Under the pieces are notes generated by a model that did not search any database, was not told the origin of the DNA, and was given only the letters and a program-made list of their open reading frames with translations. Positions 1 through 58,947 of a stretch of DNA of 58,947 bases are shown here, piece after piece. The position numbers and the translations under genes were made by a program. Location: NCBI GenBank assembly GCA_016218585.1, contig JACRDK010000010.1:132974-191920 (forward strand), written 5' to 3'. Numbering within the stretch: the stretch's first letter is position 1; every line of letters begins with the position of its first letter. Origin of the DNA: Candidatus Doudnabacteria bacterium (lineage in GTDB: Bacteria > Patescibacteriota > Doudnabacteria > UBA920).

Positions 1-2
1 AG

Positions 3-446
3 TCAAAATTAGAATTTCCTACGGCTAAAGCGGTAATGGCCGTTTTAAATAGCACAGGCCTGGATTTTTCCGGCAAGCAATTTTTGGTTATTGGCCAGGG
101 AAAATTAGTTGGCTTGCCGGTAACGAAACTGTTAAAAAACAGAGGCTGGGAAGTATTGGTAGCCGACAGTAAAACGGAAAATCTTGCCAGTGCTATTAAA
201 GAAGTGGACGTAATTATTTCCGCGGCCGGGCAACCGGGGTTAATAAAAGGCAGCGCAATTAAGCCGGGAGCAATTATTATTGACGCAGGTACATCGGAAC
301 AAGACGGCGGCATTGTGGGTGATGTTGATTCACAGTCTGTTGAGCCGATAGCCGGAATGCTGGCTCCGGTGCCTGGCGGGGTTGGCCCTGTTACCGTCGC
401 TTGTTTATTGGAAAATGTTTTTCAAGTTGCGCGTTTGAAAAAGTAA
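3..446 (+). CDS. folD: Methylenetetrahydrofolate dehydrogenase/cyclohydrolase FolD, C-terminal part (5' truncated by window)
   Basis: Frame open to window edge; PTAKAVMAVLNSTG...VIGQGKLVGLPVTKLL...PVPGGVGPVTVACLLEN motifs. Confidence 0.9.
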   Translation, partial: SKLEFPTAKAVMAVLNSTGLDFSGKQFLVIGQGKLVGLPVTKLLKNRGWEVLVADSKTENLASAIKEVDVIISAAGQPGLIKGSAIKPGAIIIDAGTSEQDGGIVGDVDSQSVEPIAGMLAPVPGGVGPVTVACLLENVFQVARLKK

Positions 447-455
447 AAAATAAAT

Positions 456-1388
456 ATGCCATCCGAAGATAAAAATAAAAAAAATCCGGCTAAGTACTCG
501 GCAAGAACAAGTCTCTTCTCTTTTTTGTGGCTGTATACTTTATGGCAGATAGACAGCCTTCTGGTTTTTTTCAGCTTGCGGAAAAAAAGGCAGTTTTGGG
601 GAATTGTTTATGACAGCGTAACAAAGCAGCCGCTTGATCCGGTAATCGTAAAGTTGTTGTATGTTGACGGAAGCGAAGTGGAAACCGGAGTAACAGACCT
701 GGCCGGCCGCTATGGCTTTTTAGCTAAACCGGGAAAATTTAAAATTTTTGTAAAAAAGACAAATTATCTTTTTCCCTCCAAATATGCCGCCGGGGACAGC
801 GATGGCATTTATGATAATCTTTATCACGGGGAATTTTTTGAATTGTATGGCGACTACGACGTGGTGGCGCCAAACGTCCCAATGGATCCGGAAAACTTTG
901 ACTGGAACCAGCAGGCCAAAAAAGAATTGGTAAACAACCATCCGTATTTAAAAAAGTTTTTTAAAAAATTAGTTGCCGTGATGTTTTGGTTTGGTTTGAT
1001 TTTTTTAATTTTGGGATTTTGGCTTGTGCAAAAACATCTTTACCCATGGTATGGTTATTTATTGTTATGCGGCTATGGGGGGCTGTTAATTTTAGCTTTG
1101 TTCACCCCGACGCCGAGGCTTTGGGGGAAAATAAAGTCTAATAACAAAAATCTGCTATACGAAAATTTATTTCTCGAATTGCATAATGAAAAGTTTACGC
1201 AAATAAGCTTTGGCAAGGCCTGGGTAACGGTAACCGGAAAATTTTTGCTAAGAGCAAACCCAGGAAGATACATTTTAAGCGTTAGCAAAGTTGACTCCCA
1301 AAATCAAAAAGTGCTTTTGGCCGAAACAAAGATAAGCATAGGCAAGGCCGGGGTTTTCAACCCCACCCTGTATTTAAAAGAAAAATAG
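456..1388 (+). CDS. Hypothetical membrane protein with carboxypeptidase-regulatory-like/beta-sandwich segment
   Basis: Long ORF; TM stretches; GIVYDSVTKQPLDPVIVKLLYVDG...TDLAGRYGFLAKPGKFKI. Confidence 0.65.
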   Translation: MPSEDKNKKNPAKYSARTSLFSFLWLYTLWQIDSLLVFFSLRKKRQFWGIVYDSVTKQPLDPVIVKLLYVDGSEVETGVTDLAGRYGFLAKPGKFKIFVKKTNYLFPSKYAAGDSDGIYDNLYHGEFFELYGDYDVVAPNVPMDPENFDWNQQAKKELVNNHPYLKKFFKKLVAVMFWFGLIFLILGFWLVQKHLYPWYGYLLLCGYGGLLILALFTPTPRLWGKIKSNNKNLLYENLFLELHNEKFTQISFGKAWVTVTGKFLLRANPGRYILSVSKVDSQNQKVLLAETKISIGKAGVFNPTLYLKEK

Positions 1389-1406
1389 TGCTATTATAAA
1401 AGCAAT

Positions 1407-1823
1407 ATGAGCAACTCGGAAAAGAAAATTTTAGTGGTAGAAGACGACAATGACCTTAGGCGCATTTTAGTTGACGGTTTGCAGCTGTCTAACTATCAAA
1501 TTTTACAAGCTGCCGACGGTGAAGAGGCTATTAATGTGGTTATGGACCATAGGCCTCATTTAATCCTGCTGGATTTATTGCTCCCTAAAGTTGACGGTTT
1601 TCAGGTGCTGGAAAGGGTTAGGACTTATCCTGACAGGTCATTGGCAGAGACTAAAGTTATTATTTTAAGCAATCTGTGGAGCAATAAGGACATTTTGCGC
1701 GCCCAGGCTTTAAAAGTTGATGAATATTTTGTTAAAGCCAATACCAAAGTGGAAGATGTATTTAAAAGGGTTGCGGAAATTATTAATATTTTAGACACCC
1801 AGCTGTCCCGGCCAAAAGAATAG
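1407..1823 (+). CDS. Stand-alone CheY-like response regulator
   Basis: KILVVEDDNDLRRIL...LILLDLLLPKVDGFQVL receiver motifs. Confidence 0.9.
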   Translation: MSNSEKKILVVEDDNDLRRILVDGLQLSNYQILQAADGEEAINVVMDHRPHLILLDLLLPKVDGFQVLERVRTYPDRSLAETKVIILSNLWSNKDILRAQALKVDEYFVKANTKVEDVFKRVAEIINILDTQLSRPKE

Positions 1824-1939
1824 GGCTCTACCCGCCAGAGCTTAAGGCTGTAAACCTTAGGGTTTGACAAATTTTCACTATTTATGGTATTATGCTCTAT
1901 ATAAAGGCCTGCAAGGCCTTTTAAAAAAGACCAAATTTT

Positions 1940-2119
1940 ATGAAAATATTTGAATTTTTAGGCGAAGTCAAAAGCGAATTGGCAAAAGTTGTCTGGCCAA
2001 CCAAGTCGGAAACTTTTAAATACAGCCTCACAGTCATTATTTTTAGCTTGGCTGTAGCCTTTATTTTAGGAGCTTTTGATTTTGGCTTGCTCCGCGTTTT
2101 TGAAGCCGCATTAAAGTAA
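1940..2119 (+). CDS. secE: Preprotein translocase subunit SecE (59 aa)
   Basis: Own translation MKIFEFLGEVKSELAKVVWPTKSETFKYSLTVIIFSLAVAFILGAFDFGLLRVFEAALK; upstream of nusG; not in ORF track. Confidence 0.9.
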   Translation: MKIFEFLGEVKSELAKVVWPTKSETFKYSLTVIIFSLAVAFILGAFDFGLLRVFEAALK

Positions 2120-2126
2120 ACCTCTA

Positions 2127-2669
2127 ATGCTTCCTCCCGGACACGTTGCCGCTGGTTATTTAACCGCTCAGGCCCTTTTAAAAATAGTTAAACCCGAACT
2201 GCCTCAAGCTGAAATTAATCAGCTGCTGTGGTGGGGATTTTTTTGGGGGTTTGCTCCGGACCTTGATAACTTTGCTGCCTTTTTAAAAGTAAAATCTTTT
2301 TACTACAATAAAAAGGACAACAGCATTCATCGGCAGTTTTATACCCACATTCCGGTGCTTTGGCTGCTTGCCGGCTTAGCCGTTTATTTTCTAGCCGCAA
2401 ATGCTTACTGGCAAATGTTCGGCTTACTGATTTGGCTGGGAAGCTGGAGCCACTTTTTACTGGACAGCATTGAGTACGGGGTAATGTGGCTGTGGCCGTT
2501 TAATAAAGAATTATGGGCTTTTAAAAACCGCGGAGTAAAAAAGCAGATAGACGGAGAAAGTTTTTTCCGGTATTGGACTTCGTTTTTAAAGCTTTACGTT
2601 ACCAGATTAACTTTTTATATTGAAATAATTATTTTAGTTTGTGCGCTAGTTGTGTTTTTTAAATCTTAA
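2127..2669 (+). CDS. Membrane-bound metal-dependent hydrolase-like (YdjM/DUF457-like)
   Basis: HVAAGYL...WGFAPDLDNF...HRQFYTHIP...SHFLLDS histidine/aspartate pattern. Confidence 0.55.
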   Translation: MLPPGHVAAGYLTAQALLKIVKPELPQAEINQLLWWGFFWGFAPDLDNFAAFLKVKSFYYNKKDNSIHRQFYTHIPVLWLLAGLAVYFLAANAYWQMFGLLIWLGSWSHFLLDSIEYGVMWLWPFNKELWAFKNRGVKKQIDGESFFRYWTSFLKLYVTRLTFYIEIIILVCALVVFFKS

Positions 2670-2689
2670 TCTTAAATTTTCAATTTTTT

Positions 2690-3235
2690 ATGTCCAGACA
2701 ACAAGTTACCGGCGAACGCCATTGGTATGTGCTTCACACTTATAGCGGATATGAAGATAGCGTTGCTTTCAACCTGAGGCAGCGTATTGAATCTATGGGT
2801 ATGCAGGATAAGATTTTTGATGCAATGGTGCCGAAAGAAAAGAAGATTAAAATCCGCGAAGGCCGCCGCACAACTGTGGAAGAGAAAATTTTCCCCGGTT
2901 ATGTTTTGGTAGATATGATAGTGACTGACGACTCCTGGTATGTGGTCCGCAATACCCCTAACGTTACCGGATTCGTAGGCAGCGGCACTATTCCTTCCCC
3001 AATTGATCCGGAAGAGCTGGCTTATTTGAAAAAGCGCATGGGCGCCGACGAGCCAAAATATAAAGTGGAATTTGCCATCGGCGACTTGGTTAAAATTAGC
3101 GACGGGCCGTTTAAAGATTACGAAGGCAAGGTAGGGGAGTTGGACGAAGCTAAAGGCAAAGTTAAAGTTATGGTAACTATTTTCGGCCGCGAAACCCCGG
3201 TGGAATTGGACTTCTTGCAGGTTAAAAAAATGTAA
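2690..3235 (+). CDS. nusG: Transcription termination/antitermination protein NusG
   Basis: WYVLHTYSGYEDSVAFNL...FPGYVLVDM...TGFVGSG...KDYEGKVGELDEAKGKVKVMVTIFGRETPVELDF. Confidence 0.95.
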   Translation: MSRQQVTGERHWYVLHTYSGYEDSVAFNLRQRIESMGMQDKIFDAMVPKEKKIKIREGRRTTVEEKIFPGYVLVDMIVTDDSWYVVRNTPNVTGFVGSGTIPSPIDPEELAYLKKRMGADEPKYKVEFAIGDLVKISDGPFKDYEGKVGELDEAKGKVKVMVTIFGRETPVELDFLQVKKM

Positions 3236-3323
3236 CTACGGAAACTACTGTGGGGACACTACAGAAAACTACAGAACCAAAATTTGTTAATTCTAACTTC
3301 AAATAAGCTTTGTATAAAATATA

Positions 3324-3610
3324 TGAGCGAAACAAGAGAAAGACAGAGTGAATCATTTGACTCATACGGTGGTTTTAAGCAGCACGATGTAGTAACCGGC
3401 ACTTTTGAAGGTAGAAATTTTGAGGGTGAAATTAAATCTTTTACAAAATTTTTAGATACTCAAGAGGTTGTCGCCAATATTACCCCTCATGGTAATAACT
3501 CTGGAATTTACAATGATATTCATATTAATCCAAGCCAAATAAATTTAAAATTCAGTCCTGGTAAAATTCAGAGCCCTCGTTTTAAACCCGGTAAAATAAC
3601 TAGAGAATAA
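3324..3610 (+). CDS. Small orphan protein between nusG and rplK (ORF open from 3284)
   Basis: MSETRERQSESFDSYGGFKQHDVVTGTFEGRNFEGEI...; flanked by inverted CTACAGAAA word arrays. Confidence 0.5.
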
Positions 3611-3735
3611 TTTTATCCCTAATTCATAACTCGCGCTTCTCGAATTATGAGTTTAGAATAAAATCTAATCACCATTAATATTAAAATACGGATTCTGTAG
3701 GTTTCTGTAGAATTCGTAGAAATTTCTGTAGATTT

Positions 3736-4158
3736 ATGGCTAAGAAAGTAAAGACAACTATAAAGTTGCAGCTTCCGGCCGGCAAGGCAACTCCTGCCCC
3801 GCCAGTTGGAACCGCACTTGGACCCCACGGTATTAACATTGCCGCTTTCGTTAAAGAATTTAACGACCGCACAGCGGGCGGGGATATGACTATCCCGGTG
3901 TTAATGACAGTATACGAAGACCGTTCCTTCTCTTTTATTTTAAAGACTCCGCCGGCTTCTAACCTGATTATGAAAGCTATTGGTTTGGCCAAAGGCTCCG
4001 CCAACCCGCTTACCACCAAAGTCGGCAAAATTACCGCAAAACAGATTAAGGAAATTGCCGAGAAAAAGATGGTAGACTTAAACGCCACCACTCTGGAAGC
4101 CGCCGAGAAAATTATTCGCGGCACTTGCAGAAGCATGGGCGTGGAAGTAATTGACTAA
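3736..4158 (+). CDS. rplK: 50S ribosomal protein L11
   Basis: [43 protein letters not shown]. Confidence 0.97.
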
Positions 4159-4291
4159 ATTTACCTAATTTCTAATTAACCTAATTATTCTAAACAATGT
4201 CTAATGCTTAAATGTCGAAATTGGCAATTAGAGATTGTGAATTATTTAGGTTAATTAGAACAATTAGAAATTAGTAATTAATCAAAACTAT

Positions 4292-5053
4292 ATGCCATTT
4301 GTCGTAGTGCTTATCTTGCTTTTGGTTTTTTTCTTTCTCCTGCCCGGTCTTCGGGTGGTGCAGCAATATGAAAAAGGCGTGGTATTCATTTTGGGGAAAA
4401 TTACCGGAATTAAAGCTCCGGGCCTCACATGGATATTTCCATATATCTCATGGATAAAAAAAGTGGATTTAAGAACTATTACTCTGCCAATTCCGCCGCA
4501 GAAAATAATTACCAAAGATAACGTCTCCGTAGACGTTTCCGCGGTAGCTTATTACCAGGTGGTGGACGTGGTTAAGAGCATTGTGGCTATTGAGAATGTT
4601 ATGTCGGCCATTAATCAAATTGCTCAGACTACCATTCGCAACATTGTCGGCAAATTCCAGTTAGACGAAATTCTTTCCGAACGCACAACCATTAACCAGG
4701 AAATTCGCGCGGTGCTAGACCAGCATACCGAACCCTGGGGAGTAGTGGTTTCGTTAGTGGAAATTAAAGACATTGAGCTGCCGGAAAATATGCAGCGCGC
4801 AATGGCCAAACAGGCCGAAGCCGAACGCGAGAAGCGCGCCAAAATTATTGCCGCCGAAGGTGAATTCCTCTCCGTGCAAAAATTGGCCGACGCCGCCGAC
4901 GTGATTAACGAACATCCAATCGCTTTGCAATTAAGAAACTTGCAGACCATGGCGGAAATTTCCGTAGAAAAGAACTCTACCATTATCTTCCCGGCGCAAA
5001 TGATGAGCACCGTCCAGGATGTTAAGAAATTCTTGGAAAGCGAAAAGAAGTAA
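4292..5053 (+). CDS. SPFH/band 7 (slipin/stomatin-like) membrane protein
   Basis: [33 protein letters not shown]...[22 protein letters not shown]. Confidence 0.9.
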
Positions 5054-5236
5054 TTTGTATTTAGTGTTTGGCGACGAGCCATAAAAAAGCTCGTCGCTTT
5101 CCACTAGTTACTTATAACTAGTTTAAATTTAATTCGTGGGAGAGCGACACTCTAATACTCCAGTGTAATAGAGTGGCTCAATAAGACCACGACCCTCGTT
5201 GACATAGTGCATCAGAGGGCAGGAAGGAAAAGTATT

Positions 5237-5920
5237 ATGGCTAAATTAGCCAAACGTGTGAAAGCCAATAACGAGTTGGTAGATGAAAATAAAGTCTACA
5301 GCGCACAAGAGGCGATTGAGTTAGCAAAGAAAACCGCTAACACCAAATTTGTCGGCAGTATGGAAGTCCATATTCGCGTTAACATTGACGCAAAGAAAAC
5401 CGACCAGACCGTTCGCGGCACTGTAAGCTTGCCCCACGGCACCGGTAAAACCAAGCGCGTAGCCGCTTTTGTTACCGAAGCCAAAGAGGACGAAGCCAAG
5501 AAAGCCGGCGCGGTTATTGTCGGCGGCGAAGAGTTGATAAAGCAAATTAAAGAAACGGAAAAAACCGATTTTGATGTAGCTGTAGCCGAACCGGCATTAA
5601 TGCCGAAATTGGCTCAGATTGCCAGAATTTTGGGTACCAAAGGCCTTATGCCTAACCCAAAAACCGGCACTGTTGGCGCTAACATTGGCGAATTAATCAA
5701 AGAAATTGCCGGTGGAAAAGTTAACTTTAAGAATGATGAATCCGCAAATATTCACCAGATTATCGGCAAAACTAATTTTGAAAGCAAAGCTTTGTTGGAA
5801 AACTTAAAAGCTTTGTACGAAGCAGTCGTCCAGGCCAAGCCAACCATCATAAAAGGCCAGTATGTCTTAAACCTTTCCATAAATTCCACTATGGGTCCAG
5901 GAATAAGAGTTAAAATGTAA
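5237..5920 (+). CDS. rplA: 50S ribosomal protein L1
   Basis: MAKLAKRVKANNELV...LPHGTGKTKRVAAF...LGTKGLMPNPKTGTVG; start after AGGAAGGAAAAG. Confidence 0.95.
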   Translation: MAKLAKRVKANNELVDENKVYSAQEAIELAKKTANTKFVGSMEVHIRVNIDAKKTDQTVRGTVSLPHGTGKTKRVAAFVTEAKEDEAKKAGAVIVGGEELIKQIKETEKTDFDVAVAEPALMPKLAQIARILGTKGLMPNPKTGTVGANIGELIKEIAGGKVNFKNDESANIHQIIGKTNFESKALLENLKALYEAVVQAKPTIIKGQYVLNLSINSTMGPGIRVKM

Positions 5921-5945
5921 ATTTCTGCCAATATAAGGCAAATAA

Positions 5946-5984
5946 CGAAAACGGTCCTTGAGTTTAGGGGCCGTTTTTGTTATA
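5946..5984 (+). terminator. Intrinsic terminator after rplA
   Basis: AAAACGGTCC...GGGGCCGTTTTT hairpin plus T-run. Confidence 0.75.
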
Positions 5985-6012
5985 TTGAATATAGATAATT
6001 CAAATAAAATTT

Positions 6013-6453
6013 ATGCCAGATTTTGGTTCAAGAAAAGTTTTAATAGTGGAAGACGACTTAGATTATAGAACATCTTTAAGCACTTATTTATCCGCCCACG
6101 GATTAACTGTGGCCACAGCTGACGACGGTTCTCAGGCCATGGAAAAATTATTATTTCATCGACCGGGGTTAGTAATTTTAGATTTAATGTTGCCTAAAGT
6201 TCAGGGGCTGGAAGTTTTAAAAAGAATTCGCGAATATCCGGAAGAAGATGTTTCTAAGACGCCAGTTGTGGTGTTGAGTAATTTATCAGGCACTGAAGAT
6301 ATAGAAAAAGCCAAAGAACTTGGCTGTGAAGATTACTTGGTTAAATCCCAGAACGATTTTGAAGGTATTTTAAAAGTGGTCAGAGAAAAATTCTTTGGCG
6401 GCGGCATGTTGCCAAATTATGAAATTTTGGATTTTACCAAACCAATGAAGTAA
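6013..6453 (+). CDS. Stand-alone CheY-like response regulator
   Basis: KVLIVEDDLDYRTSL...LVILDLMLPKVQGLEVL. Confidence 0.9.
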   Translation: MPDFGSRKVLIVEDDLDYRTSLSTYLSAHGLTVATADDGSQAMEKLLFHRPGLVILDLMLPKVQGLEVLKRIREYPEEDVSKTPVVVLSNLSGTEDIEKAKELGCEDYLVKSQNDFEGILKVVREKFFGGGMLPNYEILDFTKPMK

Positions 6454-6459
6454 GAATGA

Positions 6460-6497
6460 GAAAGAGCGTCACGCTGGTTGCGTGGCGCTCTTTTTGC
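6460..6497 (+). terminator. Intrinsic terminator
   Basis: AAAGAGCGTCACGC-TGGTT-GCGTGGCGCTCTTTTT. Confidence 0.8.
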
Positions 6498-6551
6498 GTT
6501 GTGAGCCGTTTTGAGCCCGGTAAGGCTTTGCGGCTTTTATTTAAGATGTTG

Positions 6552-6866
6552 TTAGACTCCCCACAGGACTTCGTGTGGGGTTACCTGAGCGGTGATGGCG
6601 CGGGCAGATGAGCGTTGTTGTTCAATGGTCATGAGTTTGTTGCAGATCTGTCCCGCGGCTATCGGACTTCTGGTTGCCAAGCCGTCTTGCCTATGTTGCA
6701 AGAAAAAGCAATACAGCCTGCTTCCGTCTTCCATGAAGACAACCGTCTCCTCGAAAACGAAATTGTTTCCTGTTCGGTTTTGAGTTCCCTCAATCCGGAT
6801 GTGATGAGGCTCGCCATCAACCGTCAGCTGACCAGTGTTTTCATCGCGAATCACTTGCGCTAACAT
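6552..6866 (-). CDS. Small orphan protein (104 aa)
   Basis: Perfect SD (AGGAGGATAAAAAGATG) and balanced composition. Confidence 0.6.
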   Translation of the reverse strand: MLAQVIRDENTGQLTVDGEPHHIRIEGTQNRTGNNFVFEETVVFMEDGSRLYCFFLQHRQDGLATRSPIAAGQICNKLMTIEQQRSSARAITAQVTPHEVLWGV

Positions 6867-6944
6867 CTTTTTATCCTCCTACAAACTTGAAACTTACTTT
6901 ACGGACACAAGGCTGGATGTTGTTCCAATCTTCTGTCCACAAAC

Positions 6945-6978
6945 AAAAAATCCTTCCGCCTGGGGCGGAAGGATTTTG
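6945..6978 (-). terminator. Intrinsic terminator/attenuator hairpin in the leader of the 104-aa gene
   Basis: Minus strand AAAATCCTTCCGCC..GGCGGAAGGATTTTTTG. Confidence 0.65.
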
Positions 6979-7110
6979 TAAAATTTGGTTTATAACAAAA
7001 TCTCTCTACACCCTAGGAGGTTTAGGAATAATAAGGCTAAGAATAATCGCAGATACGCGGATGACGCTGATATCGCTGTTGTGGATTTTGTTGAAATTCA
7101 TAGTAAAAGT

Positions 7111-7138
7111 ATTTTATCAGAATGTAAGAGTTTGTCAA
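7111..7138 (-). promoter_or_regulatory. Candidate sigma70 promoter for the 104-aa gene leader
   Basis: Minus strand TTGACA-16 bp-TAAAAT. Confidence 0.5.
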
Positions 7139-7284
7139 ATTACTACGGAAGGGAACAAGTAAATGCTACAGATGCCTACAGAAGGAGGTTAGAAGAAAAG
7201 ATTTAAGCCGGCCCCTGAGTATGTCTCGTTGGGGCCGGCTCCGCGGTTTAGGTGGTTTTACTATCCTCCTCTTATTTCTAATTG

Positions 7285-7536
7285 CTAACCCTTAGACCCG
7301 GGCAGGGGCGCAGGGTTTTTGGGTTTTTGCCCAGTCACAACCGGGGCTTCTTGTGGTTTGTCGCATTTGGCGCATTTTTCAGCGCCATCGTTGACCCGGC
7401 TACCGCAGTTCCAGCAGTTTGGACGCTTCACGGTTTCTCCTTTTTGCAGTTTTTCGATCATACTCGTGGTTATGCCGTTTGAGGTGGTAGCTAAAACCAC
7501 ACGGCCACGGAAACGAACAACAACTGTCGGGTTCAT
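7285..7536 (-). CDS. Small zinc-ribbon protein (83 aa)
   Basis: CWNCGSRVNDGAEKCAKC four-cysteine motif; SD GGGAGG upstream. Confidence 0.65.
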   Translation of the reverse strand: MNPTVVVRFRGRVVLATTSNGITTSMIEKLQKGETVKRPNCWNCGSRVNDGAEKCAKCDKPQEAPVVTGQKPKNPAPLPGSKG

Positions 7537-7599
7537 CCTTTTACCCTCCCGACAACAGACAGATACTTGCCAATTGACGGCGGGGTAAAAATTTGAGAA

Positions 7600-7632
7600 A
7601 CAAAAAACCTCCCCGGTCTGGGGAGGTTAGGT
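7600..7632 (-). terminator. Intrinsic terminator
   Basis: Minus strand AACCTCCCCAGACCGGGGAGGTTTTTTG. Confidence 0.75.
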
Positions 7633-7739
7633 TGAACTTTTAAAGATTCAAGGCTAACTCATTTTCCCAAACCCAAAGGCAGACTTCTTGGAAGTCTTAA
7701 TCATACCCTTAGTAATTTGGGAGGAAATGTATTGCATTT
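7602..7739 (-). ncRNA. Candidate ~137-nt small RNA or attenuated leader (may instead or also encode a 27-aa leaderless peptide)
   Basis: Consensus promoter at its 5' end, internal AGACTTC-CAA-GAAGTCT hairpin, intrinsic terminator at its 3' end. Confidence 0.5.
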
Positions 7740-7744
7740 GTATA

Positions 7745-7773
7745 AATATAGGGGATTTAAAGGATTTTGTCAA
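7745..7773 (-). promoter_or_regulatory. Consensus sigma70-like promoter
   Basis: Minus strand TTGACA (7773-7768), 17 bp, TATATT (7750-7745). Confidence 0.75.
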
Positions 7774-7799
7774 AAGTAAAATGTGGAAAAGTGATTTGG

Positions 7800-7834
7800 G
7801 CCGTGCGGAGATTGGTGGCCTCTCCGCACGGGTC
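7800..7834. terminator. Intrinsic terminator-like hairpin downstream of the 70-aa gene
   Basis: CCGTGCGGAGA...TCTCCGCACGG. Confidence 0.55.
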
Positions 7835-7835
7835 T

Positions 7836-8048
7836 CTAGTCGTCATGGGTGACTGCCTTGGGGGCAGAAATGATTACAGGAGCGGGCGGCTCCCAAATGA
7901 CATGGCCGCCTGGAGTGTGGTTTATATCAACAAGTACAGCGACTGGCTGGTCTTTTTCGTCAAAGCAAAGCTTGTGCAGCCTGCCATTTTGATAGAAGTA
8001 GACCCCGGTGCTAAATACGAGCAGCTTTTTTACCATCATGCCTGCCAT
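7836..8048 (-). CDS. Small orphan protein (70 aa)
   Basis: AGAGGT upstream of ATG; own downstream hairpin. Confidence 0.5.
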   Translation of the reverse strand: MAGMMVKKLLVFSTGVYFYQNGRLHKLCFDEKDQPVAVLVDINHTPGGHVIWEPPAPVIISAPKAVTHDD

Positions 8049-8154
8049 AAATTATACCTCTTTGAGCAGTGATTTTGCATAAGTCTATTATTTTTTGGCC
8101 TTTTTGTCAATTGCTTGGCTATGTAGTAGAATAAAATTAAGTAATCTAACATCA

Positions 8155-8622
8155 ATGCAAAAACCAAGAGAAACATACATTTCCTGGGATGAATGCCTTA
8201 TGCGTATGGCCCGGCTTATTGCCCAGCGCTCCAAAGACCCATCTACCCAGGCTGGTGCGGTAATTGTGGACGAAAACAACGTAATTTACGGGTTGGGCTA
8301 TAACGGCTTTCCCCGCGGAATAGATTCAAACAGTTTGCCCTGGGACAGGGAAGGTGATTTTCTAAACAGCAAATATGCCTATGTCTGCCATGCTGAGGAA
8401 AATGCGGTATATAATTCCAATGGGCCGGTAAAAAACTGTAAAATTTATTGCACTCTTTTTCCTTGTAATGAATGCGCAAAAACTTTAATCCAGAATGGGA
8501 TTAAAGAAATTATTTTTGAAAGCGATAAATATCACGACAATCCGGTTTGGGGAGCTTCCAGAAAACTTTTGGATTTAGCTGGTGTTAAATATAGAGAATA
8601 CAAATCTGAAGAAACTAAATAA
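8155..8622 (+). CDS. dCMP/cytidine deaminase-family protein
   Basis: CHAEENAVYNS...CTLFPCNECAKTLIQNGIKEI zinc deaminase motifs; start MQKPRETYISWDE. Confidence 0.9.
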   Translation: MQKPRETYISWDECLMRMARLIAQRSKDPSTQAGAVIVDENNVIYGLGYNGFPRGIDSNSLPWDREGDFLNSKYAYVCHAEENAVYNSNGPVKNCKIYCTLFPCNECAKTLIQNGIKEIIFESDKYHDNPVWGASRKLLDLAGVKYREYKSEETK

Positions 8623-8626
8623 TTTT

Positions 8627-9181
8627 ATGGATAAAAAAACAATATTGGCAGTAGTCGGATTGGCCGGAGCAGGGAAAACCGAGACCACCGAGTATTTAAT
8701 AAAAAAAACCAATTGGCCTAAAGTTTATTTTGGCGGGGTGGTTATGGACGAAGTTGCCAAGCGCGGGCTTGAAGTAAACGAGGCTAACGAAAGACTTGTT
8801 CGCGAAGAATTGCGCGCTACCCACGGCATGGCGGCAATGGCTATTTTGAGCATTCCAAAAATTAAGGAACTCTTTGCCGCATCCAGCGTGATTTTAGAAA
8901 GCATGTATTCCTGGGAAGAGTATTTGGTTCTTAAGGAAGCTTTTGGCGAGGATTTTAAAGTTCTGGCAATTTTTTCTTCTTCTAAAACCAGAACAGCCAG
9001 AATGATAAACAGGCCAATACGTCCGCTTACTCCGGAACTCCTGCAATCGCGCGATTATTCCCAAATTGAAAATTTGCACCAGGCCGGACCAATTGCCAGG
9101 GCAGATTGGACTATAATCAACGAAGGAAGCAAAGAGGATCTTTATAAAAATCTTGATGAGATTATAAAAGAGTTAGCTTAA
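8627..9181 (+). CDS. P-loop nucleotide kinase (dephospho-CoA kinase/AAA-like)
   Basis: VVGLAGAGKTETTEYL Walker A. Confidence 0.7.
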   Translation: MDKKTILAVVGLAGAGKTETTEYLIKKTNWPKVYFGGVVMDEVAKRGLEVNEANERLVREELRATHGMAAMAILSIPKIKELFAASSVILESMYSWEEYLVLKEAFGEDFKVLAIFSSSKTRTARMINRPIRPLTPELLQSRDYSQIENLHQAGPIARADWTIINEGSKEDLYKNLDEIIKELA

Positions 9182-9289
9182 TTTTTTAATTTCGGTTGTC
9201 ATTTTAAATAATTATCTACGAAAGTACGAAAGGGTACTAAAATACGAAATTCGTACTTTCGCAAAAATTCGTAATTTCGCAGATTCTTT

Positions 9290-9730
9290 ATGAAAGTTAA
9301 AATTAAACGTCTCGACCCTTCAATTGAAATTCCAAAATATCATACCAAAGAATCTGCGGGGTTTGATTTAGCCTCCAGCGTGGATATAAGCATTGCCCCC
9401 GGGGAAGTGGCTAAAATCCCCACCGGGCTGGTAATTGCTTCTCCTAGCGGCTATTTTTTGCTTATAACGTCTCGTAGCAGCCTGGCTTTAAAGAAAGGCC
9501 TGAATATGGCTAACGGAGTCGGGGTTATAGACCCTGATTATGCCGGCCCGAATGATCAGGTTCATATTATTGTTCAGAACTTTACGGACCATTCTGTTGA
9601 AATCCAGAAAGGCGAACGCCTGGCTCAGGGCATATTTTTACCCATTCAGCAGGTGGAATTAGAAGAAACAGATTTAACCAGAGAAACTGACCGCGGAGGA
9701 ATTGGCAGCACCGGCGGTTATAAAACCTAA
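9290..9730 (+). CDS. dut: dUTP diphosphatase
   Basis: SAGFDLAS...SRSSLALKKGL...GVIDPDYAGPNDQVHIIVQNF...GERLAQGIFLP...DRGGIGSTG. Confidence 0.95.
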   Translation: MKVKIKRLDPSIEIPKYHTKESAGFDLASSVDISIAPGEVAKIPTGLVIASPSGYFLLITSRSSLALKKGLNMANGVGVIDPDYAGPNDQVHIIVQNFTDHSVEIQKGERLAQGIFLPIQQVELEETDLTRETDRGGIGSTGGYKT

Positions 9731-9785
9731 AAATAATGTTTGTACAAATTTCGACGATCGTCAGAATTTGAACAAAGGAGAATTT

Positions 9786-10349
9786 ATGAGCGACAAACAA
9801 TTAATAATCGGATTGGTCGGGGAAAAACTGGCGGGCAAAGACACCGTAGCCGAGTACTTAGTTTCTAAGCACGGCGCGGCTCATTTTAGGTTTACCCATA
9901 TTTTGGACGCGGTTTTGGAAGAGTTAGATATGCCCATTTCCCGGACCAATGAAATTACTTTGGGTTTATCTTTAAGAAAAGTTTTTGGCCAGCATGTTTT
10001 GGTTAATGCCCTGGAAGACCGGGTCAGAAAATCCTGGGCAACTTTAATTGTGGTTAATGGAATCCGCATGGATGAGCTTGAAGTGGTTAAGTCCTGGGGA
10101 GCTCATATTATTTATGTTACCGCGCCTGTTGAAGTTAGGTTTGAACGCTATACCAAGCGCCATGAAAAAGCCGATGACGGAGCAATGGACTTGGAAAGTT
10201 TTAAGAAGCAGGATCAGGGACCAACGGAATTAGATATTCCGGAGCTAGGCAAACAGGCAGACTATAAAATTGAAAACGTCGGCAATTATGATGAACTGTA
10301 TGCTTCGGTTGATAAAATTTTAAATACAATAAAGCAAGGTCAGAAATAA
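9786..10349 (+). CDS. P-loop (deoxy)nucleoside monophosphate kinase-like protein
   Basis: IGLVGEKLAGKDTVAEYL Walker A; SD ACAAAGGAGAATTTATG. Confidence 0.7.
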   Translation: MSDKQLIIGLVGEKLAGKDTVAEYLVSKHGAAHFRFTHILDAVLEELDMPISRTNEITLGLSLRKVFGQHVLVNALEDRVRKSWATLIVVNGIRMDELEVVKSWGAHIIYVTAPVEVRFERYTKRHEKADDGAMDLESFKKQDQGPTELDIPELGKQADYKIENVGNYDELYASVDKILNTIKQGQK

Positions 10350-10351
10350 CT

Positions 10352-11098
10352 ATGGCAATTTTAAAAAAAATATCTTTCGGTAAAGACAAAAAGGCTAATA
10401 CTTCCCAGCAGGGAAAATTTATTGTAATTGACGGCACAGACGGCAGCGGCAAAGCCACTCAAACCAATTTGCTGGTGGAAGAATTAAAAATGGGCGGTTA
10501 TGAAGTGGAAATGACAGACTTTCCCCAATACGGGACAAAATCCGCCGGACTAATTGAAGAATATTTAAACGGCAAATACGGACAGGTTGGGCCGGAGGCG
10601 GCGTCTATATTTTATGCGATTGATAGGTTTGACGCCTCTTTTAAAATCCGCCAGTGGCTAAATGAAGGCAAAATTGTTATTTCCAATCGTTATGTCACCG
10701 CCAATGCCGGACATCAGGGCGGAAAAATTACGGACGACGTCGACCGCTTAAAATATTTTAAATGGCTGGATAATCTGGAGTATAATATTTTTAATATTCC
10801 CAAGCCGGATTTAAATATTATTTTGCATATGCCGGCCGAAACCGCCCAGCAGCTGGTAGATAAAAAATCCGCAGATGTAAGGGGTTACGCTAACGGTAAA
10901 AAACGGGACTTGCATGAAGCCGATTTAAACCATTTAAAAAATGCCGAGAAGGTTTATTTGCAGATCGCCAAACTATTTCCCAATACCAAATTGGTAGAAT
11001 GCGTAAGGGCAGGGGAGCTGCTTTCCCCGAGCGATGTGCATAATCAAGTTTGGGAATTGGTGCGGAGAATAGCTTTAAAAGACGTAAAGCCTAAATAG
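10352..11098 (+). CDS. tmk: Thymidylate kinase
   Basis: FIVIDGTDGSGKATQTNLL...DFPQYG...VISNRYVTANAGHQG. Confidence 0.9.
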   Translation: MAILKKISFGKDKKANTSQQGKFIVIDGTDGSGKATQTNLLVEELKMGGYEVEMTDFPQYGTKSAGLIEEYLNGKYGQVGPEAASIFYAIDRFDASFKIRQWLNEGKIVISNRYVTANAGHQGGKITDDVDRLKYFKWLDNLEYNIFNIPKPDLNIILHMPAETAQQLVDKKSADVRGYANGKKRDLHEADLNHLKNAEKVYLQIAKLFPNTKLVECVRAGELLSPSDVHNQVWELVRRIALKDVKPK

Positions 11099-11100
11099 AT

Positions 11101-11318
11101 ATTTCACGGACACGCGGATTTCGCGGAAGGCGCCGAGCAATTTATGGATTTAATCTATTGATACTTATCAGCAGCATTTTAATCAAGTTCTACAATATTT
11201 AAAAAATTATGATATAAGATTGGGTTTAATTTTTGTTATTACGCCAAGACAAGTTATTATTAAAAGAGTAATTAATGACACGTCCGCGCCTTCCGCGTAG
11301 TTCCGCGTGTCTGTGAGA
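11101..11318. repeat. Inverted word-array element upstream of thyA
   Basis: TCACGGACACGCGGATTTCGCGGAAGGCGC versus reverse complement of right arm TCACAGACACGCGGAACTACGCGGAAGGCGC. Confidence 0.8.
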
Positions 11319-11325
11319 AAAATTT

Positions 11326-12255
11326 ATGAAAGCATATCACGATTTATTAAGAAAAATAATGGATGACGGCGTGCAAAAAGAAGACCGCACCGGGGTCGGC
11401 ACGCGCAGTATTTTTGGCTACCAAATGCGGGTGGATTTATCTAAAGGTTTTCCGCTTCTCACCACAAAAAAAGTTAACCTTAAGGCGGTAATTATAGAAC
11501 TGCTATGGTTTTTAAAAGGCGAAACCAATATTCGCTTTTTGGTGCAGAACGATGTAAAAATTTGGAATGAATGGGCATACCAGATTTATTTGGAACAGGA
11601 ACATTTGTTGGAAAAGTATCCCCGCTACTCGCCGGAATGGAAAGCGCACATGTTAGAATTTGTGGAGAAAATTAAAACTGATGATGAGTTTGCCAAAAAA
11701 TATGGAGAGTTGGGGCCAATTTACGGCAAGCAGTGGCGCCGCTGGGCCGGGCCAAATGGCGTGGAAATTGACCAAGTACAAAATATTATAGACTTAATCC
11801 ATAACGATCCAACTTCTCGCAGAATAATTATTAGCGGTTGGAATGTTGGCGAAATTCAGGAGCTGATTGTAAACCATCATCACGCGCCGCCGCCATGCCA
11901 TACGCTGTTTCAATTTATGGTAATAAACGGAAAACTTTCCTGCCAGTTGTACCAGCGCAGCGCGGACGCTTTTTTGGGAGTGCCATTTAACATTGCTTCT
12001 TACGCGTTATTTACTATGATGCTGGCTCAGGTAACAGGTCTTCAGCCGGGGGAATTTATCCATACTTTCGGCGACCTGCATATTTATAACAATCACAAAG
12101 ACCAGGTTAATGAACAGCTCTCCCGCGAGCCGCGAGAGTTGCCAAAAATGAAAATAAACCCGGAGGTAAAAAATATTTTTGACTTTAAGTACGAAGATTT
12201 TACCATAGAAGGCTACAATCCATACCCGCCTATAAAAGCGCCGATTGCTGTTTAA
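11326..12255 (+). CDS. thyA: Thymidylate synthase
   Basis: [19 protein letters not shown]...PPCHTLFQF...[26 protein letters not shown]. Confidence 0.97.
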
Positions 12256-12306
12256 GCAATCGCAAGTATATAGAATTTAGCATTTAGAATATAGAAAATA
12301 GCAAAC

Positions 12307-12783
12307 ATGATTTCAATTATTGCCGCTGTGGCGGAAAACAATGTAATAGGCGTGAAAAACGGCTTGCCCTGGAATTTGCCCGAAGACTTAAAACATTTTA
12401 GGGAAATTACTATGGGAAAGACCGTGCTAATGGGACGGAATACATTTTTGTCGATTATGGACATTTTAAAAAAACCTTTTCCCGGCCGGACCAATGTGGT
12501 TATTAGTAATAATCCTGAAGACAAAGTCCCTGAGGGTGTTTTGCTTTATAACGATTTGGAAAAAGCCCTGAAAGATTTGGCTGACAAAGAAGTTTTTGTT
12601 GCCGGCGGCGCTATGATTTTTTCCCAAATGATAAATCGCGTGGATAAATTATACATAACTCACATTCATAAGGCTTACGACGGGGATGTAAAATTTCCGG
12701 AAATTAGCCCCGATATCTGGAAAAAAACTAAAGAAGAACCTCACGAAGGTTTTACATTCACCGAATACGAACGAGTAAAATAA
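12307..12783 (+). CDS. folA: Dihydrofolate reductase
   Basis: MISIIAAVAENNVIGVKNGLPWNLPEDLKHFREITMGKTVLMGRNTF. Confidence 0.95.
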   Translation: MISIIAAVAENNVIGVKNGLPWNLPEDLKHFREITMGKTVLMGRNTFLSIMDILKKPFPGRTNVVISNNPEDKVPEGVLLYNDLEKALKDLADKEVFVAGGAMIFSQMINRVDKLYITHIHKAYDGDVKFPEISPDIWKKTKEEPHEGFTFTEYERVK

Positions 12784-12797
12784 AATTTTATATATAA

Positions 12798-12825
12798 AAA
12801 AGCAGGAGACCGGGAGGTCTCCTGC
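12798..12825. terminator. Intrinsic terminator between convergent folA and small membrane protein gene
   Basis: GCAGGAGACC-GGGA-GGTCTCCTGC. Confidence 0.65.
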
Positions 12826-12840
12826 GGAGCGCGCGACAGG

Positions 12841-13050
12841 CTACTGCCGCTTTTTGCGTTTTTCGAGGAGTTTGACCGCGAAAGCCGCTGGTCCTGCCAG
12901 GCCAACGCCTAATGCAATACAATGGAAAAATGATACTCCCTGTCCGTTTGCAATGCATCCGGCTGCGCCGCTGCAAAGGCCATCTACAAAAGGCACAATT
13001 AGTACCTCAATAATGGCAGCAATCATTATCCCAGTTCCAATTACTTTCAT
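12841..13050 (-). CDS. Small membrane protein (69 aa)
   Basis: Two hydrophobic segments; SD CAAGGGGGCTATATG. Confidence 0.6.
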   Translation of the reverse strand: MKVIGTGIMIAAIIEVLIVPFVDGLCSGAAGCIANGQGVSFFHCIALGVGLAGPAAFAVKLLEKRKKRQ

Positions 13051-13150
13051 ATAGCCCCCTTGGTTTTTTCATCAAGAGATGTGCTTCCTCTTGACTCTAA
13101 ATTTTTACAAAAGATACGGGGAATGTCCATGCTTGTAAAAAACCTGGGGG

Positions 13151-13179
13151 TTGACATTTTGTTAAATATAGTGTATAGT
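13151..13179 (+). promoter_or_regulatory. Consensus sigma70-like promoter
   Basis: TTGACA-17 bp-TATAGT. Confidence 0.75.
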
Positions 13180-13269
13180 GTGAATTTTTTATGATTTGGG
13201 ATGGACTTGGTGCGTATTTTTTGGTAAGCTATTCTTGCTCTGGCGATTCTCTTTGCCGGTTGATAGTAA

Positions 13270-13674
13270 ATGACCGGCAGAGATAGGTTTACTCTTTGTA
13301 TCGGGCAACAGCTGCGCTTGCAACTAGAAAAGCAGGCAAAGCTGGACGGCCGGCACCTACAACAGCAGGTTTTATATTTGCTGGAAGTAATGCTCGCCGT
13401 CGCCAGGGAAATTCCTTCGTTTCGGCTAAAACCGGAGCGGCAAGAGAGGACAGAACCAGGTTTGGCAATTAAGCTATGTCTCACTGACTGGCTTAACGAA
13501 CAAACTTTCCATTTAGCAGGGTACTATGGACTAACTCAGCAACAGTTCATGAGAACCATGTTATGGATGGGACTTGATTGGTGCGAGCGAGTTTGTCCCA
13601 AGGATCAAGTTCTCAGTAAGGAGGATTTTTTAATAGCCGTGCTGGCGATGCTGAAGCCAGTGCCGGTCCAATAA
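13270..13674 (+). CDS. Putative tandem ribbon-helix-helix protein
   Basis: Two beta-alpha-alpha-like repeats: RFTLCIGQQLRLQLEKQAKLDGRHLQQQVLYLLEVML and AIKLCLTDWLNEQTFHLAGYYGLTQQQFMRTMLWMGLDW. Confidence 0.55.
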   Translation: MTGRDRFTLCIGQQLRLQLEKQAKLDGRHLQQQVLYLLEVMLAVAREIPSFRLKPERQERTEPGLAIKLCLTDWLNEQTFHLAGYYGLTQQQFMRTMLWMGLDWCERVCPKDQVLSKEDFLIAVLAMLKPVPVQ

Positions 13675-13761
13675 TATGTTGGAACAAACCGAGGGGCCTG
13701 CATAAGCAGAACGCGAGCATGAACTGCAGGCCCCACCCAATTTAATGATATACTTACAGTA

Positions 13762-14871
13762 ATGAATGAATTTATAAAACGTTTAGAAAGCCTTAAATTT
13801 TCAATTTTAAACCTCAAGTCTAACTTAGGCCTGCCGCAAAAAGAGCAGCGGATTTTAGAGTTGTCCGATGTTATGCAACAGGCGGATTTTTGGAATGATA
13901 ATATTAAAGCGCAAAAAATTTCTCAGGAGTATAACGGCATAAAAAAGTTTTACGATTTTTGGCAGAAATTGGAAAGCGATGTGTTAGAAACTTTGGAGCT
14001 AGTTAAACATAATGAAGACGAAAGCGGCGAGACAATAAAATTTTTGCAAAAAAATGTTGAAGAACTGGAGCAACAGTATCAAAAAAACCGCTTCCTGGCT
14101 TTATTAAATAAAAAATACGACGACCATAATGCCATTTTTTCGCTTCACTCCGGCGCCGGGGGAGTGGATGCCCAGGATTGGGCCGATATGTTGCTGAGAA
14201 TGTTTTTGCGCTATGCCGATAAAAAAGGTTTTACCACGGAAGTTTTGGAATTAAATCGGGGTGAGCAGGGCGGCCTTAAAACTTGCGTAGTGGAAGTTAA
14301 GGGTCCGTATGCTTATGGATTGTTTAAAAGCGAAGCCGGGGTGCATCGCTTGGTTCGTTTGTCGCCATTTAACCCGGCGCATACGCGCGAAACCTCTTTT
14401 GCTTTGCTGGAATTATTGCCATTGCTGGAAGAACAGGAAGAGTTAAAAATTGACCCGAAAGATTTAAAAATAGAAGCCAACACCGCTTCCGGCCATGGCG
14501 GGCAATCGGTCAACACCACTTATTCCGCTATCCGCATAACGCACATCCCCACGGGCATAAAAGTAAATATTCAGAATGAACGCTCACAGCATCAAAACCG
14601 CGAAATTGCTATGCGGATTTTAATGGCAAAGCTAAAAACTTTAGAAGAAGAAAAATTGCAAAAAGAAAAACAAGAACTTCGGGGAGAATTTAAAAGTGCG
14701 GAGTGGGGGAATCAAATTCGCTCTTATGTCTTACATCCCTATAAAATGGTTAAAGATCACCGCACGGGAATGGAAACGTCTGACCCGGACAGCGTACTTA
14801 ACGGCGAACTAGATGAGTTTGTGGAAAAATATTTAGAAAAGACCGCAGATTCGCAAATAATGAACAGATAA
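13762..14871 (+). CDS. prfB: Peptide chain release factor 2
   Basis: GGQ (SGHGGQSVNTT) and SPF (RLSPFNPAHTRETSFA) motifs; one uninterrupted ORF. Confidence 0.95.
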   Translation: MNEFIKRLESLKFSILNLKSNLGLPQKEQRILELSDVMQQADFWNDNIKAQKISQEYNGIKKFYDFWQKLESDVLETLELVKHNEDESGETIKFLQKNVEELEQQYQKNRFLALLNKKYDDHNAIFSLHSGAGGVDAQDWADMLLRMFLRYADKKGFTTEVLELNRGEQGGLKTCVVEVKGPYAYGLFKSEAGVHRLVRLSPFNPAHTRETSFALLELLPLLEEQEELKIDPKDLKIEANTASGHGGQSVNTTYSAIRITHIPTGIKVNIQNERSQHQNREIAMRILMAKLKTLEEEKLQKEKQELRGEFKSAEWGNQIRSYVLHPYKMVKDHRTGMETSDPDSVLNGELDEFVEKYLEKTADSQIMNR

Positions 14872-15033
14872 CGCGGATATTCTGCGCATAACGCAAACAA
14901 GTTAAGTTAAATCTAAACATTAGCTTCCGTTCCTTTTAAAAGTTTGGTATAATTAAACAATCAGGAAACTTTTGAAATAAATATAAATTTTTGACATCCG
15001 CGATATCTGCGCTTATCAGCGCATCAGTGATTT

Positions 15034-15711
15034 ATGATAAAATTTGAAAACGTTATAAAAAGATATACCAGTCAAAAGGCCTTAGACGGCATAAATTTGC
15101 AAATTCACCATGGTGAATTTGTTTCTTTGGTTGGCCTTTCCGGCGCCGGAAAATCTACCTTGCTCAAGCTGATTATTGGAGAAGAGCGCATAGACGGTGG
15201 AAAAATTTTAATTGATGATGTTGATATAACCAAAGTCAAAAAAAGCGACCTGCCTTACTTGCGCCGCAAAATTGGCATGGTTTTCCAGGACATAAAGCTT
15301 TTGCCGAAAAGAACAGCTTTTGAAAACGTTGCTTTTGCTATGGAAGTTTGCGGGCACCGCAAAGACAAAATTGCCAAAGAGGTGCCGAAAATTTTGGAAT
15401 TAGTCGGCTTATTGCACAAAAAAGACAATTTCCCGAACGAAATGTCCGGCGGTGAAAAACAGCGCGTGGCTATTGCCAGAGCGCTTTCACATCGGCCGGT
15501 TTTATTGTTGGCAGACGAGCCAACAGGGAATTTAGACGAAGTAAATGCCGCAGAAGTTATTGACTTGCTGTTAAAGATTAACCAGTTAGGAACCACAGTT
15601 ATTTTGGCAACTCACGCCGCAGACTTGGTAAATAAAATAAAAAGGCGCGTAATCACCATCGAAGGCGGCAAAATTACTATTGAACAGCAAAAAGGGAAAT
15701 ATAAACTATAA
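15034..15711 (+). CDS. ftsE: Cell division ATP-binding protein FtsE
   Basis: ABC ATPase: GLSGAGKSTLLKLI, MSGGEKQRVAIARAL, LLADEPTGNLD; adjacent ftsX. Confidence 0.93.
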   Translation: MIKFENVIKRYTSQKALDGINLQIHHGEFVSLVGLSGAGKSTLLKLIIGEERIDGGKILIDDVDITKVKKSDLPYLRRKIGMVFQDIKLLPKRTAFENVAFAMEVCGHRKDKIAKEVPKILELVGLLHKKDNFPNEMSGGEKQRVAIARALSHRPVLLLADEPTGNLDEVNAAEVIDLLLKINQLGTTVILATHAADLVNKIKRRVITIEGGKITIEQQKGKYKL

Positions 15712-15803
15712 CCGCGGAAACTCACGGAACTTAACGCTGAAAGACGCAGAAAACTGCAGTCTTCCGCGTTAGTCCGGGTAAAATTCCGCACCATTCAGCG
15801 ATT
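15712..15803. repeat. Imperfect palindromic word array between ftsE and ftsX
   Basis: CGCGGAAACTCACGGAACTTAACGCTGAAAGACGCAG versus reverse complement GCGGAATTTTACCCGGACTAACGCGGAAGACTGCAG. Confidence 0.75.
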
Positions 15804-16721
15804 ATGCTTGATTCCATTTCATTTTTTCGAATAATAAAAACCGGACTGACAAATTTTGGCAGAAATTTGTGGCTGTCTATGGCTGCGACTATGGTTATGA
15901 CAATAACCCTGGTTATTTTCTCCACGCTGTTTTTGTTGTTTATGATGACGAGTTATTCCCTAAAAACTATTCAGAATACCGTTGACATTAGCGTGTACTA
16001 CAAAATAGGTTTGCCGGAAGAACAGATTAATTTGGTTAAAACAGAACTTGCGACAGATAGCAGAATAAAGGACATATCTTATGTTTCGGCAATGCAGGCT
16101 TTTGATGACTTTAAATCCAAGCACCAGTCCGATCCGTTAATTACACAGTCGCTAAATGAGCTTACCGAAAATCCGCTGCCCGCAACCCTGCACGTAAAAA
16201 CTTATAACCTGGAAGATTATCCGGCAATTGCGGAAAAATTAAACTCTGACCAATATAAAGACTACATAGACAAGGTTAACTTTGAAGACAACCGTTTTAT
16301 AATTGAGCGGTTGAATAAAATTTTAAAGTTTATTGTTACTTTTGGCTTAGGTTTGGCGGGAGTTTTTGCCTTAATTGCGATTCTGGTTATTTATAATACT
16401 ATTACCTTAACCATTTACAATCGCAAAGAAGAAGTAGAGATTATGCGCCTTGTTGGCGCCACTAACTGGTATATTCGCGGACCGTTTTTAACCGAGAGCA
16501 TGCTTTATAGTTTATTGTCTACAATTATTACGGCATTGTTGTTTATTCCGGTGTTTACCAAGGTTATCCCCGTGGTCATTCAGTATATAAATCCACAGGT
16601 AAGCCTCTATAACAATAGCGTGGTTAATTTTGCTTATTTGTGTTTAGTTTTGTTTGGCATTGCTTTGGTTTTGTCCTTTGTTTCAACAATGATGGCAATT
16701 CGCAAATACCTCAAAATTTAG
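15804..16721 (+). CDS. ftsX: Cell division protein FtsX
   Basis: 4-TM permease pattern; YNRKEEVEIMRLVGATNWYIRGPFLTE. Confidence 0.93.
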   Translation: MLDSISFFRIIKTGLTNFGRNLWLSMAATMVMTITLVIFSTLFLLFMMTSYSLKTIQNTVDISVYYKIGLPEEQINLVKTELATDSRIKDISYVSAMQAFDDFKSKHQSDPLITQSLNELTENPLPATLHVKTYNLEDYPAIAEKLNSDQYKDYIDKVNFEDNRFIIERLNKILKFIVTFGLGLAGVFALIAILVIYNTITLTIYNRKEEVEIMRLVGATNWYIRGPFLTESMLYSLLSTIITALLFIPVFTKVIPVVIQYINPQVSLYNNSVVNFAYLCLVLFGIALVLSFVSTMMAIRKYLKI

Positions 16722-16845
16722 CATAATTATAGTGAATTTTAGGTTTTGCTGCTAAACTTGCATAAATATTCATACAGTGTATACTAAGAAAGAGCCCTTA
16801 ATAGCTTCTGGCTGTTAGCTTATAGCTTTTAGTGAAATAGGACTG

Positions 16846-16876
16846 GGACTCTCTCCAAATTTGGGGAGTTTTTTTA
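16846..16876 (+). terminator. Intrinsic terminator
   Basis: ACTCTCTCCAAATTTGGGGAGTTTTTTT. Confidence 0.6.
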
Positions 16877-16888
16877 TTTAAAAAATTA

Positions 16889-16967
16889 ATTAACACGGAT
16901 TAAAACAAACAGATAGACACGGATATCGGTGTTAATCTGTTGTAAATCAGCGTCTATTATCTAATAC
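16889..16967. repeat. Palindromic word array ending at rplI start
   Basis: TTAACACGGATTAAAACAAACAGATAGACACGGATATC versus reverse complement GATAATAGACGCTGATTTACAACAGATTAACACCGATATC. Confidence 0.7.
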
Positions 16968-17414
16968 ATGAAAGTTATTTTATTAAAAGATACGCCCGGA
17001 CAGGGTAAAAAAGGCGAGATAAAAGAGGTTAACGACGGATACGCCAACAATTTTTTAATTGCCAAAGGTTTTGCCCAAACAGCATCGCCCCAAATTCAGG
17101 CGCATGTGCAAAAAGAGAAAAAAGAAGCGGAAGCAAAAAAACAGAAAGAACTGGCTCGTTTGCAAAACGCTAAATTAGACTTGGAAAAGCGCAGCTTTGT
17201 GGTAAAAATAAAAGTTGGCGACAAAGGCCAAATATTTTCTGGCGTTCATGACAAAGACGTGGTGGCGGTTGTAAACAGTAAAACGGGTTTGGCCTTGGAA
17301 AAAAGCCAGGTGGAATTAGACAAGCCAATTAAAGAATTGGGCCAGCACAAAGTTAAGATTAAATTGGGGCCAAACTTAACGGCTATGGCTAGCTTAATTG
17401 TGGAGCCCGGGTAA
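16968..17414 (+). CDS. rplI: 50S ribosomal protein L9
   Basis: [36 protein letters not shown]. Confidence 0.95.
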
Positions 17415-17425
17415 TTTAATTTTTT

Positions 17426-18076
17426 ATGGATGAAATAAAACAAAATTTATGGGTGGCTAACCCAAAGTTAAAAATTTTACTCCTGGTATTTATTTTTATA
17501 TTTTTGTTTAGCGGAGTTGGCCTGGTGGTATTTGCCCAAATGCAAAACAGTTATCGCCAGCAAATTTATCAGGAGACAGTAGATTCTTTGCCAAAACACC
17601 AAGCCGGAGCATCGGAGAATCAGAGTGTCGGGGAATCAGATGTCTCAAATTGGAAAACTTATAAAAATGATCAGTATGGGTTTGAGTTAAAATATCCGCA
17701 AGATTGGGCTAGCCCAATAGACAATAGTCAAAATATTGAATTAGGTTGTCCAAGAGTTGAATCTGAAGCCGGCCCCAGATGCCCATTGCAAATAGAAGTT
17801 TCCACAAAAAAATCAAAGAGTGATTATATTAAAACGCTCCAATTAACAGCTTTTAAAGATAGCGATAAAATAATTAATCAGAAGGGTTCGGATATTATAG
17901 CAAGTGTTGTTAATAATGTTGATGCCATAACTTACCGTGATGCCGGGATGTGCACTTATACTCATACAGTATTTTTTGGATCAAATCAAATTTTTTCTTT
18001 TGTCGATAACTGTGAACATTATCAGAACAACGGAGTTTACGCTAAGATTGCGGCAACCTTTAAATTTACAAAGTAA
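17426..18076 (+). CDS. Membrane-anchored hypothetical protein (PsbP-like fold possible)
   Basis: N-terminal TM; WKTYKNDQYGFELKYPQDW motif. Confidence 0.55.
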   Translation: MDEIKQNLWVANPKLKILLLVFIFIFLFSGVGLVVFAQMQNSYRQQIYQETVDSLPKHQAGASENQSVGESDVSNWKTYKNDQYGFELKYPQDWASPIDNSQNIELGCPRVESEAGPRCPLQIEVSTKKSKSDYIKTLQLTAFKDSDKIINQKGSDIIASVVNNVDAITYRDAGMCTYTHTVFFGSNQIFSFVDNCEHYQNNGVYAKIAATFKFTK

Positions 18077-18123
18077 TTTGTTTTAAATTCTTAATTCTTA
18101 ATTCCTAAAATCTTAAATTATCT

Positions 18124-19821
18124 ATGTCCTACCACATCAAGCCGCGCAAGGCCAAAAAACTCAATACAAAATTTATCTTCGTTTCCGGTGGAGTTATTTC
18201 TTCCGTTGGAAAAGGCGTAACCACGGCCTCTTTGGCTGCCCTGCTTGAATCCCGCGGGTATGTTGTCGCGCCGGTTAAAATGGATGCCTATTTGAATGTG
18301 GATGCCGGGACGATCCGTCCTCAGGAGCACGGGGAAGTTTTTGTAACTAAAGACGGGATGGAAACCGACCAGGACTTGGGCAATTATGAACGGTTTATGA
18401 ATACCGATTTGTCCAGTTCCAACTACTTAACCAATGGCCAGCTGTATCAGCATATTATTCAAAAAGAGCGCAATTTTGAATATGACGGGGAAGACGTGGA
18501 AGTTGCCATGCACGTACCGGAAGAAATTATCCGCCGTTTGGAAAAAGCCGCGCAAGAACGCAAAGCAGATTTTGTAATTGCGGAAATCGGCGGAACAGTA
18601 GGGGAGTATCAAAATATTTTGTTCGTGGAAGCAAACCGCATTATGAAGTACCGCGACGGCCGCGATGTTTTGCATGTCCACGTTGCTTATTTGCCAACCC
18701 CTCCGTCTGTGGGAGAAATGAAGAGCAAGCCGGCGCAAACTTCGGTTAAGTTGTTAATTTCCAGCGGCATTCAGCCGGACTTCTTGGTTGCCCGCGCGGA
18801 AAAACCGGTGGATGACCGCCGCAAGGAAACATTGGCCTGGACCTGCAACATTCCCGCTTCGCACATAATTGCCGCTCCTAACGCTGATTCAATTTATCGC
18901 GTGCCATTGAATTTTGACCAACAAAAGTTTACGGATAAAATTTTGGAAAAGTTTGGCATGAAGTCAAAAAAGAGCGATATGAAAAAGTGGAAAGACCTGG
19001 CTTCCAAAATTACCCACGTAAACAATTCCAAGAAGTCTGTAGAAATTGCCGTGGTTGGCAAATATTACGAGACCGGAGCTTACAAATTAGCAGACGTGTA
19101 TATTTCCGTGGTGGAAGCCATAAAACACGGTTCCTGGGCTAATAACATTAAGGCTAATCTTCACTGGATCTCCAGCTTAGACATAGAAAAACATGGCGCG
19201 AAAAAAATCTTAAGCGAATTTGACGGGATTGTTGTTCCCGGAGGTTTTGGCAGCAGGGGAACAGAAGGAATGATTCAAACCATCCAATATGCCCGCGAAA
19301 ATAAAATCCCATATTTGGGATTATGCTATGGTATGCAAATGGCAACTATTGAATTTGCCCGCAATGTCGCCAAGTTAAAGAAGGCTAATACTACAGAAGT
19401 TGATGACGATACCCCGCATCCGGTTATTCATATTATGCCGGATCAGGAAAAGAAATTGCTTAATCGCGAATATGGGGCAACCATGCGCTTGGGCGGCTGG
19501 GATTGCATAATTACCCGCGGCACCGTTACCGAGAAGGCGTATTTAGACAGCGGCCTTATAAAGAAAACCGGTAAAGCTAAAATTAGCGAACGCCACCGCC
19601 ACCGCTTTGAATTTAATAATCAATTCAGACAGCAGTTGGAGGAAGCCGGGCTGGTAATTTCCGGAACAACTCCTGACGGCAAGCTAGTGGAAATTATTGA
19701 ATTAAAAGACCACCCATATTTTGTAGCTAGCCAATTCCATCCGGAATTTCAGTCGCGTCCAATGTCGCCGCATCCGTTGTTTGCCGGTTTTGTAAAAGCC
19801 GTGGTTAAACTCAAGAAGTAG
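18124..19821 (+). CDS. pyrG: CTP synthase
   Basis: KFIFVSGGVISSVGKGVTTASLAALLESRGY...MDAYLNVDAGT; GATase GLCYGMQ. Confidence 0.98.
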   Translation: MSYHIKPRKAKKLNTKFIFVSGGVISSVGKGVTTASLAALLESRGYVVAPVKMDAYLNVDAGTIRPQEHGEVFVTKDGMETDQDLGNYERFMNTDLSSSNYLTNGQLYQHIIQKERNFEYDGEDVEVAMHVPEEIIRRLEKAAQERKADFVIAEIGGTVGEYQNILFVEANRIMKYRDGRDVLHVHVAYLPTPPSVGEMKSKPAQTSVKLLISSGIQPDFLVARAEKPVDDRRKETLAWTCNIPASHIIAAPNADSIYRVPLNFDQQKFTDKILEKFGMKSKKSDMKKWKDLASKITHVNNSKKSVEIAVVGKYYETGAYKLADVYISVVEAIKHGSWANNIKANLHWISSLDIEKHGAKKILSEFDGIVVPGGFGSRGTEGMIQTIQYARENKIPYLGLCYGMQMATIEFARNVAKLKKANTTEVDDDTPHPVIHIMPDQEKKLLNREYGATMRLGGWDCIITRGTVTEKAYLDSGLIKKTGKAKISERHRHRFEFNNQFRQQLEEAGLVISGTTPDGKLVEIIELKDHPYFVASQFHPEFQSRPMSPHPLFAGFVKAVVKLKK

Positions 19822-19837
19822 AAAGTAAATAAAAATA

Positions 19838-19876
19838 TCCCGCGGCCGATTTCTCGGACGCGGGATATTTAATTTC
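19838..19876. terminator. Bidirectional intrinsic terminator between pyrG and rpmA
   Basis: AAATATCCCGCG...CGCGGGATATTT. Confidence 0.8.
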
Positions 19877-19880
19877 TAAA

Positions 19881-20168
19881 CTATTTTTTTACGGAAGGAG
19901 TAACATTTACCACTCTGGTGCGGCGAAGATTGCCGTGGAATTTTTTAACCATTTTGCTTTGGAATTTTACCATACCATCGCTTAAAGCATAGAGGGTAGA
20001 ATCGCCACCAATTTCCACATTCTTACCTGGGTGATATTTGGTGCCTTTTTGGCGGACAATAACTTGTCCTTTTTTTACGGCCTGATCGCCGAAAATTTTA
20101 ACGCCTAAGCGTTTTGATACTGAGTCGCGGCCTAAACTGGTACTGCCGCCTGCTTTTTTATGGGCCAT
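19881..20168 (-). CDS. rpmA: 50S ribosomal protein L27
   Basis: [48 protein letters not shown]. Confidence 0.97.
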
Positions 20169-20169
20169 A

Positions 20170-20250
20170 ATTCTCCACGAATTCACTAATAGCACGAATT
20201 ACACGAAATCAGTATTAGTGATATTTGCGTCAATTCGTGAGTTAGTGGAT
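20170..20250. repeat. Palindromic word array (CACGAATT/CACTAAT) upstream of rpmA
   Basis: CACGAATTCACTAATAGCACGAATTACACGAAATCAGTATTAGTG / CCACTAACTCACGAATTGACGCAAATATCACTAATACTG (reverse complement of right arm). Confidence 0.75.
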
Positions 20251-20252
20251 AA

Positions 20253-21593
20253 TTAAATTTTTTCAAAAATGACTATTTCTCTGGCAACAACCTGGTCTTT
20301 GCGGTCATAAATCGCGGTAGAGCGATCTGTGAGCTTTAAAAACTTCATTTTTTTTGCCAAATTCGGAGAAATAATATCCACTAAATTATATCCTAAAGGC
20401 TTAATAAAGTCAAGACTGGGGAGCATTTCGTAAGTCTCGCGGGTCTTTTTATAGGCCGGAATACACATAACAATTCTACCTTTTGAGGGCAGGAGATTGG
20501 CAAATTCTTTTAGGCAGTCTTGATAGAGAGAGGTTAAATCTTTAAAATTTTGCTCAATTTCGCCCTGTTTTGGGTAGCTTCCGTAAATAGGCCCTAAGGT
20601 ACCCTCGCTTACCACAGCGCATACTTTTTGAGCTGCTAAAAGTTTGGGTATCTCCCGGGCGTCAGCAGTTTCTAAATGGTATTTGCCGGGGGAAATTTTA
20701 TAGCGGTTTCTAAACCACTCCAAATTTTGTTCGCTGCCCTTAATGGCTTTTTTATTTATGTCGCTGCCAAGCATTTTATAGCCAAGCAAAATTCCTTCCT
20801 GGAGCAGGGTACCAATGCCGCAGAATGGGTCTAAGATGGTGTCGTTTGGCTTGCAATTGGCAAGATTAATCATAATTTGCGCAACTTTTGGCGGGATCAT
20901 TCCTTGCTTTTCGTCTCTGGCCGGGCGTTGGTAGTCGCGGCGGCCGTAGTCTTCAAAATCCTGTACGGCAATAGTTTTGGCGGTGTAAACAACATCGTTG
21001 CCGGCTAAAATGCAGATTTCCGCCCCTTTTTGCAGCAGTAAATTTTTTGTAACAACAACGGAAGCTAAGGCCAGGGAATTGAACTCCGGCAACACCAAAC
21101 GCACGCTGGCACCGGTTTCTGTGAGTCCTTTTTTTATCATCATCCCTAAGCGTTTTGGTTCTGAAAAAATATTATTGCTGTGTCCAAAATCGCTTTCCTT
21201 GCCGGGCTGACGAACCGGGCCTTTTAACAAATCCATATTTAAAAGATAGATGCTAAGCCCAAATTGCACCTTGCCCTTGTATTCTTTAAAAAATTGTTTT
21301 TTTAAAACGCTCGGTTTGAAGTAATGTTTTAGAGCAAAGTTTACCGAATCGGCTTCACGTTTTTTTACCACATCAACAACTTCCAGTATTTTTATTATGC
21401 CGCCAAGCTTTCGCTGCATTTTTTCGGCATTTATCGGGGCCTCCGATTCAATAACCATAACCTCCGGAGAGCTTTCCAGAACCTTAACCGGCGCGCCGGT
21501 TAATCCTAAAGAAACGTCCGGTTTTTCCAAAACCGCGACTAGTTCAGCGACTGATAAGGTATAAACCCTACCTAACACGAAAGCATATTTCAT
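20253..21593 (-). CDS. RNA methylase, UPF0020/TRM11-like
   Basis: DTILDPFCGIGTLLQEGILLGYKMLGSDINKKAI. Confidence 0.8.
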   Translation of the reverse strand: MKYAFVLGRVYTLSVAELVAVLEKPDVSLGLTGAPVKVLESSPEVMVIESEAPINAEKMQRKLGGIIKILEVVDVVKKREADSVNFALKHYFKPSVLKKQFFKEYKGKVQFGLSIYLLNMDLLKGPVRQPGKESDFGHSNNIFSEPKRLGMMIKKGLTETGASVRLVLPEFNSLALASVVVTKNLLLQKGAEICILAGNDVVYTAKTIAVQDFEDYGRRDYQRPARDEKQGMIPPKVAQIMINLANCKPNDTILDPFCGIGTLLQEGILLGYKMLGSDINKKAIKGSEQNLEWFRNRYKISPGKYHLETADAREIPKLLAAQKVCAVVSEGTLGPIYGSYPKQGEIEQNFKDLTSLYQDCLKEFANLLPSKGRIVMCIPAYKKTRETYEMLPSLDFIKPLGYNLVDIISPNLAKKMKFLKLTDRSTAIYDRKDQVVAREIVIFEKI

Positions 21594-21630
21594 CCCAGTA
21601 TTTTTATATTATGATATAATTAATCTAGAA

Positions 21631-22044
21631 ATGTATAGCTATGAGGAAATAAAAGATTGGCTAAAAGAAAATAAGCGGCAGTTAGTGCTGGCTGTCTGTT
21701 TTATATTAGTATTTTTGGTTGGTTTCGGTTCGGGAAGGTTTGAACGGGAAATGCGCAGGGATAGACAAAAACCACTAACTAATTATACCACACAAACTAA
21801 AGAAAAGCCATTAAATCAGGAGGGGACTGAGGCAGTAAATACAGATAAGCCGAAGGCCGCGGCGCCTATAGTTGCCGGCATCGCTACCACCGCGGAAGAA
21901 TGTGTGGTTAAAGGAAATATTTCCTCAGCAAAGAAAATCTATCATATTGCCGGCGGGGCTTTTTATAAGACAGTTAAGCCGGAACAGTGTTTTAAGACAG
22001 AAGCCGAGGCTCAAGCAGCCGGATTTGTGAAGTCGCAGAGGTAA
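21631..22044 (+). CDS. Membrane-anchored protein with C-terminal Ada-like metal-binding motif
   Basis: N-terminal TM; SAKKIYHIAGGAFYKTVKPEQCFKTEAEAQAAGFVKSQR. Confidence 0.65.
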   Translation: MYSYEEIKDWLKENKRQLVLAVCFILVFLVGFGSGRFEREMRRDRQKPLTNYTTQTKEKPLNQEGTEAVNTDKPKAAAPIVAGIATTAEECVVKGNISSAKKIYHIAGGAFYKTVKPEQCFKTEAEAQAAGFVKSQR

Positions 22045-22047
22045 TTG

Positions 22048-22088
22048 TTTAAAAGTTGGTCAGCCGCTTAAAGCGGTTGACTTTTTTA
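22048..22088 (+). terminator. Intrinsic terminator whose 3' arm overlaps the next promoter -35
   Basis: AAAGTTGGTCAGCCGCT-TAA-AGCGGTTGACTTTTTT. Confidence 0.65.
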
Positions 22089-22105
22089 TTATAGTATTGT
22101 ATAAT
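22077..22105 (+). promoter_or_regulatory. sigma70-like promoter of structured RNA locus
   Basis: TTGACT-17 bp-TATAAT. Confidence 0.75.
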
Positions 22106-22108
22106 CTT

Positions 22109-22610
22109 GAAAGATTGCAGGGCTTTCTCGAGTAATGCGAGATGCTCGCTGTTAGGTTGGAACATCAGCCGTAAAGAACCTTAGGGCTCTCCGCCCAAGG
22201 ATCGCCTAACAGGTTGAATAGCAGAAGGAGGAATAAGGTTGTTTGTCATGGGCTATAGTGGAATGCCTGCAAACAACTTTTGGATCGCACGTCTTTCCCA
22301 GCAGGGGAATGTGGGCGCTGACGTTCGCTGAACCTCCTCCTTCTGCTCGCGCGGAATTTTACCAGAGACTCTGTGGATACTGAGTCCCACAGGTAAAGTC
22401 TCGGGACTTTAAAGTAGATGCGTAATTTCTGTCGGTTGTTGCTTTGTTACCTTCTAACTACCGACACGCTGCCGCAACTGTGCGGATACTTAAAAGTCCT
22501 TTCGCTAGGCGGGAAGAAGATTGGTGGTAGAACGTGTGTGGATCGGACACATTGCTTCTGCCTGCTTCTTTCCGCCTCGATGATTAACATTGAGGCGGAT
22601 TTGTTTTTTA
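22109..22610 (+). ncRNA. Large (~500 nt) highly structured RNA of unknown family
   Basis: Promoter and terminator bounded; closing helix GAAAGATTGCAGG(22109-22121)/CCTGCTTCTTTC(22561-22572); CTGTTAGG/CCTAACAG; AGCAGAAGGAGG/CCTCCTTCTGCT; AGGTTGTTTG/CAAACAACTT; CCGCA-ACTG-TGCGG. Confidence 0.6.
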
Positions 22611-22611
22611 T
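22572..22611 (+). terminator. Intrinsic terminator of structured RNA
   Basis: CCGCCTCGATG-ATTAA-CATTGAGGCGG then T-rich. Confidence 0.75.
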
Positions 22612-22622
22612 AATTTTTTTAT

Positions 22623-23843
22623 ATGTTCTTAAAAATTTCAAAACCAAAAAAGAATATTTATCTAGACCATGCGGCAGCAACGCCGCTGGACTTGCGCGTC
22701 AAAAAAGTTATGACGCCTTTTTTAAATGAAAATTTTGGCAATCCGTCTTCGCTTCATCAAAAAGGCAGGGAGGCTAAGGCCGGGCTTGAACAGTCTAGAA
22801 AAATGATTGCTGACATAATCGGCGCTAGTCCCTCGGAAGTTATTTTTACCGCAGGCGGAAGCGAGAGCGTGAACTTGGCAATTTTTGGAGTCGCGGGAAA
22901 TATAAAAAATAACCAGGCGCATTTTATAACATCTTCCATAGAACATCATTGCGTACTAAATTCTTTCCAAGCCTTGGCAGGGGAGGGACGGCAGGTTAGT
23001 TATATAAAAGTTGACGGCCAAGGAATAATTAACCTTGAGGAATTAAAATCCGCCGTTCGTCCGGAGACTATTTTAATATCCGTAATGCTAGCCAATAACG
23101 AAGTCGGCAGCTTACAGCCAATTGCAGAAATAGGCAAGTGGCTAAAGGGTGAAAATGCTAAGCGCGCTGCAAAAAAAAATCCGGCAATTCTTCTCCATAC
23201 AGATGCCTGCCAGGCTGCAGGATATTTGGATATAAATGTTAACCGCCTTGGAGTGGATTTAATGTCTGTTAATGGCAGTAAAATTTACGGACCCAAACAG
23301 ACCGGTTTTTTATATGTTCGCTCCGGCATAAAGTTAAAACCTTTGGTCTATGGCGGCGGACAGGAAAGAAGTTTAAGATCTGGCACAGAAAATGTTGCTG
23401 GGGTGGTTGGCCTGAGCAGAGCTTTGGAGTTAGCGCAGAAAGAAATGGCTAAAGAGAATAAACGCCTAAAAGCCCTAAGGGATTATTTTATAAATAAAGT
23501 AGTTAAAAAGGATATACTTTTAAACGGTGCTTATAGTAAGCAATTAAAAGTAGATAACAGATTGCCAAATAATATTAACCTAACGGTTAAAGGCGTTGAG
23601 GGCGAAACTTTAATGTTATATCTAGATAGTTACGGAATTTCTGTTTCAACATCAAGCGCCTGCAGCACAGGCAGCGCAGAAGCGTCTCATGTGCTATTAG
23701 CAATGGGCAGGAATGAAAAGGAAGCCAAGAGCAGCATAAGATTGACTTTGGGTAAATATACAACTAAAGCCGACCTGGACTACGTCTTAAAAGTATTAAA
23801 TGGTCTTATACCCGAACTAAGATCTGTAAAAGCCCTAAATTAG
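22623..23843 (+). CDS. Cysteine desulfurase (NifS/IscS family)
   Basis: IYLDHAAATPLD...FGNPSSLHQKG...HTDACQAAGYLDINV...GSKIYGPKQTGFLYV...STSSACSTGSAEASHVLLAMG. Confidence 0.95.
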   Translation: MFLKISKPKKNIYLDHAAATPLDLRVKKVMTPFLNENFGNPSSLHQKGREAKAGLEQSRKMIADIIGASPSEVIFTAGGSESVNLAIFGVAGNIKNNQAHFITSSIEHHCVLNSFQALAGEGRQVSYIKVDGQGIINLEELKSAVRPETILISVMLANNEVGSLQPIAEIGKWLKGENAKRAAKKNPAILLHTDACQAAGYLDINVNRLGVDLMSVNGSKIYGPKQTGFLYVRSGIKLKPLVYGGGQERSLRSGTENVAGVVGLSRALELAQKEMAKENKRLKALRDYFINKVVKKDILLNGAYSKQLKVDNRLPNNINLTVKGVEGETLMLYLDSYGISVSTSSACSTGSAEASHVLLAMGRNEKEAKSSIRLTLGKYTTKADLDYVLKVLNGLIPELRSVKALN

Positions 23844-23957
23844 CATTTTTTGAGAATCCCGGGGGAGACTAAAATAAACTGTTTTTGCAGTTTTAAAACA
23901 AAAAATATTTATTTATATACACAACATTTTAATATTAGAAATAAGTATAAAAAATAA

Positions 23958-23992
23958 AAATACCACCAAATAGAAGGGGTGGTATTTTTTGT
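23958..23992. terminator. Intrinsic terminator
   Basis: AAATACCACC-AAATAGAAGG-GGTGGTATTTTTT. Confidence 0.7.
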
Positions 23993-24324
23993 CTTTAAAT
24001 ACTAAGGGGATTGTGGAAAACTAAATACTTACAATGTCGCACAATGTATCTTATGCGACATTCAATGTAAGAAAACCCTTGGTTATGCTTTAGGACTGTA
24101 AAGTAAGTTCTGCCTGTCCCCGTAAGTTTATTTTTGTTTTTAAATTAATTTAATAATTTACTTACTGGTAAGTTACTAGTACATATTCTCTACTTTTTAT
24201 TTATATTAAATTCTAATTTAATTTTAATAAAATATTTTCAACTAGTATAAAAAGTATATAAGAATGTTTAAGTTCATTTTAGGTGGCACGTCTCCCCTTC
24301 TGTAAAAATCAATGGAGGAGTAAT

Positions 24325-24366
24325 AAAAAATACCAGACCAACTATTGAATTGGTCTGGTATTTTTT
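24325..24366. terminator. Bidirectional intrinsic terminator
   Basis: AAAAAATACCAGACCAA...TTGGTCTGGTATTTTTT. Confidence 0.85.
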
Positions 24367-24377
24367 AAGTATTAAAT

Positions 24378-25367
24378 TTATTTAGAAGGGCATGATGTGC
24401 CTAAATCTAAGTGCATGTGATATGTCTGGTCTCTGTCTGTGCCGGGGTTTATTCTATCAGCGCTGAAACCGCTGGCAATTGCTTCATTATAAATTGCAAC
24501 TCCAACAGCCCGACCAGTTTTTGTTACGACATTGAAAAATCCTACTCCTGCACCATCAGCAAAATCGACTGCACATCCTTTATAATGATAAGAGTTGGCA
24601 GAATGTTGTCCCTGTCCAATTACGGATGAGATAGCCGGGCTTCCTTTACCGTCTTTTTTAGAAACATTGTAACAAAGTGTTTTGACTTTATCGAAAAGCG
24701 CTTGGGTCATGTATTGTGCTTCATCTTGCTGTTTGGAGGTTTGAAATACACAACCATTATTAATTAGCTCTGCAGCCGCATTATTTCCAACTCCACCACT
24801 AATTTTTGTGGGGTTGCCAGAACTATCCAGGCTCACTTGAACATCATTATTGCCAGTTAGTTCAGATGTTTTAACGCTGGGCGGTTGAATGGATTTAAAT
24901 TGAATCAGGTCGGGGTTAATGGCTTTAAGCAATAGAAAGCCGGCAAATAAAATTACTAAGCTTACAATGCTGGTGGTGAGAATATTTTTTGCTTTGTCCA
25001 CCGATTCCTGGTTTCCTTCGGCTGACATATAAATATAACCGGCAATAACCACAAAAAATATGCTAATTACAGCGGCAAGAATTATGGCAAATTTGTATAG
25101 CTGGTTAATACATTTATACAGATCTCCGCTGTTGTTGTTATTAAAAGCAGCCTGCTGCTGGTCTACGCCGAGCTTGGCAATATCTGTACTGGATTTATTA
25201 ACCTCACTGGGCGCGCAGAGATATTCTTTAATTTGGGAAGAGATTGGATTTTTGCCGCCCTGACTGTAATCATAGCCGGTTGTATCGGCGGCATAAGCCG
25301 GAGCGTAGCTAAAAAATATTTGCACCAGCATTAAGATAAACAAATATTTTTTATATTTTTTTGCCAT
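24378..25367 (-). CDS. T4SS pilin-like (TrbC/VirB2-like) membrane domain fused to M15-type peptidase-like domain
   Basis: Signal peptide, two-TM pilin-like segment ...ILTTSIVSLVILFAGFLLLKAINP; C-terminal GQHSANSYHYKGCAVDFADG...YHMHLDLG. Confidence 0.75.
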   Translation of the reverse strand: MAKKYKKYLFILMLVQIFFSYAPAYAADTTGYDYSQGGKNPISSQIKEYLCAPSEVNKSSTDIAKLGVDQQQAAFNNNNSGDLYKCINQLYKFAIILAAVISIFFVVIAGYIYMSAEGNQESVDKAKNILTTSIVSLVILFAGFLLLKAINPDLIQFKSIQPPSVKTSELTGNNDVQVSLDSSGNPTKISGGVGNNAAAELINNGCVFQTSKQQDEAQYMTQALFDKVKTLCYNVSKKDGKGSPAISSVIGQGQHSANSYHYKGCAVDFADGAGVGFFNVVTKTGRAVGVAIYNEAIASGFSADRINPGTDRDQTYHMHLDLGTSCPSK

Positions 25368-25402
25368 ATTTTTTTGTTGGTTTATAAATTTTTAAATTTA
25401 AA

Positions 25403-26722
25403 TTAATTATCGCCTAAAAAGTCCAGCGGATTATAAGTATAACCGTAAGGAACTTTATACGGGCCGTATGTTTTAGTGTATGCACCATTGCTCACGCCAA
25501 ACCCTTCTGCATCATAAACTCCAAAATGAATATGGTATCCCCGCTCCGGGCCGTATAATTTTTTGGTTGTATTGCCGGTATTGCCTTCGTAACCGATTAA
25601 ATCTCCTTGCTTAACTTGCTGTCCGGCGGACACTTTAAAGCTGCGCATATGTCCGTATAGGGTTATAATTTGGCTGCTGCCGTTTTTTCCGCTAATGTTG
25701 TGCTTTATAGCAACCCAGTTGCCATAAGAAGCGTCGCTGTGGTCGGTATTAATAACTTCGCCGTCTGCCGCAGCATAAATTGGCTGTCCGGCCGGGCCGG
25801 CAACGTCTATGCCATTATGGAAGTTGTAACCCAAAGCAGTAAAGCCGGTGTTGCCATATTTTTGCGTCATAATGCCATCCATTGGCCAGGCTAAAACGCC
25901 TTTAGCTGCGGGTACGGATTTGTTGCCTAAGCGGGCGCGGATTTTGGCGTCTAAATCTTCAATTTCTTTTTGCAAATTTTCTTCGTCTTTTTTGCTGCTG
26001 GCTAAGAGTTTTTGGAAGTTAGACTCAAGGCCGCGGGTCTGATTAAGCAAAGCCTGTTTTTGCGACCTGATTGCGGTTAGTGAACTTTGAGTAATTTCCA
26101 GCTGGTCTTTAAGTTCCTGAAGCTGTTTAACTTTAATTTCCAAATCTTGTTTTTGGGATTCTAGCTTGGCCTTTAATTCCTTAATTTTTTGCACTAACTG
26201 ATAAATTTTATTTTGCAAATTTTGCGTATACTGAACCTGGTCTAAAAAGTCGGACAAATTGCTGCTGCCAATGCTGGTTTTTAACGCGTATTGGTCGTCA
26301 AATTCATTAAGCTCAACAATAAGTTTGCTTAAAATTTGTTTATTGTCTTCAATTTCGTTGGTTTTTTGATCGATTAATTTTTTTAATTGATCAATCTGCA
26401 AATTAGCATCTTCAATTTGTGTTTCCTTGGCCTGAATTTGCAGCTCGTTTGAGGCAATTTGCTTGTCGTAAATGAATATCTCGTTTTTTAAGCTGCTGGA
26501 TTTTGCCTGAGTGGTGGCAATTTGCTGCTGATAGCTTTTAATTTGTGCGTTAATTTGATCCAGTTTTTTTTGGTTTTCAGTCTTGGCTGTGGTTAAATCA
26601 TCCACATTTTGGTCGGCAGCAATGCTAAAATAAAAGTTCGCGCTTAAAATAAGGGCAACAATAAGCCCTATGCTAAATTTTCTTTTTATTTTGGTATCAA
26701 AATGCAGATTCATTAACTGCAT
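25403..26722 (-). CDS. M23-family peptidase with N-terminal coiled coil (EnvC-like)
   Basis: Long coiled coil then NFHNGIDVAGPAGQPIYAAADGEV...YGHM...GYHIHFGVY. Confidence 0.9.
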   Translation of the reverse strand: MQLMNLHFDTKIKRKFSIGLIVALILSANFYFSIAADQNVDDLTTAKTENQKKLDQINAQIKSYQQQIATTQAKSSSLKNEIFIYDKQIASNELQIQAKETQIEDANLQIDQLKKLIDQKTNEIEDNKQILSKLIVELNEFDDQYALKTSIGSSNLSDFLDQVQYTQNLQNKIYQLVQKIKELKAKLESQKQDLEIKVKQLQELKDQLEITQSSLTAIRSQKQALLNQTRGLESNFQKLLASSKKDEENLQKEIEDLDAKIRARLGNKSVPAAKGVLAWPMDGIMTQKYGNTGFTALGYNFHNGIDVAGPAGQPIYAAADGEVINTDHSDASYGNWVAIKHNISGKNGSSQIITLYGHMRSFKVSAGQQVKQGDLIGYEGNTGNTTKKLYGPERGYHIHFGVYDAEGFGVSNGAYTKTYGPYKVPYGYTYNPLDFLGDN

Positions 26723-26877
26723 TATACCAAAAATTTGGCCTTTTGGCCAAATTTTTTGAAGGTAATAGTTTGCGTCCCTTGGGTTCTAATTGTTTGATTT
26801 ATCAGTCTTACGCTGGCTCGATAAATCGAGCAACTTGGTTTGTAGTTGCCTGATTTATCAGGCCTCCGCCGGTGGTG

Positions 26878-28383
26878 TTAGATTATGCTAGCAGCTGCGC
26901 TTTTAAGGCGCTTTACAATTTCTTGTTTGCCGTAACCGATGAACAAAACCGCGGCGGCATCGAATGGCCCGGGGCTTTTTTCCAGGCCGGTGAGCGCAAC
27001 GCGCATTGGCCAGAGAGTTGAACCGTTGTCGTAGTTTTTAGCGGCAATAAAGTTTTTAACTTCAGTTTCCAAATTTTCGCGGGAAAATTTTTCTTCCGGT
27101 AGATTCTCAAAAAATTCCGCCAGCTCATTGAGTTTGGACTTGGCGTCTTCGCTTGTGCTTTTTTTCCAAACTAAGAGCTTTGGGTCCACCGCAGGGGCGG
27201 CAAAATAATAACCGGTCCTCTCCCCTATCTCGGAAAGTTTTTTTAACCGTTCTTTTTCTAAGGCGGTAACTGCCTGCAAAAATTCGTTGGAAAATTTATT
27301 TATTTCAACCCCGGCTTTTTCCCAGTAAGGTTTGAGCAATTCAACCAGCTCGACATCGCTCTTGGTTTTAATATAGACGCTATTCATCCAGTCTAATTTG
27401 CCCACATCAAAAATAGGAGCCGACTTATTAATTTTATTTAGATCAAATTGGTTTATAAGTTCTTCTAAAGAAAAAATTTCTTGTTCGGTTTTTGGGTTCC
27501 AGCCTAAAAATGCCACAAAGTTTATTAAAGCCTCGGGTAAATAGCCCTTAGCTAAAAAGTCTTCAACAGCAACATCGCCTTGGCGTTTGCTAAGTTTGGA
27601 CTTGTCGGGATTTAAAGTAAGCGGTAAGTGCGCAAATTTTGGAGCCTCCCAGCCAAAAGCTTGGTAGAGCAAAATGTGTTTTGGGGTGGAAGGTATCCAT
27701 TCTTCGCCACGGATTACATGGGAGATTTGCATAAAGTGGTCATCAATAACTACAGCAAGATGATAGGTTGGAAAGCCGTCTGACTTAAGCAATACCTGGT
27801 CGTCTAATAATTGATTTTCATAAACAATTTTTCCGTAAATTAAATCTTCAATTATTGTTTGTCCTGAAGTTGGTATGGCAAAACGGACTACAGGGTTTTT
27901 ACCGGCAGCTTTAAATTCAGCCATCTGCTTATCTATTTCGTCTTGGCTTAAGCGCCGGCAATGTCCGTCGTACATCGGCGGTTTTTTTAAAGCTGTCTGT
28001 TCTTTGCGTAAATCTTCCAAACGCTGTTCGGAACAAAAACAGTAGTAAGCTTTTTTTTCTTCAACAAGCTTAGCGATGTGTTCATGATATAAATCTAGCC
28101 GCTGTGATTGCAGATATGGGCCGAACTCCCCTTTTTGTTCCGCTAGGCCAGCGTCGTTTAAAAAGAAGCCCTCATCAAATTCCACGCCAACGGTTTTCAT
28201 AACCTTGAGCAAATTTTCTACAGCGCCTTCAACTTTGCGGTTTTGGTCCGTATCTTCTACGCGCAGGATAATATGTCCCTGGTTTTTTCTGGCAAATAAA
28301 AAAGCAAACAGCGCGGTACGTAAGCTGCCTATATGCACAAAACCTGTTGGCGATGGTGCGAATCTGGTTCTGATAGTGTTCAT
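26878..28383 (-). CDS. gltX: Glutamyl-tRNA synthetase
   Basis: TRFAPSPTGFVHIGSLRTALF...LSKRQGDVAVEDFLAKGYLPEALINF. Confidence 0.97.
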   Translation of the reverse strand: MNTIRTRFAPSPTGFVHIGSLRTALFAFLFARKNQGHIILRVEDTDQNRKVEGAVENLLKVMKTVGVEFDEGFFLNDAGLAEQKGEFGPYLQSQRLDLYHEHIAKLVEEKKAYYCFCSEQRLEDLRKEQTALKKPPMYDGHCRRLSQDEIDKQMAEFKAAGKNPVVRFAIPTSGQTIIEDLIYGKIVYENQLLDDQVLLKSDGFPTYHLAVVIDDHFMQISHVIRGEEWIPSTPKHILLYQAFGWEAPKFAHLPLTLNPDKSKLSKRQGDVAVEDFLAKGYLPEALINFVAFLGWNPKTEQEIFSLEELINQFDLNKINKSAPIFDVGKLDWMNSVYIKTKSDVELVELLKPYWEKAGVEINKFSNEFLQAVTALEKERLKKLSEIGERTGYYFAAPAVDPKLLVWKKSTSEDAKSKLNELAEFFENLPEEKFSRENLETEVKNFIAAKNYDNGSTLWPMRVALTGLEKSPGPFDAAAVLFIGYGKQEIVKRLKSAAASII

Positions 28384-28408
28384 GTGTTAAAATTTTGGTC
28401 AATCTTGA

Positions 28409-29770
28409 TCATTTTTGGTCAATCTTTTCAATGTTTATTATACCTTTTTCCTGCATTTCTTTCAAATCTTCCTGAGCTAGCCTTACTAAGTTAAATCTTT
28501 CCTTTGCCGCGACTTTGTCTAAATCGGAAGCTTCCACCCAGCGGTGTTCCATTAGTTCATCATCTTCCGGAAATTTTATTTCCTCATCTTTACCGATAAA
28601 TCTAAAATAGACTATAGATTGTTCCTGGCCTTTAAATAAGAAATTACGATTTATCCATAAGTGCCTGCCCGCGTTGCTCCAATAGTAAATATTTTTTCTG
28701 GCCGATGTATATAAATGTTTTACCTGAGTAATGTTAGTTTCTTCCATAAGTTCCCGCGCCGCCGCCTGGACAATATCTTCGTTTCTGTCTATGCCGCCTT
28801 GCGGAAACTGCCAATAGTTTTCTCTTTCGCCTTGAGTTGCTTCGCCGGTCATATCAACTCTAAAATCCGCCGGGTTGCGCCTGCAAATCATAACTTGGTT
28901 TTCAGAATTTAATAAAACAACGGCCGCGTTGGGACGCAATGGGTATGAATTAAAAACTTTATATCTTAAAAGTCCGATGCCTAAACCCCAAGTCGCATTT
29001 ATAATTCTTTTGTAGCGGAAGGGTTGGGTAATAAGGCGATAGAGCCATTCTAGTCCCGCATAACGCATAAATTTGGGCGGATTTGCCCTTTTTCCAGCCA
29101 AATAATCAAAAGTACCGCCTAAGCCAATAAAGACCTTGGCGGGCAGCTTTTCTATTTTAGAGGCAAGCCAAAGTTCCTGGTCTACGGCCTTTAATCCCGC
29201 CAAAAGCAAGTCCGGCGAGGCTTTTATAATTTCCTCGTCTAAGCCGGGGTCGTTAAGCAATTTATTGCTGGTGCCGGCAATTTTTAAATTCGAATATTTG
29301 GCTAAAAGTTTTTTTGCGGCAAGTTCCGGAACATCTCCTTCGCCGCCAAAAATAAATATCGACAGATTATTTTCTGCCGCCATTTTAGCCAAGTTCCAAA
29401 CCAAATCCGCGCCGACAATTTTTTCCGGAAGCGCCGACTTTATCCAGCGGGGGTAAAAAATAATGGCAGCCAAAGAATATTTTAATTGCCACCAGCTTTG
29501 CAAGATTTTTCCGACATAAGTTTTGGCGGTGAGCGGGAGCTCTAAATATTTTTTTGCCCAAAAAATTCCAATTCCGTCAGCCAGGGAAAAATCCGCCCGG
29601 TTATAAACTTGCATTAGCCCCGGATTTTTTAAAGCGTGAAATAAAAATTCCGAATAAGGGGTAATAACAAAAGTTTTTTGGTTTTGCTTAATACGCAAAA
29701 GCAGCTGATGTAAAAAATCAGCTTTAGTGATTGAATCTATATTTAATCCGGCAACACTTACTTTAGGCAT
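28409..29770 (-). CDS. WecG/TagA/CpsF glycosyltransferase fused to NUDIX hydrolase
   Basis: GT26-like N-term (YNRADFSLADGIGIFWAKKYL...IFIFGGEGDVPELAAKKLLAKYSNLKIAG); NUDIX box GGIDRNEDIVQAAARELMEETNI. Confidence 0.85.
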   Translation of the reverse strand: MPKVSVAGLNIDSITKADFLHQLLLRIKQNQKTFVITPYSEFLFHALKNPGLMQVYNRADFSLADGIGIFWAKKYLELPLTAKTYVGKILQSWWQLKYSLAAIIFYPRWIKSALPEKIVGADLVWNLAKMAAENNLSIFIFGGEGDVPELAAKKLLAKYSNLKIAGTSNKLLNDPGLDEEIIKASPDLLLAGLKAVDQELWLASKIEKLPAKVFIGLGGTFDYLAGKRANPPKFMRYAGLEWLYRLITQPFRYKRIINATWGLGIGLLRYKVFNSYPLRPNAAVVLLNSENQVMICRRNPADFRVDMTGEATQGERENYWQFPQGGIDRNEDIVQAAARELMEETNITQVKHLYTSARKNIYYWSNAGRHLWINRNFLFKGQEQSIVYFRFIGKDEEIKFPEDDELMEHRWVEASDLDKVAAKERFNLVRLAQEDLKEMQEKGIINIEKIDQK

Positions 29771-29798
29771 AAATATTATTTATTATACCCTATTTTCA

Positions 29799-29828
29799 TT
29801 GACAAATCAATGTTTTTTAGGGTATAAT
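29799..29828 (+). promoter_or_regulatory. sigma70-like promoter
   Basis: TTGACA-18 bp-TATAAT. Confidence 0.75.
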
Positions 29829-29862
29829 TAGTGGTTCGTGAGAAAACAAGAAGGAGTGAATA

Positions 29863-30276
29863 ATGAACGAAACTTGGCAATTTAAGCCTCGTATTAAGGC
29901 ATTCAAGCTGACAGTCGCCTGGTGCTTGGATGCAGCTTTGGAACAAGTTTTGCCCGCTGGGACATTAGTCGATTTTGACGAATATGCCGCCAGCGGCACG
30001 TTGCCGGAAAACCGAAGGGAAGAAAATCACCGGATGCTCTTCTTTGACACGGTTCTCCGGCTGGACAACCCTTCGGCGTCTGTTCCTCAAACGGCGGCGA
30101 TCCGTATGGAAATGGACACCTTCAGAAACGAGACTGAAATCACCGGCGTGCAGATCATATGCACCGGTTGGGTTGAATACCGGCCTGCTGTCGGCAAGAC
30201 AAGCCGATGGGTCTTCACGTGCAAACTTGAGCCTGGAGCTGCCGAGTTGACAGACAACAAGTTTGAATCGGATTAG
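29863..30276 (+). CDS. Small orphan protein (137 aa)
   Basis: SD AAGGAGTGAATAATG; promoter upstream; GC hairpin downstream. Confidence 0.65.
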   Translation: MNETWQFKPRIKAFKLTVAWCLDAALEQVLPAGTLVDFDEYAASGTLPENRREENHRMLFFDTVLRLDNPSASVPQTAAIRMEMDTFRNETEITGVQIICTGWVEYRPAVGKTSRWVFTCKLEPGAAELTDNKFESD

Positions 30277-30294
30277 CATGGGCTTTCCCATCTA

Positions 30295-30325
30295 TCGGCG
30301 GCGGGCACCCTGTGTCCGCCGCTGA
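30295..30325 (+). terminator. GC-rich terminator-like hairpin
   Basis: GGCGGCGGGCACCCTGTGTCCGCCGCT. Confidence 0.5.
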
Positions 30326-30373
30326 TTTCAATTAATTTTCCAAAATCCTGTAAAATACGCTATAATTATTGAT

Positions 30374-30685
30374 ATGGAAAGTTTAGGAAATATTGCCAAA
30401 TTTAAAGCCATAAAAGGAACCAGGCCGAAGAAAAATGTGCACTTGCACTCCCCTGCCCACCTTTTGGCTGACGAACTTTCTGTAAAATTAAACGACAGAA
30501 AGCACTTTGCTTTTTATTTAAAAATGGCCGTGCTTTACGACCATGAATATTTAAGATTTTTGGCCGGACAGATTTTGGAAAATAAAAACGCCAAAACCCC
30601 GGGACGTTTATTTGCTTATTTAATTAAAAAGAATAATTTAGAAAAAAAATCTCTTCCACCAGCCTCAGGCGGAGCCCCTGTTTAA
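30374..30685 (+). CDS. Hypothetical protein (103 aa)
   Basis: ORF upstream of def. Confidence 0.5.
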   Translation: MESLGNIAKFKAIKGTRPKKNVHLHSPAHLLADELSVKLNDRKHFAFYLKMAVLYDHEYLRFLAGQILENKNAKTPGRLFAYLIKKNNLEKKSLPPASGGAPV

Positions 30686-30717
30686 ATATATAATTGCTTT
30701 GCATTTAAAATTCCACT

Positions 30718-31218
30718 ATGGTTCTCCCAATTCTTACATACCCCAACGAAATTTTAAGAAAGCCGACTAAGCCGGTAACTTTTCCGTTATCTAAAGAAAT
30801 ACAGAAGCTCTCCAAAGATATGATAGATACCGTGCGCAATGCCGACGGGATTGGTTTGGCTGCGCCACAGGTTGGAAAATCTGTAAAGGTGATTGTTATT
30901 AATTTAGAAAAAAACGGCGTTCCGTTAATGGCATTGTATAACCCTAAAGTTGTAAGCCGCGGCTTTAAAAAAGTTGATATTGAGGAAGGCTGCTTGTCTA
31001 TCCCTAAAGTTTTTGGTTTGGTTAAGCGCCCGAAAAAAGTTGTAATAGAAGCTCAAAATGCCGAGGGGGAAAAGGTGCGCTTTTCGGACGACGGCTGGAT
31101 TGCCCGCGTGGCCCAGCATGAAATAGATCATATTGATGGTATTCTGATTATTGACCTGATAAAAAAATATACTCAGGGCGAAGAAATAGTAAGCGAGTGG
31201 AAAAAACATAAAATTTAA
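30718..31218 (+). CDS. def: Peptide deformylase
   Basis: GIGLAAPQVG...EEGCLSIPKV...VAQHEIDHIDGILIID. Confidence 0.97.
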   Translation: MVLPILTYPNEILRKPTKPVTFPLSKEIQKLSKDMIDTVRNADGIGLAAPQVGKSVKVIVINLEKNGVPLMALYNPKVVSRGFKKVDIEEGCLSIPKVFGLVKRPKKVVIEAQNAEGEKVRFSDDGWIARVAQHEIDHIDGILIIDLIKKYTQGEEIVSEWKKHKI

Positions 31219-31302
31219 TTATTCACTAATTCACGAATCAACACTAATCTTGCCAATCCGGATTTAGTGTAATTCGTGAATATTAGCGAATTTGTGGACA
31301 GT
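31219..31302. repeat. Palindromic word array (CACTAATTCACGAAT) upstream of exonuclease-like gene
   Basis: ATTCACTAATTCACGAATCAACACTAATC...GATTTAGTGTAATTCGTGAATATTAGCG. Confidence 0.7.
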
Positions 31303-31839
31303 ATGAAGTTTATTAAAGATTTATTGCTATTTGAAATACAAACTACCGGGCAGGATCCGGACAAACACAGTATTTTGCAGCTTTCAGCCGTGCTGCTAGA
31401 CAAAGACAATCTCCTGGAAAAAAATAATTTCAATACTTACATTAAAGTTAGCTACTTAGACAGCGTGTTGGCCGAGCATGCTAAAATGCTCAACACGGAT
31501 TTTGAAATTTTGCGCAAGAGTCCCAAGCTTTATGATGCGGTTAAAAAAATGCATGCCAAGTTTGGCGCGGACTTGCTTTTGACTACTTACAGCTTCAACA
31601 ATCTTTTGTTTTTGAAAAATGCTTTTAAAAAAGCGGCGCTAAATTTTAATTACGATCAGCATATTGTTCAGTTGTGGACGCTTGGATATATTTACACCCT
31701 AAACTACGGACTGAAGAAAATGCCAACCCTAAATACCTTAATAGACTATTTTAAGTTAAAACAAAAGCACCCCTTTGACGCTATGGAGACAGTTCGCCTG
31801 GAGGCGGAGATATTCAGAAAGATAATTAAAGAAGTTTAA
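31303..31839 (+). CDS. DnaQ-like exonuclease fold protein lacking canonical catalytic residues (ORF open from 31276)
   Basis: Collinear with next gene; LLLFEIQTTG replaces ILLIDTEFTG; PFDAMETVRLEAEIF replaces ALHDALVDCRVEADIL. Confidence 0.75.
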   Translation: MKFIKDLLLFEIQTTGQDPDKHSILQLSAVLLDKDNLLEKNNFNTYIKVSYLDSVLAEHAKMLNTDFEILRKSPKLYDAVKKMHAKFGADLLLTTYSFNNLLFLKNAFKKAALNFNYDQHIVQLWTLGYIYTLNYGLKKMPTLNTLIDYFKLKQKHPFDAMETVRLEAEIFRKIIKEV

Positions 31840-31983
31840 TTCGCGGATACGCGGATAGGGACAGATAACACTGATAGTTTATAATCTTTAAAACAGCGCT
31901 TTTTATATTATTTATTTTGCAAAATTGGAAAAATTAATTAATTAGACATCTGCGCAATTTGCAGAAATCTGCGTATCAGCGAT

Positions 31984-32550
31984 ATGAATTTTAACAAAGA
32001 CATTTTATTAATCGACACTGAATTTACCGGGTTTGATATAGGCAAACACGAAATTTTGCAAATTGCCGCCGTGCTGCTCGACAAGAAAACTTTAAAAGAG
32101 AAAAAACATTTTAACAGTTTTATTAAGCCGGACCCAAAAAGATGGAAGCAGCGCGAACCCGCCGCAATGGCGGTTAACCGCATTACTATGGAGCAGTTAA
32201 AAAATGCCCCATCTTTGAAAACGGTTATTAAGAAGTTCGACAAAACTTTTGGCCACAATGTTATTCAGGCTTTTTATGTTGGCTACAATGACAAACGGTT
32301 TTTAATGGAGAGTTATCGCCGCGCCGGGGTGAAGTGGAATTTTGATTATCACTATTTTGAGCTATGGGGCTTGTTCTACCCGTTTTTGGCTGTTAAAAAT
32401 AAACTCGGTTCAGTAAAAGATTTTGCCGGTTTTGGCATTGAATCAATGTTGAAAATGTTTAAAATAGAACAGCCCACCGCATTGCACGACGCCTTGGTAG
32501 ACTGCCGCGTTGAAGCGGATATTTTAAGAAAGGTAATAAAAGAAATATAA
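31984..32550 (+). CDS. DnaQ-like DEDDh 3'-5' exonuclease
   Basis: ILLIDTEFTG (ExoI) and ALHDALVDCRVEA (ExoIII). Confidence 0.85.
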   Translation: MNFNKDILLIDTEFTGFDIGKHEILQIAAVLLDKKTLKEKKHFNSFIKPDPKRWKQREPAAMAVNRITMEQLKNAPSLKTVIKKFDKTFGHNVIQAFYVGYNDKRFLMESYRRAGVKWNFDYHYFELWGLFYPFLAVKNKLGSVKDFAGFGIESMLKMFKIEQPTALHDALVDCRVEADILRKVIKEI

Positions 32551-32661
32551 TAACCGATTCGAATGCAACGAATTAAATCCGAATGCCCCGAACCTACCTG
32601 TTGGTAGGCAGGTTGGACCCATTCGGATTATTCGGATGAATTCGGAGATTAGGATCGCGAT

Positions 32662-33585
32662 ATGAAGATAGTTTTTTTTGGAACTGCAAATGTAGCCTTG
32701 CCTGTTTTGGAGGCCTTAAAAGCCCAGCACGAAATTTTAGCCGTAGTTACGACTCCGGACGTTCGGGTTGGCAGAAAACAAATTTTACAGGAAAGTCCGG
32801 TTTCGGCTTTGGCAAAAGACTTAAATCTCCCTTTGCATAAGCCGGAGAAAGTAAAAAATAATTCCGAATTCTTGGAAACCTTAAAATCTTTGGGCGCGGA
32901 TATTTTTGTAGTTGTCGCTTATGGGAAAATTTTGCCCTTGGAATTAATTAATTTGCCGCAACTTAAAACCGTAAACGTACATTTTTCGCTGCTGCCAAAA
33001 TACCGCGGCTCCTCCCCGATTCAGGCTGCTTTGTTAAATGGTGATACGGAAACAGGAACTACAATTTTTGTCCTTGATGAGTTGGTTGACCACGGCCCGA
33101 TAATTGCGCAAAAAACCGCTGTTGTAGGTATTAGCGATAACTATTTTACCCTCTCAGACAGTTTGGCAAGAATGTCGGCTGGAATTATTAACCAAACTTT
33201 GGCGGATTACGCTTCGGGCAAAACAACTCCCCTGCCCCAGGACGAAAGCGGAGTAAGCCTGACAAAAATAATTTCCAAGGCCGACGGCAAAATTAATTGG
33301 CAAAAAAATGCCTGGGATATTTATAATCAATACAGAGCTTTTTATATTTGGCCCGGGATCTGGTGTGTTTATAAAGGCCAGAACTTAAAAATTACCTCCT
33401 GCGTGCCAAAGGAACAGGAAACCGGCTCGTCTGCTCCAGGAACCATATTAGAAGGCGGCGCGGTAGTTTGCGGGGAGAATACTATTCTCCAAATAAAAAG
33501 CCTGCAGCTTGCAGGCAAGAATGAGACTGCCATTTCCGACTTCCTTAATGGATATAAAGACTTTGTTGGCAGCGTTTTGGATTAA
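32662..33585 (+). CDS. fmt: Methionyl-tRNA formyltransferase
   Basis: VFFGTANVALPVLEAL...NVHFSLLPKYRGSSPIQAALLNGDTETGTTIFVLDELVDHGPI. Confidence 0.96.
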   Translation: MKIVFFGTANVALPVLEALKAQHEILAVVTTPDVRVGRKQILQESPVSALAKDLNLPLHKPEKVKNNSEFLETLKSLGADIFVVVAYGKILPLELINLPQLKTVNVHFSLLPKYRGSSPIQAALLNGDTETGTTIFVLDELVDHGPIIAQKTAVVGISDNYFTLSDSLARMSAGIINQTLADYASGKTTPLPQDESGVSLTKIISKADGKINWQKNAWDIYNQYRAFYIWPGIWCVYKGQNLKITSCVPKEQETGSSAPGTILEGGAVVCGENTILQIKSLQLAGKNETAISDFLNGYKDFVGSVLD

Positions 33586-33632
33586 AATCAAATTTCTTAA
33601 TTTCTATTTTAAGTTTCCTAGTTTCTCCAGGG

Positions 33633-34499
33633 TTATTTTAAATATTTTTGCTTATTAGCCAAATGTTCGTCGTAAGTTTTGGCATAAAATGCCTGACCGG
33701 TTTTTTGGTCATGCAGGAAGTACATATAGTCATTATCGCCCGGGTAAAGCGCGGCCATTATTGAGGCCAGGGAAGGATTGCAAATTGGGCCCGGAGGAAG
33801 CCCTTGGTGCTGGTAGGTGTTATAAAGTGAATCAACTTTTGTGTCCGCTTCAGAAGGGGCGGCCACATTTTTTTTGGTAACATAGTTGACTGTGGCATCG
33901 CTTTGCAGCGGCATGCCCGCCTTTAAGCGATTGTAAAAAATGCTGGCAACGGTTTTTTTCTCTGTTTCCGAAGCCCCGGTTTCTTTTTCAATAATTGAAG
34001 CCAGGGTGATTATTTTATAAACGGAAAGGTTTTGTTTAACCGCCTGCGCCTGCATTTCCGAGGTAAACTTAAGATTAAAGTTGTCCAACATTTTTTTAAT
34101 GATTGCGTTGGCAATTTCTTCGGGAGTGCCGGAAGCGGTGCTTAAGCTGCTAACAAAAAAACGATAGCTGTCGGGGAATAAAAATCCTTCCAGGCTCGCG
34201 CCCGCGGGTTTTGAAGCTAAAATAGGATAATTGGTGAGCGGGTATTTTTTTTGCGCGGCCAAAAATTCGCTTACCGTAATAATATGCGGCAAGCTTTCCC
34301 GCTTTTGGTCATTGCTCAAATATTCGCCAATGTCTTGAATAGTCCATCCTTCAACAAAGCGCAAAGTAACCTCTTCGGGCTTGGGTATTGGCTTTGCCTG
34401 GCGCGCCGGCCTAAAATATTTTTTTGCCGGATAATACAAACCAGCGGCGCCCAGCGCGCAAAGCAAAATTATAAAAATTATTAAGCTTTTCTTGGCCAT
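33633..34499 (-). CDS. mltG: Endolytic murein transglycosylase MltG (upstream in-frame TTG at 34580 possible)
   Basis: TM then IITLASIIEKETG...VASIFYNRLKAGMPLQSDATVNY...YNTYQHQGLPPGPICNPSLASIMAALYP. Confidence 0.92.
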   Translation of the reverse strand: MAKKSLIIFIILLCALGAAGLYYPAKKYFRPARQAKPIPKPEEVTLRFVEGWTIQDIGEYLSNDQKRESLPHIITVSEFLAAQKKYPLTNYPILASKPAGASLEGFLFPDSYRFFVSSLSTASGTPEEIANAIIKKMLDNFNLKFTSEMQAQAVKQNLSVYKIITLASIIEKETGASETEKKTVASIFYNRLKAGMPLQSDATVNYVTKKNVAAPSEADTKVDSLYNTYQHQGLPPGPICNPSLASIMAALYPGDNDYMYFLHDQKTGQAFYAKTYDEHLANKQKYLK

Positions 34500-34693
34500 T
34501 ATCAGAGGAAAACCACCCAGCCTTTCATTTTGATCTGAGTTTTGTTGATTGGCAATATTCCTTTGTATTGCCGCAACCAATTACAGAGATCAGCCAGAAA
34601 GGGCTGGATGGTTTGAATTTAATTTACTCCGCTAAAACTTTAGCGTTGTATTCAGTATAAATTATTTTAGGTTTTTTATCTAGCACTAATTGT

Positions 34694-35377
34694 TTATGAC
34701 TTTAAGCCGTTCTCAATGCCGTCTAAAACTTTTTTGGCATGGTCTTTGCCGCCAAGCCCAAAGGCTAAGCCTCCGGCAATGGCCAGCATGGCTACAACAG
34801 CCCTAAACAGGTCTTGCAGGAAGGCAGTGGCAATTTGCAGCTGGGAAAGGGCCGTTATTACGCTAAAAACCACTATTATCCACTTGGTTAGCGTCCCCAG
34901 GGTGTCCCCTTTGTGCAGGCCGCTGGCTTTAACTGCGCTGGAAACAATACCGGCAAAAAAGTTTGCCGCTAAAATTCCCAAAAGCAGTATAACCATAGCC
35001 ACAATTACCTGCCCGGCATAGCTTAATACGCCTTGGTACAGGAAAGTTGATACCTCATTAAGCCCTAAAATATCTGCGGCCGCAATAAAGCTGCCCAAAA
35101 AGAAAAACCATTTTACTAGCCAGCCGCCAAAAGCAGCCAGGCTAAGTTTTTTTTCCATTTTTTGGCCAAGATTTTGCAAACCGAGTTGATTGGCCAGTTG
35201 GTCAATTTTGATTGTTTCTAGAACTTTAATTATTAGCTTGCTCAAGAATATGGCCAGGAGCCAGCCAATAATTAAAACAATAATCGCGGCAACAAGATTA
35301 GGCAGATAGGTTAAAGTCTTAGAGTATAAATCCGAAAGAGCATTAACTACCACGGCCTGATATGTTGGATAGTCCAT
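34694..35377 (-). CDS. Mechanosensitive channel-like conserved TM-helix protein
   Basis: Repeated amphipathic TM segments; LAFGLGGKDHAKKVLDG. Confidence 0.75.
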   Translation of the reverse strand: MDYPTYQAVVVNALSDLYSKTLTYLPNLVAAIIVLIIGWLLAIFLSKLIIKVLETIKIDQLANQLGLQNLGQKMEKKLSLAAFGGWLVKWFFFLGSFIAAADILGLNEVSTFLYQGVLSYAGQVIVAMVILLLGILAANFFAGIVSSAVKASGLHKGDTLGTLTKWIIVVFSVITALSQLQIATAFLQDLFRAVVAMLAIAGGLAFGLGGKDHAKKVLDGIENGLKS

Positions 35378-35516
35378 TTTTTATTTCCTTTCAATTTTGA
35401 TTTTACCGGCAAATTTGTTTAAAACAAAATGCCGGGTTATTTGTATTTTTTTGCGTAGGGCCTTAAGATCGACCAAATTTTGTTAAATTTTTAAGCGCTT
35501 AAGGCAAAATTTAAAA

Positions 35517-35951
35517 TTACTCACCCCAAATTTTTAAATGTACTTCCCTGCTCCGGCCTCCGTCCATTTCCACAAAAAATACGCTCTGTTTTTGGCCGAT
35601 GGCCAATTCGCTTTTGCTTACCGGCAAGGTCTCCGACGAGCCAAGCAAAAAAGCTTTAACATGAGCGTGCCCATTGCTGCGTTCATTAGGCGCCACGCTT
35701 TGGCGGACTTCAAATAAATCGTGGCCATAGCTGGTGTCTACCGGAACCAAGCGGTATAGCATTTTCATAATGTCCTGAATTAACAAAGGCTCGTTATGAT
35801 TTAAGCGGACGCTGGCGGTTGTGTGCGGACAATAAACTAAAACCATGCCGTCTTTAATTTTAGATTCCAGCAAGGCTGTTTTAATATGAGTGGTAATATC
35901 CACTATCTCAAATTGTTTTTTCGTTTCTATTAAGATTTTTTTTGAAAACAT
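35517..35951 (-). CDS. YjbQ/UPF0047 family protein
   Basis: VYCPHTTASVRLN...NGHAHVKAFLLG...GQKQSVFFVEMDGGRSREVHLKI. Confidence 0.85.
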   Translation of the reverse strand: MFSKKILIETKKQFEIVDITTHIKTALLESKIKDGMVLVYCPHTTASVRLNHNEPLLIQDIMKMLYRLVPVDTSYGHDLFEVRQSVAPNERSNGHAHVKAFLLGSSETLPVSKSELAIGQKQSVFFVEMDGGRSREVHLKIWGE

Positions 35952-36000
35952 TTTTGTTCTTTTAGAATATATTAATTATATCATAAAAGCGCCAAAAACA

Positions 36001-36060
36001 AAAACCGCCCCGCTCTTTTAAATTGATGATTAATCAACCCAAAAGGGCGGGGCGGTTATT
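36001..36060. terminator. Bidirectional intrinsic terminator
   Basis: AAAACCGCCCCGCTC...AGGGCGGGGCGGTTATT. Confidence 0.7.
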
Positions 36061-36071
36061 ATGCTTGAAAA

Positions 36072-36344
36072 TTACAAGATAGCGTCTTTGGCCTGTTTGG
36101 CTACGCGGAACTTTAATACGGTTTTGGCCGGAATCTGTATGGATTCTCCGGTTGCTGGGTTGCGGCCCATTCTGGCGTCGCGGTGCTTCTTTTGAAGTTT
36201 GCCCATGCCAGGAATTACAAATTCGCCTTCTTTTTTGGTCACGGTGTAAGCCATTTGTACCATGGCGTCCATGAATTCGCTAACTTCTTTGCGGGTTTTG
36301 CCGAGCTTGTCAGCTAAGGCCTGCAAAATTTCTGACTTTGTCAT
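36072..36344 (-). CDS. HU-family DNA-binding protein
   Basis: MTKSEILQALADKLGKTRKEVSEFMDAM...GRNPATGESIQIPAKTVLKFRVAKQAKDAI. Confidence 0.95.
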   Translation of the reverse strand: MTKSEILQALADKLGKTRKEVSEFMDAMVQMAYTVTKKEGEFVIPGMGKLQKKHRDARMGRNPATGESIQIPAKTVLKFRVAKQAKDAIL

Positions 36345-36568
36345 ATTTTTTTGTCTCCATTTTAATAATTGTGTAGACGTTTAAATTTTAACTAAAAAAC
36401 CCAATAAAATCAAGGTTTTTTCTTGAATGTCAAGAGAATTAAAGGCAATTTAGCTAATTTTAATTTTTAAATATGTTTTTCTCCCTTGTTTATGCGAAAT
36501 TTATGTTATCAAGGAAAATCCTTAACAAATCTTGATTATTGCTGGTTGGTAAATATCCACAGGCTTGT

Positions 36569-37615
36569 TTAAGGTAAAATTATCATTCCATCGCCAAAGG
36601 AAAAGAAACGGAATTTTTTTGAAATAGCTTTTTTGTATAAATTTAACAATACACTTTTGCCAACAAGAGCGGAAATAAGCATAAGCAAACTAGATTTGGG
36701 AACATGAAAATTTGTAACGGTTCCGGAAATAAATTTAAATTTATAACCGGGTTGGATAAATAATCTGGTGTCGCCGGATAGTTTTGTGAGCTTGTTATTG
36801 TGGGCCGCCGATTCTAAAGTGCGGATAACAGTTGTGCCAACGGCAATAATTGGCCTCCCTTGTTTTTTAGCCAGGTTAAGCCTGTCGGCTGTTGGTTTTT
36901 CAATCTCAAAAGTTTCGCTGTGAAGCTTGCCGGTCTTTAGGTTTTCTTCGCGCAAAGGCGCAAAAGTCCCAAGGTTTACATTTAAAGTTAAATATTCCAC
37001 CTCTATCCCCTGTTTCTTTAAGCTGGCAATCAGGCTCTTGCTAAAATGTAATGAAGCGGTCGGAGCGGCAACAGACAGGCCGTTTTTAGCAAAAACGGTT
37101 TGATACTGTTCCCGTTTTTGTTTTTCCGACAAAGGAGAGTGTTTTATATATGGCGGCAGCGGAGTTTGCCCGTATTTTTCCAAAATAGATTTTATTTGAG
37201 CAGACGGAAAGCTTGGTTTTAAATAATAAAATTGGTTTACCTTTTTTAAAACCGTAAAATGCAGCTGCTTAGCCCCTGCTACTTGCAGCTTGGAGTCTGG
37301 CGCTAAATGTTTATTGCACAAGGCGTGAATAATTCCATTGTCATTTTTAATATATAGGATTTCCACAACACCGCCGGTTTCTTTTTTTAACTTAAGCCTG
37401 GCCGGGACAACTTTGGTTTGGTTAAAAACCAGCACGGCGTTTTTGGGCAAGTACTTGCCCAAATGTTTGAATGTATCAAACTTTGCAGTTTTTAGCTTTT
37501 TGTTATATACCAAAAGCCGCGCCGAATCTCTCGGGCGGGCGGGTTTTTGGGCGATTAATTCTTCCGGCAGGCGGTAATCGTAAGCTTTTAAAATTGAATG
37601 TAAATTAATTTTCAA
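36569..37615 (-). CDS. queA: S-adenosylmethionine:tRNA ribosyltransferase-isomerase
   Basis: AYDYRLPEELIAQKPARPRDSARLLV...TPLPPYIKH...AAPTASLHFS...LNVNLGTFAPLR. Confidence 0.95.
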   Translation of the reverse strand: MKINLHSILKAYDYRLPEELIAQKPARPRDSARLLVYNKKLKTAKFDTFKHLGKYLPKNAVLVFNQTKVVPARLKLKKETGGVVEILYIKNDNGIIHALCNKHLAPDSKLQVAGAKQLHFTVLKKVNQFYYLKPSFPSAQIKSILEKYGQTPLPPYIKHSPLSEKQKREQYQTVFAKNGLSVAAPTASLHFSKSLIASLKKQGIEVEYLTLNVNLGTFAPLREENLKTGKLHSETFEIEKPTADRLNLAKKQGRPIIAVGTTVIRTLESAAHNNKLTKLSGDTRLFIQPGYKFKFISGTVTNFHVPKSSLLMLISALVGKSVLLNLYKKAISKKFRFFSFGDGMIILP

Positions 37616-37625
37616 GATATCTATA

Positions 37626-38090
37626 TTAGATTTCTAAAGTCCTGGTGCTAGTTAAAAGTTTTTTTAATATTGACGGTATTTGCGCAGCAGGAGCAAAAGC
37701 GTGGTCTATTTTTAATGATTCCAGAGCGTCGGCCATTAAAATATATCGCGGATCTGAGTCTGCCCGACTGGTTATTGCGAAATCAATTTTGGACAGAGCC
37801 GACAAAAAGTTGGGTATGGCGTTTATTCTTTTTTCAGAATTAGGCAGGCCCAAATCTGCTTCAGCGTAAGGCTGCTTCATTTTTTCAATTTCCTCAGCCG
37901 TATACTGTTTTATGGCTGCCCATGCCATATCTTTGTAGCTATCTGGAAGATACGTTGTTGCGTTTTCAAGGGTTTTAATTAGGCTTTCAAGTTCTGATGT
38001 CAGTGTTTCCTTTTTTTCAGGTTCTAATTCACCCCTCTTTAAAAATTTGTCAGGCACTAAGCCTCTTATTTTTTCGCCAAAACCACTCAT
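37626..38090 (-). CDS. Hypothetical protein
   Basis: ORF in operon-like minus-strand run. Confidence 0.5.
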   Translation of the reverse strand: MSGFGEKIRGLVPDKFLKRGELEPEKKETLTSELESLIKTLENATTYLPDSYKDMAWAAIKQYTAEEIEKMKQPYAEADLGLPNSEKRINAIPNFLSALSKIDFAITSRADSDPRYILMADALESLKIDHAFAPAAQIPSILKKLLTSTRTLEI

Positions 38091-38096
38091 ATTATT

Positions 38097-39020
38097 TTAA
38101 TTACTTATTAACTTGTTATGTCTTAAAGATTTCCAAAAAAAGAAGCCAACAACCGCAAAAGTAGTGAGCGGCGAAACATAAGTAGGAATGTGGATGCCAA
38201 AAGCATCGGCCAGCATAATGCCTCCCAAAAACAGAATCGAATACATGGCGCCGTTTTTTACAAACACATATTTTTTTATGCGATCAATATTACGGACAGT
38301 AAATTCTCTAACCACAAAAGCGCCTAGTGAATTGCCGAGCAAAATTAGCGGTACCGACAGGGTAAAGGCAAAAGCTCCCAGCACCCCGTCTATGCTAAAT
38401 GTGGTATCAATAACTTCCAAATATAAAATTTTGCTAATATCGGAAAGGCCGCTGCCGGAAAGCAGTTCTGTTTCTTTTTTGGCCGCGTTTTCTTTAAACC
38501 CGTGGGTAATAAAGAAAGCGGTTGAGCCCACTACTGCGGCAAAACCCAAAAAGGGATTTATTTTTAAAGCCTGCCAGACAATTACAGAAAGCAGTACCGA
38601 AACCACAGCATAAAACCAAACTCCCTGGGCGTGGAAGAATTTTTCACCAATCAGCCCATAATTTTTTGGTTCCAAAAATAGCCAGTGGAAAAATAGGAAG
38701 ACTAAAAATACGCCGCCGGCCATAAGAAGCAAAGGCGAAGATTGTTCAACAGCAGCCATAACCCGCGGATCGGAAGAAAAAGCCGCGGTAACCGCCTGCC
38801 AGGGACCTAGTCCCGGAGTTGCCAGCCAGACTATAAGCCAGGGAAGCAAACCCCTAACAACAAACACGGCAAACAGCATTCCCCAAACCAAAAACCATTT
38901 TCTGGCTTTTTGGCCCATGGTGGAAAGCACTTCGGCATTAATAATGGCGTTGTCTATGGAAGAGATGGTTTCAAATAAACAAAGCCCAAGAACAATTAAG
39001 ATAAGTGAAAAAAAGTCCAT
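38097..39020 (-). CDS. DUF475/TerC-like integral membrane protein
   Basis: ETISSIDNAIINAEVLSTM...LEVIDTTFSIDGVLGAFAFT. Confidence 0.8.
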   Translation of the reverse strand: MDFFSLILIVLGLCLFETISSIDNAIINAEVLSTMGQKARKWFLVWGMLFAVFVVRGLLPWLIVWLATPGLGPWQAVTAAFSSDPRVMAAVEQSSPLLLMAGGVFLVFLFFHWLFLEPKNYGLIGEKFFHAQGVWFYAVVSVLLSVIVWQALKINPFLGFAAVVGSTAFFITHGFKENAAKKETELLSGSGLSDISKILYLEVIDTTFSIDGVLGAFAFTLSVPLILLGNSLGAFVVREFTVRNIDRIKKYVFVKNGAMYSILFLGGIMLADAFGIHIPTYVSPLTTFAVVGFFFWKSLRHNKLISN

Positions 39021-39071
39021 GGATTAATTAAAAGATTTAATGATTGAATAATTAAAAGATTGAAAATATTT

Positions 39072-39731
39072 TTATAAACTGTCTTGGTATTGGAATTCCG
39101 GATAAGGTTCTTTTTTTAAATCATCAGCTCTTTCCAGAGCATCCGTATAACCTGTTAAAACAGTAAACTTTTTTTTAAAATTGCCTGCTTGGTGGAGTCC
39201 GGCGCCAACTTCGTGGATGCAAGAGGCTAAATCTTCTCCATATATTAAGACATCGGTGCTGTTTGAATCAAGCTCGTAGCCCTGCTTATTTATAAGCTTC
39301 ACTAGCCTGGCATAAGAATCTTGTATTTCCTGCAGCGCCTCCCGCCCTTCCTCAGTGTCAGTTTTTACGTGAGTAAAATCTAAATCCTTGTCATTATTAA
39401 AAAATATTAACCCCTGTTTTTCTAATTGTTTTTCAATCTTTCCTAGAAATTTGGCATAAGGTTTGTGCAGTTTTTGGTCTTCATTAAATTCCGCCTTGTT
39501 TTTATGGCACGCAATCAACATAAATTCACCCTGAGCCTTAACATGGGCAGCCATTTCTTCAAATGTCTCAAGCAAACCAAGAAAATACTCCCGCTGTTCC
39601 GGAGCCATTTTTGCCTGTGAATCTTTATCCAGGTTGTAGCCCGGATGAACCAACAGGTGCATAGTTTTTATTTTTTTAAGCTGGGTCTCCTGCGCTTCTG
39701 CCGGATTATACCCCTGTCTTTCCGGTGTCAT
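39072..39731 (-). CDS. Hypothetical protein
   Basis: ORF directly downstream of rarA. Confidence 0.55.
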   Translation of the reverse strand: MTPERQGYNPAEAQETQLKKIKTMHLLVHPGYNLDKDSQAKMAPEQREYFLGLLETFEEMAAHVKAQGEFMLIACHKNKAEFNEDQKLHKPYAKFLGKIEKQLEKQGLIFFNNDKDLDFTHVKTDTEEGREALQEIQDSYARLVKLINKQGYELDSNSTDVLIYGEDLASCIHEVGAGLHQAGNFKKKFTVLTGYTDALERADDLKKEPYPEFQYQDSL

Positions 39732-39733
39732 AC

Positions 39734-40861
39734 TTAGAAATATTTTTTACCTTTTAATTCTCCTGGCAAATAATCATCAGTATCGTACTTTTCGTAATTC
39801 TCGCCATAGCCTAAGTCTTTCATTAGTTTAGTAGATGCATTGCGAATTTTCAAGGGCACGGGCAGGTTGCCCGTAGCTCTAACATCTTCCTGCGCGGCGC
39901 GCAAGGCATTGTAGGCGCTGCGGTCTTTTTTGCAGTTGGCTAAGTATGCGACGCCGTGCGCCAAATTTATGGCGCATTCAGGATAACCAATAGTTTCGCA
40001 GGCGTGAAAAACTTCGTTCGCCACGACTAGAGCGGTAGGCTGGGCTAAGCCAATGTCTTCGCTGGCAAATACTACCATCCTTCTGGCAATAAATTTTGCG
40101 TCCTCCCCTGCCTCAACCATCCGCGCCAAATAATAAATGGCGGCGTTTGCCTGTCCGGCGCGCATAGATTTTATAAACGCGGAAATTATATTATAGTGCT
40201 CCTCGCCTTTTTTGTCGTAGCGCAGGAATTTTGACTGGAGAGTATTTTTTAAGTTCTCAACGGTTAGTTTGTCATACAGGCTCAAACAATTATCAATTAT
40301 AGTCAGAGCCTGCCTCGCATCGCCATTGGCAACGGAAATTAGCCATGTTTTTGCTTCTTTGCTAATTTTTACTTTTGATTGGGAAATAATTTTATCTATT
40401 TCTTCTTCCTTAAGTTCGTTTAACACAAATACTCGACAGCGGGAAAGCAGGGCCGGGATAATTTCAAAAGATGGATTTTCCGTGGTCGCGCCAATTAGGG
40501 TTAGTTTCCCCGATTCAACGTAAGGCAATAAAAAATCCTGCTGGGCTTTGTTAAAGCGGTGAATCTCGTCTAAAAATAAAATTTTCGGCTGGCCCAGCAT
40601 AGTTGGTTTTTCAACAATTTGCCGAATGTCGTCTTTGCCTGCTGAAACCGCCGAAAGCTCATGATATTCTGCGTTAACCGCTTTTGCATAAATTCTCGCT
40701 AATGTAGTCTTCCCTACTCCGGGCGGGCCCCATAAGACAAAACTAAAAAGATGGCGATTTTCGATTGCCTGTCTTAAGGGTTTGTTTGGCCCGACTAAAT
40801 GCGCCTGTCCAACATATTCATCTAGATTCCGGGGCCGAATTTTATTTGCCAGTGGTTCCAT
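39734..40861 (-). CDS. rarA: Replication-associated recombination protein A (RarA/MgsA)
   Basis: [21 protein letters not shown]...[19 protein letters not shown]...[41 protein letters not shown]. Confidence 0.96.
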
Positions 40862-40984
40862 AAAATTATGGTATACGAATGTTCACTATTATAATAACCC
40901 CTTGTGTTTATTTTTGCAAACTTATAATATCTGGCCAAAAAATCTAGCCTTCGCCTCGGGCTGGTTGTGCGTTTAGCTTTATTC

Positions 40985-41740
40985 TCAATGATTAAAATTC
41001 CATTCCTCAGTATCAATAATCAGCGGCTTGGCCTGGTCGGGAAATTGGGCATCTCCGACAAAAACGACATTTTCCATAATCGGGCTTAGGGAGTTTGTTT
41101 TATCTATTTCTTGGGGGTTAATGCCGATTTCTGTTAACCGGCCGGAAAGATTTATTGCGAAGTCCTTAGCCATTTTGTTGTAAGTGGCCTGCAAATTTTC
41201 AGGCAAGTTTTTTAGGTCGATGATATTTTCAATGAATTTAAATACGCTCCATTTTCTCCCCTGTTTATCTACCACAAATCCAATTGGCTCTTCAATTGGC
41301 AGCTCTTCGCCAAAGCGCTGGAGGTAGCGATTTGAGGCCTCGCTGTTCATTTTTAATTCGTGCAAAACTGAAGACCAGCGAACTTCTTTGTGCCCTTCGG
41401 CCGCATTGCCTTCCGCTATCTGAAATTTTGCCGCGGCCATTTGTTCCTTGGCGCCAAAAATTGTATGTTCATTGTTTGTTTTATTGAACTTCGCTTTAAA
41501 ATATAATTTAACTTTTTCCCCGTCAGGCAGGCTGGCATTTACTGGGAACTTGTCGCGGTGCCCATAGGTATTTTCTTCCTGGGATTTTTTCCAAGTAGAA
41601 ATATTTTCAGCTAAAAATTTCGCCAATTCAATGGCCTTAGGAAATTTTACAAACACCCCAGCGCTGGCTTCGGTTGTTTGTTCAATGTGCAAACTGTATT
41701 CATTGCCATTTTCCCGGTTAAAACCTTCCCCATTATTCAT
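40985..41740 (-). CDS. Hypothetical protein
   Basis: Long ORF with no recognised motif. Confidence 0.5.
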   Translation of the reverse strand: MNNGEGFNRENGNEYSLHIEQTTEASAGVFVKFPKAIELAKFLAENISTWKKSQEENTYGHRDKFPVNASLPDGEKVKLYFKAKFNKTNNEHTIFGAKEQMAAAKFQIAEGNAAEGHKEVRWSSVLHELKMNSEASNRYLQRFGEELPIEEPIGFVVDKQGRKWSVFKFIENIIDLKNLPENLQATYNKMAKDFAINLSGRLTEIGINPQEIDKTNSLSPIMENVVFVGDAQFPDQAKPLIIDTEEWNFNH

Positions 41741-41743
41741 AAG

Positions 41744-42496
41744 TTATATTGCTAAATAATATTTTCTCTTTTTTTCGGGCAAACGCTCAATGCTATACCT
41801 TAGAGCGGTGCGCGGCATTTTGTTTACGTTTGCGTCCAAAAAGTCTGTTAAATATTTTTCCCCGCAGCGCTTGCCCATTTCCCGCAGCATCCAGCCGGTG
41901 GCTTTATGTATGAGATCGTGTTTATCGGCTAACAAACTTTTTGCTATGGCAACGGCGTCTTTGGTTTCCCCATTTTTTAAAAAGGCAAAAGTCGCGAGTA
42001 TGGCAACGCGCCGTTCCCATAAGCTTTTAGATTTGGCAAGTTGATATAGAATTTTACGGTCTTTATCCAGTAGGAAGCGCCCAACTATATTTGGTGCGGA
42101 TAAATCCACCAAGTCCCAGTTGTTAATGTATTTAGTGTGCCCTAAGTAAAATTTGTAGATGTCTTCTTGTGTAATTTTTAAATGAGATCCCTCTCCCAAT
42201 GAATCGGGGTCAGAATGACGCCTTTGTGCCTCAGAATATTTTTTCACTAAGATAAGCAGGGCGATAAGTCGTTCCTCGTGGATTTTTGACTTAATTAACT
42301 TATCTAAATCGCTCAAAGATAATTTGTCCCAGTACTTATTTTCCAGCACTCGCTGCTGGGGCACCATAAGCCCTAAAAAAATATCCCCTGCCCCATATTG
42401 GCCGGGCGCGGTTTTAAAAAACCGCTGCAAGATTTTTGCCTTAGCAGGGCTGGCTAATTTTTTAATTTCTGCCCTTAGCAGATTAAGATTGTTCAT
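41744..42496 (-). CDS. AlkD-like DNA alkylation repair protein
   Basis: HEAT-like repeats; FLGLMVPQQRVLENKYWD...NNWDLVDLSAPNIVG...ERRVAILATFAFL...HKATGWMLREMGKR. Confidence 0.88.
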   Translation of the reverse strand: MNNLNLLRAEIKKLASPAKAKILQRFFKTAPGQYGAGDIFLGLMVPQQRVLENKYWDKLSLSDLDKLIKSKIHEERLIALLILVKKYSEAQRRHSDPDSLGEGSHLKITQEDIYKFYLGHTKYINNWDLVDLSAPNIVGRFLLDKDRKILYQLAKSKSLWERRVAILATFAFLKNGETKDAVAIAKSLLADKHDLIHKATGWMLREMGKRCGEKYLTDFLDANVNKMPRTALRYSIERLPEKKRKYYLAI

Positions 42497-42512
42497 AAGT
42501 TAATTATAACAA

Positions 42513-42548
42513 AAAAGCTCCGCCTTGGATAAATCCAAGGCGGAGCCG
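42513..42548 (-). terminator. Intrinsic terminator downstream of LUD gene
   Basis: Minus strand GGCTCCGCCTTGG-ATTTAT-CCAAGGCGGAGCTTTTTTG. Confidence 0.75.
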
Positions 42549-42558
42549 GGTTTAGGGG

Positions 42559-43179
42559 TTAGAAGCCTAAAACCTCGTTTACCAAAATTACGGTAATTCT
42601 TTCGGGGGTAATTTCCCTTTGAATTTTTAAAACCTTGCTGTCGTAAGTGTTAAAAGTGTTCGGCAGCCCGTAGGCTTTGCGAACCCTAACGCTTTCCAGG
42701 GGGAAAATGTATTCATGGATTCTGTCCTGTGCAGTCTGTTCATCTTTAACAATTTTTTGCGTTCCGGCTACAAAAATTACTTTGTCCGCGCCGTAAGTGT
42801 AAGCGCCCAGCTGGCTGCCGGTATTGGAAGCAATAATTAATTTGCCGTCCTCGGTTATTGCGTGGACGCTGCCAAGAACGTATTCCGGAGCGGCTCCCAG
42901 GCGTTTCATTTCGCGCGCTTTGGTTTTGTCAGCGGACATTTCATTGAGCTTGGCGCGGGCGGAATTGTAATTGCCGGATTCATTTAGTTCTTTGGCCAAG
43001 CCAATGGTTTCCAATGTAATAGAGGTCATAGTTAAGGCTTCGGCTTGCTGAGGAATTAATTCCAGAGCCATTTTTTTAGCCTCTTCCCCGTTTTCCGCGA
43101 GCAAAACTTTAAAGCCATTTTTTTCTAAAGCGGCTTTGGTTGCCGCGACAATTTCTTTACTTGCTACTTGATTAAACAT
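42559..43179 (-). CDS. LUD-domain (LutC-like) protein
   Basis: ALTMTSITLETIGLAKELN...VLGSVHAITEDGKLIIASNTGSQLGAYTYGADKVIFVAGTQKIV. Confidence 0.8.
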   Translation of the reverse strand: MFNQVASKEIVAATKAALEKNGFKVLLAENGEEAKKMALELIPQQAEALTMTSITLETIGLAKELNESGNYNSARAKLNEMSADKTKAREMKRLGAAPEYVLGSVHAITEDGKLIIASNTGSQLGAYTYGADKVIFVAGTQKIVKDEQTAQDRIHEYIFPLESVRVRKAYGLPNTFNTYDSKVLKIQREITPERITVILVNEVLGF

Positions 43180-43290
43180 AAGCTTTATGATATATTAATA
43201 ATACTAAGTATATAATATATACCATACCCTATTTTGACAAGTAGGCACTATAATGATATATAGTATTAATAAACATACTAAGGCTTAAAT

Positions 43291-43614
43291 ATGACTAACG
43301 AACCAAAAACTTGCAACTCGGTGCAAACAACATTAAAAGTTCTTGGAGGCAAATGGAAACCTGCCATTTTATTTTTGCTGTGCGAACAAACCTTGCGCTT
43401 CGGCCAGTTAAAGCGCAGCGTGTCGGGAATTACGCAAAAAATGCTCACCCAAGAACTGCGCGAGCTTGAGGAAGACGGGCTGGTATCGCGAAAAGTATAC
43501 CCGCAAGTTCCCCCAAAAGTAGAATATACAGTTACCTCTTATGGTAAAACATTAGGCCCGGTTTTAAAGTCTATGTCCGCCTGGGGTAAAACCCACAAAG
43601 CCAGGGTAAAATAA
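43291..43614 (+). CDS. HxlR-family winged-helix regulator
   Basis: TLKVLGGKWKPAILFLLCEQTLRFGQLKRSVSGITQKMLTQELRELEEDGLVSRKVYPQVPPKVEY. Confidence 0.95.
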   Translation: MTNEPKTCNSVQTTLKVLGGKWKPAILFLLCEQTLRFGQLKRSVSGITQKMLTQELRELEEDGLVSRKVYPQVPPKVEYTVTSYGKTLGPVLKSMSAWGKTHKARVK

Positions 43615-43628
43615 ATTTTTGTATTTTT

Positions 43629-43673
43629 AAAACAGCATAAATTACGCGGCCGCGTAATTTATGCTGTTTTAAT
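43629..43673. terminator. Perfect bidirectional terminator between convergent hxlR-like and trpB
   Basis: AAAACAGCATAAATTACGCG-GCC-GCGTAATTTATGCTGTTTT. Confidence 0.9.
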
Positions 43674-43680
43674 TTAATTG

Positions 43681-44877
43681 TTAAATATTAAGTTTTTCTG
43701 CCACAAAGTCCACGTCCTTGTCTCCCCTGCCTGAGAGGTTAACAATAATTATATTTTCTTTAGGCAAGGTTCCCGCTATTTTAATTGCATGAGCCACTGC
43801 GTGAGAGCTTTCCAGCGCTGGAATTATTCCTTCCGTTCTGGAAAGTTCCAAAAAAGCATTGAGCGCTTCTTGGTCATTAGCGGTGACATATTCAACCCTG
43901 CCGGCGTCTTTTAAATATGAATGCTCCGGACCAACGCCGGGATAATCTAAGCCGGAAGCAATTGAATGAACCGGTAACGGCTGGCCTTCGCCGTCTTGCA
44001 GTAAATAAGTCATCATTCCGTGCAAGACTCCGGGCTTGCCCAAGGTAAGTGTTGCCGCGTGCTCGCCTGGCTTAAAGCTTTTGCCAGCAGGCTCTACCCC
44101 AATAATTTTTGTTTTATCGCCCAAAAACTCATTGAATAATCCAATGGCATTTGAACCTCCTCCTACGCAGGCAATTAGCATATCTGGAAGCCGGCGTTCT
44201 TGCTCCAGAATTTGTTGTTTGGCTTCGCGGCCAACAACTGACTGAAAATCTTTTACCATTGCCGGGTATGGATGAGGCCCGACAACCGAACCAATGGCAA
44301 AGAAAGTGTCGTTATAGTTTTGCATAAAAGACCCAAAAGCGCTGTCTACCGCGTCCTTTAATGTTTTTCCTCCTTGTATAACCTCAACAACTTTTGCTCC
44401 CAAAAGTTTCATTCTAATAACGTTTGCGTGTTGCTTGGCAATATCTATGGCGCCCATATGGATCTCGCACTCCAATCCCATTAAGGCTGCGGCTGTTGCC
44501 AGAGCGACGCCGTGCTGTCCGGCTCCGGTTTCCGCTAACAATTTTTTCTTTCCCATTCTTTTTGCCAGTAAAGCCTCGCCGATGCAGTGGTTGATTTTAT
44601 GCGCCCCGGTATGGTTTAAATCTTCTCTTTTCAAATAGATTTTAGCGCCTCCTAGTTTTGCGGTAAGTTTCTTTGCTAAGTACAATGGACTTGGCCGCCC
44701 AACATAGTTTTTTAACAGGTCCTGATACTCGGTTAAAAATTCAGGATCATTTTTATATTTGTTATACGCGGCCTCAACTTCGAATATCGCCGACTCTAAT
44801 TCTTTGGGAATATATCTTCCTCCATATTGGCCAAAATAGCCGCGCGAATCCGGCTGTTGCTTAGTAGTGTTTGTCAT
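43681..44877 (-). CDS. trpB: Tryptophan synthase beta chain
   Basis: [15 protein letters not shown]...[12 protein letters not shown]...[43 protein letters not shown]. Confidence 0.95.
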
Positions 44878-44981
44878 ATAATTTGATTATTAGTTAATAT
44901 TGCTGGTTTCTTTAGAGAGACGCCAAGTTTCCGTGCAATGATCTTTAAAATAGTAATGAAGCATAAATTTATAAATTAATT

Positions 44982-45016
44982 AAAAAACCGCCCCGATTCA
45001 TCGGGACGGTTTAATT
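44982..45016. terminator. Intrinsic terminator
   Basis: AAACCGCCCCGATTCATCGGGACGGTTT. Confidence 0.7.
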
Positions 45017-45140
45017 TATAAATAATGCGCAGACGCGTTTAAACCACCCGATGATTTTGGGCGGTCCACCAGAATATTATATTGTATTTGATAATCTGCA
45101 TATATTAAGTATATTCTTTTTCTTGCCGTTGTAAAGCAGC

Positions 45141-45629
45141 CTATTGTATGCCGCCCGGGGTGGCGCTGTGTACTCCGGGTCCAAGCGAACCGACGTCTTT
45201 GCCAATGCAGTAAGTAATGGTATAGGCAGTACCGTCGTCCGAAGATTCATACCAGTAATCGTTTCCGCCTATTCCGGTAGTTGCTCCGCAATCGCCGTCA
45301 GCAGGTTTTGGGGAGGTTGGAATTAACGGAATATAGTTTGGCACAAAAGGCTCGGGTCCGCCGTCCATTGCGGTTGGGTCATCTAAAGCAACTCCGCTGC
45401 CCACGCTCGCCATAGAGCCTGTTCCTGTTGGGTATTGGCCGTGGGTAATGCGATACTGTTCCATGCTTGTTACCAGCTGCCTTACGTCAGCGGCTCTCTT
45501 TGTGTCGCGGGCTTTGGCGCGCGCCGATTGCAAAGCTAAAGTAACCACGCTGGCCAATAAACCAATAATGGCAATAACCACCAAAAGTTCCAGTAAAGTA
45601 AAACCGGATTGATTAAATTTTTGTTTCAT
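45141..45629 (-). CDS. Type IV/II pseudopilin (prepilin-type cleavage/methylation motif)
   Basis: QSGFTLLELLVVIAIIGLLASVV. Confidence 0.9.
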   Translation of the reverse strand: MKQKFNQSGFTLLELLVVIAIIGLLASVVTLALQSARAKARDTKRAADVRQLVTSMEQYRITHGQYPTGTGSMASVGSGVALDDPTAMDGGPEPFVPNYIPLIPTSPKPADGDCGATTGIGGNDYWYESSDDGTAYTITYCIGKDVGSLGPGVHSATPGGIQ

Positions 45630-45673
45630 TTTTGATTATAATAATTTTTTTAATTATAGCACAAAATTATTTT

Positions 45674-47446
45674 TTATGCCTTATCGTTGCCGGAATTAAA
45701 GCCTCCCGCCTGAATTTCCCAGAGTTTTTGATACGTTCCCTGCTTAGCTTTAAGAAGTTCTTCGTGTTTGCCTTGTTCGGTAATTTGCCCGTTTTCCAAA
45801 ACCACAATCCTATCCATTTGCATAATGGTCGACAATCGGTGCGCTATAACAATTACGGTTTTATTTTTCATTAAATTTTTAAGTGCGTCTTTAATTAGCA
45901 TTTCGCTTTCACTGTCTAAGGAAGAGGTGGCTTCGTCTAAAATCAAAATTGGCGCATTTTTTAGGATGGCCCTGGCAATGGCCACGCGCTGGCGCTGTCC
46001 GCCGGAAAGCTTAATCCCCCGCTCTCCGACCAGGGTGTTGTATTTTTCCGGAAAACTTTCAATAAATTCGTGGGCATGCGCAAGGCGCGCTGCTTTAATA
46101 ACTTCCGCATCGGTGGCCAAAGGTTTGGCATAGCGAATATTTTCCGCCAAGCTGCGGTGAAAGAGAATTGGTTCTTGCGGTACCAGGGCAATTGACTCTC
46201 TTAAGGAGTCCTGCGTGACGGTGGAAATGTCTTGCCCGTCTATTTTAATGCTGCCGGAGTTTATGTCCAAAAATCTTAGGAGTAATTTAACAATGGTAGA
46301 TTTTCCCCCGCCGGATGGGCCAATAAGAGCAATTTTTTCTTTTGAGGCAATTGTTAAATTAAAGTTAGTTAGGACTTCAACGCCTTTGTTATATTGGAAA
46401 GTGGTATTGCTAAATTCAATTAGTCCTTTTTTTACTTTAAGCTCTCCCGCCCCGTTTAGGTCTTTTATTTCATGGGGAGTATTTAGAATTTCCGTCATTT
46501 CATTGGCATCGGCCAGCGCTTCATAAATGGAGCGCATATTTTTTCCAGTGTTCCAGAGCTTGTCAAAAATTCGGAATAGGTAGGCCTGAATTAAAACAAT
46601 GTCGCCCACCAAAAGGTTGCCGTGCATCCATTGAATAATGGCCCAGTACATTCCGAGGAATTCAAGGAGAATCATCATTAAGCTCTGCCACAAATCGCCC
46701 CAGGTGCCTAAATTCCAGCTTTTTTTACGCAAAGCAAACTGTTCTTCGGTCACATTGGCAAAGCGTTCATTTTCCCTCTCATAACCGGTGAACAATTTTA
46801 TATTTATGTTGTTAGTCATGCTGTCGGCCAGCTGGGCTGTGGTTTTAGTGTCGGCCGCAGCGCGCCTTATGTCGTAAGGCAATTTGTAACGGGAGTAGAA
46901 AAATGAAAATAACAAAAACACAATGCACCAACCAACAGATGTTAGGCCTAATAACCGATACTGCCAGATTAAAACAGAAATTACCAGAGTCGTGTCTATA
47001 ATAGACCTACCTAAATCGTAATATATTTGGTCGGAAATTATTTCAAAAGATCTTTCATAGCGCTTAACTTTAGTAACCAGGCTGCCGACAAAATTATTAT
47101 TAAAAAAGCTGGATGAATGTTTTTGCAAATATTTATAGCAGGTGTTTGTTAAATCTGCCATTACGCGGGGCTGGAAAAAATTGTTGGTAAAATTATGCAG
47201 GCGCCACAAAATTATTCTGGCAAAATTTAAAACCAAAATAATAACAATTAGCCTTATACCCTGTCTGTAAATGGAATCTGTTTTTGGTCCGGCAAGCAAG
47301 TTAAACAGTTCACGGTAAACCAGCGGCGTATAAGTCTGCATTCCCTCCACCAGCAAAATGCCAAGTATAATTACCACCACTTGCCACTTATAGCGCCAGG
47401 CGTGTTGCCAAAAGATTTTAATTGTTTGTTTAGTATGACTTTTCAT
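45674..47446 (-). CDS. ABC transporter, fused permease/ATPase
   Basis: IALIGPSGGGKSTIVKLLL...LSGGQRQRVAIARAILKNAPILILDEATSSLD. Confidence 0.95.
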   Translation of the reverse strand: MKSHTKQTIKIFWQHAWRYKWQVVVIILGILLVEGMQTYTPLVYRELFNLLAGPKTDSIYRQGIRLIVIILVLNFARIILWRLHNFTNNFFQPRVMADLTNTCYKYLQKHSSSFFNNNFVGSLVTKVKRYERSFEIISDQIYYDLGRSIIDTTLVISVLIWQYRLLGLTSVGWCIVFLLFSFFYSRYKLPYDIRRAAADTKTTAQLADSMTNNINIKLFTGYERENERFANVTEEQFALRKKSWNLGTWGDLWQSLMMILLEFLGMYWAIIQWMHGNLLVGDIVLIQAYLFRIFDKLWNTGKNMRSIYEALADANEMTEILNTPHEIKDLNGAGELKVKKGLIEFSNTTFQYNKGVEVLTNFNLTIASKEKIALIGPSGGGKSTIVKLLLRFLDINSGSIKIDGQDISTVTQDSLRESIALVPQEPILFHRSLAENIRYAKPLATDAEVIKAARLAHAHEFIESFPEKYNTLVGERGIKLSGGQRQRVAIARAILKNAPILILDEATSSLDSESEMLIKDALKNLMKNKTVIVIAHRLSTIMQMDRIVVLENGQITEQGKHEELLKAKQGTYQKLWEIQAGGFNSGNDKA

Positions 47447-47496
47447 AAAAATCCCTTGTTTAAGGGTTATTTAATTATAACACGGTTAAAAACTCC

Positions 47497-47525
47497 TTGA
47501 CAGCAAGCAGTTTAAGGAATATTAT
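47497..47525 (+). promoter_or_regulatory. sigma70-like promoter
   Basis: TTGACA-17 bp-TATTAT. Confidence 0.6.
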
Positions 47526-47687
47526 ATGGCCACTATGCCAAAAGAGAGTGGCGAAAATAAAGAAGGGCAGCCCGTCTCAAAGCCTGAGACAGGCAACGAA
47601 GAACAAACCAACCAACAGGAACGACCTCCGTTGTTCCTGCACGAACAGGTGCCTTTCCGGACACCAAATCCGACGAAGGGCAAGTAG
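47526..47687 (+). CDS. Small hydrophilic, likely disordered protein (53 aa; leaderless start at 47535 possible)
   Basis: MATMPKESGENKEGQPVSKPETGNEEQTNQQERPPLFLHEQVPFRTPNPTKGK; promoter immediately upstream and GC-rich terminator downstream. Confidence 0.45.
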   Translation: MATMPKESGENKEGQPVSKPETGNEEQTNQQERPPLFLHEQVPFRTPNPTKGK

Positions 47688-47694
47688 CAACATC

Positions 47695-47763
47695 CGCCGC
47701 GCCTTTGGGTAGGCATCTTTCCTAACGGATTGATATCTGACCCAGAGAGCGCGGCGGTTTTAG
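47695..47763 (+). terminator. Terminator with extended structured loop
   Basis: CCGCCGCGC...GCGCGGCGGTTTT; nested TTTGGGT/ACCCAGA. Confidence 0.55.
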
Positions 47764-47767
47764 TTTA

Positions 47768-48139
47768 TCAAAAACGAAAAACAATGGTTAAAATAACTGC
47801 GGCAAGGCCTAAAGCGGATGAGTTAAACACGGCAAAGGCCGGAAAAGAGTTTTGGGTGTTGCCCCGCATCTTATAGAACAAAATTCCTTCTACTACCGCC
47901 ACGCTAAGCACATAAAAAGCAATTTTGCCGCAAAAGGTTAATATGGAAGTTTGGGTAAGGCTTAACCAAGTTAAGGCAGAGCCGCTAATTAACTGAAAGC
48001 CAAAATTATAACCAATAGCTTTAGCATAGGAAGCATACTTGCCTTCCTGTTTTTTATAAATGGCAAATAAAGAACCGGCCATAAGCCCAAAAATGCTTAA
48101 TGCGCCAAATATATGAAAAAGTAAAATTGCTTTAAACAT
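47768..48139 (-). CDS. Small integral membrane protein (4 TM)
   Basis: Hydrophobic ORF. Confidence 0.6.
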   Translation of the reverse strand: MFKAILLFHIFGALSIFGLMAGSLFAIYKKQEGKYASYAKAIGYNFGFQLISGSALTWLSLTQTSILTFCGKIAFYVLSVAVVEGILFYKMRGNTQNSFPAFAVFNSSALGLAAVILTIVFRF

Positions 48140-48281
48140 AAATAAACCCTTCCTGAATTAAAGTTAGTTATTGGTTTTAAATTATAGCAGAAAATTTCAA
48201 ACTAATGAATAGCAAGCTCAACCAACGCTGTAGTTTGGACAATTAAAACTTATAAAAGTATATCAAAAATTTGTAATTAAA

Positions 48282-48326
48282 CAAAAAAGCGGCCCGGAAT
48301 CCCAAAGGATCCCGCGGCCGCTTTTG
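48282..48326 (-). terminator. Intrinsic terminator
   Basis: AAGCGGCC...GGCCGCTT with flanking A/T runs. Confidence 0.65.
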
Positions 48327-48347
48327 CTTGGTGAGTTTCGCAGGCGT

Positions 48348-48851
48348 CTAGTAACAGACTTTTTTTGCCCTGATGGCCTTTATTGTCTGTTTGTGCAGCG
48401 CGTCTTCTAGAATTGTTATGTATCCTTTGCCGGGCAGAATGTCGGAAGTCATCGTTCCATTGCTGCTGCAGCTAGCCATAAGCCACCCTTCTTCGTTACC
48501 GGGATTTTTCTTATGGTAGATAGTAACAATGATCCCGTCGATATCCAGCTGCCAAACATCCCCGTGAGTGTTGCTCAGGATCTCGCACGGTTTCATCCCC
48601 GAGTATTCCATAGCCTTTCTGTATGCCAGCGAGTGGCTCAGGAACTTTACCCAAAGTTCCGTGTCTTTGCCATCTAAGCCCTTCTGGCGTTGAAGTCTTG
48701 GCTTTGAAGCCTCGTCCTCATTTAGAGGGGTAGTTTGCTCTTTGGCGTGCTCGGCTCTCGGCTTAGCTCTTCGCGATTCTACAATTCTAGCGAGAAGCAC
48801 GAGCATTAAAATAAGCAATAATGCCGCTATTGGCAATGCCACATAACTCAC
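48348..48851 (-). CDS. TM-anchored orphan protein (167 aa)
   Basis: N-terminal TM; SD GGGAGGAG upstream; dyad promoter upstream. Confidence 0.6.
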   Translation of the reverse strand: MSYVALPIAALLLILMLVLLARIVESRRAKPRAEHAKEQTTPLNEDEASKPRLQRQKGLDGKDTELWVKFLSHSLAYRKAMEYSGMKPCEILSNTHGDVWQLDIDGIIVTIYHKKNPGNEEGWLMASCSSNGTMTSDILPGKGYITILEDALHKQTIKAIRAKKVCY

Positions 48852-48883
48852 GTTTTCTCCTCCCTTTGGAATTCAATCGAACA

Positions 48884-48917
48884 TAACAAAATACCACATT
48901 TAGTGGTATTTTGTCAA
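48884..48917 (-). promoter_or_regulatory. Promoter with embedded 12-bp inverted repeat
   Basis: Minus strand TTGACA...TATTTT with ACAAAATACCAC-TAAAT-GTGGTATTTTGT. Confidence 0.55.
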
Positions 48918-48951
48918 GCTTTTACCTTTTGTTTAAGGGAGGTTTTAAAAA

Positions 48952-48985
48952 ATTATATTCTGGTATTCTGCAGAATGTCAGAATG
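48952..48985. repeat. 34-bp palindromic repeat, copy 1
   Basis: ATTATATTCTGGTATTCTGCAGAATGTCAGAATG. Confidence 0.95.
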
Positions 48986-49247
48986 ATTTAGTGAAGGTAA
49001 TGAACTTTTTTCCGTAGGGAGAAAGTGAATGCAGTACTTCCCTGTCGCGATACTTTTTGTTTAGAAGCCCGGCTTGCACCAGTTTTCTTGTGTGCTCCGA
49101 AATTGTTTTAATATTGCATTTCAGTTGAGTTGAAATTTGATTCAGCGAAATACCGGAAGCTTTTTCCACCAAATACAAAATCTCAATGCGCCGATGGTTA
49201 GCGGCTCCTTTAAAATACCTCTCTAATTGTTTGCAAGTCTTTTGCAC
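48978..49247 (-). CDS. ArsR-like winged-helix regulator (89 aa)
   Basis: NHRRIEILYLVEKASGISLNQISTQLKCNIKTISEHTRKLVQAGLLNKKYRDREVLHSLS. Confidence 0.85.
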   Translation of the reverse strand: MQKTCKQLERYFKGAANHRRIEILYLVEKASGISLNQISTQLKCNIKTISEHTRKLVQAGLLNKKYRDREVLHSLSPYGKKFITFTKSF

Positions 49248-49259
49248 AAAATTCCCAAT

Positions 49260-49293
49260 ATTATATTCTGGTATTCTGCAGAATGTGAGAATG
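49260..49293. repeat. 34-bp palindromic repeat, copy 2 (33/34 identical to copy 1)
   Basis: ATTATATTCTGGTATTCTGCAGAATGTGAGAATG. Confidence 0.95.
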
Positions 49294-49302
49294 TTTTTAG
49301 GG

Positions 49303-50559
49303 TTAGAGTTTCATTTCGTCAAAGGCCCAGGAAATTATTTCCAACATTTGGGGATAGTTGGCCGCTCCCCTGTCCTGAGTGTAAAAATACAAAGTGTTGC
49401 CTACCAGTTCAATGTTTAATTCAAAAGGCAGATTGTAAATTTTCTCCATAAAGTTTGGGGTAAGAAGTTCCAGGGAATTTATTTGGTCGCGCTCGTCCGC
49501 CCACAGGGAAAATTTGTTGTTAAAGTCCGCGCTTTCCAAAGACATCTTTTTTAAACCCCACACCGGCAGCTGCAAAAACTTTTTCTTTTTTATAAGGATG
49601 TCGTAATAGCTTTTGGGCAATATGGCCTGGGCAATAACATAATTTTCCGGAGAGCGGCTTTCGGTGTTGGGAATATATGTGTAGAACTCCACAATTTTGT
49701 CCCTATAGTAGCCAATAACATGGTTGTTAATGTCGCTGCGGCCAAAGTTGGTTTGTTTAAACAGCACGCCTTTGTTGGGCATCATTAGCCAGCCAAAATC
49801 GGCATCGTAATAAAAATTATTTTGTTGCGCAAAGTCTGCTATGTCTTTTTCATACATAGCCGCATCTTCCGTTTCCTGGGTAATAAAATCCAAGACCCAT
49901 TTTTTATCCAGACGTTGAACCAAATGCCAATATTCGGTAAACCTTGAGCTGTCGCTAAACAGGGGCTTGTTAATTTCTGTATCCATTAGGGAATCAAAAG
50001 CCGAAGCGGTAATTTGCAATGTAAGTTTTTGCGTGGTCTCCCCGGGTTGTTCCTCCCCTATTACTAATATCTCGTGTACGGAAACATTGTTCATCGGGTT
50101 GGCACGTTTCTCATTTTGCAGAACAGACAGTTCCAAAACCATTCGCTTATAATACTCCGGAGTTACTAACTGCTCCATTGTTTTTAAATCAAACTCGCCC
50201 CAGGCTTTCTGGAAACTTTTAAAAAGATTTTCTACTTCGGCGTATAAGGCGTTCCTGTCCAGATTATTTTTTTTGATGATATTTTCGTCATTCATTTTGG
50301 CCAAAGCCAAAAGCCGCTGCTTATTTTTTACAGCAATAATAATTCCAACAATTGGAATAATTAAAAATAACAGCATCCAGGGGCTAAAACTGCCGCCCCC
50401 GCCGGATGAGTGGGAAGAATAAGAACCTCCGCTAAAGCCGCCCCCTCCTCCGCCTCCCCCGCCGCCAGAACCACCCCCACCCCCGCGAGCTAAAGCATAT
50501 TGGGCAAAAGTAAAAAGACTAATAAGTGATAAGGCAAAAACCCATTTTATTTTTTTCAT
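49303..50559 (-). CDS. Tim44-like domain protein with signal peptide and Gly/Ser-rich linker
   Basis: RGGGGGSGGGGGGGGGGFSGGSYSSHSSGGGG, TM, then Tim44-like C-terminal region. Confidence 0.7.
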   Translation of the reverse strand: MKKIKWVFALSLISLFTFAQYALARGGGGGSGGGGGGGGGGFSGGSYSSHSSGGGGSFSPWMLLFLIIPIVGIIIAVKNKQRLLALAKMNDENIIKKNNLDRNALYAEVENLFKSFQKAWGEFDLKTMEQLVTPEYYKRMVLELSVLQNEKRANPMNNVSVHEILVIGEEQPGETTQKLTLQITASAFDSLMDTEINKPLFSDSSRFTEYWHLVQRLDKKWVLDFITQETEDAAMYEKDIADFAQQNNFYYDADFGWLMMPNKGVLFKQTNFGRSDINNHVIGYYRDKIVEFYTYIPNTESRSPENYVIAQAILPKSYYDILIKKKKFLQLPVWGLKKMSLESADFNNKFSLWADERDQINSLELLTPNFMEKIYNLPFELNIELVGNTLYFYTQDRGAANYPQMLEIISWAFDEMKL

Positions 50560-50636
50560 ACAGCTAATTAGTTTATATTTGAAGTATATCAAAAAACACC
50601 CTAAGAATATAAATATCAAAATTAAATTTTTGAATT

Positions 50637-51326
50637 TTATTCCTTATCTAAAAATTTAATAACTTTTTCGGTAATTTTGGAATTTATTTCAACAATTTTT
50701 AAAAAACATTTATCTGCATTACCAATTTCACTTTTTATTTTGTTGTGCCATTCCGTCGATGCTTTTTTAATTCCAACAACACTTGGATTAGCTTTTGGTA
50801 ATAGGTGTGGACTGTAGTCCTCGTGTCCATAGTATACTTTATGAGAAATTAATTTTCGCTTTGCTAAAAATGTTGAAAGCGGCGGGCTACCAAATTTTTT
50901 TAGTTCAGTTGATAGGTGGTGCTCTTTTATAATTCTATTTTTTTGTAATCTGTTTTGTAAATCAGTATCGCCGTTATCGTAACCTAACCTCAAGGAACAA
51001 TTTAAAAAAACACAAATTTTATCTCTGTACGCATGAACTCTGAATAAGAAATTTTCAAGATGATAGTGTACTTCTTCTAGGGCAGATAGTTCGCTCTCAA
51101 AATTTGCTATTAGGTGGCTTTTCTTTTTTGAACCTATCGAATCGACAAACCATTGGCCAAGAGCTGCTGCTTTTTGAATTTTTATGTTTATCTGTCTTAA
51201 ATCCATTGTTAAATGTTGGATTTCGTGACGAAAAACCCTCGCTTCCTTGTTAAGCTTTAAATGTTTAAAACCGAGTATGTGTGGCATTGTATTTGCCTCT
51301 TTCTTTTTTGATTTTACTTTTTTCAT
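50637..51326 (-). CDS. Hypothetical alpha-helical protein (HEPN-like possible)
   Basis: ORF; VHAYRDKICVFLN segment. Confidence 0.5.
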   Translation of the reverse strand: MKKVKSKKKEANTMPHILGFKHLKLNKEARVFRHEIQHLTMDLRQINIKIQKAAALGQWFVDSIGSKKKSHLIANFESELSALEEVHYHLENFLFRVHAYRDKICVFLNCSLRLGYDNGDTDLQNRLQKNRIIKEHHLSTELKKFGSPPLSTFLAKRKLISHKVYYGHEDYSPHLLPKANPSVVGIKKASTEWHNKIKSEIGNADKCFLKIVEINSKITEKVIKFLDKE

Positions 51327-51425
51327 AATAGTAAGAAAATTTATTATTTGCCACTAAACAATTTTTAAGTTTTTTATGTTTGTTGCTAAGCTTTGCAACA
51401 GTGTTTTAAATTTTTCCATAAAAGT

Positions 51426-51881
51426 TTATGTCAAAAATAAAGGCACAATGACCCATGTAAAAATTATTAACATGATTAAAAATATAGCACAAATCAAACC
51501 AAGCCTGTTTTTCGTTGTTGCCCGTGTCCAATTTCTAGACCAAAAATCTTTTGCTTTCTTTATGATAGCTTCCTTTTTGAGTTCTCCTTGCTTGTGTTTT
51601 TTGTGTATTAGATAAATCGCTAAAAATCCAAAATAACCAACTAAAAATAAAATACCCACAAAAGATAAAACCGATGACAATGCTTCCCTAATACTTTTGT
51701 CAGATAATAAACCAATTATTATCATAATTACCCAAAAACCTACATACAACCCACCTGCTATCAATGCCAAAATAAATATGCCACTCAACAATTCCTTACC
51801 ATCTTGACTGGCCAATAAAACACCAACTGCAATTAACCCTAAAAGAAAGTAAAGCATATAATAAAACAGCAAAACTACCAA
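51426..51881 (-). CDS. Integral membrane hypothetical protein
   Basis: Four hydrophobic segments. Confidence 0.55.
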   Translation of the reverse strand: MVVLLFYYMLYFLLGLIAVGVLLASQDGKELLSGIFILALIAGGLYVGFWVIMIIIGLLSDKSIREALSSVLSFVGILFLVGYFGFLAIYLIHKKHKQGELKKEAIIKKAKDFWSRNWTRATTKNRLGLICAIFLIMLIIFTWVIVPLFLT

Positions 51882-51989
51882 GTAGTCTTGCCGGTGGTTA
51901 AGGTATTAAATTTAGGTTAATTTTCATAGTATTTGTCTATACAATAATAATACGCTTATTTAAAGGAAATGCAAATATATTTTCCAACA

Positions 51990-52021
51990 TAAAAACCGTA
52001 GCTAATTAGCTACGGTTTTTA
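51990..52021 (-). terminator. Intrinsic terminator after tRNA-Trp
   Basis: AAAAACCGTAGCTAATTAGCTACGGTTTTT. Confidence 0.85.
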
Positions 52022-52095
52022 TGGCAGGGGCGGTAGGAATCGAACCCACGCAAGCGGTTTTGGAGACCGCTGTACTACCATTATACGACGCCCCC
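52022..52095 (-). tRNA. tRNA-Trp (CCA anticodon), CCA 3' end encoded
   Basis: GGGGGCGTCGTATAATGGTAGTACAGCGGTCTCCAAAACCGCTTGCGTGGGTTCGATTCCTACCGCCCCTGCCA. Confidence 0.95.
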
Positions 52096-52174
52096 ATAAG
52101 ACAAGAATCAAGAATTCAGAATCAGGAATTAAGTATTCTAATTCATAATTCGTACTTCTTGATTCTTATTTCAT

Positions 52175-52330
52175 TTATTTAGTTTCTTTGTGCAAAGTTT
52201 TCTTTTTGCAGAATTTGCAGAACTTCTGAAGCTCTAAGCGCTTCTGAGTGTTCTTTTTATTCTTCTTGGTTTGGTAATTCAAGTTATGGCAAACTGTGCA
52301 TTCCATATTAATCAAGTGGTCTTGAGACAT
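52175..52330 (-). CDS. rpmG: 50S ribosomal protein L33 (zinc-ribbon type)
   Basis: Own translation [51 protein letters not shown]; not in ORF track. Confidence 0.93.
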
Positions 52331-52437
52331 AGGAGTTTAGAATTAAGAATTATGAATTTAGAATTAAGGTGACTCAATGGCGTTTGAATCAACTTTTAGC
52401 ATTGTACTTGATCCAATTACAATGCTTTCCAATTTAA

Positions 52438-52513
52438 TGGAGCCGGCTGTCGGACTTGAACCGACCACCTACGGTTTACAAAACCGTTGCTCTACCGGAT
52501 GAGCTAAGCCGGC
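52438..52513 (-). tRNA. tRNA-Thr (TGT anticodon)
   Basis: GCCGGCTTAGCTCATCCGGTAGAGCAACGGTTTTGTAAACCGTAGGTGGTCGGTTCAAGTCCGACAGCCGGCTCCA. Confidence 0.96.
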
Positions 52514-52637
52514 ATAGGCTCTTAAATTATATAGGCTCCGGTAATTGCTTAATAAAAAGCAAACTCAATATATTTTGACATAAAATCTAAAAAAAGTCCA
52601 GCACATAAAGTTACTAATTTATATAGGTTATAGGTAG

Positions 52638-52666
52638 TTGACAGCAATGTAAAATAATGCCATAAT
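52638..52666 (+). promoter_or_regulatory. sigma70-like promoter
   Basis: TTGACA-17 bp-CATAAT. Confidence 0.6.
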
Positions 52667-52772
52667 AAGCAGTCCTTTTAAGGAGGCATTCAATGACCTA
52701 GCGTAAACGTTTTTCTTTTACGCATCTTTGAAAACAAAGTTGTTTCAATTTTCTTCGGAGGTGCGAACAGTA

Positions 52773-53153
52773 ATGTTCGGACCAAACAAGGAGATTGAGA
52801 TGACTTCGAGAATAACGAGAATCGCAGAGTTTCAGCTTGTCCGAGTTGGCAGCTTCGTGAATGAGCCCACCGAAACGACCGACATGCTGCTTTTGGGGTA
52901 CCAAGGCAAAGTGTTGGCAGTGAGGAAGGGGCAGGATACGCTCGGGATAGTGCTTGGAAAGTTTTACAACCGCACACCTGAGGGAATGTTCTTGCTCAAT
53001 CATATTCGGGGACGGTTTAGGCTCGAGCAGCTCGATGCTGCTGTAATCATGTATGGACGGCAGCGCGGAACCGCCAACAGTATGAGCGGCCACAGCACCT
53101 GGATTACAGTGCTCCTCAAGGACGGTAAGCTAGAAAAGTTTTGCGATCTCTAA
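52773..53153 (+). CDS. Small orphan protein (126 aa; alternative start 52800)
   Basis: SD GGAGGTG before 52773 and AAGGAG before 52800. Confidence 0.6.
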   Translation: MFGPNKEIEMTSRITRIAEFQLVRVGSFVNEPTETTDMLLLGYQGKVLAVRKGQDTLGIVLGKFYNRTPEGMFLLNHIRGRFRLEQLDAAVIMYGRQRGTANSMSGHSTWITVLLKDGKLEKFCDL

Positions 53154-53330
53154 ATTAAATCTGGCGGAAGCTCTCACGGGCTTCCGCTACCTCTCTAAGC
53201 GCATCAAGTATTTGGTGAATTTAGAATTGTTAAATTTTGCAGCCGGAAAAGTGTGTCTAAATTTAGCCCACTTTCCTGGCTGTAAAAGTCCAAGGAGGAC
53301 AAATAACAGACTAGGGAAAGGAAGCATCGA

Positions 53331-53711
53331 GTGTCGAAAGTTAAGTTATGTGTAATGGATCTCGAGAATCTCCGAGTTCAAAACGAATCACGTTGTGAAC
53401 CACTTTGCTTCAAATTTCTTCATGGCTCAACCTTGATTGAAAGAGAAGTGGATGAGGGCTGCCTGGACAAGGCTTGTTTCAAAGCCGAAACTTCGCTAGG
53501 TGAGATTACGCTGGCTTTTACCGAGGTTTACCGTAACTCCCGAGGGATTTTGGTATCCGGAACCCTACTAGGATCATGGACCATGAGGGAATATTACAGA
53601 ATTCTCACTGAACTGGTGAAAAAATATAATTTCATCTGTAGCGAGCAATTCTGGAAAATGCCTGAATGGTTAGAGGGCTGGGTCAAGGATGGGCTGATCG
53701 ATCCCGAATAG
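53331..53711 (+). CDS. Small orphan protein (126 aa, GTG start)
   Basis: GGAAAGGAAG SD region; structured leader; downstream terminator. Confidence 0.6.
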   Translation: MSKVKLCVMDLENLRVQNESRCEPLCFKFLHGSTLIEREVDEGCLDKACFKAETSLGEITLAFTEVYRNSRGILVSGTLLGSWTMREYYRILTELVKKYNFICSEQFWKMPEWLEGWVKDGLIDPE

Positions 53712-53788
53712 CTGTTTTCATTGTTGCTTATAAGTGTCTTGCTTTAAGACTTTATAAGCCATAGTGTCTGTTATAATATTTTTAGTCT

Positions 53789-53834
53789 AACCGTAACCGG
53801 GCGTATTGCATTTTGCCGCTCGGTTTTTGGTTGT
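53789..53834 (+). terminator. Terminator-like hairpin upstream of ahcY
   Basis: AACCGGGCG...CGCTCGGTTTTT. Confidence 0.5.
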
Positions 53835-53917
53835 CTAATTACAGATTTTAAATTTCCCCAATCTCCCCTCTTTTGTTATAATATATCGGTATAAATTAAC
53901 TATTTTAAAGGAAACAA

Positions 53918-55168
53918 ATGTCTAAAGTAAAAGATATGAAGTTGGCTAAACAAGGGCATATTAATATTGCTCTGGCCGAACGCGAAATGCCCGTGTTGCG
54001 CAAAATTAATGAAGAATTTAAAAAGAACAAGCCGTTTAAAAATATGACTGTGGCAATGTGCTTACACGTCACCAAGGAAACTGCTGTGCTGGCCAAAGCT
54101 GTTGCCGCCGGCGGCGCGGAAGTTGTTTTGTGCTGCAGCAATCCCCTTTCCACTCAGGACGACGTAGCCGCGGCATTAGTGGAAGACGGCATAAATGTTT
54201 TTGCCTGGAAAGGAATTTCCAATAAGGACTATTACCAATGTTTAAATAAAACCTTGGACTTTAAACCGCACATTACCATAGACGACGGCGCGGATTTAAT
54301 TTCTTTAATCCACAGCGAAAGAAAAGAATTGCTAAAAACTGTTTTAGCCGGACAGGAAGAAACCACTACCGGAGTTATTCGCCTGAAAGCTATGGCTAAC
54401 GACGGAGCGCTTAAATACCCAATCGTTGCCGTTAACGATACCCCAACCAAGCACATGTTTGACAACTATTATGGCACCGGCCAAAGCACTATGGACGGGC
54501 TTCTCCGCGCAACCAACGTTTTGCTTTCCGGCAAAATTGTTGTTGTGGCCGGTTACGGCTATTGCGGCAGCGGCATGGCCTTGCGCGCCAAGGGTTTGGG
54601 CGCCAGAGTTGTGGTTACGGAAGTTGACCCATTGCCGGCCTTAAAAGCGGCTATGGATGGTTTTGAAGTTATGAAAATGATTGATGCCGCGAAAATTGGC
54701 GATGTATTTTTAACCGCTACCGGCGACAAGGACGTAATTACCGCCGCTCATATGAAGTTAATGAAGGATGGGGCAATTATGGGCAACAGCGGGCATTTTA
54801 ATGTGGAAATAAATTTGAGCGATTTGCAAAAATTAGCCAAAAGCCACCGCCCGGTGCGCGACCAAGTGGAAGAATACACTTTGCCAAACGGCCGCAGAGT
54901 ATTCTTAATTGCCGAAGGCCGCCTAATGAACTTGGCTGCCGCCGAAGGCCACCCGTCTGCTGTTATGGATATGTCTTTTGCCGACCAGGCCTTAACTTGC
55001 CTTTGGCTTTCCAAAAATTACAAAAATATGCGCGCCCAGGTTTACGATGTGCCAAAAGAAATTGACGAACGCGTATCTAAATTAAAATTGGAATCTTTGG
55101 GAGTAAAAATCGACACCCTTACTCCGGTGCAAAAAAAGTATCTAAGTTCTTGGCAAGAAGGAACGTAG
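53918..55168 (+). CDS. ahcY: Adenosylhomocysteinase
   Basis: ALAEREMPVLRKI...CSNPLSTQDDVAAAL...YYGTGQSTMDGLLRATN...VVVAGYGYCGSGMALRAKGLGARVVVTEVDP. Confidence 0.97.
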   Translation: MSKVKDMKLAKQGHINIALAEREMPVLRKINEEFKKNKPFKNMTVAMCLHVTKETAVLAKAVAAGGAEVVLCCSNPLSTQDDVAAALVEDGINVFAWKGISNKDYYQCLNKTLDFKPHITIDDGADLISLIHSERKELLKTVLAGQEETTTGVIRLKAMANDGALKYPIVAVNDTPTKHMFDNYYGTGQSTMDGLLRATNVLLSGKIVVVAGYGYCGSGMALRAKGLGARVVVTEVDPLPALKAAMDGFEVMKMIDAAKIGDVFLTATGDKDVITAAHMKLMKDGAIMGNSGHFNVEINLSDLQKLAKSHRPVRDQVEEYTLPNGRRVFLIAEGRLMNLAAAEGHPSAVMDMSFADQALTCLWLSKNYKNMRAQVYDVPKEIDERVSKLKLESLGVKIDTLTPVQKKYLSSWQEGT

Positions 55169-55225
55169 GTCCGCAGATACGCTGATAAAAGCGGATGACG
55201 CAGATAAAACATCACAAATTAAAAA

Positions 55226-55254
55226 CTTCCCGATTTATCGGGAAGTTTTTTTAA
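55226..55254. terminator. Bidirectional intrinsic terminator
   Basis: AAAACTTCCCGAT-TTATCGGGAAGTTTTTTT. Confidence 0.8.
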
Positions 55255-56047
55255 GTTTTATGGATGATTTAATATTATAGGGGCCGACTTTTTGGCGGGT
55301 GAGGTGGTAAAGTAAAGCTGGACAGTTTAGCTGCTGGCCTAATTGGTGAGCTATTGAGCGAACATAAGTGCCGCTGCCGCAGGAGACAATAATATCAATA
55401 ACCAAAAATTTAGCATCCTTGTCATTCCGGACAAGTGCATCCGCGATCCGGAATCCAGGATTTATTTTTTTCTCCCAAAGTTTTAAGATTTCCTTTTGCC
55501 TAAAGTCGCCGGCTACGCTAGAGATTTTTTCTTGCGCGGATTTTAAAACTTTATCAGCCGATATTTTTTTGTAAGCGCGCGAAGTAATTTTTATAATATT
55601 CATTTCCCTGCTGTTGATGTTATTTAAACCCAACTCCCCTGCCCTGGCATGCATAAAACTGGGTTTACCGTTTATTGGTACGGAAGAATATGGCGGAATA
55701 GGTAGAATAACTTTTCCAATAAGTTTCTTAACTTCTTTTTTTATTTCATTAATTTCCGGAAGTTTATAATCAACCTTTGTAATTTTCCCCATTAGGTCAA
55801 AGCTGTCTGTGCTCACGCCAAAAAGAATTTGCGCCTGGTAGGTTTTGTTTAAACCCAAAAATTTGTCTTTTTCTTTTAACTTACTGCCGGAGAGCAAAAT
55901 TAAAACGCCTTCGGCCAGCGGATCCAGCCGCCCGGCATAAGTCATCTTAAATTTTTCGGGCAGTTTTTTCTGCTTTTTAAATTTTTCCAAAGCCTGCAAA
56001 GGCGTTAATCCCACGGGCTTATAAATGTTGTAAATTTCTTTGGGCAT
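55235..56047 (-). CDS. truB: tRNA pseudouridine synthase B
   Basis: YNIYKPVGLTPLQALEKFK...TYAGRLDPLAEGVLILLSG...KTYQAQILFGVSTDSFDLMG...GSGTYVRSIAHQLG. Confidence 0.95.
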   Translation of the reverse strand: MPKEIYNIYKPVGLTPLQALEKFKKQKKLPEKFKMTYAGRLDPLAEGVLILLSGSKLKEKDKFLGLNKTYQAQILFGVSTDSFDLMGKITKVDYKLPEINEIKKEVKKLIGKVILPIPPYSSVPINGKPSFMHARAGELGLNNINSREMNIIKITSRAYKKISADKVLKSAQEKISSVAGDFRQKEILKLWEKKINPGFRIADALVRNDKDAKFLVIDIIVSCGSGTYVRSIAHQLGQQLNCPALLYHLTRQKVGPYNIKSSIKLKKTSR

Positions 56048-56064
56048 AGGTCTAGTTTAAAACA

Positions 56065-56094
56065 AAAATACCATTTTTGAAAATGGTATTTTTG
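56065..56094 (-). terminator. Intrinsic terminator after tRNA-Tyr
   Basis: AAAAATACCATTTTTGAAAATGGTATTTTT. Confidence 0.75.
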
Positions 56095-56180
56095 TGGTGG
56101 GCAGGATAGGATTCGAACCTATGAAGGCATAAGCCAACTGATTTACAGTCAGTCGCGTTTGACCGCTTCGCTACCTGCCC
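56095..56180 (-). tRNA. tRNA-Tyr (GTA anticodon), long variable arm
   Basis: GGGCAGGTAGCGAAGCGGTCAAACGCGACTGACTGTAAATCAGTTGGCTTATGCCTTCATAGGTTCGAATCCTATCCTGCCCACCA. Confidence 0.96.
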
Positions 56181-56229
56181 TTATTAACTTTGATAATTTT
56201 AGCAGTTTGGCAGAAAAAAATCAATTGCC

Positions 56230-56943
56230 TTACTGCTTAATCAACAGTCCGGCGGCCAGACCCGCGGCTAAGGCAATACCGCCCATAAGCAGCATCCTAA
56301 AGCCAGATTTAAACAATGGCTGCTTGGTAAACTTGGTGGTGCCAACTCCTAAGGCAACAAGACCGATTAAGGTAGTTATTATGGAGATTGGAATAGCGCT
56401 TTTTATTGGCAGCAAAAAATAAGCGAATAAAGGTATGGCCCCGCCAATTATGTAGGCAAAAAACATATAAAAACCCCCCTTTATGGAAACAGACTTTTGC
56501 CCAGGCACAATTTTCAGTTCCTTTACAGCCATTTCCTTTAAAATTAGAGATGGTTTTTGGGAGGCTTCCTCCGCCATCTGCCCTGCCAAATTTTCGGTCC
56601 AGCCGTCATGCAAGTACATTTCGTAAAGTTCCAGTTTTTCTTCTTTTGGGTAGTGTTTTATTTCATGCGCTTCTTCCTGCAATTTCCTTTCCTCTACCTC
56701 TTCCTGCGAGCGGTTGGATAAATATGACCCTATACCCATAGAAATCGACTCTACGGCGATTATGACAATGCCAGCGAGAATTATAGTAAAGTGGTTGCCG
56801 CTGCCTACGGCAATTCCGGTAATAGAACCGAGGGTGGAAACCATTCCATCCTCCATGCCAAAGACTACTTCTTTTAACACTTCGGCAATGGATGATTTTT
56901 GGTGATGGATAAAATCCTTATTAAAATGTCGGTGTATGTTCAT
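56230..56943 (-). CDS. VIT1/CCC1-family metal transporter-like protein
   Basis: VVFGMEDGMVSTLGSITGIAVGSG...GGAIPLFAYFLLP. Confidence 0.85.
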   Translation of the reverse strand: MNIHRHFNKDFIHHQKSSIAEVLKEVVFGMEDGMVSTLGSITGIAVGSGNHFTIILAGIVIIAVESISMGIGSYLSNRSQEEVEERKLQEEAHEIKHYPKEEKLELYEMYLHDGWTENLAGQMAEEASQKPSLILKEMAVKELKIVPGQKSVSIKGGFYMFFAYIIGGAIPLFAYFLLPIKSAIPISIITTLIGLVALGVGTTKFTKQPLFKSGFRMLLMGGIALAAGLAAGLLIKQ

Positions 56944-57050
56944 ACGGTTATTATAGCAAACAAAAAACCCCTTTTGTATCTGGAGCCATCGCAAATTATA
57001 TTAAAACCGGCTTTCATTGGCCGGTGATAATATAATGTTTTATAGATTGA

Positions 57051-57752
57051 TTATTTGGTGATTCCGAGCTGACAATCAGTTGTTTCTTCCCCAGTATTTG
57101 GGTTCCAGCACTTGTAAGCAATACTTATGTCTTCAATAACGCCTTTTTGATTTTGAGTAGAAAGGGCGAGATCAATTGATAGTCGGTTACCCACATTCAG
57201 CAATTTTACCCAATCTGATACATAATAGTCTTGGGCATTAGGGTTGTAAGGCAAGTTAGGTAGGTAGGATATTGAATTTAATGGGATTAAAACTTCCGAA
57301 AGGCTGGTTATGTTGGGATTGAAGCTTATGCCCCGCGTTCTTAGGATGTGACCACCAAAACCTTGAGGGTTAATATAGATACTGTCGAATTTATCGTCAA
57401 GTTTTTTATTATTTACACTTGCATTAATATACAAATAACCGCATGCTATCTGGCTTTTACCAGAACGAATTAAGGTAATAGTTTTAGAATTAATAAATTT
57501 ACTATTTATTGCGTATGAGTTTAAATTACTTGCAAGCTTAATAACCTGACCATTACTAACGAGATTTAAATAAGCTTCGTATGTTTTAGGACAATCTAAA
57601 CTTGTAACAATTTTTTCTCGGACTATCTCTTTTTCAATTATTTGAGGTTCGTGAACTTTACTAACAACAAAATTTGTCCCAAGTATAATTAATGCCCCAG
57701 TTAAAAAGATTGTTATCACTTGAACTATTGGATTTTGTAGAAATTTATTCAT
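57051..57752 (-). CDS. TM-anchored hypothetical protein
   Basis: ORF with N-terminal TM. Confidence 0.5.
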   Translation of the reverse strand: MNKFLQNPIVQVITIFLTGALIILGTNFVVSKVHEPQIIEKEIVREKIVTSLDCPKTYEAYLNLVSNGQVIKLASNLNSYAINSKFINSKTITLIRSGKSQIACGYLYINASVNNKKLDDKFDSIYINPQGFGGHILRTRGISFNPNITSLSEVLIPLNSISYLPNLPYNPNAQDYYVSDWVKLLNVGNRLSIDLALSTQNQKGVIEDISIAYKCWNPNTGEETTDCQLGITK

Positions 57753-57756
57753 ATAT

Positions 57757-58116
57757 TTACTTTATTGGTCTTTTCTTAACCCACTCAAGTCTTGGAACGT
57801 TATCATGTAGAAGCAAAAAGGAAAATATTATTAAAGTAGCAGAAAGTAAAATAAATATCGAGGCGTGAATGGGGTCCGGAATGCTTTTCCACCAATCAAG
57901 AATTTCACCTAGTTGTATCTTATAGTATTGCGTATATGTTACAAAAACGACGGTCAAAATCAACCATACGTAGCTACTTACTTCTAAACCCACAGTCCAT
58001 CCAAGTGCAACTAAAAATACTAGCGTTATAACAATCAAACTAAGGAAAGGCAAATGATGAGGACTTGTAGGGAGTTCCTTTTTGTGTGCTTTGTGTTGTC
58101 CCTTTATTTTTTTCAT
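57757..58116 (-). CDS. Small membrane hypothetical protein
   Basis: ORF with hydrophobic segments. Confidence 0.5.
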   Translation of the reverse strand: MKKIKGQHKAHKKELPTSPHHLPFLSLIVITLVFLVALGWTVGLEVSSYVWLILTVVFVTYTQYYKIQLGEILDWWKSIPDPIHASIFILLSATLIIFSFLLLHDNVPRLEWVKKRPIK

Positions 58117-58254
58117 ATTTAATTTATTGCACATATTTTAGCACAAATCATTTTTTTTGGCTAGAGTAAGGGGAAAAATAAGTCTATCGTTTATTTAATT
58201 GGTTATGTATTTTGCGTAGCAAAAACAAAAAGCCCTCTTTTTATCTGCTTGTAA

Positions 58255-58301
58255 AGTTTATAAAAAACAAGAGCTTTAGCCTCTTGTTTTTTATAAACTA
58301 G
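58255..58301. terminator. Long hairpin terminator downstream of DUF3800-like gene
   Basis: AGTTTATAAAAAACAAGAG-CTTTAGC-CTCTTGTTTTTTATAAACT. Confidence 0.8.
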
Positions 58302-58302
58302 C

Positions 58303-58947
58303 TTATATTTTTGGAATTTTTGGGTTATTGGCAGGATCAAAGAAGTGCATTTTATAATCGTAAAGTGATGGGAAGCTTGGGTTGCTCCAATCAATGGGGA
58401 CTGTGTTATGTGATTCAATGTAGCTTAAAAGTTCCTTGTGTGGTTTAGAGATATCACCGCCATTTATTTTAGTAGCAAGAGCACCACTTAAAATGTCGGC
58501 TATTTGTAATACACCTAGGGTATGAGAAGAAGTTTGATTACAATAATCAATTGGTAATTTAAAATACAAATCTTTTTTGGCAAATTCTTTAATTTTTTTT
58601 GTTTCTACCACGCCAAGTTTTTGGTTTTCGTCAAATATTATAATTAAAGAGCTGCTAGGTTTTGCTAAAATAATTTTTCTGGCCAGCGCTCTTAATAGCA
58701 AATACGCTGCTTTAAATTTTTGCGATCGAGTTCTATAGCAAATTGCATGGAAGGTTGCTTTGGAGTTGCTAAAGAACAAGTCCAGGAACTCTTTATACTT
58801 ATTTACGTAAGTAGGTGTGACCTTAGACCATTTAAATTCCGCATAGCATTTATTTTTTATTCTAAATTTTATAAATTCGCACTCAAAATCGGCCAATAAG
58901 TTAGTTGGCAACGCAAAAGCACCGAGGACTTTTTTTGCCTCGGCATC
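58303..58947 (-). CDS. DUF3800-like protein, N-terminus truncated by window edge
   Basis: Frame open to edge (DAEAKKVLGAFALPTNLL...); IIFDENQK...QTSSHTLGVLQIADILSGAL. Confidence 0.65.
   Translation of the reverse strand, partial: DAEAKKVLGAFALPTNLLADFECEFIKFRIKNKCYAEFKWSKVTPTYVNKYKEFLDLFFSNSKATFHAICYRTRSQKFKAAYLLLRALARKIILAKPSSSLIIIFDENQKLGVVETKKIKEFAKKDLYFKLPIDYCNQTSSHTLGVLQIADILSGALATKINGGDISKPHKELLSYIESHNTVPIDWSNPSFPSLYDYKMHFFDPANNPKIPKI

Follow-up and report, generated by a model that had tools for sequence, protein, structure and literature searches.

How Patescibacteria control transcription has hardly been explored, and a locus of Candidatus Doudnabacteria bacterium raises the question of what two nearly identical repeats are for when they stand on either side of a small regulator gene. 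The locus lies in the window, i.e. the whole stretch of 58,947 nucleotides that was analysed.

Repeats and regulator at the locus

The two 34-bp direct repeats that the initial annotation had placed around the regulator gene were borne out by recomputation of coordinates and match: the copies are identical at 33/34 positions, with a spacing of 308 bp and a C/G as the sole difference (coordinates are collected in Table 1). They had also been described as palindromes, which holds for a 28-bp core made of four half-sites of the ATTC type; because its core-pair counts are 12/14 (site 2) and 11/14 (site 1), the palindromes are near-perfect, not perfect. Read along the minus strand, the locus runs from the 438-aa gene through site 1, the regulator and site 2 (over the TGA) to the 167-aa gene, in agreement with the proposed placement of one copy ahead of the regulator and the other between the regulator and the 167-aa gene. 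The end of site 1 lies 17 bp ahead of the regulator GTG, and a TATAAT abuts this site in the window. The regulator stop codon lies inside site 2, where it is read A TTC TGA. It is this TGA that holds the C/G mismatch, as had been noticed, and the TCA version would add SHSAEYQNIIF to the protein before the next stop.

Table 1. Features of the locus (window positions)
Feature	Coordinates	Strand	Basis or remark
167-aa TM protein gene, downstream of regulator	48348..48851	minus	sequence reading
Different perfect 10-5-10 inverted repeat AAAATACCACnnnnnGTGGTATTTT	48888..48912	none	spacer/-10 of 167-aa promoter
34-bp direct repeat, copy 1	48952..48985	none	repeat comparison
Site 2, predicted 3′ palindromic operator, 28-bp core	48957..48984	minus	ATTCTGACATTCTGCAGAATACCAGAAT in regulator sense
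89-aa ArsR/HTH_5 winged-helix regulator, GTG start	48978..49247	minus	Pfam HTH_5, model, Foldseek
34-bp direct repeat, copy 2	49260..49293	none	33/34 identity to copy 1
Site 1, predicted upstream palindromic operator, 28-bp core	49265..49292	minus	ATTCTCACATTCTGCAGAATACCAGAAT in regulator sense
438-aa Tim44-like/DUF3137 membrane protein gene, ends just upstream of site 1	49303..50619	minus	

By domain and fold, the regulator is a member of the ArsR superfamily: it scores above the gathering cutoff of Pfam HTH_5 (3e-7; 30.7 bits versus a cutoff of 22), and the best Foldseek matches of its AlphaFold model (pLDDT 95.2) are CadC, HlyU and CzrA (CadC 3f72, E 4e-6, TM 0.86). By the scores tested it is outside the metalloregulator and SdpR subfamilies, staying below the cutoffs of NCBIfam HTH_metalloreg NF033788 (36.8 versus 55 bits) and SdpR NF033789 (24.3 versus 100 bits). 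A metal-ligand cysteine motif is missing, as no Cys is conserved among the regulator homologues (C44 varies); this check covered Cys motifs. Just upstream of the 438-aa gene, a HEPN-domain protein (PF18730, 3.5e-6; window positions 50637-51326) is possibly a defence or toxin–antitoxin remnant.

Conservation of the bracket and the stop codon within site 2

Homologues were collected from genome collections, mostly from Patescibacteria with some Verrucomicrobia, and 85 regulator loci were analysed. Site 1 is present in 66 of them, site 2 in 62 and both in 56; the two-palindrome bracket is thus a trait of the family and not a peculiarity of the Doudnabacteria genome. Furthermore, the pattern ATTCNNNNATTCTNNAGAATNNNNGAAT occurs in 34/34 regulator-holding genomes searched (1–15 matches each, regulator-flanking ones included), and its backwards-read control has zero matches in the same 34 genomes, so that the repeat pattern goes beyond chance. 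Chance, or a recent local duplication devoid of function, might explain a 33/34 identity inside one locus, but this negligible possibility is ruled out by the zero control and by the conservation in 56/85 homologues, whose sequences differ between genomes.

The distance of site 1 to the gene varies between homologues. The start of site 2 is fixed relative to the gene end: one subfamily, with 24 loci, has it at -6 or -15, the other, with 21 loci, has it at -29. The rule spans both Patescibacteria and Verrucomicrobia and does not depend on the next gene. When site 2 starts at -6, all centres (12/12) are free of in-frame stops and the outer half-site gives TGA or TAA; when it starts at -15, all centres (again 12/12) read TTGA or TTAA, which give the stop. 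The C/G mismatch between the window copies is explained by this requirement, the regulator's stop codon having to come from site 2. Members of the -29 subfamily have coding sequence at site 2 (..ILKFLRTLE), with a synonymous codon identity of 73% in the last nine codons versus 36% elsewhere, which argues that the DNA itself is constrained. A 3′ operator doubling as stop codon or as C-terminal codons would be an unusual dual-use sequence, and a deeply conserved one.

Residue 47 of the recognition helix and the palindrome core

Palindromes beside each regulator gene were searched in a motif-free manner, accepting any 28-bp palindrome with at least 12/14 pairs. In the regulator model, the recognition helix is H46-58, with residue 47 in its first turn. 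Loci with Lys or Arg at this residue carry C.G at the inner half-site and TTC..GAA cores (57/57), versus T.A and TTT..AAA-type cores at loci with any other residue 47 (6/6); the association has a Fisher value of 1.5e-8, which overstates independence because the loci are related. The tree needs at least three independent changes of residue 47, and palindrome data come from three changed lineages. The two sites of a locus agree in core type at 23/23 loci. Loci L109 and L112, whose FRT helices contain Arg47, have GC-rich centres (ATTCCGCGGAAT) and are in line with the residue-47 rule. This covariation, in which both copies switch together, makes the 28-bp repeats very probably the operators of the regulator encoded between them. 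In the verrucomicrobial loci L117-L121, with non-Lys47 helices, partly palindromic ATGGACTTATTGCCATTTGTCCAT-type repeats occur at similar places and apparently represent another operator specificity.

Promoter signals and the function of site 2

A TATAAT-like hexamer is found 4-24 bp past site 1 in 61% of loci versus 29±5.5% after shuffling, and on the other, upstream side of site 1 no -10 signal is seen at the same homologue loci. A -10 element just downstream of site 1 puts this site over the -35/spacer region, as in an autorepressor; the putative operator thus appears to overlap the regulator's own promoter, fitting autorepression.

The initial annotation had seen in the two copies a two-operator autoregulatory circuit, with the second copy serving the 167-aa gene. 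Coevolution, position, co-occurrence and the -10 at site 1 all speak for operators of the regulator's own, and this part of the proposal is retained; the part concerning the 167-aa gene is not supported. Site 2 does precede the 167-aa start by 106 bp. However, it is followed by different genes in different genomes (peptidyl-tRNA hydrolase, tRNA synthetase, diacylglycerol kinase and others), yet keeps its place at the regulator's 3′ end, and -10 elements are not enriched after it at homologue loci (34% versus 33%). In addition, the 167-aa gene has, by sequence reading, a promoter of its own (TTGACA at 48912-48917, N18, TATTTT at 48888-48893) bearing the AAAATACCACnnnnnGTGGTATTTT inverted repeat, which is single-copy in the genome and the probable operator of another regulator. 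The encoded protein has no family above cutoff in profile searches. It is therefore unlikely that site 2 is the operator of this gene and that the pair forms a two-gene circuit; the 167-aa gene is probably under no direct control from site 2. Given a site 2 devoid of promoter signal, the varying next genes and the separate 167-aa promoter, site 2 is best understood as serving the regulator's own control, as its second operator.

A role of site 2 at the RNA level, as hairpin, transcript terminator or 3′ stabiliser, is more improbable still. Perfect palindromes do fold as hairpins, many of the extra sites found elsewhere in the genomes lie right behind stop codons, and TTTTTT follows site 2 in the window; but T runs after site 2 are rare among homologues (5/62), the non-palindromic pairs have no clear wobble preference (26 GU, 20 AC and 56 other on the sense strand), and the core covaries with the DNA-reading helix of the protein.

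Copies elsewhere in genomes

Among 49 genomes of the class, the pattern is present in 5/5 genomes with the regulator versus 5/44 without it. Five genomes lacking a detected regulator (L244-L248) hold one orphan palindrome each. Extra sites differ from their own genome's regulator sites by 2.2 mismatches versus 4.4 from those of other genomes, and 0/5000 permutations were as low.

In the Doudnabacteria genome a third copy (C29:125710-125737, one core base changed) occupies the space separating gnd from a 223-aa gene. The latter occurs in nearly all genomes of the family and is preceded by gnd in most relatives examined, and no palindrome was found in any of the relatives' upstream stretches examined. 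The asymmetric ACCAGAAT arm of the third copy recurs in sites 1 and 2 (1-3 mismatches in direct orientation, 5-6 when flipped), so this site probably arose by copying; the comparison indicates a gain just before a native 223-aa gene.

There are 100 extra sites, 21 of them within called ORFs, and the 11 of these located in plausible real genes were examined. All but one (10/11) are in one open frame, encoding [HY]S[NHR]IL[EQK]N[VIM][GR][MI], in genes including IscS, TsaD, TGT and PheT. Aligned with solved homologues, the copies in IscS, TGT and KsgA map to variable regions, and the TsaD copy falls in an unaligned stretch. In two relatives (62-64% identity at the protein level) the IscS palindrome is kept, and it contains a compensatory change. 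Together, the gain of the third copy and the in-frame copies in housekeeping genes suggest that operators also disperse.

Other loci bear on how copies come and go. A solo palindrome in L243 has a left flank like that of site 1 (91% over 91 bp) and a right flank like that of site 2 (79% over 71 bp), and looks like what is expected for loss of the regulator by recombination between palindromes. In the same Moraniibacteriota stretch (L243 5198-11452), a gene of ~530 bp is duplicated at 91% identity and a ~40-bp promoter-like repeat is used at least five times. No clean empty site was found within the genus, both neighbour genes being mostly missing in the seven other genomes, all of which lack the regulator. 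On a Verrucomicrobia contig, three palindromes (L083 2734, 3470 and 4402) share ~20/25 bases of their left flanks; the unit copied on this contig was therefore longer than the palindrome. A phage or plasmid origin was rejected, as viral contigs and plasmids gave no match (one peptide pattern served for the viral profile scan).

These observations return to a mobile REP at unrelated loci, the alternative that the initial annotation had itself named. Dispersal is real to the extent that genomes contain 1-15 matches, some of them intragenic, with one recent gain. It is possible, though not the favoured interpretation, that the palindromes are mainly a dispersed mobile or selfish element (REP- or RPE-like) with the regulator as passenger or domesticated carrier; the per-genome counts, the third site with its shared arm, the single reading frame of the intragenic copies, the solo site resembling a deletion between repeats and the orphan sites in regulator-negative genomes are all compatible with it. 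Against it stand the covariation of the core with the recognition helix, the agreement of extra sites with the local regulator, the maintenance of the IscS palindrome with its compensatory change and the lack of viral or plasmid matches. Because extra copies match the operator of the local regulator, operator role and dispersal can both hold. It is also possible that the regulator bracketed by its own operators moves horizontally, with operator copies entering gene ends and, in frame, housekeeping genes; if true, regulons would be built by copying binding sites and not by point mutation.

As to function, the 72 putative target proteins include, as raw counts, two AlkD, two Exo_endo_phos, HhH-GPD, MPG, LigD_N and a PIF1 helicase. 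Six sites lie by DNA-repair genes (L048 3127, L050 3361, L073 397, L196 600, L208 1589 and L054 3696), their neighbours being HhH-GPD, AlkD twice, MPG glycosylase, an ExoIII-like protein and LigD phosphoesterase. A DNA-repair or stress regulon is possible and kept as a lead, most of the 72 targets being unrelated to repair.

Proposed mechanism and significance

We consider it likely that the ArsR-type homodimer has its operators in the palindromes and would act in autorepression via site 1, with site 2 as second operator and a few further targets. Bound to site 1, and thereby covering -35 and spacer of the regulator promoter, the homodimer would repress its own gene. Site 2, at the 3′ end of the gene, would be a second operator retained for the regulator's own control; with repressor on both ends, ~300-400 bp apart, looping or a road-block of the gene would be its likeliest role, looping being inferred since there is no promoter at site 2. 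The few further copies per genome would place other genes under the same regulator, as with the 223-aa gene after gnd, which would be regulated via the third copy in the Doudnabacteria genome. Binding and repression are, like these roles, predicted from sequence. Some findings count against the operator model: extra sites have no -10 enrichment (22% versus 27%), ~11 of them are intragenic, a location that does not readily suggest classical repression, and orphan sites occur in the five genomes with no detected regulator.

The bracketed arrangement is kept in dozens of Patescibacteria and in some Verrucomicrobia, with further copies genome-wide. Here, a regulator family, its predicted operator, a specificity rule linking residue to base, and candidate regulons across many genomes follow from sequence alone, and the dispersed copies make the origin of new operators amenable to study.

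Comparison with known systems

A literature search, although incomplete, found no description of a palindrome-bracketed regulator system in Patescibacteria. Two-operator repressors are known from lac O2 and gal OI, with one operator at the promoter and one intragenic or at the far end. By analogy, the present system combines a predicted promoter operator with a predicted distant one, making looping plausible; unlike in lac and gal, the protein is of a different family and the second operator would lie in the regulator's own gene, giving its stop or C-terminal codons. REP/BIME elements with RAYT are short, mostly intergenic palindromes whose copies bracket a transposase gene. Short, mostly intergenic palindromes and a bracketed gene are also found here, but the gene between the copies codes for an ArsR regulator instead of a transposase, and copies per genome are few.

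ArsR/SmtB-family autorepressors are exemplified by Rv2034 of Mycobacterium tuberculosis (PMC3338718). With CadC, CzrA, HlyU and Rv2034 the regulator shares a small winged helix and a palindromic operator, predicted here, at its own promoter. It differs in having no conserved metal-binding Cys, in missing the NCBIfam ArsR/SmtB and SdpR cutoffs, and in a second, equally conserved 3′ operator accompanied by dispersed operator copies. Lastly, Rickettsia palindromic elements are ~150 bp long and genome-dispersed, some being in frame in conserved genes (PMC10969869). Dispersed palindromes with in-frame copies inside unrelated genes are common to both systems; those described here are shorter (28-34 bp) and are tied to, and covary with, a DNA-binding regulator.
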